63,270 bases of DNA, taken from a bacterium. GTDB taxonomy: Bacteria > Planctomycetota > UBA1135 > GCA-002686595. Position numbers and translations under genes: made by a program. Within the stretch, counting starts at the first letter, position 1. Every line of letters starts with the position of its first letter. The stretch is taken from the NCBI GenBank assembly GCA_030428395.1, contig JAUIDW010000004.1, positions 1-63,270 of the forward strand, given 5' to 3'. The notes beneath the pieces were generated by a model, which was not told the origin of the DNA, ran no database searches, and saw nothing but the letters and a program-made list of their open reading frames with translations. This document shows positions 1 to 63,270 of the stretch, one piece after another.

Positions 1-1017
1 CGGGGGGGGCGGGTGCGCAACGGGACGCTGGCGAGTGCGGACGGGGAGAAGCTGGTGGCGCAGGCGGGTGGCGGAACCAGCGTGCTGGAGAGCGTGGTGC
101 TGACCGGGGACGCGGAGCTGCAGTCGGGGGCGAGCGTGGAGGCCGAGGGCAGCCTGGTGCTGGACGGGACGGTCGAGATGGCGAACGGCAGCGGGACGAC
201 GACGCTGCGCTTCGCGGGGAACCAGACGCTGACGGGGTCGGGGACGATCTCGATGGTGGGTCCGAGCGGCGGGAGCGTGGTGAGGCCGGCGACGGACCCC
301 GATCAGCTGACGATCGGTCCGGGCATCACGATCACGGGTCGGGGCCGGGTCGGATCGGCGACGGCGACGGGCTTCGTGAACCAGGGGACGATCGAGGCGA
401 CGGGGACAGGGATCACGCTGACGGGTGTGGGCTGGGCGAACGATGGGGCGATCACGGCCACCAGCGGCAGCTCGATCGTGGCTCAGGGGACCTGGAGCAC
501 GTTCGGCACCGTGGTAGTTGAGGCCGGCGGGAGCTTCTCCTCGACCACGGGCTTCCTGCAGACCGGGTCGTCGAGCCTGACGACCGTGGACGGCATGCTG
601 TCGACCGCCTCCGGATTCGATCTCCAGGACGGTGACCTGGAGGGCGCGGGCACGATCACGGGCAGCCTCCAGAGCGCGGGCACGGTGCGGCCCGGCGGCG
701 CCGGGACGAGCGCCACGCTGACGGTCACGGGGACGTACACGCAGCTCTCGGGCGGGACGCTCGACGTCGACCTCGAGGCGAGCACGAACGACGCTCTTTC
801 GGTCGGCGGGACGGCCACCCTGGACGGCGGCCTGGACGCCGCGGCCATCGGGTTCACCCCAGCGGTTTCCGACTCGTTCACGATCCTGGATGCGAGCTCC
901 GTTTCGGGCTGCTTCTCCCCCACCAGCACGATGCTGCCGTCTCTGCCCATGGGAACTTGGGACGTCGACTGCGCGGCTAGCACTGCGACCGAGGTCGTGC
1001 TCGAGGTCCTGCCGTGA
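1..1017 (+). CDS. Secreted beta-strand-repeat (beta-helix) protein, C-terminal part
   Basis: The reading frame is open to the left edge of the window, so the N-terminus and any signal peptide are missing. The visible 330-odd residues are rich in Gly, Thr, Ser and Val, with repeated short beta-strand phrases such as GTIEATGTGITLTG and GTYTQLSGGTLDVDL, typical of autotransporter-like or parallel beta-helix surface proteins. The tail (SVGGTATLDGG, then a stretch around DSFTILDASSVSG with two Cys) resembles the closing domain of bacterial beta-strand-repeat proteins. No catalytic motif is visible. The stop codon overlaps the start of the downstream sigma factor gene in a GTGA junction, so the two are probably co-translated, an odd pairing for a structural surface protein. 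A GTG at 13 is possible as a start but is probably internal. Exact substrate or role is unknown. Confidence 0.7.
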   Translation, partial: RGGRVRNGTLASADGEKLVAQAGGGTSVLESVVLTGDAELQSGASVEAEGSLVLDGTVEMANGSGTTTLRFAGNQTLTGSGTISMVGPSGGSVVRPATDPDQLTIGPGITITGRGRVGSATATGFVNQGTIEATGTGITLTGVGWANDGAITATSGSSIVAQGTWSTFGTVVVEAGGSFSSTTGFLQTGSSSLTTVDGMLSTASGFDLQDGDLEGAGTITGSLQSAGTVRPGGAGTSATLTVTGTYTQLSGGTLDVDLEASTNDALSVGGTATLDGGLDAAAIGFTPAVSDSFTILDASSVSGCFSPTSTMLPSLPMGTWDVDCAASTATEVVLEVLP

Positions 1018-1697
1018 AGCAGCCCGTGGACGCCGAGTCGGGCAGGACTCCAGGGCCCGTCGTCGGAGGTGAAGGCTCCCACGGGGAAGGGGCTCCAGAG
1101 GCGCTGACCCGCACCGTCGAGCTCATCCGCCGGACGAAGGAGGGCGACGACGAGGCCACCGAGCGCCTGTTCGAGCGCTACTACCCGATCGTCGTGCGCA
1201 TCGTCGAGCTCCGGCTGCGGCGGAGGGTGCGCGGACACCAGGTGGTCGAGGACCTCGTCCAGGAGACGCTCCTCGACGTGTTCCGGGGCCTGGATCACTT
1301 CGTGATGCGCTCCGAGGGGGACTTCCGCAACTGGCTGGCCACCGTGGTCTCGAACAACATCCGGGACCACTTCCGGCGCGCGGGCGCTGTCAAGCGGGGC
1401 GAGGGGCGTGCGCGGCGCTGGGCCGACCTGCCGGAGTCCGCGCTGTCGACGGCGATCCTCCCGGGAGGCGAGCCCACGCCAAGCGAGAACGTGCGCGCGA
1501 ACGAGCTGGAGGAGCGCATCGAGCGCGCGCTCGCCGAGGAGCTCGACGAGGCGCACCGCGAGGTGATCGTGCTCCGCAGGCTCTGCGAGATGAGCTTCGA
1601 GGAGGTCGCGCACGCCATGGGCTACCCGCGGACGTCGTCGGTGCGGTCGCTGTACTCGCGCGCGATGAAGGCGCTGCGCGAGGCGGTCGAGGGCTGA
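1014..1697 (+). CDS. ECF-family RNA polymerase sigma factor
   Basis: A 227-residue sigma-70 family protein that would direct RNA polymerase to a dedicated promoter set. Region 2 is visible as DDEATERLFERYYPIVVRIV followed by VVEDLVQETLLDVFRGLDHF and the -10 recognition stretch FRNWLATVVSNNIRDHFRR. Region 4 is visible near the C-terminus as DEAHREVIVLRRLCEMSFEE followed by an HTH with YPRTSSVRSLYSRAMKALRE. An unstructured N-terminal extension of about 30 residues precedes region 2. The GTG start lies in a 4-base overlap with the stop of the beta-helix gene, which fixes the start by coupling. The gene converges on the kinase-SUMF1 gene with only 6 bp between stops. In planctomycetes such sigma factors often work with an adjacent Ser/Thr kinase, so the convergent kinase is a candidate partner, but this is inference. 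Confidence 0.9.
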   Translation: MKQPVDAESGRTPGPVVGGEGSHGEGAPEALTRTVELIRRTKEGDDEATERLFERYYPIVVRIVELRLRRRVRGHQVVEDLVQETLLDVFRGLDHFVMRSEGDFRNWLATVVSNNIRDHFRRAGAVKRGEGRARRWADLPESALSTAILPGGEPTPSENVRANELEERIERALAEELDEAHREVIVLRRLCEMSFEEVAHAMGYPRTSSVRSLYSRAMKALREAVEG

Positions 1698-1703
1698 GGG
1701 CGC

Positions 1704-4235
1704 CTAGGGCAGGACGGGGCGCGCGGGGCGGACGCCGTAGGTGAACTCGCGATGCGAGGCGGCGACCTCGGCGCGGAACGACGAGCGCGCGTAGAAGCTC
1801 GTGTAGGCGAACGCTCCACCCCGGGCGACGCGTGGCTCGCCCTTGCCGAGCGCCTCGCGTTCGGGCGTCCTGCGAACAGGGTCTTCTTTCGGCAGGACCC
1901 CCGGCTGATAAGCGTTCGAGGCGTGGTAGTCCAGGCACCACTCCCACACGTTGCCGTGCACGTCGTGAAGCCCGAAGCCGTTGGGTGCGAACGAGCCGAC
2001 CGGTGCGTGGAGGCCGAAGCCGTCGTCGAGCTGAGACTCCAACTCGAAGAGCTGCATTTGCATATCGGCCGCCGTTGCGTCCGCGAGATTCGCGAATCGG
2101 TCGATGGAAGCCGAGTCAGCTCCGCAGTGCCAGGGGGTCTCCGTCCCGGCCCGGGCGGCGTATTCCCACTGCGCCTCGCTGGGGAGTTCAAGCGCAAACC
2201 GAGGCAGGACCTCGGCGCAGTCCTGCCAGCTGATGGACTCGACGGGTAGGCGAGTGCTTGGAGGGGGCGAGCCCGACAAACGGGCGACCCAGCGCGTATG
2301 CGGGCCGTACTCGCTGGGCGTCTTCCCGGTCAGCCGCTGCCACTGACCCTGGGTCATTTCGTACTTGGAGAGGAAGAATGCAGAGAGGCCGAGTTCGTGA
2401 ACAGGGCCCTCGTCTGCCTGGGCAAGGGGGTCGTAGTGCCGAGCTTCGCGGTCCGTCGCTTGGCCACCGATCCATGCTTTTCCGCCCGGGAGGAGCACGA
2501 GGACAAGTCCTGTACTTCCGGTAATGAGCAGTTCGCCCCGCTCGTCCCGCTTCGGCTCGTCCCCGGACTGCACGTGCCAGAACTCCCAAAGCCCCGAGCC
2601 CGGATCCTTGCCAAGGGGGACGAGCCCCATCTGGGGGGTCAGCTCGAGTTCCGCATACGCCTCGCGGATGGCAGGAAGCGCGGCGACCCAACGGATCGCG
2701 TAAGGCCCGCCGGGTGCGAATCCGTCCCGCAGGGCTTCCGCACTGGCCAAGCGTCTGGGCAAGGTCCAGACGCCCAGCGCGGAGAAACCGTCCGGCTCCA
2801 TCAATCGAGTGGCTTGGAAAGCGCCCAGTCGGGAGACGACGTCCTCGGGCGTGCGCAGCCAGCTCGCACGGGAGACGTCGCTCGCTTCGCTCCGGCGTTC
2901 CCACTGCGGTAGGCGATCGCTGAGACGTCGCGCCGTGTCGATCCACTCCTCCATGGATGCGAGGTGTTCGGGGTGCGCCGGCCAGAGTTCCTTCTCCCTT
3001 CCGAGGAGGCTGTCCACCGCGTGGAAGTCAGACAGCGCTCTTTCCCGCTCAAGGGAGAGTTCCAGATCCTCCTTCGCCCGCGCCTCGTCCCGCCAGGCAC
3101 GCGAGATGACGACCAGGAGCGCCGACACCACCGCGAACACCACCACGGCCGCCACCGCGCCCAGCGACTTGGCCGGGTGGCGCCGCGACCACTTCTGCAG
3201 CTTGTAGAGCTTCGAGGCCGGCCGCGCCTCGATCGGCTCGTTCGCGAGGAACCGCCGCAGGTCCAGCGCGAGGTCCGACATCATCAGGTACCGGCGGTCG
3301 CGGTCCTTCTCGAGGGCCTTCTCGCAGATCACCGCCAGGTCGCGCGGGATGCGCGAGCGGATGGAGCCGAGCTCGGGCGGGTCCTTCACCAGGATCTGGT
3401 CGGCGACCTGGTGCGTCGTGTCTCCCTCGAACGGGCGGCGCAGCGCGAGCATCTCGTACAGCACGACGCCGAGGCTGAAGACGTCCGTGCGGTGGTCGAT
3501 CCCCGAGCGGCGCGCGGCGACCTGCTCGGGGCTCATGTAAAAGTACGTGCCCGCGAAGTCGCCCGTCATCGACAGGGCGGTCTCGTCCATGATCTTGGCG
3601 AGCCCGAAGTCGGTGACCTTGGGGCGGTCCTCGCTCGTGATCAGGATGTTGTGCGGCTTGATGTCGCGGTGGATCACGCCGGCCTCGTGCGCCGCGTGCA
3701 CGGCCTCGGCCACCTGGGCCACGAACTCCGCGACGTGCCGGTCGTAGGCCTCCGGCAGCGACCCCTGGCGCGAGAGCTCGTCGAGGAAGTCGTGCAGGGT
3801 CCAGCATCCCTCGACCAGCTCCATCGCGATCCAGGCCAGCCCGTCGGCGTCGCCGTAGGCGAAGACCTCCACGATCCCCGGGTGGTGCAGCCGGCCGCCC
3901 GCGCGCGCCTCGCGCTGGAAGAGCTTCAGGTCCTTGTCCGTGACGCGCTCCGGCCGCACGAACTTCATCGCCACGCGGCGGCCCAGGGAGACCTGCTCGG
4001 CCTCCCAGACCTGCCCCATGCCGCCCTCGCCGATCAGCGCGACCAGGCGGAAGTCCCCGACCTCCTTGCCCCGCGCCAGCCCCGCGGCCGGCCGCGGAGC
4101 GTCCCCGCGCCGCGCGCGGAAGAACGACATCTCGCCCTCCGGGCCGCGCAGCGCGCGGTCCACGTGGGCGTCGAAGGAGGAGCCGGGTCCGTCCGCGCTG
4201 GACCGGCCGGTCTCGTCGTCGTCCAGGTTGGCCAT
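1704..4235 (-). CDS. Ser/Thr protein kinase fused to a SUMF1 (formylglycine-generating-like) domain
   Basis: An 843-residue membrane kinase. The chosen ATG gives a short polar N-terminus; longer upstream reading is low-complexity Arg/Pro and unlikely to be coding. The kinase domain shows GEGGMG (69-74), the ATP lysine at 91 (VAMKF), HRDIKPHN (189-196), DFG (209-211) and MSPEQ, so it should be active. A single membrane span lies at about 358-378. The outer part, from roughly residue 590, is a SUMF1/sulfatase-modifying-factor fold: IGGQATD, YEMTQGQW, PSEAQWEYAAR, GLHDVHGNVWEWCLDYH and a terminal RVARGGAF block. In such fusions the extracytoplasmic SUMF1 module probably acts as a sensor or ligand binder rather than a true formylglycine generator (family knowledge plus inference). 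Wobble positions in the 3' half (SUMF1 part) are visibly less G/C-biased than in the kinase part, suggesting domain capture. Confidence 0.9.
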   Translation of the reverse strand: MANLDDDETGRSSADGPGSSFDAHVDRALRGPEGEMSFFRARRGDAPRPAAGLARGKEVGDFRLVALIGEGGMGQVWEAEQVSLGRRVAMKFVRPERVTDKDLKLFQREARAGGRLHHPGIVEVFAYGDADGLAWIAMELVEGCWTLHDFLDELSRQGSLPEAYDRHVAEFVAQVAEAVHAAHEAGVIHRDIKPHNILITSEDRPKVTDFGLAKIMDETALSMTGDFAGTYFYMSPEQVAARRSGIDHRTDVFSLGVVLYEMLALRRPFEGDTTHQVADQILVKDPPELGSIRSRIPRDLAVICEKALEKDRDRRYLMMSDLALDLRRFLANEPIEARPASKLYKLQKWSRRHPAKSLGAVAAVVVFAVVSALLVVISRAWRDEARAKEDLELSLERERALSDFHAVDSLLGREKELWPAHPEHLASMEEWIDTARRLSDRLPQWERRSEASDVSRASWLRTPEDVVSRLGAFQATRLMEPDGFSALGVWTLPRRLASAEALRDGFAPGGPYAIRWVAALPAIREAYAELELTPQMGLVPLGKDPGSGLWEFWHVQSGDEPKRDERGELLITGSTGLVLVLLPGGKAWIGGQATDREARHYDPLAQADEGPVHELGLSAFFLSKYEMTQGQWQRLTGKTPSEYGPHTRWVARLSGSPPPSTRLPVESISWQDCAEVLPRFALELPSEAQWEYAARAGTETPWHCGADSASIDRFANLADATAADMQMQLFELESQLDDGFGLHAPVGSFAPNGFGLHDVHGNVWEWCLDYHASNAYQPGVLPKEDPVRRTPEREALGKGEPRVARGGAFAYTSFYARSSFRAEVAASHREFTYGVRPARPVLP

Positions 4236-4536
4236 GGAGTGCGAGGCGCCGGGCTGCTCGAGCCGCGCCGCCGGGCCGAGGCTACCGCCGTCGCAGCGGT
4301 CCACAAGCCGCGGCGGCGGGCCCTGCTCGCCCCGGCCGGGGTCCGGCGCCGGCCGCGCGCCCGGTCGGCGTTCCCGCGGGGATTCTCGGGGGATTCTCGC
4401 AGCACGCGCCCCTGCCTCGCGCTCCAGGGGGCAGGCGCCGGATCGCTCCGCACCGGGCGGAGCCGCGGCGCCCCCCGGGGTCCCGCCTGGTGCCCCGGTT
4501 CCCGAGCCGACCCCTGACCCCGACACCACCGACACC
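4236..4536. other. Divergent intergenic region
   Basis: About 300 bp between the divergent kinase-SUMF1 gene and the FG-GAP gene. It is very GC-rich with no supported ORF. Its one distinct element is the tandem repeat at 4378-4398, listed separately. No good -35/-10 pair was recognised on either strand, although both genes should start from here. Confidence 0.6.
4378..4398. repeat. Tandem GGGGATTCTC repeat, possible operator
   Basis: GGGGATTCTC is followed directly by GGGGGATTCTC, so the two copies are offset by 10 to 11 bp, one helical turn. It lies between two divergent genes, where a same-face pair of half-sites could bind a dimeric or cooperative regulator. On the minus strand each copy contains GAGAAT, which resembles the -10 hexamers seen elsewhere here. 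The regulator is unknown. Confidence 0.35.
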
Positions 4537-6435
4537 ATGAACGTCCCCGTCTTCCTCCTCCTGGGCGAGCTCCTGCTCGCCTCGAGCCTCGAGCCGCTGC
4601 CCCCGCTCGAGCCGCAGGACCCCCGGCCGGCCGCCGCCGAGCGCCTCGTCGACCCGACTCCCTGGGCGGACTTCGACGCGGACGGTCGCGTCGACCTCCT
4701 GGTCCTCCGCGCGGGAGGCCCCGCGAGGCTCCTCCGCAACGCGGCCGGGGGACGCTTCGAGGAGGTCACCCAGGCGGTCCTCGGCGACCTCGACCTGCGG
4801 CTGCGCGCCGCGACCTGGGTCGACGTCGACGGGGACGGCCGGCTCGACCTGCACGCGCTGGAGACCGGCGGCGGCAGCCGCTGGTTCCGCAACCTCGACG
4901 GCTCGCTCCAGGAGGTGAACCCGCTGGGTTCCGAGGACGAGCCGCCCGGCGTGCAGAGCGCCGCGTGGATCGACTTCGACCGCGACGGGGACCCCGACCT
5001 CCACCTGCGCGCGCTCGGAGCCGCCGCGCTGCTGCGCAACGACGGCGAATGGTCGTTCACGCGCATCGAGCTGGGTGAGGACGCGGGAGCCCCCGCCGGC
5101 CTCCCGCGGCCCTACGGGACGGCCCCGTTCGCGGAGGTCCAGCCCGTGGAGCGACCCGAGCGCGCGGGACCGTCGACCGGAGTGCGTTCGGGGCCGTTCG
5201 CCCCGCTCGCGAGCGGCGGCGCTCCGCGCCTCGGGTCGGCCGTGTCGTTCGGCGGCGCCGCCGCGGCCGCGTCAGGCTCACCCGCCTGCGTGGACGGCAT
5301 CCACGACCAGGCCAACCCGGGGGCCTGCATCGGCGCGTCCTCGACGCCGGTCCTGGGGCAGCTGTATCCCCTGAGCCAGGACTTCTTCTTCGATGCGGCG
5401 GGGCGCCTGGGACTCGGGACGACCTCCCCCCAGGCCGACATCCACCGCAGCGCCCCCGACGCCTCCTTCATGCTGTCGGACGATCCGACGGCGGCCAGCC
5501 ATCTGAAGATCGTGGACGAGGCGGCCTGCTGTGCCTCCATCAACAAGGACGTCGCCGGAGGCGCGGCGCAGCTGGACATCAACGCGGTCCCCAAGGACGG
5601 GCAGTCGTCTGCTGCCATCCGCCTGTTCCGCCGCACCAACACGACGGGCCCGGTGGAGTTCGTGCTCCATCGCGGCGACGGCACCAGCGCGGCGGACGTG
5701 ATCATCGGCAGCGGCGGATCCGACACGTACTTCAACTCGGGGAACGTCGGGATCGGGACCGCCTTCCCGGCCGTGCCGCTTCACGTGCGCGCGCGGGGAG
5801 ACGACGTCCCCCTCCTCCGGCTGGACACCGACCGCTCCTGGGAGTTCCGTCAGGAGGGGTCCGGCCCCGCCACGGCGCTCAAGCTGACGAGCGTCGGCGG
5901 CGGCGGCGGGAAGAACTTCCTGATCGACACCACGGGGGCCGTCGGCATCGGCACGCTGAACCCCGCGGCCAAGCTCCACGTGGCGGGGAACGCCCGCGTC
6001 GAGGTGCTCACGATCACGGGCGGCAGCGACCTGGTCGAGGGGTTCGACACGAGCGGCGAGGCGTGTGATCCGGGAACCGTGGTCGTCATCGACCCGAGGT
6101 CCCCGGGGAAGCTGCGCATGTCGACGGAGACCTACGACCCGAAGGTCGCGGGCGTCGTCTCCGGCGCGGGCGACGTCCGGCCGGGCCTGCGTCTGGGCCA
6201 GGACGGCGTCCTCGACGGCGAGACCGACGTCGCCATGACGGGTCGCGTGTTCGTGAAGGCCTCGGCCGAGAACGGCGCCATCGCCCCGGGCGACCTGCTG
6301 ACCACCGCGGCCACGCGCGGCCACGCCATGCGCGCGGACGACCCCGACCGCGCCTTCGGCGCCGTGATCGGCAAGGCCATGGGCGCGCTCGACGAGGGCA
6401 CGGGCCTGGTCCTGGTGCTCGTCAACCTGCAGTGA
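4537..6435 (+). CDS. Secreted FG-GAP/VCBS protein with a VGIGT-type tail domain
   Basis: A 632-residue protein with an N-terminal hydrophobic segment (MNVPVFLLLGELLLASS) consistent with export. Residues about 40-160 contain Ca2+-binding FG-GAP/VCBS-like repeats: DFDADGRVDLL, DVDGDGRLDLHAL and DFDRDGDPDLHL. After a low-complexity linker the second half has two copies of a GIGT-x-P-x-L-H-V type motif (VGIGTAFPAVPLHV and VGIGTLNPAAKLHVAG) plus LGLGTTSPQADIHRS, as seen in tail-fibre-like and adhesin-like proteins. The last 130 residues (SDLVEGFD, GTVVVIDP, KVAGVVSGAG, APGDLLTTAATRGHAM and GKAMGALDEGTGLVLVLV) form a conserved terminal domain I recognise from large surface proteins but cannot name. 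It precedes the protease gene by 20 bp, so the two may be one unit. The function is probably surface display or adhesion (inference). Confidence 0.8.
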   Translation: MNVPVFLLLGELLLASSLEPLPPLEPQDPRPAAAERLVDPTPWADFDADGRVDLLVLRAGGPARLLRNAAGGRFEEVTQAVLGDLDLRLRAATWVDVDGDGRLDLHALETGGGSRWFRNLDGSLQEVNPLGSEDEPPGVQSAAWIDFDRDGDPDLHLRALGAAALLRNDGEWSFTRIELGEDAGAPAGLPRPYGTAPFAEVQPVERPERAGPSTGVRSGPFAPLASGGAPRLGSAVSFGGAAAAASGSPACVDGIHDQANPGACIGASSTPVLGQLYPLSQDFFFDAAGRLGLGTTSPQADIHRSAPDASFMLSDDPTAASHLKIVDEAACCASINKDVAGGAAQLDINAVPKDGQSSAAIRLFRRTNTTGPVEFVLHRGDGTSAADVIIGSGGSDTYFNSGNVGIGTAFPAVPLHVRARGDDVPLLRLDTDRSWEFRQEGSGPATALKLTSVGGGGGKNFLIDTTGAVGIGTLNPAAKLHVAGNARVEVLTITGGSDLVEGFDTSGEACDPGTVVVIDPRSPGKLRMSTETYDPKVAGVVSGAGDVRPGLRLGQDGVLDGETDVAMTGRVFVKASAENGAIAPGDLLTTAATRGHAMRADDPDRAFGAVIGKAMGALDEGTGLVLVLVNLQ

Positions 6436-6455
6436 GCGACCCGGAGGATCACGCC

Positions 6456-7871
6456 ATGAACACCATCCACCGCAGCTCGCTCGCCCTGGCGCTCCTCGCC
6501 GGGGCCGCGGGCGCCCAGCGCGCCGAGGTGCCGCTGCGCGTCGAGCGCCACGCCGTCTCCTCCGGCTTCCACGCCGGCTCCGGGACGGCCGACCGCCTGG
6601 CCTTCGAGCACACGGTCACCGTCGACGACGCCGCCTGGCTGCGCGTGCGCTTCGAGGACTTCGACCTGGGCGAGGACAGCTACCTCACCGTGCACTCGCT
6701 GCGCGGCGAGCTCTGGCAGACCTTCGACCACGAGGCCCTGAAGACGTGGAACGCCGCCACCGGCCTGTTCGCGGGCAACTCCGTGACGCTGCAGCTCTGG
6801 GTCGCCCCCGACGACGTCCACGTCTTCGTCGACCTGAAGGACGTCGTCGTGGGCGAGTGGTCCGGCGGCGGCACCTGGGAGACGCTGTGCGGCGGCGACA
6901 GCCGCGTGGCCTCGAACGACAACCGCATGTGCCGCGTGGCGGCCGTGGGCTGCACCGCGTGGCGCATCACCAACGGCGCGTTCCTGACCGCCGGGCACTG
7001 CGTGGACTTCGACCCCGACTGCACGCCCACGGGCAACGGCCCCCTGGTGCCCGACGGCGTGCTGGACCTGACCGGCGTGGTCGAGTTCAACGTGCCGGCG
7101 TCGAACGCCAACGGCACGACGATCCCGTCGGCGCCCCAGGACCAGTACCCGATCCTGCTGGGCACGGTCGTGTGGGAGTACGGCGGCTGCGGCCTGCCGC
7201 TCGGCGACGACTGGGCCGTGTTCGGCGTCGGCGCCAACGCGACCACGGGCCTGCTGCCGCACCAGGCGTACGGGTTCCCCACCCGCGTCTCGCGCGAGAC
7301 CCCCGGCATCGGGGCGACCATGCGCATCACCGGGTTCGGCCTGGACAACACGCCGCCCGGCACGACCGGCGGGCGCAACGCCCAGAGCCAGACGAACCAG
7401 ACGTCGACCGGGGACTTCCGCGGCGAGAACGTCGCGACCGCGACCCGCGCCACGCACGAGTACGGCGTGGACACGACCGGCGGCAACTCGGGCAGCGCGA
7501 TCCTGTGGAACACGCAGAACGTCGCCATCGGCGTGCACACCAACGGCGGCTGCTCGGGCACCTCGGGCAGCTCCCAGGGCAACTTCGGGACCTCGTTCGA
7601 GGCCGACGACCTGGCCGCCGCGGTCCAGCAGTTCCCCTGGGCGGGCACGGTCCGGTACGTGGACGCGTTCCACCCGCGCCCGAACGGATTCGAGGACGGG
7701 ACGATCTTCCGGCCCTTCGACAAGGTGCTCGACGCGGTCAACTCCGCGATCACGAACCAGTTCGTCTCGATCGCGCCGGGCAGCTACACGGCGGCCGCGG
7801 GCAACGTGTTCACCACGTCCACGCCGATGTTCCTCGACGCCCCCACGGGCCTGGTGACCATCGGCAACTAG
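6456..7871 (+). CDS. Secreted trypsin-like serine protease with a beta-helix-type C-terminus
   Basis: A 471-residue exported protein. The ATG at 6456 has a good Shine-Dalgarno (GGAGG, 6443-6447) and begins a signal peptide (MNTIHRSSLALALLAGAAGA then Q). The catalytic triad of an S1/chymotrypsin-fold protease is visible: His in FLTAGHC, Asp in DDWAVFG, and Ser in DTTGGNSGSAI. Several Cys could form disulfides. After the protease domain, about residue 395 onward, comes RYVDAFHPRPNGFEDG and a short PF-x-x-V-x-x-A-V stretch resembling the first turn of a right-handed parallel beta-helix, which then stops. The beta-helix part looks cut short compared with proteins where it continues for many rungs. 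The gene is followed by a strong GC-rich hairpin at 7895-7928. The substrate is unknown. Confidence 0.85.
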   Translation: MNTIHRSSLALALLAGAAGAQRAEVPLRVERHAVSSGFHAGSGTADRLAFEHTVTVDDAAWLRVRFEDFDLGEDSYLTVHSLRGELWQTFDHEALKTWNAATGLFAGNSVTLQLWVAPDDVHVFVDLKDVVVGEWSGGGTWETLCGGDSRVASNDNRMCRVAAVGCTAWRITNGAFLTAGHCVDFDPDCTPTGNGPLVPDGVLDLTGVVEFNVPASNANGTTIPSAPQDQYPILLGTVVWEYGGCGLPLGDDWAVFGVGANATTGLLPHQAYGFPTRVSRETPGIGATMRITGFGLDNTPPGTTGGRNAQSQTNQTSTGDFRGENVATATRATHEYGVDTTGGNSGSAILWNTQNVAIGVHTNGGCSGTSGSSQGNFGTSFEADDLAAAVQQFPWAGTVRYVDAFHPRPNGFEDGTIFRPFDKVLDAVNSAITNQFVSIAPGSYTAAAGNVFTTSTPMFLDAPTGLVTIGN

Positions 7872-7894
7872 GTCCCCCCGGGGACCGATGGGGA

Positions 7895-7928
7895 GCGCGC
7901 CGGGCGGGTTCGCCTCCGCCCGGCGCGC
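7895..7928 (+). terminator. GC-rich terminator-like hairpin after the protease gene
   Basis: A perfect 13-bp stem, GCGCGCCGGGCGG (7895-7907) against CCGCCCGGCGCGC (7916-7928), with an 8-nt loop and followed by GACTTT. It begins 24 bp after the protease stop. The U-tract is poor, so it may stabilise the mRNA end or act as a weak terminator. Confidence 0.55.
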
Positions 7929-8011
7929 GACTTTCCGGCGCCGGAGCGCCTCGCTCGACGTTCTCGTCAGGCCGCCTCGCCCGCCCGCTCGCCACGGCCG
8001 GGTCGCCCGGT

Positions 8012-8040
8012 TTGCCCGCCCGGGCCGCGCGGTCGACAAT
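8012..8040 (+). promoter_or_regulatory. Promoter of the ECF-like sigma gene, predicted leaderless
   Basis: TTGCCC (8012-8017), a 17-bp spacer, then GACAAT (8035-8040). The next six bases are GGGCGC, and the GTG start follows at 8047. Transcription normally begins about 6-7 nt after the -10 hexamer, so the mRNA would start at or next to the start codon. The same -10/GGGCGC/GTG layout recurs at 24059 and, on the minus strand, at 31038. Confidence 0.6.
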
Positions 8041-8046
8041 GGGCGC

Positions 8047-8646
8047 GTGGACGACCCCGCCCCTCCGGACGCGACGCGCCTGCTGCAGCGGCTGAAGCAG
8101 GGCGACCGCGAGGCCGCCGCGGAGCTCATGCCGCTGGTCTACGGCGAGCTGCACAAGCTGGCCGCGGCGCAGATGGCGCGCCAGCCCGCCGAGCACACGC
8201 TGCAGGCGACCGCCCTCGTGCACGAGGCCTACCTGCGGCTCGTGGGGCACGAGCAGGCGCGCTGGCAGAACCGCGGCGAGTTCTACGGCATGGCCAGCAA
8301 GGTGATGCGCAACGTGCTGGTCGACCACGCGCGCTCGAAGCAAGCCGCCAAGCGCGGCGGCCGCTCCGCCCGGCTGGCGCTGGAGGACGTCGACGCGGTG
8401 GCCGAGGGGACCGGGCCGCCCGACGTCGACCTGCTGGCCCTCGACGAGGCGCTGACCGCCCTGTCCCGCACCGACCCCGGACTCGCGCGCCTCGTCGAGC
8501 TGCGCTTCTTCGGCGGCCTCTCCACCGAGGAGACCGCCCACGTCCTCGAGACCTCCCCGCGCACCGTCGAGCGCCGCTTCCGCGTCGCCCGCATGTGGCT
8601 CGCCGACCACCTCGAGGGCGACGCGCCGGGCCCCGATTCACCCTGA
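8047..8646 (+). CDS. ECF-like sigma factor of the planctomycete TIGR02999 type
   Basis: A 199-residue sigma-70 family protein. The N-terminal PPDATRLLQRLKQGDREAAAEL, then LMPLVYGELHKLAAAQM, HTLQATALVHEAYLRLVG and FYGMASKVMRNVLVDHAR, are signatures of the ECF-like subgroup often modelled as TIGR02999. Region 4 is RLVELRFFGGLSTEETAHVL followed by SPRTVERRFRVARMWL. The GTG start is supported by the promoter placed exactly upstream and by the protein length matching the family; longer starts run into Arg/Pro-rich noncoding-like sequence. This subgroup is usually encoded next to a Ser/Thr kinase with TPRs; here the neighbour on the same strand is a two-component system instead, 101 bp downstream, so its partner kinase is probably elsewhere. 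Confidence 0.9.
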   Translation: MDDPAPPDATRLLQRLKQGDREAAAELMPLVYGELHKLAAAQMARQPAEHTLQATALVHEAYLRLVGHEQARWQNRGEFYGMASKVMRNVLVDHARSKQAAKRGGRSARLALEDVDAVAEGTGPPDVDLLALDEALTALSRTDPGLARLVELRFFGGLSTEETAHVLETSPRTVERRFRVARMWLADHLEGDAPGPDSP

Positions 8647-8727
8647 TCAGGGCGCAACGCGCCCCCCCGGGCGCCCCCACGCCGCGGCTTGCGGCCCGGG
8701 GGCCGGGGACCGGGGGCGGGGCGGAGC

Positions 8728-8733
8728 TAGAAT
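8728..8733 (+). promoter_or_regulatory. -10-like hexamer before the histidine kinase gene
   Basis: TAGAAT lies 14 bases before the ATG at 8748, predicting a 5' leader of only about 8 nt. No convincing -35 is visible at the proper spacing. Confidence 0.4.
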
Positions 8734-8747
8734 CGCCGGGGGTCACG

Positions 8748-10364
8748 ATGGAGACGCTGCTCCTCGAGAGGACGGCCGCGATCCTGCGCGGGCGCAACCG
8801 GATCCTGCGCGAGCTGGTGGACGGTGCCCCGCTCGAGCGGATCTTCACGGTGATGACGCAGGCGGCCGAGGCGGTCATCCCCGGCATGCGCTGCTCCATC
8901 CTGCGGCTGGACGCGGAGCACGGCGTGCTGCGCCACGGCGCGGCGCCGAGCCTGCCGGACGAGTACAACGAGATCGTGGATGGCCTGCCGGTCGGGCCCG
9001 GCGTCGGCTCGTGCGGCGCCGCGGCCTACGGGGGCGAGCGCGTCGTGGCCGAGGACACGTCCACCCACCCCAACTGGGCCAACTACCAGTCGCTCGTCGA
9101 GCGCTTCGGGCTGCGCAGCTGCTGGTCCGAGCCGATCCGGTCGCCCCGCGGCGAGGTGCTCGGCACGCTCGCGATGTACCACGACGAGCCGTCCACGCCG
9201 GGCCCGTTCGAGATCGAGTTCATCGTCACGAACGCCCAGGTGGCGGCCTACGCGATCGAGCACGACCGCGACCGCCGCGAGCTCCTCCGCCTGCAGGCGC
9301 AGCTGCGGCAGATCATCGACCTCGACCCTCACATGATCTTCGCCAAGGACGAGGAGGGGCGCTTCCTGCTCGCGAACCGCGCGATGGCGAAGGCCTACGG
9401 CTCGAGCAACCCCGAGGAGCTGACCGGCCAGCGGCACGCCGACCTGCAGCCCGTGCCGGAGGAGGCGCGGCGCATGCTCGCCGACGACGCCGAGGTGATG
9501 CAGAGCGGGCACTCGAAGTTCATCGCCGAGGAGACCTTCGTCGACTCCGACGGCGTCAAGCGGGTCCTCCAGACGATCAAGATCCCGTTCACCAGCGCGG
9601 GGACCGACCGCCCGGCAGTGCTCGGCGTGGCGGTGGACATCAGCGAGCGCAAGCGCGCCGAGGAGCGCCTGCAGCGCGCCCTCGAGGAGCTCGAGGAGCG
9701 CCGCCGTTCCCAGGTCGAGTCGATGACCGCCGAGCTGCTGCTCGCCGAGGAGCGCGAGCGGCGCAGCCTCGCGGTCGACCTGCACGACGGGCTGAACCAG
9801 ATCGTGACGCTGGCCCGGATGAAGCTCGCGGCGCTGCGCGGCCAGCTCGAGGGCCCGGCGCAGGAGGCCGTCCGGGAGGTGGAGGCGCTCGTCGAGCAGG
9901 CCAACCGCTCCGCGCGCTCGCTGACCTTCCAGCTGAGCCCCCCGATCCTGCACGACCTGGGCTTCGAGGCGGCCCTGCAGTGGCTGGCCGAGGAGATCGA
10001 GGAGACCCACGGTCTGTGCGTCGAGCTGACCGAGCACGGCGCGCCCGCCGCGCTGGGCGAGGACCTGCGCGTGCTGCTCTTCCGCGCGGTGCGCGAGCTG
10101 CTCATCAACGTGGCCAAGCACGCGGAGGCCAGCCGCGTCACCGTCCACACGGACGTGCTCGACGACGAGATCCGCATCCGCGTCGAGGACGACGGCGCGG
10201 CCTTCGACCCCGCCTCCGTGGACGCCACGCGGAGCATGGGCCTGTCGAGCATCCGCGAGCGCCTCACCAACCTCGGGGGCAGCATGCGGATCGAGTCGAA
10301 GCCCGGGTCCGGCACCTGCATCACCGTCGTGGCGCCGCTCGCCGGCGCGGAGGAGACCCCATGA
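8748..10364 (+). CDS. GAF/PAS sensor histidine kinase of the NarL-partner (HisKA_3) type
   Basis: A 538-residue soluble sensor kinase that would pass phosphate to the regulator encoded next. Domains in order: a GAF domain at about 25-170 (GMRCSILRLD, GPGVGSCGAAAYGG, LRSCWSEPIRSPRGEVLGTL), a PAS domain at about 185-305 (DLDPHMIFAKDEEGRFLLAN, ending AVDISERKRAEERL), a coiled coil, then HisKA_3 with the phospho-acceptor His346 in LAVDLHDGLNQ, and HATPase_c with the N box NVAKHAE (Asn454), DDGAAFD and GLSSIRERL plus GSGT. There is no membrane span, so the signal is cytoplasmic or a small molecule or redox cue. The GAF sequence GSCGAA with a nearby Cys-rich LRSCW is common in redox or small-ligand sensors. 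The ATG was chosen because GAF begins soon after. It overlaps the regulator gene by ATGA. Confidence 0.92.
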   Translation: METLLLERTAAILRGRNRILRELVDGAPLERIFTVMTQAAEAVIPGMRCSILRLDAEHGVLRHGAAPSLPDEYNEIVDGLPVGPGVGSCGAAAYGGERVVAEDTSTHPNWANYQSLVERFGLRSCWSEPIRSPRGEVLGTLAMYHDEPSTPGPFEIEFIVTNAQVAAYAIEHDRDRRELLRLQAQLRQIIDLDPHMIFAKDEEGRFLLANRAMAKAYGSSNPEELTGQRHADLQPVPEEARRMLADDAEVMQSGHSKFIAEETFVDSDGVKRVLQTIKIPFTSAGTDRPAVLGVAVDISERKRAEERLQRALEELEERRRSQVESMTAELLLAEERERRSLAVDLHDGLNQIVTLARMKLAALRGQLEGPAQEAVREVEALVEQANRSARSLTFQLSPPILHDLGFEAALQWLAEEIEETHGLCVELTEHGAPAALGEDLRVLLFRAVRELLINVAKHAEASRVTVHTDVLDDEIRIRVEDDGAAFDPASVDATRSMGLSSIRERLTNLGGSMRIESKPGSGTCITVVAPLAGAEETP

Positions 10365-11032
10365 GCCCGCCCGCCGCCGAGACGCGCGCCGAGCCGATCC
10401 GCATCCTGCTGGTCGACGACCACAAGATGCTGCGCCAGGGTCTCCGCAGCGTGCTGGACGCGGCGCCCGCCATCGCGGTCGTCGGCGAGGCCGGCACCGG
10501 CGTGGAGGCGCTCGAGCAGACGCGCCGCCTGACGCCCGACGTGGTCCTGATGGACGTCGGCCTGCCCGACATGAACGGCATCGAGACCACGCGCGCGCTG
10601 CGCGAGGAGCTGCCGGGCGTCCGCGTGCTGGCGCTGTCCACCCACAGCGACCGCCGCTACGTCGCGAGCATGCTGGAGGCCGGCGCGTCGGGCTACGTCG
10701 TGAAGGCGGCCGCCGCCGACGAGCTGCTGCGCGCGATCGAGGCCGTCGCCGCGGGCCAGCGCTTCCTCAGCCCCGAGATCACCGGCATCGCCCTCGGGCT
10801 GGACGGCGGCCCGCCCGCCTCGCCCTGCGCGGTCCTGGGCCCGCGCGAGCGCCAGGTCCTGAAGCTGCTCGCCGAGGGCCTGACCACCGCGGCCATCGCC
10901 GAGCGCCTCTCGATCTCCCCCAAGACGGTCGAGACGCACCGGCGCAACATCGCCCAGAAGCTGGGCGTGAAGGGCATCGCCGAGCTCACCAAGTTCGCGA
11001 TCCGCGAGGGCCTCACGACGCTCGAGCCCTGA
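10361..11032 (+). CDS. NarL/LuxR-family response regulator
   Basis: A 223-residue DNA-binding response regulator. The receiver domain (about 12-130) carries the acidic pair in LLVDDHKM, the phospho-acceptor Asp65 in VVLMDVGLPDMNG, a Thr/Ser switch in LALSTHSD and the conserved Lys in GYVVKAAAA. The C-terminal LuxR-type HTH (about 158-215) reads LGPRERQVLKLLAEGLTTAA then IAERLSISPKTVETHRRNI and KLGVKGIAELTKFA. The ATG overlaps the kinase stop (ATGA), so kinase and regulator are made together. A palindromic site at 11106-11133 and a promoter lie just downstream, ahead of a candidate small RNA; direct control of that RNA by this regulator is an attractive but unproved guess. Confidence 0.95.
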   Translation: MSPPAAETRAEPIRILLVDDHKMLRQGLRSVLDAAPAIAVVGEAGTGVEALEQTRRLTPDVVLMDVGLPDMNGIETTRALREELPGVRVLALSTHSDRRYVASMLEAGASGYVVKAAAADELLRAIEAVAAGQRFLSPEITGIALGLDGGPPASPCAVLGPRERQVLKLLAEGLTTAAIAERLSISPKTVETHRRNIAQKLGVKGIAELTKFAIREGLTTLEP

Positions 11033-11105
11033 GGCGCCGAGCCGGCCTCTCGGAGGGTCGCGGTTCGCAGCTCCGGAACGTCCTTCCGCGGCGTCGAAAT
11101 CCCGC

Positions 11106-11133
11106 TCAGGGTTTTCCCTGATCCGGATCAGGG
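11106..11133. promoter_or_regulatory. Palindromic operator array (TCAGGG/CCCTGA half-sites)
   Basis: CCCTGATCCGGATCAGGG (11116-11133) is a perfect 18-bp palindrome. An extra half-site TCAGGG (11106-11111) forms a second dyad with CCCTGA through a TTTT spacer. The array ends 10 bp before the -35 hexamer at 11144, a position suited to an activator. The cognate protein is unknown; the regulator encoded just upstream is a candidate. Confidence 0.5.
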
Positions 11134-11143
11134 ATTGGCCCGA

Positions 11144-11173
11144 TTGTCCGGGGCTCGCAGCGACCTCTACGAT
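11144..11173 (+). promoter_or_regulatory. Sigma-70-like promoter of a candidate small RNA
   Basis: TTGTCC (11144-11149), an 18-bp spacer, then TACGAT (11168-11173). Predicted transcription start is near 11180. No protein-coding gene follows on this strand before the terminator at 11278-11316. Confidence 0.5.
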
Positions 11174-11179
11174 GGCGAG

Positions 11180-11316
11180 TCCCCGGGGGGGGGAGCCCCC
11201 GAGCAACAACGCGAGGACGTAGGACGCGCCTGAGGGAGGACGGATCCGACGAACCCACGCCGCTCGGGTGGCTGAAGAGAGTCGGTGGCTCCGGGAGCCA
11301 CCGACTCTTTTTTTTT
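11180..11316 (+). ncRNA. Candidate small non-coding RNA, about 137 nt
   Basis: The segment between the promoter at 11144-11173 and the perfect intrinsic terminator at 11278-11316 has no plausible ORF. It starts with a G-rich hairpin (CGGGGG against CCCCCG around 11184-11201), continues with an unpaired-looking AGCAACAACG stretch near 11203, and ends in the terminator stem. The size, the independent promoter and the strong terminator fit a small regulatory RNA. It does not match what I recall of 6S, SRP RNA, tmRNA or RNase P RNA. An alternative is that the terminator only ends the upstream kinase-regulator mRNA, 245 nt after its stop. Confidence 0.45.
11278..11316 (+). terminator. Perfect intrinsic terminator
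   Basis: Stem AGAGTCGGTGGCTC (11278-11291), loop CGG, stem GAGCCACCGACTCT (11295-11308), followed by an uninterrupted T run through 11316. The 14-bp stem has no mismatch. This is the only classic U-tract terminator I could find in the window, and its polarity serves plus-strand transcripts. Confidence 0.92.
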
Positions 11317-11355
11317 GCGTAAAGGCAACGCGGCGCAGGGCAGCCCGCGCGCCGC

Positions 11356-11763
11356 TCAGTGCGTGATCGCGGGCTCCAGACCCGCGGCCTGGTCGATCCA
11401 GCCCTGGACCTGGTCCTCGCCGACCGCGCCCTTCGTGAGGCGCTTCTCGGCGTTCACCTCGTTCATCTTCGCGGTGAGGTTGGCCGCGTTGCGCGTGGCG
11501 AGCTCCTTGATGGTGTCGACGCCCGCGCCCTCGAGCAGCTCGGCGAACTGCTTGCCGACGCCCCCGAGGCGCATGAGGTCGGCCATGTTGGCCCACTTCA
11601 GCAGGTGGCTCTCGCCGATGCCGGTCGCCGCGGCGACCTCGGCGCGACCCTTGCGAGCGCCGCAGCGGGCGAGCAGGGCCTGGGTGTCCTCGATGCCGGC
11701 CTCCTTCAGCTTGGCGCCGAAGGCGGGGCCGATGCCCTCGATCTCCTCGATGGTGTAGCTCAT
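11356..11763 (-). CDS. DUF4332 helix-hairpin-helix protein
   Basis: A 135-residue small protein starting MSYTIEEIEGIGPAFGAKLK. It contains two helix-hairpin-helix-like units: IEGIGPAFGAKLKEAGIED near the N-terminus and MRLGGVGKQFAELLEGAGVD in the middle. The pattern IEGIGP...L..AGI...ALL is that of DUF4332, a family related to the DNA-binding HhH motifs of topoisomerase and ligase-type proteins. It may bind DNA or nucleic acid without sequence specificity, but no enzyme activity is evident. It stands alone: the VWA protein gene lies upstream on the same strand with a 106-bp gap, and the plus-strand terminator at 11278-11316 lies beyond its 3' end. Confidence 0.85.
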   Translation of the reverse strand: MSYTIEEIEGIGPAFGAKLKEAGIEDTQALLARCGARKGRAEVAAATGIGESHLLKWANMADLMRLGGVGKQFAELLEGAGVDTIKELATRNAANLTAKMNEVNAEKRLTKGAVGEDQVQGWIDQAAGLEPAITH

Positions 11764-11869
11764 CGTCGTCTCCTGGAATGGGGTGCCGCGGGCGCACGGC
11801 CCGGCGGGCCCACCAGCCTGGGGGCCCGCCGGCGCGGCGTCCCGTGACGATCCCGACAGGAGACGCGCG

Positions 11870-14800
11870 TCAGAACTCGCCCAGCTCGCGCAGGGCCTCG
11901 TCGTGGCCGCGGTCGCGGATGGCGTCGCGCAGCAGCTCGTTCAGGCGCCGCTCCAGGTCGCGGTTCTCGCGCTCGAGCTCCTCGAGCTCGCGCGAGCGCT
12001 CGTCGCGCTGCAGGTCCTCGAGCTCGGCGCGCAGCCAGGCGTTGCGGCGCACGGCGTCCAGCGTGCGGCGCAGGTCGCTCCGCGCCGTCGCGCGGCGGCG
12101 CCCCAGCAGGTCGCCGGCCTGCTTCTGCAGCTCGACCAGCTCGTCGAAGTCCGGGTCGCGCAGCTCGCGCGCCAGCGCCGCGGACTCGCTCCGCAGGGCG
12201 TCCCACGAGTCGCCCGACGCGTGCACGCTGTCGCGCAGCACCTCGGCGAACTGGGCGACCAGCGTGGCGCGCAGGAAGCCCGGGCCGGCGGCCTCGGGGG
12301 AACCCGCGGCGTCGCGGGCGCGCACGGTGCGCTCGGCCTCGGTGGCGACCTCGGTCTCCGGCGCCGCGCCGGCGTCGCCGTGCGGCGGCTTCCAGCGCAG
12401 GCGCACCGTCGCCAGCGGGTCCTCGGCGTCCGCGCCGCCGACGCGCTCGAGCTCGAACAGCGCCACGACCTGGTGCCCCGAGCCGATCTCGCCGGCGTCC
12501 ACCGCGTCGTTGCGGAAGTCCGCGTCGGCCACGCGCCGGTTCTCGTAGCCCAGCTGGCGCCAGCGCAGCACCTGGGCCGGGTCGAACTCGACCTGCAGCT
12601 TCACGTCGCGCGCGATCGGCTCGAAGGCGCCCAGGAAGTTGTCCACCAGCGCCCGCCGCGCCTCGAGCGGCGTGTCGACGTAGTTGCACAGGCCGTCGCC
12701 GCGGTTGGCGAGCTGCTCCAGGAACACGTCGTTGTGGTTGTTCATGCCCACGCCGATCGTGTTCAGGTAGATGCCCTCGTCGCGCCGCGCCGCCACGTCC
12801 CGCGTGATGCGGTCCTGGTCGGTCTGGCCGACGTTGGCGACGCCGTCGGAGAAGAGCACCACGCGGTTGCTCGCGCCTCGCGCGAAGCGCGCCGAGGCCA
12901 GCTCGTAGCCCAGCCGCAGGCCCGCCTCGGCGTTCGTGCTGCCCTGCGGCCGGACGTCGTGCAGGGCGGTCTCGATCGCGCCGCGGTCGATGGCCGGGGT
13001 CGCCCCCAGCAGGATGCGCGCGTCGCGGTTGAACGTGACGATGGCGACCGAGTCGCGCCCGTCCAGCTCGCCCAGCAGCATGCGCACGCCGTACTTCACG
13101 AGCTCCATGCGGTCCTGCTCCTTCATCGAGCCCGACACGTCCAGCACGATCGTCAGCGCCAGCGGCCGGCGCTCCTCGCGCGACACCTCGCGTCCGCGCA
13201 CGACGACGCGCAGCAGCCAGTGGTCGGGCGTCGGCCCGAAGCGGCTGGGCGCGAGGTCGGTGTGGATCGCGAAGGTCCCCTCCGCCGGCGCGTCCACGTC
13301 CGGGCGGAAGTAGTTCAGGAACTCCTCGGTGCGCACCGCCGCCGGCGGCGGCAGGCTGCCGTTCCGCAGGTAGTTGCGCGCCAGGGCGTAGCTCGCCGTG
13401 TCCACGTCCGCCGCCAGCGTCGCCAGCCGGTCCTGGTGCGTGCGCACGAAGGCGTTGTCGCCCCAGAAGCGGAAGAACATGTCCCGCGGCCGCTCGTCGG
13501 GCCGCCGCCGACAGCGCTCGAGCACCCGCTCGGTCAGCACGTCCGGGTCGACCAGCCCGAGCTGGTTGTCGAAGGTGAAGCGGTGGCGCTCGAGGCCGTC
13601 GCGGGCCTGGTACGCCTCGCCGAGGAAGAAGTCCGTGTCCCCCTTCGCGTCCTCGTCGACGTACCCGAGCGCGTCCAGGGCCTCCGCGGGCCGGGCGCCG
13701 GCACCCGGCGGCAGCGAGCCGGGGCCCGCGGTGGTCCCGGGGGCGCCGCGCGTGCCGAGAGCCACGGACCCACTCGGGCCGGCGGCTGGGCCGGCGCCCG
13801 ACGCCGGGCCGGGCGTGCCGGGACCGGACGCAGAGCCGGACCCGCCCGCGGCCTTCAGGTTGCGACGCCCGCCGAAGCGAGCGCCGAACTTGCCGCCCGC
13901 GCCGCCGCCGACGCCGATGATCTCGTTGGAGGGCGTCGTGGCTCCCCCTCCGCCGGTGGAGCTCGGCGCCTCTTCCTTGGCCCGCACGGGCGGAGCCGCG
14001 GGTCCGGCCCTCGGAGCGGACTCCGGGGGGTTGCCGTCGTAGCCCAGCACGCGCAGCCGTTCGATCCTCTCCGCGACGAGCGGCGCCTCCTCGGGCTGGT
14101 CGGCGGGGGCGATCTCGTCGTACAGCGCGCCGGCCTTCGCGGCGGACTCCCGACTCGCGAGCTCGTCGACGTAGCCGATCTCCTGGAGCGCCTCCTCCAG
14201 GCCGGCCTCGGCGCCGTCCGCCTCCGCGCTCGGCGCCGAGAAGGCGTCGGCGTCGTCCTTCGCCTCCGCGCGTCGCACCGCGGCGCCGGCCAGCAGGTTG
14301 CCGGCCTCGCCCGCGGCCTGCCGGCGCGGCTCCTCCAGGTCGGTCACGGAGCGCCCGAGCTGCTCGACGCCGTCCACCAGGCCGCCGCGGGCGACCTTCT
14401 CGAGCGAGTCGGCCCGCGCGTCCGACGTTCGGGCCGCCTCCGCCTCGGACGGGACGGCGATCTGCGCCTCCGGCGCGCGCGCGACGTCGCCGTCGAGGCC
14501 GATCGCGCCCGGGCCGGGCTCGGCGGCGCGCCAGGCGACGAAGGCCATGGCGACCACGGCCGCCGCGGCGGCCAGGCCGGCGAGGCGGCGCGGGAAGCGC
14601 AGCACCGGCGCGGGGCGCGCGGCGCGGCGCAGCAGGTCGTCGGTGGCGGCGGGCGGCAGGCGCTCGCCGGCGGCGGCGTCGTCGCCCAGGGCGCCCTGGA
14701 CGAGGCCGATGGTGCGCTCGAGGCGCTCGCGCTCGGCGCGCAGCGCGGGGTCGCGCGCGAGCTCCGCCTCGAGCGCGTCGCGCTCGTCGGCGGGCAGCTC

Positions 14801-14878
14801 GCCCAGCACGTAGGCGCACAGGCGCTCGTGGCGCGGATCCCGTTGCTCGTCGGCCCGGTTCTCTTCTTTCGGTTGCAT
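11870..14878 (-). CDS. Membrane VWA-domain protein (YfbK-like), probable anti-sigma partner
   Basis: A 1002-residue protein. The first 60 residues (HERLCAYVLGELPADERDAL and following Glu/Arg-rich helix) resemble the sigma-binding head of planctomycete anti-sigma factors. A single span lies at about 98-117. A long Gly/Ala/Glu-rich linker follows, then the YfbK-type N-terminal segment (MFFRFWGDNAFVRTHQDRLA, DVDTASYALARNYLRNG, EEFLNYF) and the VWA domain with an intact MIDAS: DVSGSM near residue 580, STNAEAG and FSDGVANVG. After that comes the DUF3520-like region (LGYENRRVADADFRNDAVD) and a C-terminal coiled coil. The ATG overlaps the sigma-factor stop by one base (TGATG), so the two are co-translated. 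I infer a membrane-held regulator of that sigma factor with a metal-dependent ligand-binding sensor outside. Confidence 0.85.
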   Translation of the reverse strand: MQPKEENRADEQRDPRHERLCAYVLGELPADERDALEAELARDPALRAERERLERTIGLVQGALGDDAAAGERLPPAATDDLLRRAARPAPVLRFPRRLAGLAAAAAVVAMAFVAWRAAEPGPGAIGLDGDVARAPEAQIAVPSEAEAARTSDARADSLEKVARGGLVDGVEQLGRSVTDLEEPRRQAAGEAGNLLAGAAVRRAEAKDDADAFSAPSAEADGAEAGLEEALQEIGYVDELASRESAAKAGALYDEIAPADQPEEAPLVAERIERLRVLGYDGNPPESAPRAGPAAPPVRAKEEAPSSTGGGGATTPSNEIIGVGGGAGGKFGARFGGRRNLKAAGGSGSASGPGTPGPASGAGPAAGPSGSVALGTRGAPGTTAGPGSLPPGAGARPAEALDALGYVDEDAKGDTDFFLGEAYQARDGLERHRFTFDNQLGLVDPDVLTERVLERCRRRPDERPRDMFFRFWGDNAFVRTHQDRLATLAADVDTASYALARNYLRNGSLPPPAAVRTEEFLNYFRPDVDAPAEGTFAIHTDLAPSRFGPTPDHWLLRVVVRGREVSREERRPLALTIVLDVSGSMKEQDRMELVKYGVRMLLGELDGRDSVAIVTFNRDARILLGATPAIDRGAIETALHDVRPQGSTNAEAGLRLGYELASARFARGASNRVVLFSDGVANVGQTDQDRITRDVAARRDEGIYLNTIGVGMNNHNDVFLEQLANRGDGLCNYVDTPLEARRALVDNFLGAFEPIARDVKLQVEFDPAQVLRWRQLGYENRRVADADFRNDAVDAGEIGSGHQVVALFELERVGGADAEDPLATVRLRWKPPHGDAGAAPETEVATEAERTVRARDAAGSPEAAGPGFLRATLVAQFAEVLRDSVHASGDSWDALRSESAALARELRDPDFDELVELQKQAGDLLGRRRATARSDLRRTLDAVRRNAWLRAELEDLQRDERSRELEELERENRDLERRLNELLRDAIRDRGHDEALRELGEF

Positions 14879-15540
14879 CACGACTCTCCTTGCGCGAGGC
14901 GCAGGTCGGACGGCCGCCCGTCGGTCACGGGGGCGGGCGCGGCGGCGGCGCGCGGCGCGCCCTCGAGTAGCGGCTCGAGGCGGTCGCCGAGCGCCTTCAG
15001 GCCGGCGCTGATCAGCCAGCCGACGGTCCCGACCTTGCGGCCGGTGATGTCGGCGATCTCGCGGTAGCTGCGGCCGCCGAGCAGGCGCAGGACGAGCACC
15101 TCGCGCTGGTCCCCCGGCAGCGCCTCGAGGCTGCGCTCGACCGCGGCGACGGTGTCGCGCTGCTCGAGCTCGGTCGTGGCCTCGGCCACCTCCTCGCGCG
15201 CCGCGACCGCCTCCTCGCGGTGCCGGCGGCGCGCCTCGGCTCGTCGTGTGTCCATGCAGCAGTTCCTCGTCACCTTGTGCAGCCACGAGCGCAGGTGGGC
15301 GCGCTCGCGCTCCGCGTCGCCCGCGATCTCCGCCGGCAGCACCGGCGGCCGCTCGACCAGCCGCAGGAACGCCTCCTGGACCGCGTCCTCCCAGGCGCCG
15401 GCGGCGCCGAGCAGCGACCGCGCGTGCTTCAGCAGCACGCCCTGGTGCCGCTCGACCAGGACCCCGAAGGCCCCCGCGTCGCCGGCCCGGAAGGCGCCCA
15501 GGAGGGCGCCGTCACTCGACTCGTCCCTGACGTGTGTCAT
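14878..15540 (-). CDS. ECF-family sigma factor paired with the VWA protein
   Basis: A 220-residue sigma factor. Region 2: DAGAFGVLVERHQGVLLKHA, then WEDAVQEAFLRLVERPP and the region 2.4-like LRSWLHKVTRNCCMDTRR. Region 4: ALPGDQREVLVLRLLGGRSY followed by REIADITGRKVGTVGWLISA and GLKALGDRLEPLLEG. A charged linker of about 35 residues separates the two. The gene precedes and overlaps the membrane VWA gene, the usual order for a sigma factor and its regulator. Its own promoter must lie in the 146-bp region before the divergent promoter of fic; no clear hexamers were seen on the minus strand there. Confidence 0.92.
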   Translation of the reverse strand: MTHVRDESSDGALLGAFRAGDAGAFGVLVERHQGVLLKHARSLLGAAGAWEDAVQEAFLRLVERPPVLPAEIAGDAERERAHLRSWLHKVTRNCCMDTRRAEARRRHREEAVAAREEVAEATTELEQRDTVAAVERSLEALPGDQREVLVLRLLGGRSYREIADITGRKVGTVGWLISAGLKALGDRLEPLLEGAPRAAAAPAPVTDGRPSDLRLAQGES

Positions 15541-15686
15541 CGCGGGCTCGCAGACAGGAACGGCGCACCGCCCCTCCGGCTTGGCGCGGTCCGGCCTCGA
15601 GGTCGGACCGGGCGCCGCCTGCCGCGTCCAAATCCCTATTGGCAGCAGGGTTAGGGGTCACAGGCAGCAGCAGCCGCGGGCATTTT

Positions 15687-15716
15687 TTGCACTCCAAGCG
15701 TCACTTTCGACATAAA
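15687..15716 (+). promoter_or_regulatory. Promoter of the fic operon
   Basis: TTGCAC (15687-15692), an 18-bp spacer, then CATAAA (15711-15716), inside a short AT-rich island that stands out from its surroundings. Start of transcription would be near 15723, followed by a Shine-Dalgarno AGGAGG at 15732-15737 before the GTG at 15750. Confidence 0.55.
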
Positions 15717-15749
15717 TCGGGTCCTTCTGTCAGGAGGCGACGCCAAACC

Positions 15750-16916
15750 GTGCAGACGACCGACTTCCTCGACCGCGCGCCGGGCCGCCTCGTCCGCATC
15801 GAGGACGGGGCCGCGGCCTTCGTGCCGACCCCCCTGCCGACGACCCTCGACCTGCGCGAGCGCACGGTGAGCCTGCTCGGCGAGGCCCGCGACGCGCTCG
15901 GCCGACTGGGCGAGGGTGCCCAGCTCCTGCCCGACCCCGGCCTGTTCATCGCCCCGCTCCAGAAGCAGGAGGCGGTGCTGTCCAGCCGCATCGAGGGCAC
16001 GCGGACGACCCTGGAGGAGGCGCTGTTCGACGAGGCCGTGGGTTCGACGTCGGGGGACGAGGACCTGGCCGAGGTCCGCAACTACCTGCGGGCGCTGCAG
16101 GCGGGCCACGCGGCCCTGGGCCGCGGCCGACCGCTGACCGTCGGCCTCGTGCTGGAGCTGCACGCCGAGCTGCTGCGCGGCGTCCGCGGCGAGGACCGGG
16201 CGCCGGGCGCGTTCCGGACCACCCAGGTGTGGCTCGGCGGCGAGGAGAGCCGCTTCGACGTCCGCCGCGCCCGCTTCGTCCCGCCCCCGCCCGCGGAGGT
16301 CGCCCGGTGCATGCGCGAGCTCGGGGACACGTGGTCCGGCCGGGCGCTGGGGGACCCGCTGATCCGCATCGCCCTGACCCACTACCAGCTCGAGACGATC
16401 CACCCGTTCGCCGACGGCAACGGCCGGATCGGACGCCTCCTCGTCTCGCTGCAGGCCCTGCACGAGGGCCTGCTGGACCGCCCGTGGCTGTACGTGTCCC
16501 CGTTCCTCGAGGCGCGGCGGGAGGAGTACTACCGCCTCCTGTTCCGGGTCAGCGCGCGCGGGGAGCACCTCGAGTGGGTCGAGTTCTTCCTGGAAGCCGT
16601 GCGCCACGCCTCGCGCCACACGCTCGACAGGATCCGGACGCTCCACCGGCTGGACCGCGAGTACCGCGTGCGGCTCGAGCGCGTGCAGAGCCCGAACCCG
16701 CTGCGGCTGCTCGACCTCCTCCAGCGGTCCCCGGTGCTGACCGTCGCCCACGCGCGCCGGCACCTGGGGGTCAGCCACAACACCGCCCGGGCCGCCGTGG
16801 ACCGGCTGGTCGAGGCGCGCGTCCTGGAGCCGGTCGCGTGGACTCCGCCCTCCGCCCGGGGCCGCCCTCCGGTACTCTACGCCTGCACGGACATCGTCCG
16901 GCTCGTGGGCTCGTGA
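15750..16916 (+). CDS. Fic-domain protein (likely AMP-transferase), class II with winged helix
   Basis: A 388-residue Fic protein. The GTG start is set by AGGAGG 12 bases upstream. An N-terminal Fic_N-like segment carries the inhibitory-helix motif SSRIEGT at 78-84 (inhibitory Glu82), the mark of class II Fic proteins that hold themselves off until the helix moves. The catalytic loop HPFADGNGRIGR begins at His218 and is complete, so AMPylation of a target hydroxyl is the expected reaction. The C-terminal 80 residues form a winged helix (LLDLLQRSPVLTVAHARRHL, VSHNTARAAVDRLVEARVL), common in Fic proteins that regulate transcription or bind DNA. Its stop overlaps the start of the agmatinase-family gene (GTGA), linking it to a metabolic enzyme. 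The target is unknown. Confidence 0.93.
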   Translation: MQTTDFLDRAPGRLVRIEDGAAAFVPTPLPTTLDLRERTVSLLGEARDALGRLGEGAQLLPDPGLFIAPLQKQEAVLSSRIEGTRTTLEEALFDEAVGSTSGDEDLAEVRNYLRALQAGHAALGRGRPLTVGLVLELHAELLRGVRGEDRAPGAFRTTQVWLGGEESRFDVRRARFVPPPPAEVARCMRELGDTWSGRALGDPLIRIALTHYQLETIHPFADGNGRIGRLLVSLQALHEGLLDRPWLYVSPFLEARREEYYRLLFRVSARGEHLEWVEFFLEAVRHASRHTLDRIRTLHRLDREYRVRLERVQSPNPLRLLDLLQRSPVLTVAHARRHLGVSHNTARAAVDRLVEARVLEPVAWTPPSARGRPPVLYACTDIVRLVGS

Positions 16917-17971
16917 CCGCACCGCATCGAGACAGCTTCGACCCCAGCGCGCCCGCACGGGCCGGCGGGGGGATCTTCGGGCTGCCGGGCTCCGAGGAGG
17001 AGGCCGGCGTCGTCGTCGTGGGCGTGCCGTTCGAGGCGACGACGTCGTACGGGCGCGGCACGGCGCGGGGGCCGGCGGCGGTGCGCGCGGCGAGCGAGCA
17101 GGTGGACCTCTTCGACGTCGCGACCGGGCATCCGTGGCGCGCGGGGATCTTCATGCGGCCGCTCGACCCCGGCGTCGTCGCGCGCGACGAGGAGGCCTGC
17201 GCGCTGGCGGCGCCGATCGTCGCGGCCGGCGGCGACGTGGCGGGCGACGCGCAGCTCGAGCGCGGGCTGGCGCGGGTGAACGAGCTCGGCGGCGAGGTGA
17301 ACGACCTCGTCGCGGCGCAGGTCGGCGACGTGCTCGACCGCGGGAAGCTGCCGGCGGTCGTCGGCGGCGACCACTCGGTCGCCTTCGGCCCGCTGCGCGC
17401 CTGCGCCGAGCGCTTCCCGGGCCTGGGCGTGCTGCACTTCGACGCGCACGCCGACCTGCGCGAGGCCTACGAGGGCTTCACGTGGTCGCACGCGTCGATC
17501 CTGTTCAACGCCGTCGAGCGGCTCGACGTCGCCCGCGTCGTGCAGGTCGGCATCCGCGACCTGTGCGACGAGGAGCACGCGCGCATCGTCGACTCCGGCG
17601 GGCGCATCCACGCCGTGCTCGACCGCGACTGGGCGCGCGCGAGGATGGCGGGCGAGGACCTGCTCGCCCTCGCCGCGCGGGCCGTCGAGCGGCTGCCCGA
17701 GCACGTGTACGTCACGTTCGACGTCGACGGCCTGGACCCGTCGCTGTGCCCGCACACCGGCACCCCGGTGCCCGGCGGGCTGGGCTGGAACGAGGCGCTC
17801 GCGTGGCTCGAGGTCCTGGCGCGCTCGGGCCGGCGCGTGGTGGGCGTCGACGTGAACGAGGTCAACCCCGGGCCGCCGCTGGCCGAGGGCGAGCGCGACT
17901 CGATCGACTCCATCGTCGGCGCGCGCCTCCTGTACAAGCTGATCGGGACCGCGCTGCAGACGCGCGGCTGA
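16913..17971 (+). CDS. Agmatinase/arginase-family ureohydrolase
   Basis: A 352-residue binuclear Mn2+ hydrolase of the ureohydrolase superfamily, cleaving agmatine, guanidinobutyrate or a similar guanidino compound to urea. All six expected metal ligands are present: GGDHS with His154, DAHAD with Asp177, His179 and Asp181, and FDVDGLDP with Asp270 and Asp272. The N-terminal VPFEATTSYGRGTARGPAAV and C-terminal VNEVNPG are family motifs. The pattern fits agmatinase (SpeB-like) better than arginase, but substrate cannot be assigned from sequence. The GTG overlaps the fic stop. The next gene, tag, begins 8 bp after its stop. A typical family member has 300-320 residues, so this one carries about 35 extra, mostly between residues 80 and 140. 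Confidence 0.92.
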   Translation: MTAPHRDSFDPSAPARAGGGIFGLPGSEEEAGVVVVGVPFEATTSYGRGTARGPAAVRAASEQVDLFDVATGHPWRAGIFMRPLDPGVVARDEEACALAAPIVAAGGDVAGDAQLERGLARVNELGGEVNDLVAAQVGDVLDRGKLPAVVGGDHSVAFGPLRACAERFPGLGVLHFDAHADLREAYEGFTWSHASILFNAVERLDVARVVQVGIRDLCDEEHARIVDSGGRIHAVLDRDWARARMAGEDLLALAARAVERLPEHVYVTFDVDGLDPSLCPHTGTPVPGGLGWNEALAWLEVLARSGRRVVGVDVNEVNPGPPLAEGERDSIDSIVGARLLYKLIGTALQTRG

Positions 17972-17979
17972 GGCCAGCG

Positions 17980-18588
17980 GTGAAGGCGCGCACGGTCGTC
18001 GACACGCGGGGCGTGCGCCGGTGCTGGTGGCCGGGCGAGGACCCGCTGTACGTGCGCTACCACGACCGCGAGTGGGGCTGCCCCGTGCGCGACGACCGCC
18101 GGCTGTTCGAGAAGCTCTGCCTGGAGGGCTTCCAGTCCGGCCTGAGCTGGCTGACGATCCTGCGCAAGCGCGAGAGCTTCCGCGCCGCGTTCGCCGGCTT
18201 CGACTTCGACGAGGTCGCGCGCTTCGGCGCCCGCGACGTGCGGCGGCTGCTGGGCGACGCCGGCATCGTGCGCCACCGCGGCAAGATCGAGTCGGCCATC
18301 CACAACGCCGGCCGCGCGCGCGAGCTGGCGGACGAGTTCGGCTCGCTCGCGGCGTACTTCTGGAGCTGGGAGCCGCCCCCGCGGAAGAACCCCGACCGCG
18401 TCCTCGCGAAGACGGCGGCCTCGACGGCGCTGTCGAAGGACCTCAAGCGCCGCGGGTGGACCTACGTCGGGCCGACCACCGTGTACGCGTTCATGCAGGC
18501 CATGGGCCTGGTGAACGACCACCTGCGCGGGTGCGAGGCGCGGGCGAAGGTCGAGGCGCGGCGCGAGCGCTTCCGCCGGCCGCGCTGA
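17980..18588 (+). CDS. tag: DNA-3-methyladenine glycosylase I
   Basis: A 202-residue base-excision repair enzyme that removes 3-methyladenine from alkylated DNA. The family opening is clear: RCWWPGEDPLYVRYHDREWG, then LFEKLCLEGFQSGLSWLTIL, and SKDLKRRGWTYVGPTTVYAF near the end. The structural zinc site is complete with Cys15, His28, His181 and Cys185 (HLRGC). The GTG start gives a protein slightly longer than the usual 185-195 residues. It sits 8 bp after the agmatinase-family stop and converges on the AlgJ-like gene with 6 bp between stops. A second alkylation-repair gene, the Ada homologue at 49937-50998, lies far away in the window. Confidence 0.95.
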   Translation: MKARTVVDTRGVRRCWWPGEDPLYVRYHDREWGCPVRDDRRLFEKLCLEGFQSGLSWLTILRKRESFRAAFAGFDFDEVARFGARDVRRLLGDAGIVRHRGKIESAIHNAGRARELADEFGSLAAYFWSWEPPPRKNPDRVLAKTAASTALSKDLKRRGWTYVGPTTVYAFMQAMGLVNDHLRGCEARAKVEARRERFRRPR

Positions 18589-18594
18589 ACCGCG

Positions 18595-20199
18595 TCAGGA
18601 CGCCGGCCGGCAGCGCAGCTCGACCGCGTGCAGGAACAGCGCCGCGCCCGGGTCGGGGCAGAGCACCGCGCGGCAGGGCCCGGGCGGCACGGGCACGAAC
18701 AGCGACCCGCGGCCGCGCGGCAGCTCGTGCACCTGGGCCGGCGCGGCGCCCTCGCCCGTGCGCACGGCCAGGCGCGTCCGCTTCGGGCTCCAGTAGTCGA
18801 CGCGCAGCACCGCCGTCGCGCCCTCCGGCACGTCCACCGCGGGCAGCGCGACGCCTTCGTCCGCGCCGCTCGCCGTGACCTCGACGCCGTCGATCCCGCG
18901 GCGGCGGCGCGGCTCGAGCGCGGGCGACCCGCGTGGCGTCAGGCGGTCCAGCGCCGCGGGCAGCTCGAGTCGCAGCAGCGCCGTGGGCGACAGGAAGAAG
19001 GCGCTCCGCGGCGAGCCGTCGGGCTCGAGGCGGCGCGGCTCGCCGGTGACGAGCCAGCGCTGGACGTGCTCCTCGATCACGACGTCGGGCGCAACGGCGT
19101 CGATCAGGTCGAGGGGGAAGTCCTCGCGCCAGTGCGCGTGCAGCTCCGAGAACGACCACGGCAGCAGGCGGAAGAGCTGCGGCCCGAACGAGTCGTGCAG
19201 CAGCAGCGCGCGCGGGCGGTCGGGGTCCGGGCCGGTGTAGCTGTGCTCGCTGCCGACGTCGCTGCCCGTCTCGGCGATCACGGTGCCGCTGCCGGGCGGC
19301 AGCTCGTAGCGCACCGCGCGCTGGGGCAGCAGGTCGTCGACGTAGAGCGACGGCCCCCACGTGTCGCCGTGGCCCTCCTCGTCGACGAGCACCAGCTCGT
19401 CGCCCGGCGGCAGCGGCGCCACGCCCGGGACGCGCTCGGCGAGCCGCGCCGCGATCGCCCGCGCGGCCGCGAGCTGGCCCGGGCCGTTCCAGTGCGTCCC
19501 CAGGCGCACGTACACGGGCGTCGCGGGGTCCTCGTCCCGGCGCGCCTCCCACAGCGCCGCCCGCAGGTCCAGCACGTCCACGTCGGTCTCCGCGCGCAGG
19601 CGCGCGACCAGCTGGTCGAGGCGCCGCGTCTCCGCGAACGGGTCCGCCCCGCAGATCCACTCGTAGGGGCGGTCCCCGCGCAGCGGCCGCGGCAGGAGCT
19701 CGGGGTACAGCTCCTCCTTGTTGGGCACCAGCACCAGCAGGTAGTGGACGCCCTGCTGCGCCAGGTAGGCCGCGCGGTCGCGGTACGACGCGACCCAGGC
19801 GTCGAGCTCGGCGTCGTCGAACGGGACGCGCCCGCGCGCCTCCTCGAGCGTCTTCCCGCCGGTGAAGAAGAGCCAGCCGTCCTCGCCGACCACCACGCGC
19901 GGCGTGGGCGACACGCCGAGCCCGAAGAGCTTCACGACGCTGTGCGCCCGCAGGTAGCGGTCGCGGAAGCCGAACGTGTCGGCGAAGTGCGCCTCCATGC
20001 GCCGGGGGTAGCTCGAGAGCGCCGCCAGGTCCCAGGCGAGCTCCGGCCGCGGCGCGGGCGCGCGCTTCTCCGGCAGCGGCCAGCGCGCCTCCTCCGGCCG
20101 GAACCGGTCCAGCCACGGCAGGCCGATCCCCAGCAGGAACACGGCGATCACCGCGAAGCGGAACGGGCGCGAGACCTCGACCTCGGTGCGGGGGTCCAT
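18595..20199 (-). CDS. AlgJ/AlgX-like polysaccharide O-acetylation protein
   Basis: A 534-residue membrane-anchored protein. A hydrophobic segment at about 13-30 (FRFAVIAVFLLGIGLPWL) is followed by a periplasmic SGNH-like domain of the AlgJ/AlgX type: FADTFGFRDRYLRAH, VVVGEDGWLFFTGG, VLVPNKEELYPE, the catalytic-type YVRLGTHWNGPG and LLHDSFGPQLFRLL. The C-terminal 130 residues look like a beta-rich accessory domain. Such proteins move an acetyl group delivered by a partner MBOAT protein onto an exported polysaccharide. The partner is encoded immediately upstream, with a TGATG overlap of stop and start. The acceptor glycan is unknown. Confidence 0.88.
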   Translation of the reverse strand: MDPRTEVEVSRPFRFAVIAVFLLGIGLPWLDRFRPEEARWPLPEKRAPAPRPELAWDLAALSSYPRRMEAHFADTFGFRDRYLRAHSVVKLFGLGVSPTPRVVVGEDGWLFFTGGKTLEEARGRVPFDDAELDAWVASYRDRAAYLAQQGVHYLLVLVPNKEELYPELLPRPLRGDRPYEWICGADPFAETRRLDQLVARLRAETDVDVLDLRAALWEARRDEDPATPVYVRLGTHWNGPGQLAAARAIAARLAERVPGVAPLPPGDELVLVDEEGHGDTWGPSLYVDDLLPQRAVRYELPPGSGTVIAETGSDVGSEHSYTGPDPDRPRALLLHDSFGPQLFRLLPWSFSELHAHWREDFPLDLIDAVAPDVVIEEHVQRWLVTGEPRRLEPDGSPRSAFFLSPTALLRLELPAALDRLTPRGSPALEPRRRRGIDGVEVTASGADEGVALPAVDVPEGATAVLRVDYWSPKRTRLAVRTGEGAAPAQVHELPRGRGSLFVPVPPGPCRAVLCPDPGAALFLHAVELRCRPAS

Positions 20200-21683
20200 C
20201 AGAACCGGAAGTAGATGAACGGGTCGTAGGCGCCCGCCGCCAGCTCGAGGGTGGACAGGAACAGCGTCGCGGCGAGGCCCGCGAGCGCGGCGACCTCGGC
20301 GGCCGCGCGCAGCCCGGCGGACGAGCCCGCGTACCAGGCGCGCGCGCGCTCGAGCCACGGCACGGAGCCGACCAGCCCGGCGAGCAGCGTCAGGACGAAC
20401 GGCGCGTCCGCGTGCAGCGCGACCGGGTGCGCCGCGGCGTCGCCGGCCTGAAGCCCGGCCATCGCCGCCAGGTAGGCCAGCGCGTCCCCGGGCGCCTCGG
20501 CGCGGAAGAACACCCAGCCGACCAGCACGGCCAGCAGCACGTAGGCGTGGCGGACGGCGCGCGGCAGCCGCGCGAGCGCCGCGCCGAATCCGGCGCGCTC
20601 CAGCACCAGAAAGGCGCCGTGGAACAGGCCCCACACGACGAACGTCACGCTGGCGCCGTGCCACAGGCCGCACAGCAGGAACACGACCAGCAGGTTGCGG
20701 TACGTGCGCGCCGCGCCGCCGCGGTTGCCCCCCAGCGGCACGTACAGGTAGTCGCGGAACCAGGTGGACAGCGAGATGTGCCAGCGCCGCCAGAACTCGG
20801 TGATCGAGGCCGCGACGTACGGGTACCGGAAGTTCTCCAGGAAGCGGAAGCCGAGCATGCGCCCCAGGCCGATGGCCATGTCCGAGTAGCCCGAGAAGTC
20901 GAAGTAGATCTGCAGCGCGTAGGCGACCGCGCCGGTCCACGCCAGGGCCGGCGTCAGCTCGCCCGCGGGCACGGCGAAGGCCGCGTCGGCGACGCGCGCG
21001 ACGTGGTTGGCGATCAGCACCTTCTTGCCCAGGCCGACGACGAAGCGCCGCGCGCCCAGGGAGAAGTCGGACGACGTCACCACGCGCCGCCCGATGTCGC
21101 GCGCCACGTCGTGGTAGCGCACGATCGGCCCGGCGATGAGCTGCGGGAAGAGCGACAGGTAGACCGCGAAGCGCCCGGGGTTGCGCTGGGCCTCGACGTC
21201 GCCGCGGTACACGTCGACGACGTAGGAGATCGCCTGGAACGTGAAGAAGGACACGCCGATCGGCAGGCGGATGCCGCCGTCGGGGGTCGCCAGCAGCGCG
21301 CGCGCGGTGCCCGCGGGCAGCAGCGCGCCCAGGCGCGGCGGCTCGTGCGCGACCCATCCGAGCTCGGCCAGCCACGCGCCCCCCGCGCTCCACAGCCAGT
21401 CGGCGTACTTGAACGCCACGAGCAGGCCCAGGTTGAAGGCCACGCCGGCGACCAGCCACGCGCGGCGCGCTGGCCCCTGCGCGCGCGCCACGCGCAGGCC
21501 CGCCGCCCAGTTCACGGCGATCGACAGCAGCATCAGGGCGACCAGGAAGGTCTCGCCCCACGCGTAGAAGAGCAGGCTCGCCAGCAGCAGGATCGCGTTG
21601 CGCAGCTCGCCGCGCGCCTGGAAGTAGACGAGCAGCGTCAGCGGCAGGAACGCGAACAGGAAGACGGGCGAGCTGAAGACCAT
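20199..21683 (-). CDS. AlgI-like MBOAT O-acyltransferase
   Basis: A 494-residue polytopic membrane protein with about ten or more predicted spans. Family motifs are complete: LPIGVSFFTFQAISYVVDVY, FPQLIAGPIVRY, ALQIYFDFSGYSDMAIGLG, ITEFWRRWHISLSTWFRDYL, YVPLGGNRGG and the catalytic His342 in LWHGAS. It should transfer an acyl group, normally acetyl, across the membrane to the AlgJ-like partner encoded next. A TAGATT hexamer on the minus strand about 40 bases before the ATG could be its -10. No polymerase, export or glycosyltransferase genes are adjacent, so this is a stand-alone acylation cassette, as is common for MBOAT/SGNH pairs outside alginate clusters. Confidence 0.93.
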   Translation of the reverse strand: MVFSSPVFLFAFLPLTLLVYFQARGELRNAILLLASLLFYAWGETFLVALMLLSIAVNWAAGLRVARAQGPARRAWLVAGVAFNLGLLVAFKYADWLWSAGGAWLAELGWVAHEPPRLGALLPAGTARALLATPDGGIRLPIGVSFFTFQAISYVVDVYRGDVEAQRNPGRFAVYLSLFPQLIAGPIVRYHDVARDIGRRVVTSSDFSLGARRFVVGLGKKVLIANHVARVADAAFAVPAGELTPALAWTGAVAYALQIYFDFSGYSDMAIGLGRMLGFRFLENFRYPYVAASITEFWRRWHISLSTWFRDYLYVPLGGNRGGAARTYRNLLVVFLLCGLWHGASVTFVVWGLFHGAFLVLERAGFGAALARLPRAVRHAYVLLAVLVGWVFFRAEAPGDALAYLAAMAGLQAGDAAAHPVALHADAPFVLTLLAGLVGSVPWLERARAWYAGSSAGLRAAAEVAALAGLAATLFLSTLELAAGAYDPFIYFRF

Positions 21684-21829
21684 CCGGGACCCGGGCGCGG
21701 ACGCCGAGCCGGCGAATCTAGCACGGCGCGCCGCGCGGGCCGCCGGCGCGGAAGGCCCGGGGCGCGTCCGCCCGCCGGAGCCGCGGCCGGCGCGTTGCGC
21801 CGGAGCGGAGGGCGCGCGAGAGTGGCGGC

Positions 21830-23029
21830 ATGCTCCACCGGATCCTCCTCGTCGTCGCGACCGCCGCTCCCCCGACCGCTGCCCCCGCCCCCGTCGAGGC
21901 GGACGTCGCCGCCGCGGTCGCGCGCGCGGTCGAGGTGCTGCTCGAGCGCCAGGAGCGCTACGCGCGGGACGCGCCGGTCGGGCGCCTGCCCGACGCCGAG
22001 CTGGGCGCGTGGCAGGAGGGCGAGCGCGAGCGCCTGGCGAAGGCGCGCGGACCCACGGACGAGCGCGCCGAGTGGCCCTACGAGGGCGTGTACCGCGTGC
22101 GCGGCGCGATCCCCGCGGGGTACCGCGTCGGCGGCACGGCGATCGTCTGCGAGGCGCTGCTGCTCGCGCCCGGCTGGGCCGACGACGCGCCGCGGCGCGC
22201 GGCGGTCGAGCGCGCGCTCGCCTTCGTGCTCGACCGCCTCGAGCACGACCCCGCGCTCGCCGCTGGCCCGAAGGAGGGCTACGACGTGCGCGGCTGGGGC
22301 CACGCGTACGCGCTGCGCCTGCTGCTCACCGCGCGCGACGCCGACGCGGTGCCCGCGGGCCTGCGCGCGCGCGTCGACGACGCCCTGCCGCGGCTGCTGA
22401 CGTGCCTCGAGGCGAACGCGCTGGACGGCGGCGGCTGGAACTACGCGCGCGGCGGCGCGAGCCCGTTCATGACCGGCTCGACGCTGCTGGCGCTGTTCCA
22501 CGCGCGGGCGCGCGGCCTCGACGTGAAGGACGAGCTGGTCGCGGGTGCCCTCGACGCGCTCGAGCGCGGCCGTACGGAGACCGCGTCGTACGCGTACAGC
22601 GGGCCGGCGAAGGGCGAGGTCGCGATGCCCGGCTCGGCGGCGCGGGCGTCGATCGCCGAGCTGTGCCTGCACCTGGCGGACCGCACCGATCCCGCCGGGC
22701 TGCTCGCGGCCGTGCACGGGTTCTTCGACGGCTGGGAGGACCTGCTGGCGCGCAAGTCGCGCCAGGGCACGCACGAGCCGCCCTACGGGATCGCGCCGTA
22801 CTACTTCTACTACGGCCACCGCTACGCGGCGCTGGCGATCGAGGCGCTGCCCGAGGCGGCGCGGCCGGAGCTGCGCGCGCGGTTGCGCGAGCTGCTGTGG
22901 CGCACGCGCGACGAGGACGGCTCGTGGAACGACCGCGTGTTCCCGCGCACGTCCGCCTGCTCGACGGCGATGGCCGTGCTGGCGCTGCTGGCCGCCGACG
23001 CGCCGCCGCCGCACCGCTGGGGCGAGTGA
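21830..23029 (+). CDS. Secreted prenyltransferase/squalene-cyclase-like alpha-toroid protein
   Basis: A 399-residue protein with a short hydrophobic N-terminus (MLHRILLVVATAAPPTAAPA) consistent with export. The body is built of alpha/alpha repeats with GGW-type turns like those of squalene cyclases and prenyltransferase beta subunits: GYDVRGWGHAYALRLLL, LDGGGWNYARGG, and EDGSWNDRVFPRTSACSTAM AVLAL-like closing repeat. The DXDD acid motif of class II terpene cyclases is not visible, and export also argues against terpene synthesis, so I call only the fold. Such secreted toroids are frequent in planctomycetes and their role is unknown. It is divergent from the MBOAT gene and convergent with the exchanger gene, so it is probably monocistronic. 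Confidence 0.75.
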   Translation: MLHRILLVVATAAPPTAAPAPVEADVAAAVARAVEVLLERQERYARDAPVGRLPDAELGAWQEGERERLAKARGPTDERAEWPYEGVYRVRGAIPAGYRVGGTAIVCEALLLAPGWADDAPRRAAVERALAFVLDRLEHDPALAAGPKEGYDVRGWGHAYALRLLLTARDADAVPAGLRARVDDALPRLLTCLEANALDGGGWNYARGGASPFMTGSTLLALFHARARGLDVKDELVAGALDALERGRTETASYAYSGPAKGEVAMPGSAARASIAELCLHLADRTDPAGLLAAVHGFFDGWEDLLARKSRQGTHEPPYGIAPYYFYYGHRYAALAIEALPEAARPELRARLRELLWRTRDEDGSWNDRVFPRTSACSTAMAVLALLAADAPPPHRWGE

Positions 23030-23039
23030 GCCCGCGGGG

Positions 23040-23996
23040 TCAGAACAGCGTGTAGACGTACCCGGCGTACGCGACGAGCAGCAGCGCGCCCTTCCAGCCG
23101 CCGAGGCGTCCGGGGAGGATGCGCGGCAGGAAGATCGCGCCCAGGCTGAAGGCGAGCACGGCGGGCAGGTCGTGGTCCAGCGCGCTCTGCACCGACAGCC
23201 GCGCGGGCTCGTGGCCCGGGTCGAAGGGGTGGATGATCGCGGTCAGGCCGAGCGCCAGCGACAGGTTGAAGACGTTGCTGCCGACGACGTTGCCGAGGCC
23301 GATCTCCGACTCGCGCTTCAGCGCGGCGACGATGCCGGCCACCAGCTCGGGCAGGGACGTGCCGACGGCGATGACGGTGAAGCCGATCACGTGGTCGCTG
23401 ACGCCGAAGCGGCGCGCGAGGGTCTCGGCGGACCGCACGGTCAGCTCGGCGCCGATCGCCAGGCCGACCATCCCGAACACGATCGCGAGGCCCGGGACCA
23501 GCCGCGGCCGGATCACGGTGTCGGCCTCGGCGACCTCGAGCGGCACGCGGGAGCGGTCCCGGACGCTCCACAGCAGGTGCCCGTTGTGCAGCGCGAACAC
23601 GCCCACCAGCAGGTACCCGTCGGTGCGCGAGATGCCGCCGTCCCACGACACCGCCCACAGCGCGAGGACCGCCGCCAGCATCCAGAAGCTCTCGCGCAGG
23701 GCGAGCTTCTGGTCCAGGACCGCCGGCAGCAGGATCGACGTCGTCCCCAGGACCAGGCCGACGTTGGCGACGTTGCTGCCCAGGACGTTGCCGAGGCTCA
23801 TCTCCGCCTTGCCGGTCCAGGCCGCCTTGGCCGAGACCACGACCTCCGGCGCGGAGGTGCCCCAGGCGACGACCGTCAGCCCGATCACGAGCGCCGTGAC
23901 GCCCATGCGCCGGGCGATCTCGGAGCTGCCCCCGACCAGCCAGTCCGCCCCCTTCGCCAGGAGGAAGATGCCGGCCAGCAGCAGCATCACGGTCAT
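23040..23996 (-). CDS. CaCA-family Na+(K+)/Ca2+ exchanger, YrbG-like
   Basis: A 318-residue antiporter with about ten membrane spans. The two inverted alpha repeats that form the ion-binding core are intact: VVAWGTSAPEVVVSAKAAW with LGNVLGSNVANVGLVLG, and VIAVGTSLPELVAGIVAAL with LGNVVGSNVFNLSLALG. The acidic residues in GTSAPE and GTSLPE are the expected cation ligands. The start was placed at the ATG before the first hydrophobic segment (MTVMLLLAGIFLLAKGADWL); the upstream extension is Pro/Arg-rich and unlikely to be translated. Ion specificity cannot be read. It is divergent from the peptidase C26 gene with a 74-bp gap between the start codons. Confidence 0.93.
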   Translation of the reverse strand: MTVMLLLAGIFLLAKGADWLVGGSSEIARRMGVTALVIGLTVVAWGTSAPEVVVSAKAAWTGKAEMSLGNVLGSNVANVGLVLGTTSILLPAVLDQKLALRESFWMLAAVLALWAVSWDGGISRTDGYLLVGVFALHNGHLLWSVRDRSRVPLEVAEADTVIRPRLVPGLAIVFGMVGLAIGAELTVRSAETLARRFGVSDHVIGFTVIAVGTSLPELVAGIVAALKRESEIGLGNVVGSNVFNLSLALGLTAIIHPFDPGHEPARLSVQSALDHDLPAVLAFSLGAIFLPRILPGRLGGWKGALLLVAYAGYVYTLF

Positions 23997-24058
23997 CGGG
24001 AGCGGGGACACGGGGCGGGATGCTACCGGGCGGCGGGAGAAAGTCGCCGCCGGCGGAC

Positions 24059-24070
24059 TAGAATGGGCGC
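24059..24070 (+). promoter_or_regulatory. Leaderless-type -10 element of the peptidase C26 gene
   Basis: TAGAAT (24059-24064) is followed by GGGCGC and then the GTG start at 24071, so the predicted transcript begins at the start codon. No -35 match was seen. Layout identical to 8035-8049 and to 31038-31024 on the minus strand. Confidence 0.55.
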
Positions 24071-24829
24071 GTGGCACGTCCCGACACCCCCTTGATCGCG
24101 ATCCACGGCGAGCTCGCCGGCGAGCGGCTCGACCGCCTGTCCCTGTCGAACCGCTACGCCGAGGCGGTGCTGCGCGCGGGCGGCCTGCCCGTCGCCATCC
24201 CGCCGGTCGGCGGACCGGGCGACCTGGCGAAGCTGCTCGACCGCGTCGACGGCCTGGTGCTGTCGGGCGGCGACGACTTCCACGCCGAGCGCTTCGGCCT
24301 GGGCCCCACCCACCCCGCCGCGAGGCCGGTGCCGCTGGAGAAGCAGGACCTCGACGCCGCCCTCGCGCGGCTGGCCCTGGACCGCGGCCTGCCGGTGCTG
24401 GGCATCTGCTACGGGATGCAGCTCCTGGGCCTGGTCGACGGCGCCGGGATGCACCAGCACCTGCCCGACGACCGCCCCGACGCGCGCGACCACCGCGGCG
24501 GCGTCGAGCATCCGGTCCGCGTCGAGCCGCGAACGAAACTGGCGGCGGCCCTGGAAGTAGAGGAGCTGACCGTCGTCTCGCGCCACCACCAGGCGCTCGC
24601 GTCGGTCGCCGGCCCCTGGCGGGTCTCCGGACGGGACGAGGACGGATTGATCGAGGCGATCGAGCACACCGCGCACCCCTTCGCCCTCGGCGTGCAGTGG
24701 CACCCCGAGCTGTCGGCCGAGGGGCACGCCAACGACCGGGTGTTCCGGGCCTTCGTGTGCGCCGCCGGCGTGCACGCGGGGCGCCGGCAGTTCGGCGGCG
24801 ACCTGACGGCCGCGGGGGCGGGCGCGTGA
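24071..24829 (+). CDS. Class I glutamine amidotransferase-like peptidase C26 (gamma-glutamyl hydrolase type)
   Basis: A 252-residue hydrolase of the peptidase C26/PuuD-like family, which cleaves gamma-glutamyl bonds in compounds such as gamma-glutamyl-GABA. The nucleophile Cys113 is in LGICYGMQLLG, and the catalytic His211 and Glu213 are in GVQWHPE. DGLVLSGGDDFHAERFG and VVSRHHQALASVA are family motifs. Its GTG start is fixed by the -10 element six bases upstream and by the lack of an earlier in-frame start. It is the first gene of an operon: its stop overlaps the start of a membrane protein gene (GTGA), which in turn overlaps aroB. The functional link to the shikimate pathway gene is unclear. 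Confidence 0.9.
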   Translation: MARPDTPLIAIHGELAGERLDRLSLSNRYAEAVLRAGGLPVAIPPVGGPGDLAKLLDRVDGLVLSGGDDFHAERFGLGPTHPAARPVPLEKQDLDAALARLALDRGLPVLGICYGMQLLGLVDGAGMHQHLPDDRPDARDHRGGVEHPVRVEPRTKLAAALEVEELTVVSRHHQALASVAGPWRVSGRDEDGLIEAIEHTAHPFALGVQWHPELSAEGHANDRVFRAFVCAAGVHAGRRQFGGDLTAAGAGA

Positions 24830-26259
24830 GCGGCCTCTACTCGAACCGCAAGGAGGCGCTGCGCAAGCAGAAGCCGAAGCTGCCGGAGGCGGGCGGCCTG
24901 TTCCACCGCAGCGAGCTGCGCCGCCTGGTGGCCATGCTCGTGGCCGTGATCGTGATCGGCGCCGTCTCGATCAGCACGATCGTGCGGCGGGCGAACCGCG
25001 CGAGCGAAGGCGCGGACGCCGTCGGCCAGCCGGAGGTCCCCGAGGTCACCGACTCCGTCGTCGTCCTGCCGGACATCGACGTGGCGGCGCTCGACGCGCT
25101 GGTGGCGGACGCCACGCCCGAGCAGCGCGTGATCCTGGACCTGCCGGCCCTCGACTGGGCCTTCGACGCGACGCGCCTGCTGCGCGAGCCGCACTACCGC
25201 GCGCTCGAGCGCCGCATGCTCGACGCGGAGACCGTCGACGCCCTCCTGGCCGACCCGCCGGGCTTCCGCGCGCAGGCCTTCCGCGCCCGCGGCCGGCTCG
25301 AGGACGTGCGCTTCTACGAGGCCGTCGGCCGTCGCCCCGCGCACTTCCGCGCCGGGCTGCGGCTCGAGGACGGCGGGGGCGCGTGGATCGCCGTGCGCGA
25401 CGTGCCGGACTCCGGCTTCGCGGACGGGGACTTCGTCCGCGTCGACGGCCTGTTCGTGGAGCTGTTCCGCGACGAGGTCGGCGCTGGCTGGATCGAGCAG
25501 CCGCTGATCGTCGGCCGCGAGGCCGTCGCGTCCTACCCCGCGATCGCGCCGTCCGGCGCGTCGCCCGAGGAGCTGCTGGCGCCCGTGCTCGACGACACCG
25601 AGACCGAGGTCACCGGCCTGCCCTTCGACCCGTTCTGGCAGCTGATGGCGCTGACCGACCGCCTGGACGAGACCGACGTCGACTGGGAGTCGGCGCCGCT
25701 CGTGACCATGGACGTGATCAACGCGATCGCGGCGGACGGCGCGGCGTGGCGCGGCAAGGCCGTGCGCTTCCCCGCCTGCGAGGTGCTCGACTGCTGGGCC
25801 GTCGACCCCGGCGAGAACCCCGCGCGCATCGACGCGCTGACCGAGGGCTGGCTGGGCAACTGGACGTGGAAGGGCCCGACGCTCGTCGCCCGCTTCCAGT
25901 CGCCGGCCGCGTTCGGGCGCGACATCCACCGGCGCGACGTGGCCACCGCGCGGGGCTTCTTCCTGAAGAACCTCGCCTACGAGGCCAAGGACGGCTCCCT
26001 GGGGCTCGCGCCGTTCTTCGTGGTGCACTCCGCCGAGATCGTTCCGCCCGCGGAGAAGAGCGACGCGCTGCGCACGGTCACGCTGATCGTGTCGGCCAGC
26101 CTGCTGGGCCTGGGCGGTCTCGTCGCGGCGCTGCTCGTGCGCGACCGGCGCCGCTCGCGCGAGCTCCAGGCGGACCTGGTGCGGCGCCGCCGCGCGCGGC
26201 GCGAGCAGCGCCGCCGGGACGAGTCGCGCCCCGAGGACCCCGTCCCCGAGGGCTCGTGA
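24826..26259 (+). CDS. Membrane protein of unknown function with two spans
   Basis: I do not recognise this 477-residue protein. Visible features: a basic N-terminus (SGLYSNRKEALRKQKPK), a first membrane span at about 35-52 (LVAMLVAVIVIGAVSISTIV), a long extracytoplasmic region rich in Asp, Glu, Trp and Phe, and a second span near 415-437 (TVTLIVSASLLGLGGLVAAL) followed by a very basic tail (RRRSRELQADLVRRRR). Several short stretches such as RARGRLEDVRFYEAVG, FVRVDGLFVELFRDEVG and FFLKNLAYEAK suggest beta-rich OB-like modules, but this is a guess. Start and stop overlap the neighbours by GTGA at both ends, so it is obligately co-expressed with the peptidase C26 and aroB genes. Confidence 0.8.
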   Translation: MSGLYSNRKEALRKQKPKLPEAGGLFHRSELRRLVAMLVAVIVIGAVSISTIVRRANRASEGADAVGQPEVPEVTDSVVVLPDIDVAALDALVADATPEQRVILDLPALDWAFDATRLLREPHYRALERRMLDAETVDALLADPPGFRAQAFRARGRLEDVRFYEAVGRRPAHFRAGLRLEDGGGAWIAVRDVPDSGFADGDFVRVDGLFVELFRDEVGAGWIEQPLIVGREAVASYPAIAPSGASPEELLAPVLDDTETEVTGLPFDPFWQLMALTDRLDETDVDWESAPLVTMDVINAIAADGAAWRGKAVRFPACEVLDCWAVDPGENPARIDALTEGWLGNWTWKGPTLVARFQSPAAFGRDIHRRDVATARGFFLKNLAYEAKDGSLGLAPFFVVHSAEIVPPAEKSDALRTVTLIVSASLLGLGGLVAALLVRDRRRSRELQADLVRRRRARREQRRRDESRPEDPVPEGS

Positions 26260-27356
26260 CCCCCCCGAAGCGCCGCGCGGTCCCGGTCGCGACGGAGCCG
26301 GCGTACGAGGTCCGGATCGGGCCGGGGGTGCTGGACGAGCTGGGCGAGCACCTCGGCGACGAGCCCTGCGCGCTGATCGCCGACGCGCGCGCGCTGGAGC
26401 TGCACGGCGCCGCCCTGGACGCCGCGCCGGCGCTGCGGGACGCGCCGCGCCTGGCCGTGGGCCCGGGCGAGCGCGCCAAGCGCTTCGCCGAGCTCGAGCG
26501 CGCGCTCGACTTCCTGGCGGACGCGCGCCTCGACCGCCGCGCGACCGTCGTCGGGTTCGGCGGCGGCGCCGCCGGCGACCTCGCGGGCCTCGCCGCCTCC
26601 CTGTACATGCGCGGGGTCGACGTCGTGCAGGCGCCCACGACCCTGCTCGCCCAGGTCGACGCGTCCGTCGGCGGAAAGACCGCCGTCAACCTCGCCGCGG
26701 GCAAGAACCTGGCCGGGACGTTCCACCAGCCGCGCGCGGTGCTCGCCGACACGGCCACGCTGGCGACGCTGCCGAGCGACGAATGGCGCAGCGGCCTGGG
26801 CGAGGTGCTGAAGACGGCGGTGCTCACCGGGCCCGAGCTGCTCGGCTGGCTCGAGCAGCACGCCGACGCGCTGCGCCCCGACGACGCGGACCGCGCGGCC
26901 GAGGCCGTGGCGCAGTGCGTGCGCCACAAGGCCGCGGTCGTCGCCGCCGACGAGCGCGAGGCCGGCCGCCGCGCCGAGCTGAACCTCGGCCACACCTTCG
27001 CCCACGCCATCGAGCGCGCCGCCGGCTTCGGCCGCGTCCCCCACGGCGTCGCGGTCTCCGCCGGCCTCGGCCTGGCCCTCGCGGCGGCCCGCGCCGCGGG
27101 CGTCCTCGAGGACGAGGCCCTGCCCGCGCGCGTCGCCGACCTGCAGCGCCGCCTCGGCCTCCCCCGCGACCTCGCGGCCCTGAACGCGGACCTCGGCACC
27201 CCGCTCGACGGCGCGGCCCTGCTCGCCGCCCTCGCCCACGACAAGAAGGCCCTGCGCAGCGAGCCCCGCTTCGTCCTGCCGGTCCGCCCCGGCCAAGTCC
27301 GCCTCGGCGTGGCCCTCGACCCCGCCCTCGTGGCCCGCCTGCTCGGCGCGGCCTGA
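26256..27356 (+). CDS. aroB: 3-dehydroquinate synthase
   Basis: A 366-residue enzyme of the shikimate pathway that converts DAHP to 3-dehydroquinate using NAD and a divalent metal. The NAD-binding segment VVGFGGGAAGDLAGLAASLY and the substrate loop PTTLLAQVDASVGGKTAVN are complete, as is AAGKNLAGTFHQP. The metal ligands are present in SGLGEVLKTAV (Glu), LGHTFAHAIE (His) and PHGVAVSAG (His). Length matches the family. It is the last gene of the operon, with a GTG start in a GTGA overlap. No other aro gene is near. It ends 50 bp before the decayed aldo/keto reductase. Confidence 0.96.
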   Translation: MTPPKRRAVPVATEPAYEVRIGPGVLDELGEHLGDEPCALIADARALELHGAALDAAPALRDAPRLAVGPGERAKRFAELERALDFLADARLDRRATVVGFGGGAAGDLAGLAASLYMRGVDVVQAPTTLLAQVDASVGGKTAVNLAAGKNLAGTFHQPRAVLADTATLATLPSDEWRSGLGEVLKTAVLTGPELLGWLEQHADALRPDDADRAAEAVAQCVRHKAAVVAADEREAGRRAELNLGHTFAHAIERAAGFGRVPHGVAVSAGLGLALAAARAAGVLEDEALPARVADLQRRLGLPRDLAALNADLGTPLDGAALLAALAHDKKALRSEPRFVLPVRPGQVRLGVALDPALVARLLGAA

Positions 27357-27406
27357 TCCCGGCGTCCACACCCCCCCGCAGCTCCACGGAGCCGAGGAAC
27401 CGAGCC

Positions 27407-28288
27407 ATAAGCGAGCCGCACGCCCCTCCCGGCACCTTTGGGATCGGCGGCGAGCTCGAGGTCTCGCGCCTCGGCTACGGCGCGATGCGCCTCACCGGCC
27501 AGCCGGGCAACTTCGGGCCATACGCGGACTGGAAGGGCGGCAAGGCGCTGCTCCGCCGCGCGGTCGAGCTGGGCGTGGACTTCTTCGACACCGCGCTCCC
27601 CTACGGACCCCGCCACAGCGAGCGGCTCCTGGCGGAGGCCGTCGGCGACCGCCCGGTCGTGCTCGCCACGAAGGGCGGCGTCGACAAGCCCGAGCCGGGC
27701 AACATCGTCACGGACGGGCGGCCGGAGACGATCCGCCAGCATGTCGAGCGGAGCCTCTCCGCCCTGGGGCGCGACCGGATCTACCTGTACCAGCCCCACC
27801 GCGTCGACCCCCGCGTCCCTCTCGCCGAGACGGTCGGGGAGCTCGCGCGTCTGCGCGAGCAGGGCAAGGTCCGGTACCTCGGGCTCTCCAACGTCACGCT
27901 CGACTAGTACGAGCTGGCGAAGACGGTCACGTCGATCGAGTCGGTCCAGAACCGCTTCAACGTCACCGAGCGCGGCTCGCTAGACCTCGTGCGCGCCACG
28001 GCGGAGGACGGCGCCGCGTTCATTCCCTTCGGCCCGCTGGGCGCGAAGCCCATGGAGCCCGGCGCTCCACTCGCGGAAGCCTCGAGCACCCTCGCGAACC
28101 TGGCGCGCGAGGCGGCCGTCCGCACGGGTCAGCTGACCCTCGCGTGGCTGCTGTACGTGTCCCCCAACACGATCGTCATCCCCGCCACGACCCGCATCCC
28201 GCACCTCGAGGAGAACGTCGCCGCCCGCGACGTCCGCCTGGGCCCCGCCCAGATGGACCGCCTCGACGCGCTCGACGGCGCCGCCTGA
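27407..28288 (+). pseudogene. Aldo/keto reductase, disrupted by start loss and an in-frame TAG
   Basis: Continuous homology to NADP-dependent aldo/keto reductases runs through one frame for about 293 codons, but two lesions break it. Where a start is expected, eight bases after a Shine-Dalgarno-like GAGGAA (27394-27399), the codon is ATA instead of ATG. At 27905-27907 a TAG follows KVRYLGLSNVTLD, and the frame continues YELAKTVTSIESVQNRFNV, which is normal family sequence. Catalytic features are otherwise intact: FFDTALPYGP (Asp and Tyr), YQPHRVDP (His) and the NADP-site IPATTRIPHLEEN. Both changes are single-base events (ATG to ATA; CAG or GAG to TAG). Decay is the simplest reading. TAG readthrough with an ATA start, or sequencing errors, are less likely. 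Confidence 0.8.
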
Positions 28289-28437
28289 CCCGAACGAATC
28301 TGGCCCTGGACGGGCCGCGCGTGTCTCTGAGCTGCCAGGCACGCGGCCGAACCAGCGGCGACAGCACGGACTCGAGTGGATCGGGAGCGGGACGCCCTCG
28401 TGGGCAGCGCCCTCCGGCCAGGGGCCGACGAGATGCC

Positions 28438-29688
28438 TCAGCGCGGTCGGCTCGATCGCTTCCACGTGCGAATCGTCTTCATGCGACGCACGTCGAGCAG
28501 GTGTGCCTGGCCTTCGTGGGCCAGGTTCTCGGGATACGCTCGTTGCTCCGCTCCGCCGACCAGAGCGTGCGTGCGGTCCGCCGACAGCGATAGCGAGTGT
28601 CCCGTGCTCGTGAATCCGCCCGGCGGAGTCCAGGACGAGAGCAGGGTGCCCGCCTTCCCCGATATGAGATCAACGCGCGGGAGGGCGCACCATGGACCGG
28701 TCACCAGGACCTCCGGGACGCAGTCCCCGTCGGCGTCCGGTACGAAGGCGAGCGCCTGGCTGTAGTCGCGCTGGTCGAGCGAGCCGCCGTGGCCCACCTC
28801 GCGGTCCGGCCGCCCCTCCCACAACACGCGTGGCTGGTCGCTCACGTCGATTACCTGCAGCTTCCCGACTCCGGCGCGGTATCCGGGCCAGCCGACCGCC
28901 AGGTACGCGCCGAACTCGTCGCCCCAGGCCGCCGCACGCATCCGGGCTGCGGGACGAGGCGCCTCGTCGCCGGGACCGCCCGAAAACGTGACAGGGAAGG
29001 TCCTGTCGGGCTCGACGCCGTCCGCGTCGAACGGAACAGCGTGCAGATCGCCCTCGCGCCACCCGACACACCAGCCAACGGACGCTCCCCGGGGAAGCGC
29101 GGCGCATGCCACGGAGTCCAACTCGGGGTCCACGAGCTGGTCCCGTACGAGCTCACCGACCGCGGAGAAGCGCAGCCAGCGCAGTACGTCGCCGGACCGG
29201 ACGACCGCGTCCGCCCGTTCGCGGTGGACGACCGTGTCCTCGATCTCCTGCACGTCCGCGAGGCGCCGTTGCTCCTCGCCGTCCGGAAACGAGAGCACCC
29301 GCAGGCCTCCACCGGCCGGCGAGCCTCCGGGCGTGAAGTGCTGCGGGTCGAGGACGAGCAGTCGCTGCGCCCGTTCCAGCTCGAGGAGCGACCACGCCGG
29401 TCGCCGAACCCAGGTGAAGTCACGACCGAGTGGCTGCCCCACGCACAGCTCGGCCACGATCGCGTCGTCCTCGAAGAGCGCGATGGCCGATTCCTCCCGC
29501 GACGGCAGGGTCGAGGACCCCTCGCCCCGGAGCGTGCCGAGGTCCACCTGCGTCGCGAACCGGACGATGGTGCCGCGCGGCTCAAGCAGCTGGACGTGGC
29601 GGAGCTGCCCGAAACGGGCGTTCACGGGGTCAGGGAGCTGGAGGAGGAGGAGGAGGAGCAGAAGCGCAGGGGGCAACACGGTCGACAT
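28438..29688 (-). CDS. Secreted propeller-like protein of unknown function
   Basis: A 416-residue exported protein. The signal peptide has an unusually pure poly-Leu core (MSTVLPPALLLLLLLLQLPD) ending near VNA, encoded by a CTC triplet run. A longer start ten codons upstream (MPKATPDTQ) is possible. The body contains repeated WD/FG-GAP-like blade phrases such as LLVLDPQHFTPGG, AAWGDEFGAYLAVGWPGY, LQVIDVSDQPRVLWEG, and one Ca2+-binding-like loop DADGDCVPEVLVTGP. This suggests a beta-propeller that binds something outside the cell, but I do not recognise a specific family. Codon usage is less G/C-biased than in neighbouring genes. It stands alone between the reductase pseudogene (convergent) and the GH113-like gene on the same strand. 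Confidence 0.7.
   Translation of the reverse strand: MSTVLPPALLLLLLLLQLPDPVNARFGQLRHVQLLEPRGTIVRFATQVDLGTLRGEGSSTLPSREESAIALFEDDAIVAELCVGQPLGRDFTWVRRPAWSLLELERAQRLLVLDPQHFTPGGSPAGGGLRVLSFPDGEEQRRLADVQEIEDTVVHRERADAVVRSGDVLRWLRFSAVGELVRDQLVDPELDSVACAALPRGASVGWCVGWREGDLHAVPFDADGVEPDRTFPVTFSGGPGDEAPRPAARMRAAAWGDEFGAYLAVGWPGYRAGVGKLQVIDVSDQPRVLWEGRPDREVGHGGSLDQRDYSQALAFVPDADGDCVPEVLVTGPWCALPRVDLISGKAGTLLSSWTPPGGFTSTGHSLSLSADRTHALVGGAEQRAYPENLAHEGQAHLLDVRRMKTIRTWKRSSRPR
29641..29658. repeat. Six-copy GAG/CTC trinucleotide run in a signal peptide
   Basis: Six consecutive GAG triplets on the plus strand (CTC on the coding minus strand) encode part of the eight-Leu signal-peptide core of the secreted propeller protein. 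Slippage here would change the hydrophobic core length without shifting frame. Confidence 0.8.
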
Positions 29689-29943
29689 CCGCTGGGTGTC
29701 CGGGGTCGCCTTGGGCAATGGGCCCTACCGACGGGATCGCCAGGAGCGAGCTTATGCGGCAGGTGCCGCGAACTCCGGATCCGATTCGGGTCGCGGCGGG
29801 CGCGTCGGGGGCGCTGCCCCACAACAGGCCGCGGGGTCGCGTCGGCACGGAGGCGGGGACCGAGCTGGTAGCCGGGGCCGCAGAGGCCCTGTTCGGGACT
29901 GGACGGACCATCGGCGGGCGAGCAGCCCCCGAAGCCGGGTCGG

Positions 29944-31026
29944 CTAGCGCGCCCCTGGCGCTGTCCCGCCTCGGTCGGCCGCGCGCAGCTGGCCCAGCAG
30001 GCGGCGCCAGACCTCCTCGGCCGGCTTGCCGCGGGCGGTGTACGTGCGGTCGTCGGGGCCGCCGCGGCCCCACCAGTCGTAGAGGAAGAGGCCGCCGAGG
30101 CTCGGCACCGGGTGGCCGTCGGGCAGGAAGACCTCGGCGAAGGCCTCGAAGGCGCGGCGCTGCAGGTCGGGGTCGGCGGGGGCGTCGCGCGTGTAGTCCC
30201 ACGGGGCGGCGGCGCCGCCGCGCAGGCTGGGGACGCCGACCTCGGTCAGGACGACGGGCAGGTGCGAGCGGGCGCCGAGTCGCCGCGCCTCGCCCAGCGC
30301 GCGCCGCCAGCCGCGCGCCAGGTCGGCGACGGTCGGGTCCGGCTCGGGCGACAGGCGGAAGTACGCGGTCATGCCGGCGAAGTCGAGCGCGTCCCAGAAG
30401 CGGATCGCGTCGAAGTGGTCCCAGTTGGCCGAGTACGTCAGCCGCCCGGGGAAGCGCGCGCGGGTCGCGGCGACGAGCGCGCGCCAGCGCGCCTCCTCGC
30501 GCTCGAGGCTGGCGAGCTCCGAGCCGACCGCGAGCGCCGCGGCGCCCTCCGCGCGACCGACCTCGGCGAGGCCGCCGACGAGCTCGCCGTAGGACGCCCA
30601 CCACGCGTCGGGGTTCGCGGGGCGCAGGCTGCCGCGCCAGTCGTCGGGGCCGGCGCGCGCCAGCAGCACGACGGGCATCAGCAGCACCTCGAGGCCGAGC
30701 TCGCGCGCGCGCCGTACCGTGGCTGCGACGCGCTCGTCGGGCGGGGTGCGCGGCGACGTGCGCGGCACGTGGCTGGCCTCCGCGTCGAGCTGCTCGGTGG
30801 CCACGACGAGCAAGACCCAGTCCGCGCCGAGCGCACGGATCTCGCGCAGCTCGCGGTCGTAGCGCCGCCGCGGGTCGCGGTGGTGCATGGGCAGCGCGAC
30901 ACCGGCGAGCGGCCGGACGAGGTCCGCCGGTCCGCCCCGCGCCGGGCCGCGGGCGGCGCGCGGCCCGAGCGCCGCGGCCGCGATCGCGAGCAGCGCGCGG
31001 CGGGAGAGGGACGCCTGGCTCGACAC
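29944..31026 (-). CDS. Tat-exported GH113-like glycoside hydrolase (TIM barrel)
   Basis: A 360-residue protein with a twin-arginine-type leader (SLSRRALLAIAAAALG). The mature part begins with GVALPMHHRDPRRRYDRELR and EIRALGADWVLLVVATEQLD, the opening of GH113-like TIM barrels (family of endo-beta-mannanases). The expected acid/base and nucleophile regions are visible as AALAVGSELASLER and VVLTEVGVPS, with TYSANWDHFDAIRFWDALDF and AGMTAYFRLS between them. Substrate is a beta-glycan by analogy only. The GTG start is fixed by the -10-like TAGGAT and six-base GGGCGC spacer directly upstream on this strand, which predict a leaderless mRNA. It is divergent from the membrane protein gene at 31273. 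Confidence 0.75.
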   Translation of the reverse strand: MSSQASLSRRALLAIAAAALGPRAARGPARGGPADLVRPLAGVALPMHHRDPRRRYDRELREIRALGADWVLLVVATEQLDAEASHVPRTSPRTPPDERVAATVRRARELGLEVLLMPVVLLARAGPDDWRGSLRPANPDAWWASYGELVGGLAEVGRAEGAAALAVGSELASLEREEARWRALVAATRARFPGRLTYSANWDHFDAIRFWDALDFAGMTAYFRLSPEPDPTVADLARGWRRALGEARRLGARSHLPVVLTEVGVPSLRGGAAAPWDYTRDAPADPDLQRRAFEAFAEVFLPDGHPVPSLGGLFLYDWWGRGGPDDRTYTARGKPAEEVWRRLLGQLRAADRGGTAPGAR

Positions 31027-31038
31027 GCGCCCATCCTA
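31027..31038 (-). promoter_or_regulatory. Leaderless-type -10 element of the GH113-like gene
   Basis: On the minus strand TAGGAT (31038-31033) is followed by GGGCGC (31032-31027) and then the GTG start at 31026. Same spacing and same spacer sequence as two plus-strand genes (8047 and 24071). No clear -35. Confidence 0.5.
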
Positions 31039-31214
31039 GGGCGGGCGCGCCGGATCCCGGGAGTCCGCCCGGCCGGGGGAGAGCGGCGGGCTCGCACGGT
31101 CCCGGGTCCTCGACCCACGCCCGGGCGACCGGCCGCGGGTCCGGGAGCGGGAAGGGTTTTCCGGTAGCCGGTCGCGGGGCGAGCTCGAAAGCGATTTCCT
31201 CCCCACGGGCCCCA

Positions 31215-31243
31215 TTGCGGGTTCGGGGGGTCGCGTCGACAAT
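31215..31243 (+). promoter_or_regulatory. Promoter of the membrane protein/SGNH operon
   Basis: TTGCGG (31215-31220), a 17-bp spacer, then GACAAT (31238-31243). Predicted start near 31250, giving a leader of about 23 nt to the GTG at 31273. The -10 is identical to that of the sigma gene at 8035. Confidence 0.55.
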
Positions 31244-31272
31244 CTGCCGTTCGGGACGGACTGGCGTCCCTC

Positions 31273-32901
31273 GTGGTGGGAAGGACCGACACCCTGGCCG
31301 AGCGCCAGGTCGTGACCGCATTGTCGCGGCCCGACCTGGCGGATCCGTTCGGCCCGGTACCGCTGCCGAAGAGTCGCGAGGACCTCGCGGACGACCGGCG
31401 GCGAGACCGGGCCGTGGGCACGTTGCAGGCCGCCGCTCTCGGCGGACTGCTCGCGGTGTGCGCGCTGGCGCTGCCCACGCAGCGCGTGCAGGACGGCGCG
31501 CTCGCGTTCGTGCAGGCCACGTCCGGCGGGGCGTGGGTGCACCCTCACCTCGCGCTGATGCCGCTCGCGCGGCTGCTGGCCGAGGGGCTCGGCGCGGAGC
31601 GCGCGTGGTACGTGCTGTCCGCCCTGTGCGCCGGCGCGGCGCTGCCCTTCACCGCGGCGACGCTGCTCGCCCTCGGGATCGGGAGGATGCGCGCGCTGGC
31701 CGCCGCAGGGATCGCGTTCCTGACCCCGGCGGCACTGCTGGCGGCGACCACGCCCGGGCCCTACGGGCCGGCGCTGCTGGGCGCGGCGATCGCGGCGTTC
31801 GGGGCCGCCGGACGCGAGGGCCTCTCGCCGGCGCGCCACGCGCGTCGCGCGGCCCTCGGCTGGGTGGTCGCCTGCACCCTGTTCCTCGGACACGCCCTGC
31901 TCCTGCCCGCGGTCGTCGCCGCCGTGACGCTGCGCGGGGGGGCCCCCTCCGGGCGCAAGGAGCGCGAGGTGGCCTCCGCGGAGCGCGCGACCGTCCTCGG
32001 CTGGCTCGCGGCCGCGCCCGCGCTGCTGCTCGCCCTGCTGCTGCTGGGCGACCTCGTGCCGGCGCGCGCGTCGGGCGGGGACTTCCTGCGCGCCGCGCTC
32101 GCGGCGGTGCTCGGCGGCGACGGGACGCCCGCGCTGCGCCCCATCCGGACCACGGTCGCCCTCGCGCTCGGGCTGGGGCCGGCGCTGCTCGGCCTGGGCG
32201 CGCTGTGCTTCCCGCAGGGCAAGGACCGGCGCACGGCGCTCTTCGCGGCGCTCTGGGCCGCCGGCGCCCTCGCCCCGCAGGTCCTGCACGGCCCCGCGCC
32301 GTTCGGGCTGACCGCGGTCGGCCTGCTGCCGCTGGCGGCCCTCGGCTTCGCCCTGGGCCTGCGCCGCCTCGCGGCGGACGCGGCGACGTCGCGCGCGGCC
32401 CTCCTGGCGGCGCTCGGGGTGGTGGTCGTGGTCGGCTTCCGCACCGTCCACCACCGCGCGGACCCCGACCGCGCCTGGTCGGAGCGCGCCGCGGGCCTGC
32501 TGTCGGGCGACGACGTCTTCCTGTCGCGCGACGCGAACCACCTGTACATCGCCGCCGAGCGCTTCGGCGTCGAGGCCCTCGACCTGCGCGAGCCCGTCGA
32601 GCTGGCCCAGCGCTACCGCGACGCGTACTGGAGCACCCTGGCGCAGCGCGTGGCGGACGCCCACTCCGAGGGCCGCCGGATCGTCACCGACGTCGGGCCC
32701 CGCGGGTCGCTCACCGCCATCCGCGAGTTCCCGTTCCGCAAGGAGCTGCACCGCCTGGGCCTGCGCGCGCCGCTGGTCCAGCTCGAGCAGCTCGCGGCCG
32801 AGGCGCGCCAGGACCGCTACCGCGCCGTGCAGGAGCGCGACCTGTTCCCCGGGGAGATCGAGGAGGCCTCGATCGACCCCGGCGGCGCCCCCGCGCCGTG
32901 A
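31273..32901 (+). CDS. Polytopic membrane protein, possible glycosyltransferase-like
   Basis: A 542-residue membrane protein with a soluble N-terminus of about 45 residues, then eight to ten hydrophobic segments between about 48 and 385 (for example [50 protein letters not shown]-type stretches), and a soluble C-terminal domain of about 140 residues ([40 protein letters not shown]). The layout resembles the PMT/GT39-like or Wzy-like membrane proteins that handle lipid-linked sugars, but no diagnostic motif is certain. The stop overlaps the GTG of the SGNH hydrolase gene, so the two are a coupled pair probably acting on a surface glycan. The first of two adjacent GTG codons was taken as start. 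Confidence 0.75.
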
Positions 32902-33926
32902 GCACGGCCGCGTGGCTCGCCGCCACGGCCCTGGTGGCGCTGGGCGTCGCCGGGGCGGTCCTCGTGTCGCGGCGCGTGTGGACGCGCCCGTCGCGCCTGC
33001 GCCGGTGGGCCGGGCGGGCGACGGTCGGCGCCTGCACCCTCGCCGTCGCGTTCCTGGCGTGCGAGGCGTACTTCAAGTTCCTCTGGCTGGAGCCCGACGG
33101 GTTCGGCGTGTCGCTGCACACGCGGCTGTGGGCGCGCAGGTACCTGCACCCGCGCAACTCGCTGGGCTACCGCGACGTCGAGCACGACGCCGCGTCGCTC
33201 GAGGGCAAGCGCGTCCTGTTCGTGGTCGGCGACTCGTTCGTCGAGGGCGCCGGGCTGCGCGACTACCGGCGCCGGACGTCGAACGTCCTCGCCCGCCGGC
33301 TCGGGCCCGCGTGGGCCGTCGTGAACATTGCCCAGGGGGGCTGGGGCACGTTCCAGGAGCACGCCGCGATGGTGCGCTACCCGCGGCGGCCCGGCGCGGT
33401 GGTCCTCGTCTACTACGTGAACGACGTGCTCCCGGCGGCGGCGGAGCAGGGGCTGCCACTGGAGGTGCCGCCCACGCGCGGGTGGGTGCGCGCCGTCGCG
33501 GGCAGCTCCTACTTCCTCGACTTCCTGTACTGGCGCCTCTACCGCCTGCGGCTCGACGAGGGCGCCCTGCTGGAGCACCTGGAGACGTGCTTCGACGACC
33601 CGGACGTCCTGCGGGCGCACCTGGCGGAGCTCGACGCGCTGGTGCGCTGGGTCGAGGCGCGGGAGGCCGAGCTGCACGTGGTCGTCTTCCCGCACCTCGT
33701 CGCGCTGGAGCGGACGCGGCGCCTGACCGACCGGGTCGTGCGGTTCCTGACCGACCGCGGCGTGGACGTGCTCGACATGGGCGCGCGGCTGCAGGGCCGC
33801 GACCCCGCCGAGCTCGTGGTCGGAAGGTTCGACAGCCACCCCGGCGAGGAGCTGAACGAGGAGGTCGCCGAGCTCCTGCTGGAGCGCCTGAGCGCACCGG
33901 GCGACGACCGCCGCGGCGCGCGCTGA
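32898..33926 (+). CDS. Membrane-anchored SGNH/GDSL hydrolase
   Basis: A 342-residue protein with two N-terminal hydrophobic segments ([20 protein letters not shown] and [19 protein letters not shown]) and an extracytoplasmic SGNH hydrolase domain. The nucleophile Ser is in [13 protein letters not shown], the block II Gly region is near [12 protein letters not shown], the Asn is in YYVNDVLP, and the Asp/His pair is in [19 protein letters not shown]. The fold suits esterase or acyltransferase activity on carbohydrates. It overlaps the upstream membrane protein gene by GTGA. Together with the AlgI/AlgJ pair at 18.6-21.7 kb it gives the window two separate glycan-acylation-type cassettes. Confidence 0.85.
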
Positions 33927-34001
33927 GCGGACGCGGACGGCCCGGCCGCCCGCGGCGCGGGAACGCGCTCCGCGCCGCCGCCGGGCGCGTCCGGCGCGCG
34001 G

Positions 34002-34030
34002 TCGACACTGCCGGGGCGGTGTGGTTTACT
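34002..34030 (+). promoter_or_regulatory. Promoter of carB
   Basis: TCGACA (34002-34007), a 17-bp spacer, then TTTACT (34025-34030). Start near 34037 gives a leader of about 72 nt before the ATG at 34109. No PyrR-type or other attenuator structure was recognised in the leader. Confidence 0.5.
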
Positions 34031-34108
34031 TGCGCAGTTTCGGGCCGGGCCCCGGCGTCCGAACAGCCCCTCGCCGCCTCCCCCCACGCTCCGCCCCCCC
34101 GCCGTTCC

Positions 34109-37360
<3,252 letters not shown>

Positions 37361-37702
37361 CGGGCTCGCACGCGCGCGCCGGATGCACGCCGCGTGCACA
37401 CCGGGGGCGCGCGCGGCCGAACGGCCCCGCATCCATCCGGAGCCCGCTCCGGACCGCGGCCGGCGCGCGAGCCGCCGAACGGACCCGCGCCGGGCCTCGA
37501 ATCACGCGTCGAGCGTCGCCGCGTCGCGCGGACCCGAGCTCCCGACCGCCAGCGTCGGCCACGCGCGGGAACCCGCCCCACGGCCGCCTGGAGCCGATCC
37601 TGGCCCTCGTGACGTGGCCCGCAGACCCGGATCCGGGAATCGCCGGCTGCCTCGCACCGCGCCGGCGCGCACCCCGGCCCCCCGCCAGGCGCCGACCGGT
37701 CG
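37361..37702. other. Gene-free spacer after carB
   Basis: About 340 bp of GC-rich sequence without a supported gene. It holds two compact hairpins just after carB (listed separately) and several shorter GC-rich dyads such as GCCGAACGGC. Its 3' end runs into the promoter at 37703. Confidence 0.5.
37384..37453 (+). terminator. Paired terminator-like hairpins after carB
   Basis: Hairpin one: TGCACG (37384-37389) and CGTGCA (37393-37398) with a 3-nt loop, flanked by CCGG on both sides. Hairpin two: TCCGGAG (37436-37442) and CTCCGGA (37447-37453) with loop CCCG. No U-tract follows, so this would be a Rho-assisted or mRNA-end structure. Confidence 0.35.
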
Positions 37703-37732
37703 TTGATCGATCGCCGCGGCTCCCCCTCTAAT
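37703..37732 (+). promoter_or_regulatory. Promoter of the orphan three-gene unit
   Basis: TTGATC (37703-37708), an 18-bp spacer, then TCTAAT (37727-37732). Start of transcription would be near 37739, only about 6 nt before the ATG at 37745, another very short leader. Confidence 0.5.
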
Positions 37733-37744
37733 GGGGCGGGTTGG

Positions 37745-38410
37745 ATGAGGGTCCGCTCGCCTGGGCGCCATCCGGCTCGACAACGGGCCATGCAGGACGA
37801 ACTGTCGAGCTCGTCGGGGAGGACGTCCTCCGGCCGACGACCGGCGACCGACGGCACGCCGGAGGTCGCCGAGCTCCTCCGGGGGAACGACCCGGTGAAG
37901 ATCCTCGAACGGCTCGTGCGCGACGACGCGCTGGGCATCCGGCCCCACACCCTCGACCGCCTCGCGGAGCGCGGCTTCCTCCTCGACCCCGAGCGCCTCC
38001 TCGCCCGCGTCTTCGCGCGCGTCGCCCACGACGCCGACCTCTACGAGGAGGAGCCCTTCCCCCCCTGGCTCGAGGAGCGCATCGACCGGTCCATGCGCGA
38101 GCTCGTCCGCGAGGACTGGGAAGAGGAACGCCGCGGCGAGCTCCCCGACCCCGACGACGTCCGCTACCAGTTCCTGACCGAGCTCCTCGGCCTCGAACCC
38201 GGCCTCTGCCGCCGCGCCGCCATCGCCGTCAACGACCTCGACGACACCACGCGCATCGCCTTCACCGCCGTGACCATGCGCGGGCAAACCCTCCAGCAAT
38301 GCATCGACGCCGGCCTCGGGACGCTGGAGGAGGTGCGGGATGCGATTCGAACGGCGATCCTCGCGATCTCCCAGATCGCCGACGACGACGAAGAAGGAGA
38401 TGTCCTATGA
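37745..38410 (+). CDS. Orphan protein, possibly a divergent ECF sigma factor
   Basis: A 221-residue protein from the ATG at 37745; an ATG at 37790 (MQDELSSSSGRTSS) is an alternative and would remove a basic leader. There is no confident family match. Two stretches recall sigma factors: FPPWLEERIDRSMRELVRED resembles region 2.4, where ECF proteins read F-x-x-W-L-x-x-I-x-x-N, and DTTRIAFTAVTMRGQTLQQC with LGTLEEVRDAIRTAILAI resembles a region 4 helix-turn-helix. The acidic C-terminus (ADDDEEGDVL) is unusual for that family. The stop overlaps the ATG of the next gene (ATGA). I rate the sigma interpretation as a weak inference; what is solid is a well-biased ORF behind a good promoter and coupled to a partner. 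Confidence 0.65.
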   Translation: MRVRSPGRHPARQRAMQDELSSSSGRTSSGRRPATDGTPEVAELLRGNDPVKILERLVRDDALGIRPHTLDRLAERGFLLDPERLLARVFARVAHDADLYEEEPFPPWLEERIDRSMRELVREDWEEERRGELPDPDDVRYQFLTELLGLEPGLCRRAAIAVNDLDDTTRIAFTAVTMRGQTLQQCIDAGLGTLEEVRDAIRTAILAISQIADDDEEGDVL

Positions 38411-39297
38411 AGGCCACTCCCCTGACTCTGGACCCCGAGATCCGCGGCCTGATCGAGGAGATCGCGGCGACGCCTGGTTCCACGCTCCTGCACACCCCGC
38501 CGAGTGACGTCTACCACTCCCCCTACGATCGCCTGCGACCGACGACCCCGGGTCTGACGACGGCGGAGCGCCACCTGGTGGAGGTGCATGGGGAGGAGTT
38601 GGCTTGGTGGTTGCGGATGGGGTGTGTTGTGGGGCTCCTCTCGAGTCCCTTGGTAGAGGCTGTCTATGGCTATCGTGATAGCGCCACAGAACCCGCCACT
38701 ACGCCGACCCAAGCCCGGCTCCGGGAGATGATCAACAGGCAAAGGCGCACGAGGGATGCACGCCTCGATCCCATCCTGTCAGATCGTTTCATTGAAGAAG
38801 TTGGTTCGTTTGACGCGGTACCAAGAGCTGCGCGCTTGTCCAGCCTGCTTAGACCGTCCCCGGAGGCGGAGATTTACTTCGCTGTTCACTGCATGGAGAC
38901 TGGCCAGACTGGCAGCGCCATTCGAGTCCTCCGGCAGGCGATGCACAGTTACCCAGCCCCGGAATTGCTCGGCATGTGCTGGAGCAACATCGGACGCCTT
39001 CGGTTCCAGCAGGGGAAGTTCCGGCTCGCCGCCGCGGCCTATGGCGCTTCGGCCTCTCATGGGCCCGCACGTCCTACTCCGCTCATCTGCTGGTTTGTGT
39101 CTGCACTAGCCTGTGATGATCCAGGGCAAGTTGCGCGAGCATCAGAGATGCTCGACAGACTGGTGGCTGCCGAGCACCCCCGAGTCGGTCAGTTCATTGG
39201 AGCTCACAAGGGCGCTCTATCGCCGGCCATGAAGCTCGCTGGCCAGCGCAGCAGCGGGAACGGGCCGACTTCAGCGAGACTGATCGATGAGCTCTAG
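38407..39297 (+). CDS. Orphan TPR-like protein with mosaic composition
   Basis: A 296-residue protein not recognised as any named family. The second half has helical-hairpin repeats like TPRs: AEIYFAVHCMETGQTGSAIR VL-type hairpin, then LGMCWSNIGRLRFQQGKFRL and AAAAYGASASHG. The first 60 codons have the strong G/C-third-position bias of the neighbourhood, but from about 38590 on the wobble bases become clearly AT-richer (for example TGT, GTT, AGT, TAT, GAT codons), a sharp change within one reading frame. This suggests a recombination junction or recent domain replacement. Start overlaps the upstream stop (ATGA) and its own end overlaps the small secreted-protein gene by 11 bases. Confidence 0.65.
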   Translation: MKATPLTLDPEIRGLIEEIAATPGSTLLHTPPSDVYHSPYDRLRPTTPGLTTAERHLVEVHGEELAWWLRMGCVVGLLSSPLVEAVYGYRDSATEPATTPTQARLREMINRQRRTRDARLDPILSDRFIEEVGSFDAVPRAARLSSLLRPSPEAEIYFAVHCMETGQTGSAIRVLRQAMHSYPAPELLGMCWSNIGRLRFQQGKFRLAAAAYGASASHGPARPTPLICWFVSALACDDPGQVARASEMLDRLVAAEHPRVGQFIGAHKGALSPAMKLAGQRSSGNGPTSARLIDEL

Positions 39298-39490
39298 AAT
39301 CTGGGTTGCAACGCTCATTGTCTGCACGACGCTTGGGGTCGCTGGACGAGTCGTCTACGCGCAGGATGGAGAGATCCCACCGCCGAAGCGAATACCGAAC
39401 GCCCAGCCTGGGACAGAATCGGAGATCGACGACACCGCACCCGCGCAGACCACTGGGACGCCTCCGCCGCCACGCAGGGCCTCGCTCTAG
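39287..39490 (+). CDS. Small secreted protein, 67 residues
   Basis: A 67-residue peptide with a clear signal peptide: SSRIWVATLIVCTTLGVAG, ending RVVYAQ with likely cleavage after AxA-type VYA. The mature part is only about 42 residues, Pro-rich and without Cys (EIPPPKRIPNAQPGTESEID, then TAPAQTTGTPPPPRRASL). No family is recognised. It overlaps the end of the TPR-like gene and shares its AT-richer codon usage, so the two probably arrived and are expressed together. The short exported product suggests a peptide signal, an envelope stub or a remnant of a longer secreted protein. Confidence 0.55.
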   Translation: MSSRIWVATLIVCTTLGVAGRVVYAQDGEIPPPKRIPNAQPGTESEIDDTAPAQTTGTPPPPRRASL

Positions 39491-39752
39491 GTTCAGGGGG
39501 GGACCGCGAGGCAGAATCCGGCGGGAGAATCGTCACCGGATCATCTGAGGGCAGTCAGGGTTGCGTGACGCCCTTCGAGACACCTGCTCCGCGATCCCCG
39601 CGGGCAGCGGTGGCCGGGTCCGCCGCTCGGAATCCCGATCCTCGCCCTTGCACGGCGCCGACGTGCACGGAGCGCGGGCCCGGATTCGCGCTGGACCGCC
39701 CCTCTCCGGTCGCAAGCTGCGCCCATCCGTGTAGGGCTCGGACCAGGAGTGC

Positions 39753-39758
39753 TAGGTT
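39753..39758 (+). promoter_or_regulatory. -10-like hexamer before the repeat-protein gene
   Basis: TAGGTT lies nine bases before the ATG at 39768. This predicts a leader of 0-3 nt, close to the leaderless layout seen at three other genes, but without the GGGCGC spacer. Confidence 0.35.
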
Positions 39759-39767
39759 GGGCTCGCG

Positions 39768-42700
39768 ATGGGGAACTCGTGGGTCCTCCGAGTCGTCGTG
39801 GCCACCCTCGTGCTGGTCCTTGCGTGGGCGGCTATCCGGACGTGGGTGTTGCAGGGGAGTGCCGTGACTCCACTCGACCAGACCCGAACGGAGGCGCCGG
39901 ACGCAACGGCGTCCGCTGAGCCCCGCAAGGACCCGCTGGAGACAGCGCTCGTGGAGGAAGCCGAGATGGGCTCCCGCACGGACGCGAGTCGCTGGATCCT
40001 CGCAGGCCGCATCACGGGCTCCGGGCAGCCCCTCGACGGAGCTCGGGTGACCTGGACCAGCCTGTCCCCGCGGCTCGACGATCAGCGGTTCGGATGGCGG
40101 GCCTCCGATGTCAAGGGCGTCGTGTCCAGGACGCTCGCGGCCGACTCGGTGGAGGGTGAATTCGCCTTCGAGCGAGAGCCCGAGGGGCTCGGACGGGGCG
40201 GGCAAGAATCCGTGCTGTGGGTGACGGCTCCCGGTTTCCTGGCAGCGAGCGTGGACCGGGACGCGGATGAACCGACCGTCGCGCTCGACCTGCGACCAGC
40301 TGCGCCGGTTCGTGTGCTCGTCGTGGACACCGAGGATCGCCCCGTACCGGAGGCGATCGTGACGCTGCTCGGCCTGCCCGGCGAGGTCGCCGAGGTCGAG
40401 CGCGATCCAGCCGGGCTGCGCTCCAACCGATCGCGCCGCGCCCTCGTGCGCACGGCCGTCTCGAGCGAGGAAGGCGCTGCGGTCCTGCCGGCGGTCCCGG
40501 GTCGTGTCCGGCTCGCCGCCGAGCACGGAGCGCTCCGCTCGGCTCCATACGTGGGGCCGCTCGGTCCGGAGATCGTCCTTCGACTGGGCTCGACCTTCTC
40601 GGCGGGTGGGCGTGTGACCCTCACGGCCGGCACCAGCGTCCCTCCGGAGGACGTGTGGGTCGAGTGTGCCGGGGCACGGGGGTTTCAGGTAACCCATCTC
40701 GCCAAGGTCCCGCTGGAGGGCGACCTGAGCTGGGGCATGCCCGCCGTGCCCTGGATCGAGTGCGACCGGCTCGTCTTCCGCCTGCATGGAGGTCTGATCT
40801 CGAATCGCGAGGTCTTCCTGCCGAGGCCCGATCCGGGGGGCCACGTCGAGCTCGACTTCGACGGCGTTGGCCTGGGAGGGCTCTTCCGAGCCCAGGTGAG
40901 GAACCCCGAGGGCGACGCGATTGCTGGAGCCATCGCCTACACGAGCGTGCAGCTGCCAGGTGGTGAGTGGCACGGACGAGGCGCCCGAACCGATTCCACC
41001 GGCCTGGCGGAGATCCCCGGCAGCGGCCCGGGCGAGGTCTGGCTCCAGGTCGAGGCCGCGGGCTTCGTGCCCGCGACCGACGGGCCGTTCGAGGTCCTTC
41101 CCGGGAACGAGTACGGCGCGGTGGAGGTCACCCTACTGCCGGCGGCGAGCGTCTCGGGTCGCTGCACGTTCCAGGGACAGCCGGTCGAGCGATTCGACGT
41201 GCTCCACTGGACGGAAGCGCCCCAGCGCCACGTCGTGGCGTCGTTCGACGGGCGCGAGGACGGGCGGTTCGAGCTCGACGAGGTTGCCGCAGGCCCCCTG
41301 TTCCTGCGCGCCCACGCCCCCGATCTGGCGGCCAGTGAGTCGATCTTCGTCGAGGTCGTCCCGGGCTCTCCCGTCGAGGTCGAGCTCGCCCTGCGCCAGC
41401 CCGGGATCGGGCGGGGCCGCGTCGTCGACGCCGCGACCGGAGAGCCCATCGCAGGCGCGTCCCTTCAGGCCCAGGACCGTGAACGAAGACGCAGCCTGCG
41501 GCCGATCGGCCCGGCGACCCTGTCTGCGAACGACGGTTCCTTCGAGCTTCACCGACTGAACCCCGCCGAGACGGGCGTCCTCGTGGAAGCGCCGGGATAC
41601 GCGAAGCGCCACCTGCTCGTGGTCGGGGACCCGGAGCAGCCGGTCGAGCTCGGAGACGTGAAGCTCGACCGTGAACGCAGCCTGCGAGTCCGCCTCGTCG
41701 CGGATCCGCCCCGCGACTTCACGGGTTTCGCTTTCTCCGCGGCAGGCGACGGGACCACGGTGGACGTCCGGCCGTTCCCGGCCAGCGGCGTCCTGGAGGT
41801 AGAAGGACTGCCCCCGGGCACCTGGCGGCTCACGGTGCACCCCACTCCAGAGACGTGGATCCACCGGAGCGGCGCCCTCGCACCGGGACGAGACTGGGAG
41901 GTCGTCTTCGACGTCTCGCAACGGCGGGAGCTTCGCGTGGAGGTCGATCCGGACGAGCAGGGCCGGGTGCCCGAGGACCTGTACGTGGCTGCCTCGTACC
42001 GGGACGCGGACGACTCCGACCGCACCGCGGTCCGAGCCCTGCCCCGCGATGGCGAGCTCGTCTGGACGGATCTCCCGGAACAAGACCTGTACCTGGTGCT
42101 ACGGGACTCCAGTCTGCGAGTACTCGACACACGATCGCTCCCCTGGGAGGGCTCGCCCACCCAGACGGTCCGCCTCGACCCGCGCGCCCGGCCAGCGCGC
42201 GTGCGCGTCGTCGACAAGGCTGGAAGTCCGGTCCCCGGCGTTCAGGTGGTCGCCATGGCAGCCTCCAGCCCAGACCGCTGGAGCAGCCACGACGACACGG
42301 ACTCGGATGGCTGGGCCCGACTCGGCGGTGTCGACTTCCAGGACGCCGTCGTGGTCCTGAGCCACCCGTCGCATGGAGTCCAGCTCGCCTCTCCGGTCGA
42401 CCTCTCGACGGGAAGCGTCGTGGTGCTGGACGTCTGGGAGGGGCTCCACGTACGCCTGATGGACGGATCCAGCCCGAGCGCCAGCGCGGACGTCGACCTC
42501 TGGGACGCCGACTCGTCCTTCTGGATAGGTCGGTACACGACGGACCGAGATGGGCGCCTCGACGTGGACCGTGTGCAGGGAGTCGTCGCCATCGAGGTCG
42601 TCGCATCGGGACTCTGGCCCACGCGCACGAACGTGCCGACTCGCTCGTCCCAGCTGCCCATCGTTGTCGAGACCCTTCGAACGGGCTCTGTCCTGATCGT

Positions 42701-42974
42701 CGCGCGCTCGCCGGACGGAGCTCCCACGCCAGGCACGACCATCGACCTGCACTCGGAGCAGCTCGCGGAGGCAGTCTCGACCTGGGTCGCAGACCAGCGC
42801 GTCGAGGCCCGGGACGGGCTAGTCACTGGACCGGAGGGCTCCCTCCTGCTGCGCGGGCTGCCGCGTGGACACTACAGCTGGCTCGCACAGGGCCCCGACG
42901 AGTTGCACGGGTCCGGCTCCCTCGAGGTTCGGGCCGGGGAGACGACGCGGGTGGTGGTCGTTCTGGGGCCGTGA
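39768..42974 (+). CDS. Membrane-anchored protein of carboxypeptidase-regulatory-like repeats
   Basis: A 1068-residue protein. The N-terminus is a signal anchor (WVLRVVVATLVLVLAWAAIR) with no obvious cleavage site. The rest is a chain of about eight beta-sandwich modules of the CarboxypepD_reg/Ig-like type: ILAGRITGSGQPLDGARVTW, RVLVVDTEDRPVPEAIVTLL, FRAQVRNPEGDAIAGAIAYT, GRGRVVDAATGEPIAGASLQ, VRVVDKAGSPVPGVQVVAMA and LIVARSPDGAPTPGTTIDLH. Such arrays serve as rigid stalks or binding surfaces on the outer face of the cell; no enzyme domain is present. Wobble bias is a little weaker than in carB. It has its own -10-like element and lies 277 bp after the small secreted gene, in a spacer where I see nothing else. 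The ligand is unknown. Confidence 0.82.
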   Translation: MGNSWVLRVVVATLVLVLAWAAIRTWVLQGSAVTPLDQTRTEAPDATASAEPRKDPLETALVEEAEMGSRTDASRWILAGRITGSGQPLDGARVTWTSLSPRLDDQRFGWRASDVKGVVSRTLAADSVEGEFAFEREPEGLGRGGQESVLWVTAPGFLAASVDRDADEPTVALDLRPAAPVRVLVVDTEDRPVPEAIVTLLGLPGEVAEVERDPAGLRSNRSRRALVRTAVSSEEGAAVLPAVPGRVRLAAEHGALRSAPYVGPLGPEIVLRLGSTFSAGGRVTLTAGTSVPPEDVWVECAGARGFQVTHLAKVPLEGDLSWGMPAVPWIECDRLVFRLHGGLISNREVFLPRPDPGGHVELDFDGVGLGGLFRAQVRNPEGDAIAGAIAYTSVQLPGGEWHGRGARTDSTGLAEIPGSGPGEVWLQVEAAGFVPATDGPFEVLPGNEYGAVEVTLLPAASVSGRCTFQGQPVERFDVLHWTEAPQRHVVASFDGREDGRFELDEVAAGPLFLRAHAPDLAASESIFVEVVPGSPVEVELALRQPGIGRGRVVDAATGEPIAGASLQAQDRERRRSLRPIGPATLSANDGSFELHRLNPAETGVLVEAPGYAKRHLLVVGDPEQPVELGDVKLDRERSLRVRLVADPPRDFTGFAFSAAGDGTTVDVRPFPASGVLEVEGLPPGTWRLTVHPTPETWIHRSGALAPGRDWEVVFDVSQRRELRVEVDPDEQGRVPEDLYVAASYRDADDSDRTAVRALPRDGELVWTDLPEQDLYLVLRDSSLRVLDTRSLPWEGSPTQTVRLDPRARPARVRVVDKAGSPVPGVQVVAMAASSPDRWSSHDDTDSDGWARLGGVDFQDAVVVLSHPSHGVQLASPVDLSTGSVVVLDVWEGLHVRLMDGSSPSASADVDLWDADSSFWIGRYTTDRDGRLDVDRVQGVVAIEVVASGLWPTRTNVPTRSSQLPIVVETLRTGSVLIVARSPDGAPTPGTTIDLHSEQLAEAVSTWVADQRVEARDGLVTGPEGSLLLRGLPRGHYSWLAQGPDELHGSGSLEVRAGETTRVVVVLGP

Positions 42975-43233
42975 GGGTCTCGGGGCGGGGTAAGGAGGGG
43001 GGCGGCGGGAAGACGGGGGTGCCCGGGGCGTCGTGGGGGGTGGCGTTCCGGCCCAACGGGCTGCCCCCGCGGACGTAGGGCTCCGGGGCGATGGAGGCGG
43101 GTGCCGTCGCTCCGTCGGGCCGTGCTCGACACCCCCCAACCCGACCGCAACCCCCACCCGGACCCAGGGTAGGGGCTGGCATGCCGTGGCGAGGGAATCC
43201 CGCGGCACACGATCGAGAGAGAGGTAGATCACG

Positions 43234-44742
43234 ATGCAGGCAATCCTCCGTCCGCTGGTCCTGGCGGCCGTGTGCTCGGTTGGAGTGGCCGGCCCCCAGG
43301 GGGCGGCCGTCTCCGACATCCCCCTCGAGAAGCTCGGGAAGGCGTTCCTGGAGAGGCACTGCGGCGATGCCAGCAGCGCCCTGGCATGCCCGTTCGACGA
43401 GGTCCTGGCGGCGGACTACGTGCGGCTGCGGCTGGGGCTGTTCGAGGTCCACTATCCGGCGTCCTTCCTGGAGGACAAGGCGGCGGCGCGCGACCTCGCG
43501 GACGCCGCCGTCGGGCTGCTGGAGCTCCAGAAGCGCTGGCTGGGCTGGCTGCACGACGGGACGGAGGAGACCGCGGCCGTCCACGCCGACCTGCAGAGCC
43601 TCGTGGACTGGATCGGCGAGTGGCGCCCGGACGACCTCGCCAAGATCGCGAAGGGGGAGGAGCGGGACCTGCTCGCGCGACTCCCAGGGGCGAAGGACCA
43701 CGCGGAGGCGGTCACCCGGACCCGCGAGGCGCTGGCGTCGGCCGAGGTGCTCGGCTTCGAGCCGCGCTCCGACACCGTCCGGATCGTCTGCTGCCCGACG
43801 CGGCGCGACTTCATGGAGCTGGTGGGCTACGTCGGGCTGGTGGCCGAGCCGTGGCGCTCGGCGTTCTGGGTCGACGGCGTCGACCAGTGGACCCAGTTCT
43901 GGATCGACCGGACGATGATCCTGGCGTTCCAGGAGGCTTCCTGGGAGGGCTTCGACCCCGAGTTCCGGCGCGGACGCAGCATGCGCAAGCTGTCCGACAC
44001 GGGCCTGGTAGAGCACGTGACCCAGCGGGCGGGCACGGCGCTGATGAACTTCGTGTACGCGCGCACGGATCCGCAGCACTTCGAGGAGGCCGTGGCCCTG
44101 AACCTCGCCATCGCGATCAACGGCCGGTGCAACACCGTCGACGGCGAGGAGGGCATCTCGAACAGCGGCGCGACGACGCAGCCCTACGAGCGCTTCGTCC
44201 CGGGCGGCAACTCGGCCGGTGGCATCCTGCCGGCGATCCCGGCGGCGCCCTTCGACATGATCGTCGAGAACCACTGGCGTCGCGGGGGCGGCGAGGACTG
44301 GTTCAAGAAGGCGCTGAAGAACGGCCAGAAGGACGGCGCGAAGCGGGCGAGCAAGGACAAGGAGAACCCGCTGCGCAAGGACAAGCTCGCGCACTTCACG
44401 CTCGAGGACAAGAACAGCCAGAGGTACGTCGTGACCGCGCCGTTCTTCGGCTCGCACGCGAACGAGAAGCCGTACCCTCCGGCCGAGTTCCTCAACGACT
44501 ACCGCGAGTTCTTCCGCTCCTACCGCGCGGCGTTCGTCTACTGGCTGCGCACGCAGGCGGCGGGCGAGGAGTCGGGCGAGCGCTTCGGCCGCGTCCTGCG
44601 CGGCCTGGCGGCGGTCGGCCGCGGGGAAGGGACCCTCGACGGCCTGATCGAGGAGGCCTACGGCATGCCCATCAGCGCCACCGACGACTCGACCGAGTCG
44701 CTCGAGTGGCAGTTCCTGAACTGGATCGCCAAGGGCAAGTAG
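43234..44742 (+). CDS. Secreted protein of unknown function, 502 residues
   Basis: A 502-residue exported protein with signal peptide MQAILRPLVLAAVCSVGVAG. The ATG has a purine-rich Shine-Dalgarno (GAGAGAGG) about ten bases upstream. I do not recognise the family. Visible features: a Glu/Asp-rich helical N-terminal half (LEKLGKAFLERHCGDASSAL, LGLLELQKRWLGWLHDG-type helices), a pair of Cys in RIVCCPTRRDFMELVGYVG, and a C-terminal half with HVTQRAGTALMNFVYART, NGRCNTVDGEEG and a Lys-rich loop (KKALKNGQKDGAKRASKDK). The general pattern of a large helical secreted protein with a metzincin-like HVTQRAG is suggestive, but no HExxH is present. The gene-free repeat region follows it. Confidence 0.75.
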   Translation: MQAILRPLVLAAVCSVGVAGPQGAAVSDIPLEKLGKAFLERHCGDASSALACPFDEVLAADYVRLRLGLFEVHYPASFLEDKAAARDLADAAVGLLELQKRWLGWLHDGTEETAAVHADLQSLVDWIGEWRPDDLAKIAKGEERDLLARLPGAKDHAEAVTRTREALASAEVLGFEPRSDTVRIVCCPTRRDFMELVGYVGLVAEPWRSAFWVDGVDQWTQFWIDRTMILAFQEASWEGFDPEFRRGRSMRKLSDTGLVEHVTQRAGTALMNFVYARTDPQHFEEAVALNLAIAINGRCNTVDGEEGISNSGATTQPYERFVPGGNSAGGILPAIPAAPFDMIVENHWRRGGGEDWFKKALKNGQKDGAKRASKDKENPLRKDKLAHFTLEDKNSQRYVVTAPFFGSHANEKPYPPAEFLNDYREFFRSYRAAFVYWLRTQAAGEESGERFGRVLRGLAAVGRGEGTLDGLIEEAYGMPISATDDSTESLEWQFLNWIAKGK

Positions 44743-44776
44743 CGCCCTCCGCAAAGGCGCGCCGCGCCGTGTCGCA

Positions 44777-44836
44777 CCGGTCCCGCTCGACCCGGGCCGG
44801 TCCCGCTCGGCCCGGGCCGGTCCCGGCCGCCGCGGA
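44777..44836. repeat. Three-copy 20-bp tandem repeat
   Basis: CCGGTCCCGCTCGACCCGGG (44777-44796) and CCGGTCCCGCTCGGCCCGGG (44797-44816) differ at one base, and a degenerate third copy beginning CCGGTCCCGG runs to 44836. It begins 34 bp after the stop codon of the secreted-protein gene. Confidence 0.8.
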
Positions 44837-44978
44837 CCGTTCCAGGTCGGTCCCCGGAGCGCCTCCCGGGGGGTGACGGGCCGGGCGTTCGCGCGCGCCG
44901 GTGAGCTTGTCGGAGAGCCCACCGCGCCTTGATCGGGACTTTGCGCCCGCGGCCCATGCTGCGCGCAGCTCTTTGAAG

Positions 44979-44998
44979 CTCGTTCGTTCGCGAACGAG
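44979..44998. other. Compact hairpin with TTCG loop
   Basis: CTCGTTCG (44979-44986), TTCG, CGAACGAG (44991-44998): a perfect 8-bp stem, with an alternative pairing around the 12-bp palindrome CGTTCGCGAACG. It lies 25 bp before the larger palindromic element, and its right arm recurs at 45115. Confidence 0.5.
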
Positions 44999-45022
44999 TC
45001 CAGATTGACTCGCGACCCTTCT

Positions 45023-45142
45023 TGATTGCAGCGCTCCCGCCGGCGTGGGAACCGCGACCGAGATCTTCACCTGGACCCGAAGACGTTCCCGCCGCCTCGG
45101 CGGCCGTTCTCCCCCGAACGAGTCGGCGGGAGCGCTCAATCA
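45023..45142. ncRNA. 120-bp palindromic element: structured RNA or miniature inverted-repeat element
   Basis: The left arm at 45023-45041 (TGATTG, a bulged C at 45029, then AGCGCTCCCGCC) pairs with the right arm at 45125-45142 (GGCGGGAGCGCT then CAATCA). That is 18 base pairs with one bulge, and three more pairs inward (one G-T) are possible. Inside are GGGAAC (45047-45052) pairing with GTTCCC (45085-45090) and the hairpin GCCGCC-TC-GGCGGC (45091-45104), giving a branched fold. The long matching arms cannot be explained by GC content alone because they include the GATTG/CAATC part. It has no ORF. It could be a regulatory RNA, a 5' leader structure for the helicase gene, or a non-autonomous mobile element. 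No target-site duplication is evident. Confidence 0.5.
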
Positions 45143-45340
45143 TTCCCCCCCTACCGGAGGGCGCGGCGCGCACCCGCGAAACGCGTCGCACCGCACCCTC
45201 CCGCGAGTTCGAGGAGCCGATGACAAACCGCGGCGGCCGGGCGCTCGCCCGCCGCCGCCGAGCGATCGCGCGAAACGCCGATCGCGAGCCCGCGCCCCGC
45301 GACGCCGCCGGACCGGAGGCGCTCGCCCCCGCCGGCTCCG

Positions 45341-45504
45341 CCGCGAGCCGGGGAACTCCCTGTTCCAGCTCTGCAGCGAGCCGGCGGACGACCCTTCGGG
45401 CTCGGCCGCGAGCCGGGGAATGCCTCGCTCCAGCTCGGCGGCGAGCCCGGGAACAGCCCGTTGCGGCTTCGCGGCGGGCCCGGGGGCGCCCCGTTCCGGG
45501 TCGG
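45341..45504. repeat. 33-bp minisatellite, five degenerate copies
   Basis: Five consecutive units start at 45341, 45374, 45406, 45439 and 45472. They share the core GCGAGCCSGGGAA-(about 8)-TTCCRGCTC. Units one and three match at about 27 of 33 positions. Four units are 33 bp and the second is 32 bp. On the minus strand one frame reads as 11-residue repeats of the type AELERGIPRLA and AKPQRAVPGLA, but no start or codon bias supports translation, and the 32-bp unit would break the frame. Confidence 0.75.
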
Positions 45505-45635
45505 CCGGGGGCGGGCGAGGGGGGATTCCGCGGGCGGCGTTCGCGCGTCGCGCGCCGGGTTGGAGAATGGCGCCCGCCGGCGCCGATGAGTCGTGGGCCA
45601 CGACCGCCGGACGCTCGCCCCCGGTCCCCAGCCCC

Positions 45636-47909
45636 ATGCCCCTCGCCCTGATCGGCCTGAGCTCGCTGCTCGGCGGCGCCGCCGCCTGGATGCGCGTGCG
45701 GTACGCGAAGGTCGCGCGCGCGCGGCGCGAGGCCCGGCGGCTGCTGCGGCGGATGCGCCACGGGGCGCGGTCGGTCGAGCGGGAGGTCGAGCAGCGCCGC
45801 GCGGACCTGCGGGAATCGGCGGAGGAGTACGCGCGGGAGGCCCGGCGCCTGCGCCTGAACGCGCTGGACATGGACGAGCTGCGCGGCACCGGCGCGACGA
45901 ACGTGCGCTGGGGCGCGCTGCGGGAGGCGGGCCTGCTGACCGTCGGCGACGTGCTGCGCGCCGCCGAGCGCGGGCTGGAGTCGCTGCCCGGCGTGGGCAA
46001 GGCCAGCGCCGCGCGCCTGGGCGAGGCCGTGAGGAACCTGCGCGAGCGGATCGAGCTCGAGCCCGTCGAGCTGCCGGCCGCGTCGCTGCGGCGCGGCGTC
46101 GACCTCGGCGTGGCCCGCGACACGGTCGCGTTCGAGGAGGCGCGGCGCGAGCTCGCGGTGCCGCTCGAGCGCGGCGCCGGCGAGCGGGCGGAGATCGAGC
46201 GCGAGGCCCGGGAGCTGCGGCGCGCGAGCTCGTTCCTGCGCTGGAGCCTGTCGGGGCGGACGCGCGCGCGCGAGGCCGAGTGGGTGGACCGCTGGAACCG
46301 CCTGGCCGGTCGCGCCTCCACCGTCGTGTCGGAGCCGCCGCTGGCGGACCGGGCCGGGGAGGAGGCCGCGGAGCGCGCATCCCTCGCCGACGACGAGGTC
46401 CGGCGCCGGTTCCGCGAGCGCTACGCGGAGTGCTGCTCGCTGCTCGAGCGCTTCCTCGCCGGCGGGGACGACCGCCCGGAGGCCGCCGGGGTGGCCCCCA
46501 CCCAGGCCGCGGCCGGCGGGCTGCCCGAGGAGGTCGCGCAGCGCATCGAGCAGCACCCGCTCGACGTCGCCGGCCTCGGCGTGCAGCTGCGCCGCTACCA
46601 GGAGTTCGGCGCGAGGTTCGCGCTGGCGCAGCGCCGCGTCGTGCTGGGCGACGAGATGGGGCTCGGGAAGACGATCCAGGCGCTGGCGGCCATGGTCGAC
46701 ATCGAGGCGCGGCGGCCGGGCTCGCGCTTCCTGGTCGTGGCGCCCGCGGGGATCCTGTTCAACTGGGTCCACGAGGTGCACGCCCGCACGGGCCTGGCCT
46801 ACCGCGTGCTGTACGGCCGCGAGTTCGAGGACGAGCTGGAGAAGTGGGCGACCGAGGGCGGCGTCGGCGTGACCTCCTACCCGTTCCTGGCACAGCGGGA
46901 CCTGCCGGCGCGCATCGCCGAGCGCGGCGGCGGCGTGGCGCTGCTGGTCGCCGACGAGGCCCACTACGTCAAGAACCCCGAGGCCCAGCGCTCGCAGGCG
47001 GTGGCGCGCGCCGCCCGGCTGGCCGAGCACGTGCTGTTCCTGTCCGGCACGCCGATGGAGAACCGGCCGGAGGAGATGCTGGACCTGCTGGGCGTCCTGG
47101 GACTCGAGCAGCTGGGCGACGAGCCCGTCGCCGAGCTGCGCCAGCACGTCGAGTCCCGCTCGCCCCGCGCGTTCCGGGCCGCGGTGGCGCCGGCGTACCT
47201 GCGCCGCAACCAGCGGGACGTGCTGACCGAGCTGCCCGAGCGGATCGAGACCGAGGAGTGGGTGGACCTCTCCCCCAACGACTTCGCCGCGTACCGGGAC
47301 GCGGTCGAGCGCGGCGACTTCATGGGCATGCGCCAGGCCGCGATCCTGGGGGACGGCTCGGGGCTCTCCGCCAAGCTGGACCACCTGGCGGTGCTGCTCG
47401 AGGACCACGCCGAGAGCGGCCGCAAGGTCGTCGTGTTCTCGTACTTCCTGAACGTCCTGCAGGTGCTGTCCAAGCGCTTCGGGTGCCAGGGCTGCATCAC
47501 GGGCGCGATGCCGCCGAAGGAGCGGATGGAGCTCGTGCAGGCCTTCAACGCCGCCGAGGGCCACGCGATCCTGCTGGCGCAGGTCGAGGCCGGCGGCCAG
47601 GGCCTGAACATGCAGGGCGGCTCGGTGGTGGTGCTGGTCGAGCCGCAGTACAAGCCGACGACCGAGGCCCAGGCGATCGCGCGCGTCCACCGCATGGGGC
47701 AGACGGAGAAGGTGATCGTCCACCGGCTGCTGGCGCGCGACTGCGTCGATCAGCGCCTGCTGGACCTGGTGCGCGAGAAGGCCGAGCTGTTCCAGGCCTA
47801 CGCGGATCGCAGCGCCCTCAAGGACGCCAGCGCGCAGGCCACGCACGCCGGGCTGGCGCGCGCGATCGTCGAGGCCGAGCGCGAGCGCTGGATGGGCTCG
47901 CCCGCCTAG
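45636..47909 (+). CDS. SNF2-family DEAD/DEAH helicase with hydrophobic N-terminus and HhH
   Basis: A 757-residue protein. The start at MPLALIGLSSLLGGAAAWMR puts a hydrophobic, possibly membrane-associating segment first, followed by a basic coiled coil (ARREARRLLRRMRHGARSVE). A helix-hairpin-helix pair follows near 90-130 (LRGTGATNVRWGALREAGL, LESLPGVGKASAARLGEAV). The helicase core starts at about 310: motif I GDEMGLGKTIQAL, motif II ADEAH, motif III FLSGTPMENRPEEM, and C-terminal motifs VVVFSYFLNVL, QVEAGGQGLNMQGG and ARVHRMGQTEKV, all diagnostic of SNF2 translocases. It should move along duplex DNA using ATP. A SNF2 enzyme with a membrane-like N-terminus is unusual. The upstream 893 bp is gene-free, so its mRNA leader may include the structured element. 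Confidence 0.92.
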   Translation: MPLALIGLSSLLGGAAAWMRVRYAKVARARREARRLLRRMRHGARSVEREVEQRRADLRESAEEYAREARRLRLNALDMDELRGTGATNVRWGALREAGLLTVGDVLRAAERGLESLPGVGKASAARLGEAVRNLRERIELEPVELPAASLRRGVDLGVARDTVAFEEARRELAVPLERGAGERAEIEREARELRRASSFLRWSLSGRTRAREAEWVDRWNRLAGRASTVVSEPPLADRAGEEAAERASLADDEVRRRFRERYAECCSLLERFLAGGDDRPEAAGVAPTQAAAGGLPEEVAQRIEQHPLDVAGLGVQLRRYQEFGARFALAQRRVVLGDEMGLGKTIQALAAMVDIEARRPGSRFLVVAPAGILFNWVHEVHARTGLAYRVLYGREFEDELEKWATEGGVGVTSYPFLAQRDLPARIAERGGGVALLVADEAHYVKNPEAQRSQAVARAARLAEHVLFLSGTPMENRPEEMLDLLGVLGLEQLGDEPVAELRQHVESRSPRAFRAAVAPAYLRRNQRDVLTELPERIETEEWVDLSPNDFAAYRDAVERGDFMGMRQAAILGDGSGLSAKLDHLAVLLEDHAESGRKVVVFSYFLNVLQVLSKRFGCQGCITGAMPPKERMELVQAFNAAEGHAILLAQVEAGGQGLNMQGGSVVVLVEPQYKPTTEAQAIARVHRMGQTEKVIVHRLLARDCVDQRLLDLVREKAELFQAYADRSALKDASAQATHAGLARAIVEAERERWMGSPA

Positions 47910-48162
47910 CCGCCGCACGCGGCACACCGCTCGCCGGCGGCGCACCCGTCGCCGGCTTCCCGCTCGCGCGACGCGCTCGAGTCCGCCCGGCGCACGTTCG
48001 CGGCTGCGTCGCGGCGCGCACGGTGCGCTCCACGGTGCGCTCACGCGCGCTGCGCAGAGATCGTGCGCGGCGTCCCTCCCCGGATCGCGGCCGCAGGTGT
48101 ACAACGGACGTGCGCCGGCGCCCTGAGGGACTCGGAGCCGGCCCTTCCCAAGGAGGTACGGG

Positions 48163-49848
48163 ATGCAACGAGCGATTCGAACGGGTCGCCTGGGTGCCGG
48201 TCTGATCCTCGCGGCCACCGCCGCGGCCCAGGAGCCGTTCACGGAGGAGTCGTCCGCGCGCGGCATTCACTACGTGGTGACGCAGGGCGTCGTGGACCAC
48301 GGATTCGGCTGCGGCGTGGCGCTGGCCGACCTGGACGCCGACGGGGACGCCGACCTGATCGGCGTCGGAGCCGCGGACGGGCACGTCGCGCTGTACGAGA
48401 ACGACGGCACGGGCCACTTCACCGACCGCGAGTCGGGCAGCGGGCTGCCCGCCGTGCTGAACGCCTCGGGGGTGTCGGCCGCCGACTGGGACGCGGACGG
48501 GGACATGGACCTCTACTTCACCCGGTGGAACACCCCCAACGTGATGATGCGCAACGAGGGGGACTTCCAGTTCGTCGACGTCTCCGTGGAGACCGGCACG
48601 GCCGACGACGGCGCGGGCACGGGCTGCACGTGGGGCGACTACGACCAGGACGGGCGGCTGGACCTGTACCTGTGCAACCGCACGGGCTCCCAGGGCTCGA
48701 CGGTCCCCAACCGGCTGTTCCGCAACCGCGGCCAGGGCGTGTTCGTGGACGAGGCCTTCGACGCCGGCGTGACCGGCGAGGACTCGTGGAGCTTCCACGC
48801 CGTCTTCTTCGACTACGACCAGGACGCCGACCTCGACCTGTACCTGTCGAACGACAAGGGCTACGCGGGGCTCTGGACCAACCGCCTGTACCAGAACCTC
48901 GGCGGCGGCGCGTTCCTGGACGTCAGCTCGAGCTCGGGCGCGGACGCCAAGCTGAACTCGATGGGCATCGCCGTGGGCGACTTCGACGGCAACGGCTGGG
49001 ACGACTTCTACGTCACGAACACGCACGAGGGGAACGAGCTGTACCTCAACGACGGCGACGGGACCTTCACGGACTCGACGCTGCTGACGGGGACGGGCTC
49101 GTACCTCGTGGGCTGGGGGGCGGTCTTCGTCGACTACGACAACGACGGCTGGCGCGAGCTCTTCGTGTGCAACATGGACGGCCGCAACCGGCTGTACGAC
49201 CACGACGGCACGTGGCCGTGCGTCAACGACGCCCAGGCGTTGCAGCTGGGCGACCCCGAGGCCTCCTTCGGCGTGGCCGCGGCCGACGTGGACGCCGACG
49301 GCGACGTGGACCTCGTCACGCAGAACCTGAACGGCCGCGTGAAGCTCTGGATCAACCACGAGGGCGAGAACCGCTCGTGGGTGCGCTTCCGCGTGGACGG
49401 GCCCGACGGCAACCCCGAGGCGCTCGGCGCGCGCGTCGGGGTCCGCGTGGGTGCGACGACGCAGACGCACGGGATCGTCGCCGGCGCGGGCTACAAGGGC
49501 CTGTGCGAGCACGTCGCGCACTTCGGGCTGGACCAGGCGACCGTCGTCGACCAGGTCGACGTCGCCTGGCCGGGCGGCGCGGTCACGCGGACGCTGACGG
49601 GCTACGCCGCTGGCTCCGAGTGGACCCTGTACCCGCCCGAGCGCCTGGGCGACGCCGACGGCGACGGCGCGGTCGGGCCGCTCGACCTGGGGCACTTCTG
49701 GCTCGGCTACACCGGGCCGGGCATCGCCCGCGTGCGCCCCGGCTGGGAGATGATGGACTTCGACGGCGACGGGGACGTCGACGCGGACGACTACGCGTCG
49801 TTCCTGACGCTGTACGCCCTGCCCGCGCGGGCCTGGGGGTCGCACTAG
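48163..49848 (+). CDS. Secreted FG-GAP/ASPIC-UnbV (CRTAC1-like) protein with dockerin-like tail
   Basis: A 561-residue exported protein. The ATG has a strong Shine-Dalgarno (AAGGAGG, about six bases upstream). Signal peptide: RLGAGLILAATAAAQ. About eight FG-GAP/VCBS blades follow with Ca2+ loops such as DLDADGDADLIGVG, DWDADGDMDLYFTR, DYDQDGRLDLYLCN and DVDADGDVDLVTQN. The ASPIC/UnbV domain occupies about 405-490 (SWVRFRVDGPDGNPEALGAR, VDVAWPGGAVTRTL). The last 60 residues contain two EF-hand-like dockerin-type calcium loops, GDADGDGAVGPLDLGHFW and DFDGDGDVDADDYASFL. A dockerin-like end is used for docking to cohesins or, in planctomycetes, as a general surface tail. No cohesin gene is in the window. 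Confidence 0.9.
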   Translation: MQRAIRTGRLGAGLILAATAAAQEPFTEESSARGIHYVVTQGVVDHGFGCGVALADLDADGDADLIGVGAADGHVALYENDGTGHFTDRESGSGLPAVLNASGVSAADWDADGDMDLYFTRWNTPNVMMRNEGDFQFVDVSVETGTADDGAGTGCTWGDYDQDGRLDLYLCNRTGSQGSTVPNRLFRNRGQGVFVDEAFDAGVTGEDSWSFHAVFFDYDQDADLDLYLSNDKGYAGLWTNRLYQNLGGGAFLDVSSSSGADAKLNSMGIAVGDFDGNGWDDFYVTNTHEGNELYLNDGDGTFTDSTLLTGTGSYLVGWGAVFVDYDNDGWRELFVCNMDGRNRLYDHDGTWPCVNDAQALQLGDPEASFGVAAADVDADGDVDLVTQNLNGRVKLWINHEGENRSWVRFRVDGPDGNPEALGARVGVRVGATTQTHGIVAGAGYKGLCEHVAHFGLDQATVVDQVDVAWPGGAVTRTLTGYAAGSEWTLYPPERLGDADGDGAVGPLDLGHFWLGYTGPGIARVRPGWEMMDFDGDGDVDADDYASFLTLYALPARAWGSH

Positions 49849-49936
49849 TCATCGCGACGGCGCTCGCGGTCCGCGCGCAGGCGCGCACCGCGGGCGCCGT
49901 CGCGAAGGAGCAGGTGCGTCACGCGCCGGTCGAGCT

Positions 49937-50998
49937 CTACCCGAGTTCGGCCGGCGCGTCTCGTTCCAGCTCGAGCAGCCGGCGCTTGCGCCACAGGCCG
50001 CCGCCGTAGCCGCGCAGGGCGCCGCCCGACTCCACCACGCGGTGGCACGGGACCAGGATCGCGAGCCGGTTCTGGCCGTTCGCGCGGCCGACCGCGCGCG
50101 ACGCACCCGGCCGCCCGAGCTCGCGGGCCAGCTCGCCGTAGGAGAGCGTCGCCCCGTGCGGGATGGCGAGCAGCGCGCGCCACACCGCGAGCTGGAAGTC
50201 GGTGCCGCGCAGGTCGACGGGGACGGTGAACTCCGCGCGGCGCCCCGCGAACCACTCGTCCAGCTCGCGCTCGAGCCGGTCGAGCACGGCGTTGCGGCCG
50301 GGGACGACGGTCCCGGGGAACCAGCGCCGCAGGGCGCGTCCCTGCTCCGGCAGCGCCCGGCGGTCGGCGAACTCGAGCAGGGCCAGGCGGTCCTCGGTCG
50401 CCACCGCCACCATCGCGCCCAGCGGCGTGGGCAGCAGGTCGGTCACCAGGCGGTCGGCGGAGCGCCCGCGCCCCGGCGGCGCGCCGAAGACCCGGGCGAA
50501 GGCGTCGCGGAACCCGCTGGTGGACTCCCAGCCCGCGCCGAGGCCGGCGTCGTCGACGCCCGCGCCCGCGCGCAACTCGGTCCACGCGCCGCCGAGGCGT
50601 CGCTCGCGCTGCCAGGCCTGGAACGTCGCGCCGAAGCGCCGCTGGAAGTAGCGCCGCGCCCGCGCCGGCTCGACGCCGAGCGCGCGCAGGCGGGCGTCGG
50701 TCAGGCGCTCGCCCGACGCGTCCACGCGCGCGATCAGGTCCTGGACCCACGCGGGGTGCGCGCCCGGCGCCTCGAGCGGACGACAGCGGCGGCAGGCCCG
50801 GAAGCCGGCGGCCTCGGCCTCCTCCGCGGTCGCGAAGAACGCCAGGCTGTCGCGGCGCGGGCGCCGGGCCGGACACCCCGGCCGGCAGAACACGCCGGTC
50901 GTCCGCACGCCGAGGAAGAACACCCCGGCGTAGCTCTCGTCGCGCTCGAACACGGCGCGGACCATCTCGTCCTCGGAGGGCAGCAGGTGCGAGTTCAT
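49937..50998 (-). CDS. ada: Bifunctional Ada: methylphosphotriester and O6-methylguanine repair protein and activator
   Basis: A 353-residue adaptive-response protein. The N-terminal zinc domain has Cys38, Cys42, Cys69 and Cys72, the same numbering as the E. coli protein, with Cys38 as the expected methylphosphotriester acceptor (TTGVFCRPGCPARRP, FRACRRCRP). A shortened AraC-type HTH follows (about 85-165, YFQRRFGATFQAWQRERRLG, GWESTSGFRDAFARVFG). The C-terminal methyltransferase has the acceptor Cys318 in LVPCHRVVESGG and the preceding VGRANGQNRLAI. All three activities therefore look intact. The ATG precedes the conserved domain directly. It is followed on the plus side by the convergent FG-GAP gene and preceded by the sulfotransferase-like gene. 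tag, usually a member of the same response, is far away at 17980. Confidence 0.95.
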   Translation of the reverse strand: MNSHLLPSEDEMVRAVFERDESYAGVFFLGVRTTGVFCRPGCPARRPRRDSLAFFATAEEAEAAGFRACRRCRPLEAPGAHPAWVQDLIARVDASGERLTDARLRALGVEPARARRYFQRRFGATFQAWQRERRLGGAWTELRAGAGVDDAGLGAGWESTSGFRDAFARVFGAPPGRGRSADRLVTDLLPTPLGAMVAVATEDRLALLEFADRRALPEQGRALRRWFPGTVVPGRNAVLDRLERELDEWFAGRRAEFTVPVDLRGTDFQLAVWRALLAIPHGATLSYGELARELGRPGASRAVGRANGQNRLAILVPCHRVVESGGALRGYGGGLWRKRRLLELERDAPAELG

Positions 50999-51111
50999 GG
51001 GTGCACGGTACGGGCGGCACCGGCGAGCACGCCACCGCGGGCTGGACGCCGAATTCGGTTCCCGGGCCCCGTGCCTCACCCGGGGCGCCACCGGGGCGCC
51101 GCGCGGGGCCC

Positions 51112-52455
51112 TCAGCGCCCGGTGACGAAGGCGTCGACCGGGAAGTCCGCGGGCAGGCGCACCAGCTCGAACAGCGTGGCGACCAGCCCGCCCGAGTCGC
51201 CGGCGCGGTAGGGGCTGACGAACTCCCAGACGACCTCGCCGTCGGGCGTCACCTCGATCGCGCGGCCGTAGTCGGACTCGGTCAGCAGCGTGTTGCCGTT
51301 CGCCAGGCGCTTGGCCGTGCCGCACGTGCGCGAGTGGAAGGGCACCGCCTCGGACCCGGTGAACTGCCACACGGTGCGCTGCGTGAACGGGTCGATCTCG
51401 ACCGCGCGGGACGAGGTCGCGCTGGCCATGTTGTCGAGCAGCAGCAGGTTGCCGCTGGGCAGCAGCTCGGGGTCGTGCTGGCGCCGCCAGTTGCCCGACA
51501 GCGCCCACGGCACGCTGCGCGCGACCGGATCCACCACGGCGACGGTGTTCGTGTGGCGGATCGAGATCAGCAGGTTGCCGGCCCGGAAGGCGGGGTGGCG
51601 CTCGAACAGCGAGCCGTCGAGGACGTCGATCGAGTTCGTGTGGAAGATGTCGGCGGCGACCGGGATGAAGTCGAGGATGCCGCGGTACTCGGAGCGCTCG
51701 AAGCACTCGACCAGCGAGAACCGGCGCTGCTCGACGCCGTCGGGGCCCAGCGCCACGACGAAGTCCTCGAGCACCGGCAGCCGCTTGTGTAGCCGCGGCA
51801 GGACCTTCTTCTCGCGGTCCAGCGCCCAGATCGTCCCGGCGGCGTCCACCGCCACCTCGTGGTGGTAGCCGCCGCGGACGGCCCACAGGACGTTCGACTG
51901 CGCGTCCAGCCGCACCAGGCCGAGACCGCTGAAGATCGCCACCACGTCGCCGCTGGGGAACAGGTGCGCGCGGCGGAAGAAGGTCTTGTTGGCCGTGCTG
52001 TTGGCCTCGTCGGCGAAGTAGTCGGGCCACACGTCGGCGGGTGAGCGCTCCCAGCGGTGCAGCACGTTCCCGTCCATGTCGGCGAGCAGCGCGACGGGGC
52101 CGTGGCCCGACGTGAAGAAGTTGAAGCCTGCCTGCGCGCGCTCGCGGTCGTGCACCGGCACCACCGGGCGGGAGTCGTCGGCGACCTCGTAGCCGTCGGC
52201 GTAGCCCAGGCCGGCCAGCATCGCCTCGTCCCGCTCGTCGCGCTCGCCGAGCACGATCGTCTCGCCCGCGTCGCGCGCCTCGCGCCAGCGGCCGGCGAGC
52301 TCGTCGTCGTTCTCGACCGCCGGAAGGGTGGCCTGGGGGCGCGGCGCGGCGGGCGGCGCGGCGGCCTGCCCCGGGCCACCGGAGCCGAGCCAGTACCCCA
52401 CCGCGCTCCCGACGAGGAGCCCGAGCAGGGCGAGGACGGCGGACGAGGCACGCAT
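51112..52455 (-). CDS. Arylsulfotransferase-like secreted propeller protein
   Basis: A 447-residue protein with a signal peptide or anchor (SSAVLALLGLLVGSAVGYWL) and a Pro/Ala-rich linker. The body is a beta-propeller resembling the arylsulfotransferase (ASST) family: GFNFFTSGHGPVALLADMDG, NVLHRWERSPADVWP, HHEVAVDAAGTIWALDREKK, SIRHTNTVAVVDPVARSVPW, GNWRRQHDPELLPSGNLLLL and FHSRTCGTAKRLANGNTLLT. Conserved His and Arg in these blades match the ASST active-site pattern in general form, but I cannot confirm sulfotransferase activity. It could equally be a binding propeller. It is probably monocistronic, 113 bp upstream of ada on the same strand. Confidence 0.72.
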   Translation of the reverse strand: MRASSAVLALLGLLVGSAVGYWLGSGGPGQAAAPPAAPRPQATLPAVENDDELAGRWREARDAGETIVLGERDERDEAMLAGLGYADGYEVADDSRPVVPVHDRERAQAGFNFFTSGHGPVALLADMDGNVLHRWERSPADVWPDYFADEANSTANKTFFRRAHLFPSGDVVAIFSGLGLVRLDAQSNVLWAVRGGYHHEVAVDAAGTIWALDREKKVLPRLHKRLPVLEDFVVALGPDGVEQRRFSLVECFERSEYRGILDFIPVAADIFHTNSIDVLDGSLFERHPAFRAGNLLISIRHTNTVAVVDPVARSVPWALSGNWRRQHDPELLPSGNLLLLDNMASATSSRAVEIDPFTQRTVWQFTGSEAVPFHSRTCGTAKRLANGNTLLTESDYGRAIEVTPDGEVVWEFVSPYRAGDSGGLVATLFELVRLPADFPVDAFVTGR

Positions 52456-52535
52456 GGGCGCTCAGACTACCACGCGGGGCGGGACGTCCCGCGGAGCTCC
52501 GCCACCTCGGCCCGCGGGAACCGTCGACCGATGCG

Positions 52536-53087
52536 CTACGCCTCCTCCTTGCGGCGCATCGTGATCTTGATGTCGTAGGTCCAGTTGTCGACCGGGACGT
52601 CCTCGGGCTCGAGCTTCTTCTGCGCCGGCTTCAGGAGGATGCCGGTCACGCGCATGAGGCCGCGGCTCTGCTCCTCGATGCGGTACATGAAGTTGGCGAT
52701 CTTGGTGCGCGGCTCGGCGCGCTTGATCTGGGACTGGACGGTGTACTCGACGTCCTGGACGCCCTTGCCGGCGGGCGTCTCGCGGCGGCTGATGTCGATC
52801 TGGCCCAGGGCGATCTGGGGCTGGGCCGCGATGCTGCGGATGAACGACTCCGGCTGCATGACGCCGTTCTCGAAGTCGAACCGGTTCAGCTCGCGCAGCT
52901 CGCGCGTGAGGCGCCGCGAGGTGACCTGCAGCTGCTGCGCGCGCAGCGGCACGTCGCGCTCGAGCGCGGCCTCCGCCTCCATGCGCTTCTGGCGCCACTG
53001 CCAGCCGGTGTAGCCCAGCACGCAGGAGCCGACGAGCGACAGCCCGACGATCATCCGGGCGAAGTTGAGGTGGCTGAAGAGCTTCAC
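52536..53087 (-). CDS. PilO/GspM-like assembly-platform protein
   Basis: A 183-residue bitopic inner-membrane protein. The N-terminus is short and cytoplasmic, one span lies at about 11-27 (MIVGLSLVGSCVLGYTG), then a coiled coil (about 30-65, RMEAEAALERDVPLRAQQLQ) and an alpha/beta domain ending in WTYDIKITMRRKEEA. This is the architecture of PilO and GspM, which sit in the platform that assembles type IV pili or type II secretion pseudopili. Sequence identity to named members is too weak to choose between the two systems. GTG start in a GTGA overlap with the PilM/GspL-like gene. It is the last gene of the five-gene operon starting at 56467. Confidence 0.7.
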   Translation of the reverse strand: MKLFSHLNFARMIVGLSLVGSCVLGYTGWQWRQKRMEAEAALERDVPLRAQQLQVTSRRLTRELRELNRFDFENGVMQPESFIRSIAAQPQIALGQIDISRRETPAGKGVQDVEYTVQSQIKRAEPRTKIANFMYRIEEQSRGLMRVTGILLKPAQKKLEPEDVPVDNWTYDIKITMRRKEEA

Positions 53088-54889
53088 TCGGTCCCCTCCC
53101 CCAGCGGAGTCTGGTTCAGGTCCAGGATCAGGCGCATGCCCTCGACGTAGACGCCCTTGTTGTCCTTCAGCGTCTTGGTGCCGCGCTGCTGGATCTCGGA
53201 GCACCAGGGCTCGGCCCGCAGGCCGCCCTCGAAGCGCTCGAAGTTGTAGGTGCCCTCGGTCCCGCTGTCGGCGAAGAACGACATGTCGGTCGTGATCTCG
53301 ACCGTGTCGGGCTTCGAGCCGCGGCCCGAGCGGTACTGCGCGTCGACGCGGTGCACCGAGATGCGGCCGACCTCCTCGGCGTGGGCCGTGATCCAGTTGA
53401 AGACCATCGTCAGGCCCTCGAGGGCGGACATCGGGCGGTCGATGTCGCCGCTCTTGCCCAGGGCCTTCTCGGCCTTGTCCAGCTCGCGCTCGAGGCGCCA
53501 CTCGAGCTCGCCGAGGGACTCGAGCCGCGTCCGCTCCGGGTCGCCGTCCTGGGAGCGCACCACGGTCAGGTAGCGGTCCACCGCGTCGACCGGCTCGCCC
53601 AGGTTGCCCTCGATCCCGCGCTTGGGGTCGCCCTGCATGAAGCCGGCGGCGCTGCCGATCCACATGTAGAGGTCGCGGTCGCGGAAGGTGAAGCGGCGGT
53701 GCTCGAAGATGTTGAAGACGCCCAGCAGGGTGACGAGCAGCACGCTGGCCATGGCGACGGGCAGCTCGACGCGCTCGAACTTGCCGGTGAAGCGCAGCTC
53801 CTCGCGGCGCAGCGAGGGGCGCAGCACGCCGCCGCCGAGCTGGCGCAGCGCGGCCCCGTAGGCCACCACGAGCGGCGCCGTGCCCTCGGCGGGCCGCGGC
53901 GCGGTGTGGGCCACGCCGTCGTCCTCGTCCTCGAGCCCGTCCTCCCCGGACTCGCCTTCGTCCGCGGCGACCTCGCCCGCGGCCCCCGGGGCCGGCGCGA
54001 CGTCCTCCTCGAACACGTCCAGCTCGTAGACGGGGACGTCCAGCACCTGGCTCCCGACGAGCCCCGGCAGCTCGAGCCCGCAGACGTACACGGCCTCGAT
54101 CGGGTTGCGGGTGTGGGCGCCGGACACACTGCGCACGAGCTCGCGGCGCAGGCGCGCGACCAGCTGGTCGATCTTCTCCTGGATCTCCTCGGGCGTCGGG
54201 CCCTCGACCTCGGGCGCGGGCTCGCCGTCCTCGCCCTCCTCCGCGGCGGGTTCGACCGGCGGCTCGTAGGAGAGCGCGCCCAGGTGGATCGCGCGGATCG
54301 AGCTCAGCCGCCCGCCGTCGACCACGACGACCGACGTCGACGTGTCCCCGATGTGCACGAGCAGCTGGGCGTCCTCGGCGGAGCAGATGCCCGCCGCGAT
54401 CGAGGCGTTGGCCATGGCCGTCGCCTCGAGCTCGAGCTCGTTCGGCTCCACGCCGGCGTGCTGGAGCAGCTCGAGGGCCGCCGACAGGTCGCGCTTGGGC
54501 ACCGCGGTGACCAGCAAGGAGCTCTCGCCGTCGGACACCTCGGTCGTCAGGAAGTCGATGACGACGTCGTCGATGTTGAACTGCGGGAGCTGGCTCTCGA
54601 CCTCGAACTTGATGACCTCCTCGATCTTCGCGGCGTCCTCGAACGGCAGCCGCACGGACCGGAACGCCGCCAGCCCCGTGTCCACGGCGACGCCGACGCT
54701 GTCGACGGGGACCTTGTGGTCCTTCACCGCGCGCTTGAGGTGCGCGGCGGCCTCGTGGAAGGGGTCCTCGCCACCGGCGGGCAGCTCGCCGGCCTCGAAG
54801 GCGGCGATGCGGTGCTTCTTCGCGCTGCCCTCGAGGACCACCAGCTCGTAGCGCCGGGGCCCGATGCGGATTCCGCAGGAGCGTGCCAT
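53084..54889 (-). CDS. PilM-PilN fusion, GspL-like assembly-platform protein
   Basis: A 601-residue protein. The N-terminal half is an actin-like PilM/GspL cytoplasmic domain: CGIRIGPRRYELVVLEGSAK, SVGVAVDTGLAAFRSVRLPF, KIEEVIKFEVESQLPQF, AAGICSAEDAQLLVHIGDTS and TSVVVVDGGRLSSIRAIHLG. It carries two acidic inserts, one near 225-250 and one near 325-360. A single span lies at about 385-405 (VAMASVLLVTLLGVFNI), followed by a periplasmic region with a helical LGELEWRLERELDKAEKALG stretch and a PilN-like alpha/beta domain. The PilM and PilN functions thus lie in one chain, as in GspL of type II secretion. It exceeds the usual GspL length of about 400, mostly because of the acidic inserts. It lies 3 bp after the Spy-like gene and overlaps the PilO/GspM-like gene. 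Confidence 0.8.
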   Translation of the reverse strand: MARSCGIRIGPRRYELVVLEGSAKKHRIAAFEAGELPAGGEDPFHEAAAHLKRAVKDHKVPVDSVGVAVDTGLAAFRSVRLPFEDAAKIEEVIKFEVESQLPQFNIDDVVIDFLTTEVSDGESSLLVTAVPKRDLSAALELLQHAGVEPNELELEATAMANASIAAGICSAEDAQLLVHIGDTSTSVVVVDGGRLSSIRAIHLGALSYEPPVEPAAEEGEDGEPAPEVEGPTPEEIQEKIDQLVARLRRELVRSVSGAHTRNPIEAVYVCGLELPGLVGSQVLDVPVYELDVFEEDVAPAPGAAGEVAADEGESGEDGLEDEDDGVAHTAPRPAEGTAPLVVAYGAALRQLGGGVLRPSLRREELRFTGKFERVELPVAMASVLLVTLLGVFNIFEHRRFTFRDRDLYMWIGSAAGFMQGDPKRGIEGNLGEPVDAVDRYLTVVRSQDGDPERTRLESLGELEWRLERELDKAEKALGKSGDIDRPMSALEGLTMVFNWITAHAEEVGRISVHRVDAQYRSGRGSKPDTVEITTDMSFFADSGTEGTYNFERFEGGLRAEPWCSEIQQRGTKTLKDNKGVYVEGMRLILDLNQTPLGEGTE

Positions 54890-54892
54890 GGG

Positions 54893-55276
54893 TCAGTCGG
54901 AGTTCAGGGGCAGGCCCGCCGCCAGCTCGTCGTAGCGCTCGCGACGGCTCTCGGGCAGGACGTGGTTGCGGATCAGGTTGGCGTAGCGCTGGCCCAGGCG
55001 GGTCAGCTCGGGCTCCAGCGCGCTGCGGTAGGTCGCCAGGTGGCGGCGCTCGACCTCCTCGATGTCGCGCCGGTAGTGGCGCAGCAGCTCGGCGAGCGCG
55101 CGGCTGCGCCGCTCGTCCAGCTCGAACTCGGCGACGAGCAGGCGCTCGTAGTCGCCGAACGAGCCGGCCTCCGCCGCCGGGGTTTGCGTGCGCTCCGCCA
55201 GCAGCAGGCCGCCGGCCAGGCCGGCGCAGCCGCTGACGAGGGCCAGCACGAGGCTCCACAGTCGCAGGTCGTTCAT
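54893..55276 (-). CDS. Spy/CpxP-like small envelope protein
   Basis: A 127-residue protein with an N-terminal hydrophobic segment (WSLVLALVSGCAGLAGGLLL) and an alpha-helical remainder with many Arg/Glu pairs (DERRSRALAELLRHYRRDIE, LTRLGQRYANLIRNHVLPES). The heptad-like ELxxxxRxxLxxLL pattern and size suit the Spy/CpxP/ZraP group of periplasmic helical proteins that sense or buffer envelope stress. The Cys in VSGC could be a lipobox, but the hydrophobic run continues past it, so a signal anchor is as likely. ATG in an ATGA overlap with the anti-sigma gene. Its place between an ECF sigma/anti-sigma pair and pilus platform genes points to an envelope-sensing role. Confidence 0.65.
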   Translation of the reverse strand: MNDLRLWSLVLALVSGCAGLAGGLLLAERTQTPAAEAGSFGDYERLLVAEFELDERRSRALAELLRHYRRDIEEVERRHLATYRSALEPELTRLGQRYANLIRNHVLPESRRERYDELAAGLPLNSD

Positions 55277-55839
55277 CGCCGGTCGGGCGGCGCGACCCCG
55301 GGGTCCGCGGGGACGTCGGCGTCCTCGGGGTCCTCCGCGGTCGTCGCCTCGGCGTCCTCGGTGGCGTTCAGGCGGTCGAGCTCCTCGAGGAGCGCGTCCA
55401 CCGTCGGCAGCTGGTCGGCGCGCAGGGTCCCGCCGCGCGGGGCCTCGCGGACGCCCAGCGCGATGGTCAGCGCGCACAGCACCGCGGCGGCGACCGCCGT
55501 CAGGTGCAGGAAGAAGTCGGGCACGGCGCGCAGGGTCACGGCGCCGCCGTGCGCCGCCAGGGACGGCGCGGCGGGGGCGAGCACGGGCTCGCCCGTGTCG
55601 CCGGCGAACGCGCGGCGGGCGACCCGCGCGGCGAAGTCGGCCGGCACCGGCACGGCCGGGCTCGGCTCGAACCAGCGCCGCAGGGCCTTCATCTCCTGGA
55701 CGGTCCCGCGGCAGGCGGGGCAGTCCATGAGGTGGCCGCGCAGCAGGCTCGCCTGGGCCTCGCTCGACTCCTCGTCGAGGTAGGCCGGCACGAGCCGTCG
55801 GGCGTCTTGGCACTGCATGGTCTCGGGTTCTCGGTTCAC
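55273..55839 (-). CDS. zf-HC2 anti-sigma factor, membrane-bound
   Basis: A 188-residue transmembrane anti-sigma protein. The N-terminal zinc-binding anti-sigma domain is MQCQDARRLVPAYLDEESSE with HLMDCPACRG, giving the Cys, His and CxxC ligands of the zf-HC2 fold that clamps an ECF sigma factor. A span is at about 108-128 (LHLTAVAAAVLCALTIALGV), and the C-terminal outside part is an acidic tail (NATEDAEATTAEDPEDADVP). The GTG at 55839 is assumed as start; the ATG at 55818 (MQCQDA) is an equally good alternative and neither has a strong Shine-Dalgarno. It lies 25 bp downstream of the cognate sigma gene. Confidence 0.88.
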   Translation of the reverse strand: MNREPETMQCQDARRLVPAYLDEESSEAQASLLRGHLMDCPACRGTVQEMKALRRWFEPSPAVPVPADFAARVARRAFAGDTGEPVLAPAAPSLAAHGGAVTLRAVPDFFLHLTAVAAAVLCALTIALGVREAPRGGTLRADQLPTVDALLEELDRLNATEDAEATTAEDPEDADVPADPGVAPPDRR

Positions 55840-55864
55840 GTGGGACGGCTGGCTGGACCGGGGT

Positions 55865-56467
55865 TCACTCGGGCGTGGCGAACTCCGGGTGCAGCTGGAC
55901 GAGCTTGTCGCGGAAGCGGGCGCGGGCGCGGAAGAGGCGGGACTCGACCGTGCCGATCGAGATGCCGAGGGTGTCGGCCATCTCCTGGTACGAGCGGTCC
56001 TCGAACTCGCGCAGCACGAGGACGGTCCGGAAGATCTCCGGCAGCTCGTCCAGCACGGCGCGCGTCACCTCCGCCACCTCCTCGCGGTGCAGGCGCGCGT
56101 CCGGCGCCTGGACGCCGGTCGAGCGGCCCGTGGCCGGCGCGGCCTCGGGGTCCTCGACCGACTGCACCGGGTTGCGGCCGTGGCGCTTGAGGAAGTCGAG
56201 CGCCGTGTTGATCGCGATGCGGCAGAGCCAGGTGTAGAACGACGAGTCATGGTGGAACGTCGCGAGCTTGCAGTACGCCTTCAGGAAGGTGTCCTGCACG
56301 ATGTCCTCCACCTCGACGGCGGTGCGCGCGTAGTGGCGCACCAGCGAGAACACGCGGTCCTGGTAGCGCTCGACCAGGTCCTGGAAGGCCGCCTGGTCGC
56401 CGCCGAGGGTCCGGGTGACCAGGTCGGCGTCGTCGGTGGGGAGCGCGTGCATGAGGACGGCCGTCAT
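55865..56467 (-). CDS. RpoE-like ECF sigma factor
   Basis: A 200-residue ECF sigma factor of the RpoE type. Region 2: DQAAFQDLVERYQDRVFSLV, then EVEDIVQDTFLKAYCKLATF and FYTWLCRIAINTALDFLKRH. Region 4: LDELPEIFRTVLVLREFEDR, SYQEMADTLGISIGTVESRL and FRARARFRDKL. It is the best preserved sigma factor in the window. The ATG has a strong Shine-Dalgarno (GGAGGGG on the minus strand, 56479-56473). It heads the operon sigma - anti-sigma - Spy-like - PilM/GspL-like - PilO/GspM-like, a direct tie between an envelope-stress type regulator and the pilus or secretion assembly platform. Confidence 0.95.
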   Translation of the reverse strand: MTAVLMHALPTDDADLVTRTLGGDQAAFQDLVERYQDRVFSLVRHYARTAVEVEDIVQDTFLKAYCKLATFHHDSSFYTWLCRIAINTALDFLKRHGRNPVQSVEDPEAAPATGRSTGVQAPDARLHREEVAEVTRAVLDELPEIFRTVLVLREFEDRSYQEMADTLGISIGTVESRLFRARARFRDKLVQLHPEFATPE

Positions 56468-56571
56468 CGCGACCCCTCCGACGTACGGTGGGGCCGGATC
56501 TTCCCGGAGGCCGCGGGAACCCGAAACGGGCCGCCCGCCGGGCGCGCGGCCCTAAGCCCCTGGTGGGCGGA

Positions 56572-56577
56572 ATCTTA
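56572..56577 (-). promoter_or_regulatory. -10-like hexamer of the RpoE-like sigma operon
   Basis: TAAGAT on the minus strand (56577-56572), about 105 bases before the ATG at 56467. No clear -35 at 17 bp. If used, the leader is about 98 nt. An ECF-type autoregulated promoter cannot be excluded. Confidence 0.3.
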
Positions 56578-56747
56578 GCGTCCCTCCGGGCGATTCGCGT
56601 CCTGCGCCCGCCCCGCGCTCTCGCGCGCCTTCGGCGCCCCGGGAGGCCCCCGCCGGCGCCCCCCTCGTCCGGGGAGCGCGCCCGTGCTCCGCCGGGGTCC
56701 CCCGGGGCGTCGAGCGGATCCCGCGCCGCGGATCGGGCTGTCCAGGG

Positions 56748-56776
56748 TTGACACGGGCAGGTAACTGAGACTCAAT
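56748..56776 (+). promoter_or_regulatory. Strong sigma-70 promoter before the VCBS/Kelch genes
   Basis: TTGACA (56748-56753), a 17-bp spacer, then CTCAAT (56771-56776). The -35 is a perfect consensus, the best in the window. Predicted start near 56783, giving a leader of about 148 nt before the ATG at 56931. Confidence 0.6.
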
Positions 56777-56780
56777 CTCA
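56766..56780. promoter_or_regulatory. Fur-like dyad overlapping the -10
   Basis: TGAGACTCAATCTCA: two 7-base arms around a central C in the 7-1-7 layout of Fur-family boxes (TGAGAAT-N-ATTCTCA type), matching at all but two positions. It covers the -10 hexamer, where a repressor would block RNA polymerase. Fur itself is not encoded in the window. Confidence 0.4.
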
Positions 56781-56820
56781 TCTCGGCCACGCACCCGCCC
56801 GGTGCGCGCGGCCAGGAGCG

Positions 56821-56848
56821 GGCGGCGGCCGCGGCAACGGCCGCCGCC
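56821..56848 (+). promoter_or_regulatory. Leader hairpin upstream of the VCBS gene
   Basis: GGCGGCGGCCG (56821-56831), loop CGGCAA, CGGCCGCCGCC (56838-56848): a perfect 11-bp stem in the predicted 5' leader, about 40 nt after the start of transcription. It has no U-tract and could be a Rho-independent pause, an mRNA-stability element or part of a riboregulator. Confidence 0.4.
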
Positions 56849-56930
56849 CCGAAGCGACGGGGCGCTCTCGCGCCTCCATCACCAGCACCCCCATTGGAGC
56901 CGCGGACCGGGCGCGCGGCCACGCATCTCG

Positions 56931-58592
56931 ATGAACAACCCGCTGCCTCGCCGCTTCCGGCGAGCCCTGGTCCCCCTCGCGGCGTCCGCCGCGCTCCTCT
57001 CGAACTCCCCCGCCCTGGCCGACGCCGGCGCCGCCGGCACGATGGCCTACCTCGAGACCACGCTGGTCCAGCCCGGGGGCGCCGTCACGCTGACGGTCCG
57101 CAGCCCCCTCGCCAGCCGCCCCGTGTTCGTGACGGTCTCGGCCGCCGGGTCCGACCAGGCGGCGCTCGGCTACGACGCGCCGTCGGTCCACTTCCGCGGG
57201 CGCCTGAACACGCGCGGCACGTTCCGCCGGACGCTGCAGGTCGGCGCGTTCCCGGTCGGGACCCGCGTCGACGTCCGCGCCGTCGTCGTCGGCCCGCTGC
57301 GCTTCCCGTTCGCCTCGAACGCGGTCCACCTCGAGCTGGGCGGCGGCGCGGCGAGCTTCTCCGACGCGTCCGCGCTCCTGCCCCCGTCGACCCTCCAGTT
57401 CGAGACGTCGGACGTCGACTGGGCCGACGTCGACGGCGACGGCTGGATCGACGCCGTGGTCGGCAGCGAGGGCACGGGCGTCCGCCCGCTCGTCCTCGTG
57501 AACCAGGGCGGCGCGGGCTTCGCCGACGAGGCGCTGGCGCGCCTGCCCGCGGCGGCGCTCACCTCCGCGTCGTGCCTGGAGCTCGCCGACGTGGACCTCG
57601 ACGGCGACCTCGACCTGTTCCTCGGCGGCGGGCTCGACCCCGTCGCGCCGGCGCCGAACCGGCTGCTGCTGAACGACGGGGCCGGCTTCTTCACGGTCGA
57701 CGCCACGTTCCCCGGCGGCGCGGGCCTGGCCCTGGACGCCACGTTCGGCGACGTCGACGGCGACGGCGACCAGGACCTGGTCGTCGCGAACCTGCAGGAC
57801 CCCGACCACCTCGGCGAGTCGCCCGACCCGACGGTCCTGTACCGCCGCGTCGGCTCCACGTACGTCTTCGACACGAACCTGGCGAACCTGCCCGGCAACG
57901 GCGCGCACGGGTCGGGCGGCAGCGTGACGCTGGGCGACCTGGACAACGACGGCGACCTCGACCTGTTCGTGGCCCGCGCGGGCGTCGGCACGGGGCCGAA
58001 CGGCTCGCAGAACCTGCTGCTGCTGAACGACGGATCGGGGGACTTCGTCGACGTCACGCCGCAGGTGCTGCCCGCCTTCCAGGACAACAGCTACGAGGCC
58101 GTGATCGCCGACTTCGACGGCAACGGCCGGCTGGACGTGTTCGTCGCCAACTCCGTGGCGACCAACCCCGCCGCCGTGCACCTGCTCCTGAACCAGGGAG
58201 TCGCCGCCGGGCTGCCCGTGTTCCAGGACGCCTCCGTCCAGGTGCCCGCGTCGCTCGGCGAGGCGACCGACATCCGCATCCTCGCGGAGGTGGCCGACGT
58301 CGACGGCGACGGCGACCCCGACGTGCTCGTGGGCATCCACGAGTTCTTCGACAGCATGGGCGGCACCAGCGGGGAGACCACGCTGCTGCTCAACCAGGGC
58401 GGCCAGCAGGGCGGCGCGCCCGGCACCTTCGCCGTGGACCCGTCGTTCACGTCCTTCGGCGTGTTCGTCGACTCCGACGTCTCCGTCGCCGACTTCGACC
58501 GCGACGGCGACCTCGACGTCTACATCGGCAGCACCGGCCCGTTCCTGGGCGGCGGTCCGCCCGCGGACCGGCTGATCCGCAACGGCCTCTAG
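56931..58592 (+). CDS. Secreted VCBS/FG-GAP repeat protein
   Basis: A 553-residue exported protein with signal peptide MNNPLPRRFRRALVPLAASA ending PALA-D. An N-terminal beta-sandwich of about 115 residues (TTLVQPGGAVTLTVRSPLAS) precedes six or more FG-GAP/VCBS blades with Ca2+ loops: DVDGDGWIDAVVGS, DVDLDGDLDLFLGG, DVDGDGDQDLVVAN, DLDNDGDLDLFVAR, DFDGNGRLDVFVAN and DFDRDGDLDVYIGS. The loops resemble integrin-type propellers and imply calcium-dependent folding outside the cell. No catalytic residues were seen. The Kelch gene starts 15 bp after its stop, so both should share the promoter and Fur-like site at 56748-56780. Confidence 0.88.
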   Translation: MNNPLPRRFRRALVPLAASAALLSNSPALADAGAAGTMAYLETTLVQPGGAVTLTVRSPLASRPVFVTVSAAGSDQAALGYDAPSVHFRGRLNTRGTFRRTLQVGAFPVGTRVDVRAVVVGPLRFPFASNAVHLELGGGAASFSDASALLPPSTLQFETSDVDWADVDGDGWIDAVVGSEGTGVRPLVLVNQGGAGFADEALARLPAAALTSASCLELADVDLDGDLDLFLGGGLDPVAPAPNRLLLNDGAGFFTVDATFPGGAGLALDATFGDVDGDGDQDLVVANLQDPDHLGESPDPTVLYRRVGSTYVFDTNLANLPGNGAHGSGGSVTLGDLDNDGDLDLFVARAGVGTGPNGSQNLLLLNDGSGDFVDVTPQVLPAFQDNSYEAVIADFDGNGRLDVFVANSVATNPAAVHLLLNQGVAAGLPVFQDASVQVPASLGEATDIRILAEVADVDGDGDPDVLVGIHEFFDSMGGTSGETTLLLNQGGQQGGAPGTFAVDPSFTSFGVFVDSDVSVADFDRDGDLDVYIGSTGPFLGGGPPADRLIRNGL

Positions 58593-58607
58593 CCCGGGAG
58601 CCGCGCC

Positions 58608-60572
58608 ATGACCCTTTCCCTGCTGGTCCCGAGCTCCCTCGCGCTGCTGCCCCTGGCGTTCGCCGGTGGCGGCCCAGGCGAGCCGGCCGCACCGCCCGCC
58701 GCCACGGACTTCCTCGGCCTGCTGCCCCGCGCCGTCACCAGCTTCGGCGCAGAGGTCAGCGACGGCTGGCTGTACGTGCTCGGCGGCTACGAGGGCGTCC
58801 CCCACCGCTACTCGCGCGAGGGGCAGCCCGGCGACTTCTACCGCATCGGCACGGTGGACGCGCGCAACCTCGAGCTGCTGCCGCCCTGGATCCGCACCCA
58901 GGGCACGGCGCTGACGACGCACGGCGGCCGCCTGTACGCGGTCGGCGGCATGCGCATCGAGAACGCCGCGGGCGAGCCCGAGGACCTGCGCTCGATCCCC
59001 GACGCGGCGGTCTTCGACCCGGTGGCGCGCACGTGGACCGAGCTCCCGCCGCTGCCGGCGGGGCGCTCGTCGCACGACGCGGACTTCGTCGGTGACGTCC
59101 TGTGCGTCGCTGGCGGCTGGCGCCTCTCCGGCGACAAGGACGGGTCGGCGTGGCACGACACGCTGCTGATGCTCGACGTCGCCGCGGGCGGGGACTGGGT
59201 CGAGGTGCCCGCCCCGTTCCGCCGCCGCGCGCTGGCCACCGCCGCGACCGCCGACACCCTGGTGGTCGTCGGCGGCATGGAGCCGGGCCGCGAGGTGTCG
59301 AGCCAGGTGCTGTTCTTCGACCCCCGCGCCCGCGCGTGGTCGCAGGGCCCGGACTTCCCCGAGCGCGGCTTCGGCGTGGCCGCCGTCGGCGTCGGCGAGC
59401 GCGTCTATGCGTCCGCCTTCGACGGCGTGCTGTGGAGCCTGGAGCCGGGCGTGGACGGCGCGTGGCGCCGCGAGGCCGGGCTCTTCGCCCCACGCTTCTT
59501 CCACCAGCTGGTCGCCGCGGACGGGGACGTGCTCGTCCTCGGCGGCATCCAGGGGATGGACGTGCCGGGCCGCATCCGCCTGATCGAGCGCCTGGCGCCA
59601 GGCGTCCCCGGCGGCGGGGACGCCCCGGTGATGCGCCTGCCCTCGGAGGGCCTCGCGAAGAACCGCTTCGCGGCGTTCGTGCAGGGCGGGCGGCTGCACC
59701 TCTTCGGCGGCAATCTCACGACCGACCAGCACGACTTCGACCCCGACAGCTTCACCGCGCGCGGCGTCAGCCTGAACCTCCAGACGCTGCGCTGGGCCCC
59801 CGCCGCCGACCTGCCGGTCGCGCGGCAGTCCCTGTCGACGCTCGTCGTCGGCGACGCCGTCGGTGTCGCGGCGGGCGGCTTCGGACACGACGGCGAGGTC
59901 GCGCGCTCGCACGCGGAGGTGTACGCCTACGACTTCGAGGCGGACGCCTGGTCGAGCCGCGGCTCCCTCGCGCGGCCGCGCACGCAGTTCGCCCTCGTCG
60001 AGCACGGCGACTTCCTGTGGGCCTTCGGCGGGCTGGACTACCACCCGCACCGCGCGGAGCCCTTCGAGCTGGTGCTCGACGTCGAGCGCGCGCCCGTCGA
60101 GGGCGGCGACTTCGTCCCGACCGGCGTCGCGCTGCCCGCGCCGCGCCGCGCCTTCGGCGGCGCCGTGCTCGACGGGCGGATGTTCCTGGTCGGCGGCATG
60201 CGCGAGGACTTCGCGCAGGTCGAGTCCTGCCACGCGTTCGACTTCGAGACGCGGGCCTGGACCGAGATCGCGCGGCCCGCGCGCCCGCGCGTCTCGCCCG
60301 AGCTCGTGGCACACGGCGGGCGCCTCTACCTGTGCGGCGGCCTGTCGCGCGACGCGTCGGGCGAGCTGCGCCCCGACCCCACGGTCGAGGTCTACGACCC
60401 CGGGGCGGACGCGTGGTCGGTGCTGCCGACGCGCGTGCCGGAGGCCTCGCTGCGCCACGCGCGTTTCTTCCCCGCGGCGCACGGCCTGGCCTTCGTGACC
60501 GCGCACCTGCCCGAGGCCGGGCTCGACCTGGGCTTCGTGCCCCTCGCGGCGGAGGACGGCGTCTCCGACTGA
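58608..60572 (+). CDS. Secreted Kelch-repeat beta-propeller protein
   Basis: A 654-residue exported protein with signal peptide MTLSLLVPSSLALLPLAFA. It has about ten Kelch-type blades, each with the double-Gly turn after a hydrophobic strand: YVLGGYEGVPH, YAVGGMRIENA, CVAGGWRLSG, VVVGGMEPG, LVLGGIQGMD, HLFGGNLTT, WAFGGLDYH, FLVGGMRED and YLCGGLSRD. The number suggests two linked propellers. Kelch propellers usually bind proteins or sugars, and some are galactose-oxidase-like, but the copper-site residues of that enzyme are not evident. It is the second gene of the VCBS-Kelch unit and is followed by a hairpin at the convergent junction with the kinase gene. Confidence 0.88.
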   Translation: MTLSLLVPSSLALLPLAFAGGGPGEPAAPPAATDFLGLLPRAVTSFGAEVSDGWLYVLGGYEGVPHRYSREGQPGDFYRIGTVDARNLELLPPWIRTQGTALTTHGGRLYAVGGMRIENAAGEPEDLRSIPDAAVFDPVARTWTELPPLPAGRSSHDADFVGDVLCVAGGWRLSGDKDGSAWHDTLLMLDVAAGGDWVEVPAPFRRRALATAATADTLVVVGGMEPGREVSSQVLFFDPRARAWSQGPDFPERGFGVAAVGVGERVYASAFDGVLWSLEPGVDGAWRREAGLFAPRFFHQLVAADGDVLVLGGIQGMDVPGRIRLIERLAPGVPGGGDAPVMRLPSEGLAKNRFAAFVQGGRLHLFGGNLTTDQHDFDPDSFTARGVSLNLQTLRWAPAADLPVARQSLSTLVVGDAVGVAAGGFGHDGEVARSHAEVYAYDFEADAWSSRGSLARPRTQFALVEHGDFLWAFGGLDYHPHRAEPFELVLDVERAPVEGGDFVPTGVALPAPRRAFGGAVLDGRMFLVGGMREDFAQVESCHAFDFETRAWTEIARPARPRVSPELVAHGGRLYLCGGLSRDASGELRPDPTVEVYDPGADAWSVLPTRVPEASLRHARFFPAAHGLAFVTAHLPEAGLDLGFVPLAAEDGVSD

Positions 60573-60623
60573 GGACGGTGGATGCCGGGTGCGTGGACGC
60601 GCGAGTCAGTGCACCCGGCCGCT

Positions 60624-60676
60624 GCGGCACGGTGTCCGGGGGGATCCCCCAACTCCCCCTCCCGGCGCCGTGCCGC
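60624..60676. terminator. Bidirectional terminator-like structure
   Basis: GCGGCACGG (60624-60632) pairs with CCGTGCCGC (60668-60676), enclosing a second GGGGG-AT-CCCCC hairpin. It lies between two convergent genes, with ACTTTCC after it on the plus strand. Confidence 0.5.
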
Positions 60677-60702
60677 GGCACTTTCCTCCGCGCCCGCGGC
60701 GC

Positions 60703-63207
60703 TCAGGAGCCCGCCACGCCCGCGCGGATCTCGGCCTCGTTGTCGACGTCGGCGGCGGTGCGGGCGCCGGGGTCGATCCGCTCGAGCAGCGCCAGCGCCT
60801 CGGCGTAGAGGGTCCGCGCGCGCTCGACGTCCCCGGCCGTGACCGCGGCCCGCGCCCGGTTGCGCCGCACGCGGTAGGCGCAGCGCAGGAACGACGGGTT
60901 GCCGGGGTCCACGGCCAGGAGCTCGCCGAGGTCGCGCTCGGCCCGCAGGAGCACCTCCTCGGCCTCGTCCGGCCGCCCGCCGCGCACGTGCAGCGCGCCC
61001 AGGCGCTGGCGCACGACGGACTGGCTGTAGCCGATCGTCCGGTCGGCGGAGCCTCGCGCGAGCATCCGATCGCCCACGGCCAGGCACGCGAGGCTCGCGC
61101 CCACGGCCTCCTCGAGCCCGTCGAGCCGCTCCCAGTAGAGCGCGCGGCGCCAGTGGTTGCCGTGCAGGAGCTCGAGCGCGAACGGGTCGTCGGGGTCGAC
61201 CGCGACCAGCTCTTCCGCGGCGCGGAGGTGCCGGGTCAGCAGCGCGTCGGCTTCCTCCAGCCGCCCGACGTCCAGGTACGCCTCCGCCAGGGAGGCCTGC
61301 GCCGTCGCGTACGCGCGCTGGACGCGCTCGTCCTCGCGGTGGGCGGAGACGAGCTCCTCCAGCACCTCCAGGGCGGGCTCGCCGCACGCCACCGCGCGCT
61401 CGGGCTCCTGGGCGATCACCCACAGCCGGCAGACCTGGGCCTGGACGAAGGCCAGGTCGCCGCGCACGAAGGGCTCCAGGCTCGGGCGCAGCTCGAGCAG
61501 CTCGCGGTTGGCCGCGGACGCGCCCTCGTAGTGCACCAGCGCCTCGTCGGTGCGACCGACCTCGGACAGCTGGCCCGCCACGCTGGCGTGCATGCGCGCG
61601 CGCGTGCGCGCGAGCTCGAAGCGGTCGCCCTCGCTCTCCGCGGTCCCCGAGCAGGCCTCCAGGGCGGCCTCCATCCGAGCGCTCGCCGCGGCGAACCGGC
61701 CTTCCGAGATCGCGCGCGAGCCCCGGCGGAACTCGATCTCCGCCCGCAGCGTCGCGGCCAGGACACGGCTCTCCTCCAGCGCCTCCAGGCGCTCGATCAC
61801 GGCCTGCGCGCGCGCCAGGCTCGCGTCGGCCGCCACGGTGTCCCCCAGGCTGCGCTGCAGGCGCGAGTCCTGGACGTCGGCGTGGCGCAGGTAGCCGCGC
61901 GCGAGCTCCTCGAGCACCTTCGGGTCGTCCGGGGCGTCGTTCGCGAGGTGGTCCAGGAAGCGCAGCCCGGCGTCCAGCACCAGGTCGCTGGCCTCGGTGG
62001 CCTGGGAGGTCGCGTCGACGCGGCGGCGCAGCCCGAAGATCAGGTCCGTCGCGAAGCGCCGCGCGTCGACGAAGCGGCGCTCGGCGAGCGCGCGCTGCTC
62101 CGCGAGCTCCTCGCCCAGCGCGAGGGTCCGCGCGAGCCCCTCCTCGGCCTCGCCGCGCATGGCGACCTCGCCCGCGCGCGCTCGCTCGGCGCGGACGAGG
62201 GAGACCGCGCTACCCCCGAACGCCGCGACCAGCGCGGCCAGCGCCAGCGAGAAGGCCGACACGGAGATCCGGTTGCGCCGCAGGAACTTGCCCGCGCGGT
62301 ACCCGACGGTGTCGGGGCGCGCCGACACCGGGCGGTGCTCGAGGAACGCGCGCAGGTCCTCGGCGAGCCGCTCGACCGACGCGTAGCGCCGCGCGGGGTC
62401 GCGCGCGAGGGCGCGCAGCAGCACGCGGTCCAGGTCGCCGCGCAGCGCGCGCCGCAGCGCCGGCTCGGCGGCCGCCTCGGAGGGGCGCGCGGGCTCGCGC
62501 TCGGAGACGACGCGCAGGGCCTCGAGCGGCCCCGTGTCCGCGAGCGCGTGCGGCGGCCGGTCGCAGACCAGCTCGTACAGGATCGCGCCCAGCGAGTAGA
62601 CGTCCGCCGCCGGCCCGGCCCGCTCGCCCGCGAGCTGCTCGGGGGCGGCGTAGGCCAGGCTGCCCGCGCCCCGCGCGCCCCGTGCCTCGTGCGCACCGGC
62701 GTCCGGCACGACGGGCCCGGCGTCGACCTCGCCGGCGATGCCGAAGTCGACCAGCCGCGGGCGGCCGCCGGGGTCGACCAGCACGTTCGACGGCTTCAGG
62801 TCGCGGTGCACCACCAGCGCGGCGTGCGCGTGCCGGACCGCGTCGCAGAGCGCCAGCGCCAGCTCCACGCGCGCGCGCAGCGGCGGGCGCCGGTCGCGCA
62901 CCCAGCGGTCCACCGGCTCGCCCTCGACCAGCTCGACGGCGAGGTACGGCCGGCCGTCGTCCGTCGTCCCGCCGTCCAGCAGGCGCGCGATGCCGGGGTG
63001 CTCGAGCCGCGCCAGCACCGCGCGCTCGCGCTCGAGCGCCGCGCGCACCGCCGGCGAGGCGAGCTCGCCGCGCGGCAGCTTGACCGCCGCGCGCCCCTCG
63101 TACGCGCCGTCGGCGCGCGCGGCCAGCCACACGGTGCCCATCGCGCCCGCGCCCAGCTCTCGCGCCAGGCGCCAGGGGCCGACGCGCCGTCCGGCCGAGG
63201 CGGTCAC
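60703..63207 (-). CDS. Ser/Thr protein kinase with C-terminal TPR domain
   Basis: An 834-residue membrane kinase of the type often encoded with ECF-like sigma factors. The kinase domain shows the Gly loop GAGAMGTVW, the ATP lysine in AAVKLPRG (Lys43), HRDLKPSN, the DFG motif in LVDFGIAG, and APEQL, so it should be active. A span is near 315-335 (AFSLALAALVAAFGGSAVSL). The outer or linker part has helical TPR-like repeats (LVLDAGLRFLDHLANDA, AYATAQASLAEAYLDVGRLE, EALVHYEGASAANRELLELR, AEEVLLRAERDLGELLAV). Start GTG, with a Shine-Dalgarno AGGAGG about seven bases upstream, in a GTGA overlap with the truncated gene at the window edge. Convergent with the Kelch gene. Confidence 0.93.
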   Translation of the reverse strand: MTASAGRRVGPWRLARELGAGAMGTVWLAARADGAYEGRAAVKLPRGELASPAVRAALERERAVLARLEHPGIARLLDGGTTDDGRPYLAVELVEGEPVDRWVRDRRPPLRARVELALALCDAVRHAHAALVVHRDLKPSNVLVDPGGRPRLVDFGIAGEVDAGPVVPDAGAHEARGARGAGSLAYAAPEQLAGERAGPAADVYSLGAILYELVCDRPPHALADTGPLEALRVVSEREPARPSEAAAEPALRRALRGDLDRVLLRALARDPARRYASVERLAEDLRAFLEHRPVSARPDTVGYRAGKFLRRNRISVSAFSLALAALVAAFGGSAVSLVRAERARAGEVAMRGEAEEGLARTLALGEELAEQRALAERRFVDARRFATDLIFGLRRRVDATSQATEASDLVLDAGLRFLDHLANDAPDDPKVLEELARGYLRHADVQDSRLQRSLGDTVAADASLARAQAVIERLEALEESRVLAATLRAEIEFRRGSRAISEGRFAAASARMEAALEACSGTAESEGDRFELARTRARMHASVAGQLSEVGRTDEALVHYEGASAANRELLELRPSLEPFVRGDLAFVQAQVCRLWVIAQEPERAVACGEPALEVLEELVSAHREDERVQRAYATAQASLAEAYLDVGRLEEADALLTRHLRAAEELVAVDPDDPFALELLHGNHWRRALYWERLDGLEEAVGASLACLAVGDRMLARGSADRTIGYSQSVVRQRLGALHVRGGRPDEAEEVLLRAERDLGELLAVDPGNPSFLRCAYRVRRNRARAAVTAGDVERARTLYAEALALLERIDPGARTAADVDNEAEIRAGVAGS

Positions 63208-63270
63208 GGCGCCTCCTCCTTGGCCGTCGGCGGCTTCGTCCCCGCCTCCACCGGCGCCCCGCTCGCCGCG
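63204..63270 (-). CDS. C-terminal fragment of a gene cut by the window edge
   Basis: The minus-strand frame is open from the right edge and ends in a TGA that overlaps the GTG of the TPR kinase (GTGA). About 21 residues are visible (ASGAPVEAG...KEEAP), too few to identify. Order and overlap suggest a TIGR02999-type sigma factor, the usual partner of such kinases, but this is inference only. Confidence 0.4.
   Translation of the reverse strand, partial: AASGAPVEAGTKPPTAKEEAP

Follow-up and report, generated by a model that had tools for sequence, protein, structure and literature searches.

Does the gene-free DNA behind a two-component system in this genome encode a small RNA under the control of that system, or does it only carry the 3′ end of the kinase-regulator mRNA? 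We approached this question by examining the elements of the segment, the corresponding loci in related genomes and the RNA-binding proteins encoded across the family.

A kinase-regulator pair followed by a gene-free segment

The window, the whole 63,270-nt stretch of DNA that was analysed, is contig C424 of genome G000, a fragmented assembly of 5.83 Mb in 554 contigs. Pfam matches identified a sensor histidine kinase with a GAF-PAS-HisKA_3-HATPase_c architecture (8745–10364, + strand) and, following it on the same strand, a response regulator with receiver and GerE domains, presumed to be an activator (10361–11032). Since the latter carries both PF00072 and PF00196, a receiver plus a LuxR-type helix-turn-helix, it belongs to the NarL/FixJ (GerE) class, and its nearest solved structure is NarL (1a04). 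The best NCBIfam matches of both proteins were below cut-off, being of the MctS/UhpB/LiaS type for the kinase and the MctR and UvrY/SirA/GacA models for the regulator. The next gene after the RNA segment is a convergent DUF4332 gene (PF14229, 11356–11763, − strand), and the gene adjoining the segment downstream varies from genome to genome. The first-pass annotation had placed a gene-free segment right after a two-component system; we found the kinase and the regulator upstream, and no credible ORF between the −10 element and the terminator of the window transcript.

Several other genes were noted in this part of the window. A PF07638 ECF sigma factor (7942–8646, + strand) lies upstream of the kinase-regulator pair, and a serine/threonine kinase (1704–5066, − strand) has an apparent C-terminal formylglycine-generating-enzyme-like domain, as judged from reading of the translation only. 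The occurrence of a PF07638 sigma factor close to a serine/threonine kinase would fit a member of the Planctomycetota. vWA and YfbK C-terminal domains were identified in a large ORF (11870–15286, − strand), which overlaps an ECF-sigma-factor-like ORF in another frame (14878–15540, − strand), and the vWA gene probably has its actual start inside the listed ORF.

Two tandem boxes precede a weak promoter-like element

Along the segment, the elements are arranged in the order TCAGGGTTTTCCCTGA-TCCGGA-TCAGGGATTGGCCCGA-TTGTCC-N18-TACGAT. The perfect palindrome TCCCTGATCCGGATCAGGGA spans 20 bp (11115–11134) and is the longest in the window, the runners-up being 16 bp, and it is composed of the right half of one box and the left half of the next. 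The distal box 1, TCAGGGTTTTCCCTGA (11106–11121, + strand), and the proximal box 2, TCAGGGATTGGCCCGA (11128–11143, + strand), match at 12/12 and 10/12 positions, respectively, a consensus that was partly derived from the sequences tested with it. Both have the form TCNGGG-N4-CCCNGA, the second imperfectly, and box 2 begins 22 bp after the start of box 1, or about two turns of the helix. The perfect palindrome described previously as 18 bp with an extra half-site thus measures 20 bp, and palindrome and half-site are better read as two tandem candidate boxes for the regulator. The centres of boxes 1 and 2 are at approximately −66 and −44 relative to the putative start, and a site about 44 bp before the start is a usual position for an activator of the NarL class.

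To judge how often such elements occur by chance, the segment was shuffled with its dinucleotides preserved. A box of the quality of the best box appeared in ~0.07% of the shuffles, and a box of box-2 quality 38–41 bp before a TA-type −10, which is a loosely defined element, appeared in 0.1%. Furthermore, the window's own genome contains just one site besides box 1 that differs from the box by no more than one mismatch. This second close copy, TCAGGGTTTTCCCTGG at G000:C99:23545–23560, has no −10 at 40 bp. Outside the segment, the palindrome had only scattered matches at 2 mismatches, in which no pattern was seen.

The promoter proposed by the first-pass annotation, TTGTCC-N18-TACGAT, is present and weak by itself. 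The weak −35-like TTGTCC (11144–11149, + strand) abuts box 2 and is separated by an 18-bp spacer from the −10-like TACGAT (11168–11173, + strand); together they match the sigma-70 consensus at 8/12 positions, which is why the pair is absent from the promoter scan list. In four relatives, a TA-type hexamer was found at the same place as the −10, and the hexamers at the −35 position read TGGTCC, TTGATC, TAGCAT and TTACGC. Box 2 starts 40 bp before the −10, and the same spacing was found in the genomes G024, G008 and G079.

Five genera share the box and −10 spacing behind orthologous regulators

Of the 81 family genomes, 8 encode close relatives of the kinase, counting the window's own, and the rest of the class yielded none. 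Beyond the family, a kinase ortholog was found in just one of 392 phylum genomes, G252, which lacked the unit of box, −10 and hairpin. The regulator orthologs within the family are 53–61% identical. Directly behind the regulator gene, a box followed by a TA-type −10 was found in four relatives, each from another genus: TCAGGGTTTTCCCGGA-24-TAGATA in G024, TCCGGGTAAGCCCGGA-24-TAGTCT in G008, TCCCCGATAACCGGGA-24-TACCGT in G079 and TAGGGGGAAACCCTGA-22-TAGAGT in G066. Together with the window, all five genera have 38–40 bp between the box start and the −10. The putative regulator site therefore occupies, at the level of sequence, a fixed place upstream of the promoter that is kept in relatives. In addition, G024 has a second box 22 bp upstream, forming the same tandem as in the window.

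A box of at least 10/12 located 38–40 bp before a TA-type −10 was detected in G000, G024, G008 and G066, with shuffle frequencies of 0.001, 0.0003, < 0.0003 and 0.0003, respectively; the G079 unit is weaker (9/12, shuffle frequency 0.018). Across 232 kb of loci, only eight box/−10 pairs occurred at up to 3 mismatches, and four of them lie directly behind an orthologous regulator of the kinase-first group. In G008, with 0 mismatches, and in G024, with 1 mismatch, the regulator-adjacent site is the best box/−10 site of the whole genome; its counterpart in the window's genome is only one among many at two mismatches. Genome-wide, total counts of sites with the same box/−10 spacing did not exceed those of a reversed control, giving no evidence of a larger regulon. 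The RNA may thus be the main target of the regulator.

The unit is not universal among the orthologs. No such unit was found behind the regulators of G062, G009, G043, G021 and G074 (the last cut by a contig end), nor behind regulator-first orthologs. In the regulator tree, the orthologs with reversed gene order, which lack the unit, form a clade (support 100/99) that contains none of the five unit-bearing regulators. About half of the remaining orthologs are without the unit, so it has either often been lost or is in some cases unrecognisable. Two further sites were observed among these loci. The site in the second copy in G066 is weak and is located upstream of another gene. In G043, the box TCAGGGTTTTCCCGGA with an upstream TCAGGG half is located at C192:853–868 (reverse strand), ~2.4 kb downstream of the orthologous regulator; a TA-type −10 follows only ~31 bp after the box start, and this is possibly a displaced form of the unit.

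The presumed transcripts end in hairpins and have variable bodies

The putative small non-coding RNA of the window, with its start placed from the −10, would extend from 11179 to 11316 on the + strand (~130–138 nt), between the promoter and an intrinsic terminator (11278–11316, + strand only). The terminator has a 14-bp perfect stem formed by AGAGTCGGTGGCTC (11278–11291) and GAGCCACCGACTCT (11295–11308) around a CGG loop, followed by eight further T, and it is thus a G+C-rich stem-loop that passes directly into a U tract. Its T run is the only run of at least 7 T or A in 63 kb. These data confirm the perfect 14-bp terminator with a long T run that had been noted earlier, as well as its rank as the sole classic U-tract terminator of the window, for no other strong one was found in the 63 kb. 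The fold of the window RNA gave z-scores of −4.6 to −4.8, to which the terminator contributes most.

In all five genera, the −10 is followed by 70–145 nt that end in a strong hairpin, and the whole-transcript fold z-scores of the five presumed transcripts range from −3.5 to −5.4. The 5′ parts of the RNAs of the window, G079 and G024 fold no better than shuffles (z −0.3 to −1.8). The sequences of the terminal hairpins are unrelated among the five genomes, and a U tract is present in the window, less so in G024, and poor in G066, G008 and G079. The following gene is convergent in the window and, judged from sequence, in G079, G024 and G066, which argues that in these four the promoter does not belong to an adjacent protein-coding gene; a hairpin end without a close downstream gene was found in 4/5 genera. 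In G008 (C538, reverse strand), a second promoter-like stretch, TCTAAGCTGGAGTCTCG, lies ~270 bp after the first −10 with an ORF downstream. The CTGGAGTCTCG start region seen in the first unit (TTAGTCTGGAGTCTCG) recurs in this stretch, which may be a duplicate of the unit or a promoter for the next ORF.

A search of 40 relatives revealed no DNA-level homologs of the segment, indicating a lack of conservation of the RNA at the sequence level. The five RNA bodies likewise gave no credible alignment; the body is hardly conserved and differs between genomes, and the conservation of the AGCAACAACG region suggested earlier was not seen. The transcripts repeatedly show a purine-rich stretch (GAGGGGGARA-like), with p values of 0.007 at width 10, 0.09 at width 12 and 0.48 at width 14, and we consider this shared motif marginal and not convincingly above chance. 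The first-pass annotation had also called for a comparison with Rfam. The scan of the window gave no match above the gathering threshold, and the RNA was not assigned to any known family: the best weak match, asX1 (RF02235), reached 27 of the 70 bits required by its gathering threshold and stems from the terminator hairpin.

No Hfq or CsrA was found in the family genomes

Hfq (PF17209) was found in 0/81 family genomes and CsrA (PF02599) in 0/41 genomes, the window's own included, while the control genomes were positive for both; as the genomes are incomplete, these absences are not proofs. With Hfq in 0/81 genomes, an Hfq-dependent trans-acting sRNA is unlikely, as is a CsrA sponge of the CsrB/RsmZ type with CsrA in 0/41.

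Discussion

We propose, with a probability of about 0.68, that the segment carries a separate small non-coding RNA gene whose transcription is driven directly by the neighbouring two-component system. The sequence elements themselves were directly observed, as was the constancy of the operator/−10 spacing downstream of the orthologous regulator genes of five genera. This spacing, together with the hairpin ends, supports the layout of a regulated small RNA that the first-pass annotation had recognised. Four related genera have a similar switch with near-equal spacing at the corresponding position, so the sensor probably controls the RNA directly. From these data we infer transcription, activation rather than repression, and the binding of this regulator to the boxes. 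The kinase would phosphorylate the NarL-class regulator, dimers of which would bind the two tandem boxes of the TCAGGG-N4-CCCTGA type centred at about −44 and −66 relative to the start. The bound regulator would then bring RNA polymerase to a promoter whose −35 is poor, and an RNA of ~130–138 nt would be made that ends at the U-tract terminator.

Alternatively, the segment may be only the 3′ end of the kinase-regulator mRNA, with a terminator that closes the operon and dyads that arose by chance or serve another role. The terminator is indeed the first one after the regulator, on the same strand and ~245 nt past the stop codon, the promoter alone scores 8/12 against consensus, and the RNA body is not conserved. 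However, this explanation, which we regard as unlikely, does not account for boxes at a fixed distance to the −10 in several genera or for the same 22-bp tandem in G024. The sequence data thus support a regulator-activated non-coding RNA of ~130–138 nt rather than a plain 3′ UTR, and the operon mRNA and the small RNA may share the terminator. Less probable still is that the dyads serve autoregulation or the repression of read-through into the convergent region, with no distinct RNA product of importance. The site does lie 75–110 bp past the regulator stop codon, and the variable RNA body would also fit, but the site is downstream rather than upstream of the regulator gene, and the fixed distance to a −10 on the regulator's strand and the hairpin end recur in five genera.

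The proposed small RNA gene shares features with two known systems. The NreC site has a GGG-N4-CCC core. As in the present case, the operators of NreC in the staphylococcal NreBC system combine a NarL-class regulator with a GC-rich palindromic site (PMC8139620); NreC sites control nitrate/nitrite respiration operons, whereas the candidate site here would control an RNA. The GacA/UvrY-dependent sRNAs (RsmX/Y/Z, CsrB/C) also have a NarL/FixJ regulator and a palindromic site upstream of a non-coding RNA gene, and these systems work by soaking up CsrA (PMC4682653). In contrast to them, no CsrA was found in the family, the proposed RNA gene adjoins the regulator gene, and the boxes lie at ~−44 and ~−66 rather than at ~−183 as in E. 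coli csrB. That the RNA titrates CsrA via GGA motifs and is induced by a GacA-like regulator is therefore very improbable despite its several AGGA motifs and the below-cut-off match of the regulator to the UvrY/SirA/GacA model, since PF02599 was found in 0/41 genomes with controls as expected and the TCAGGG-N4-CCCTGA box is unlike the UvrY/GacA site TGTAAG-N6-CTTACA (PMC4682653).

As for the function of the proposed small RNA, our default guess, made because neither Hfq nor CsrA was found in the family, is that it would pair with target mRNAs independently of Hfq. More tentatively, and with some doubt, it may represent a lineage-specific family of regulatory RNAs that forms the main, perhaps the only, direct output of the two-component system in the apparent absence of Hfq and CsrA. 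With promoter and place kept and the RNA body free to change, the mechanism of such a family would have to differ from the two best-known ones. If transcribed, the locus would provide a small RNA controlled by a two-component system through a predicted, defined operator in a little-studied lineage in which Hfq and CsrA were not found, and small-RNA regulation without either protein could thus be tested on a concrete example.
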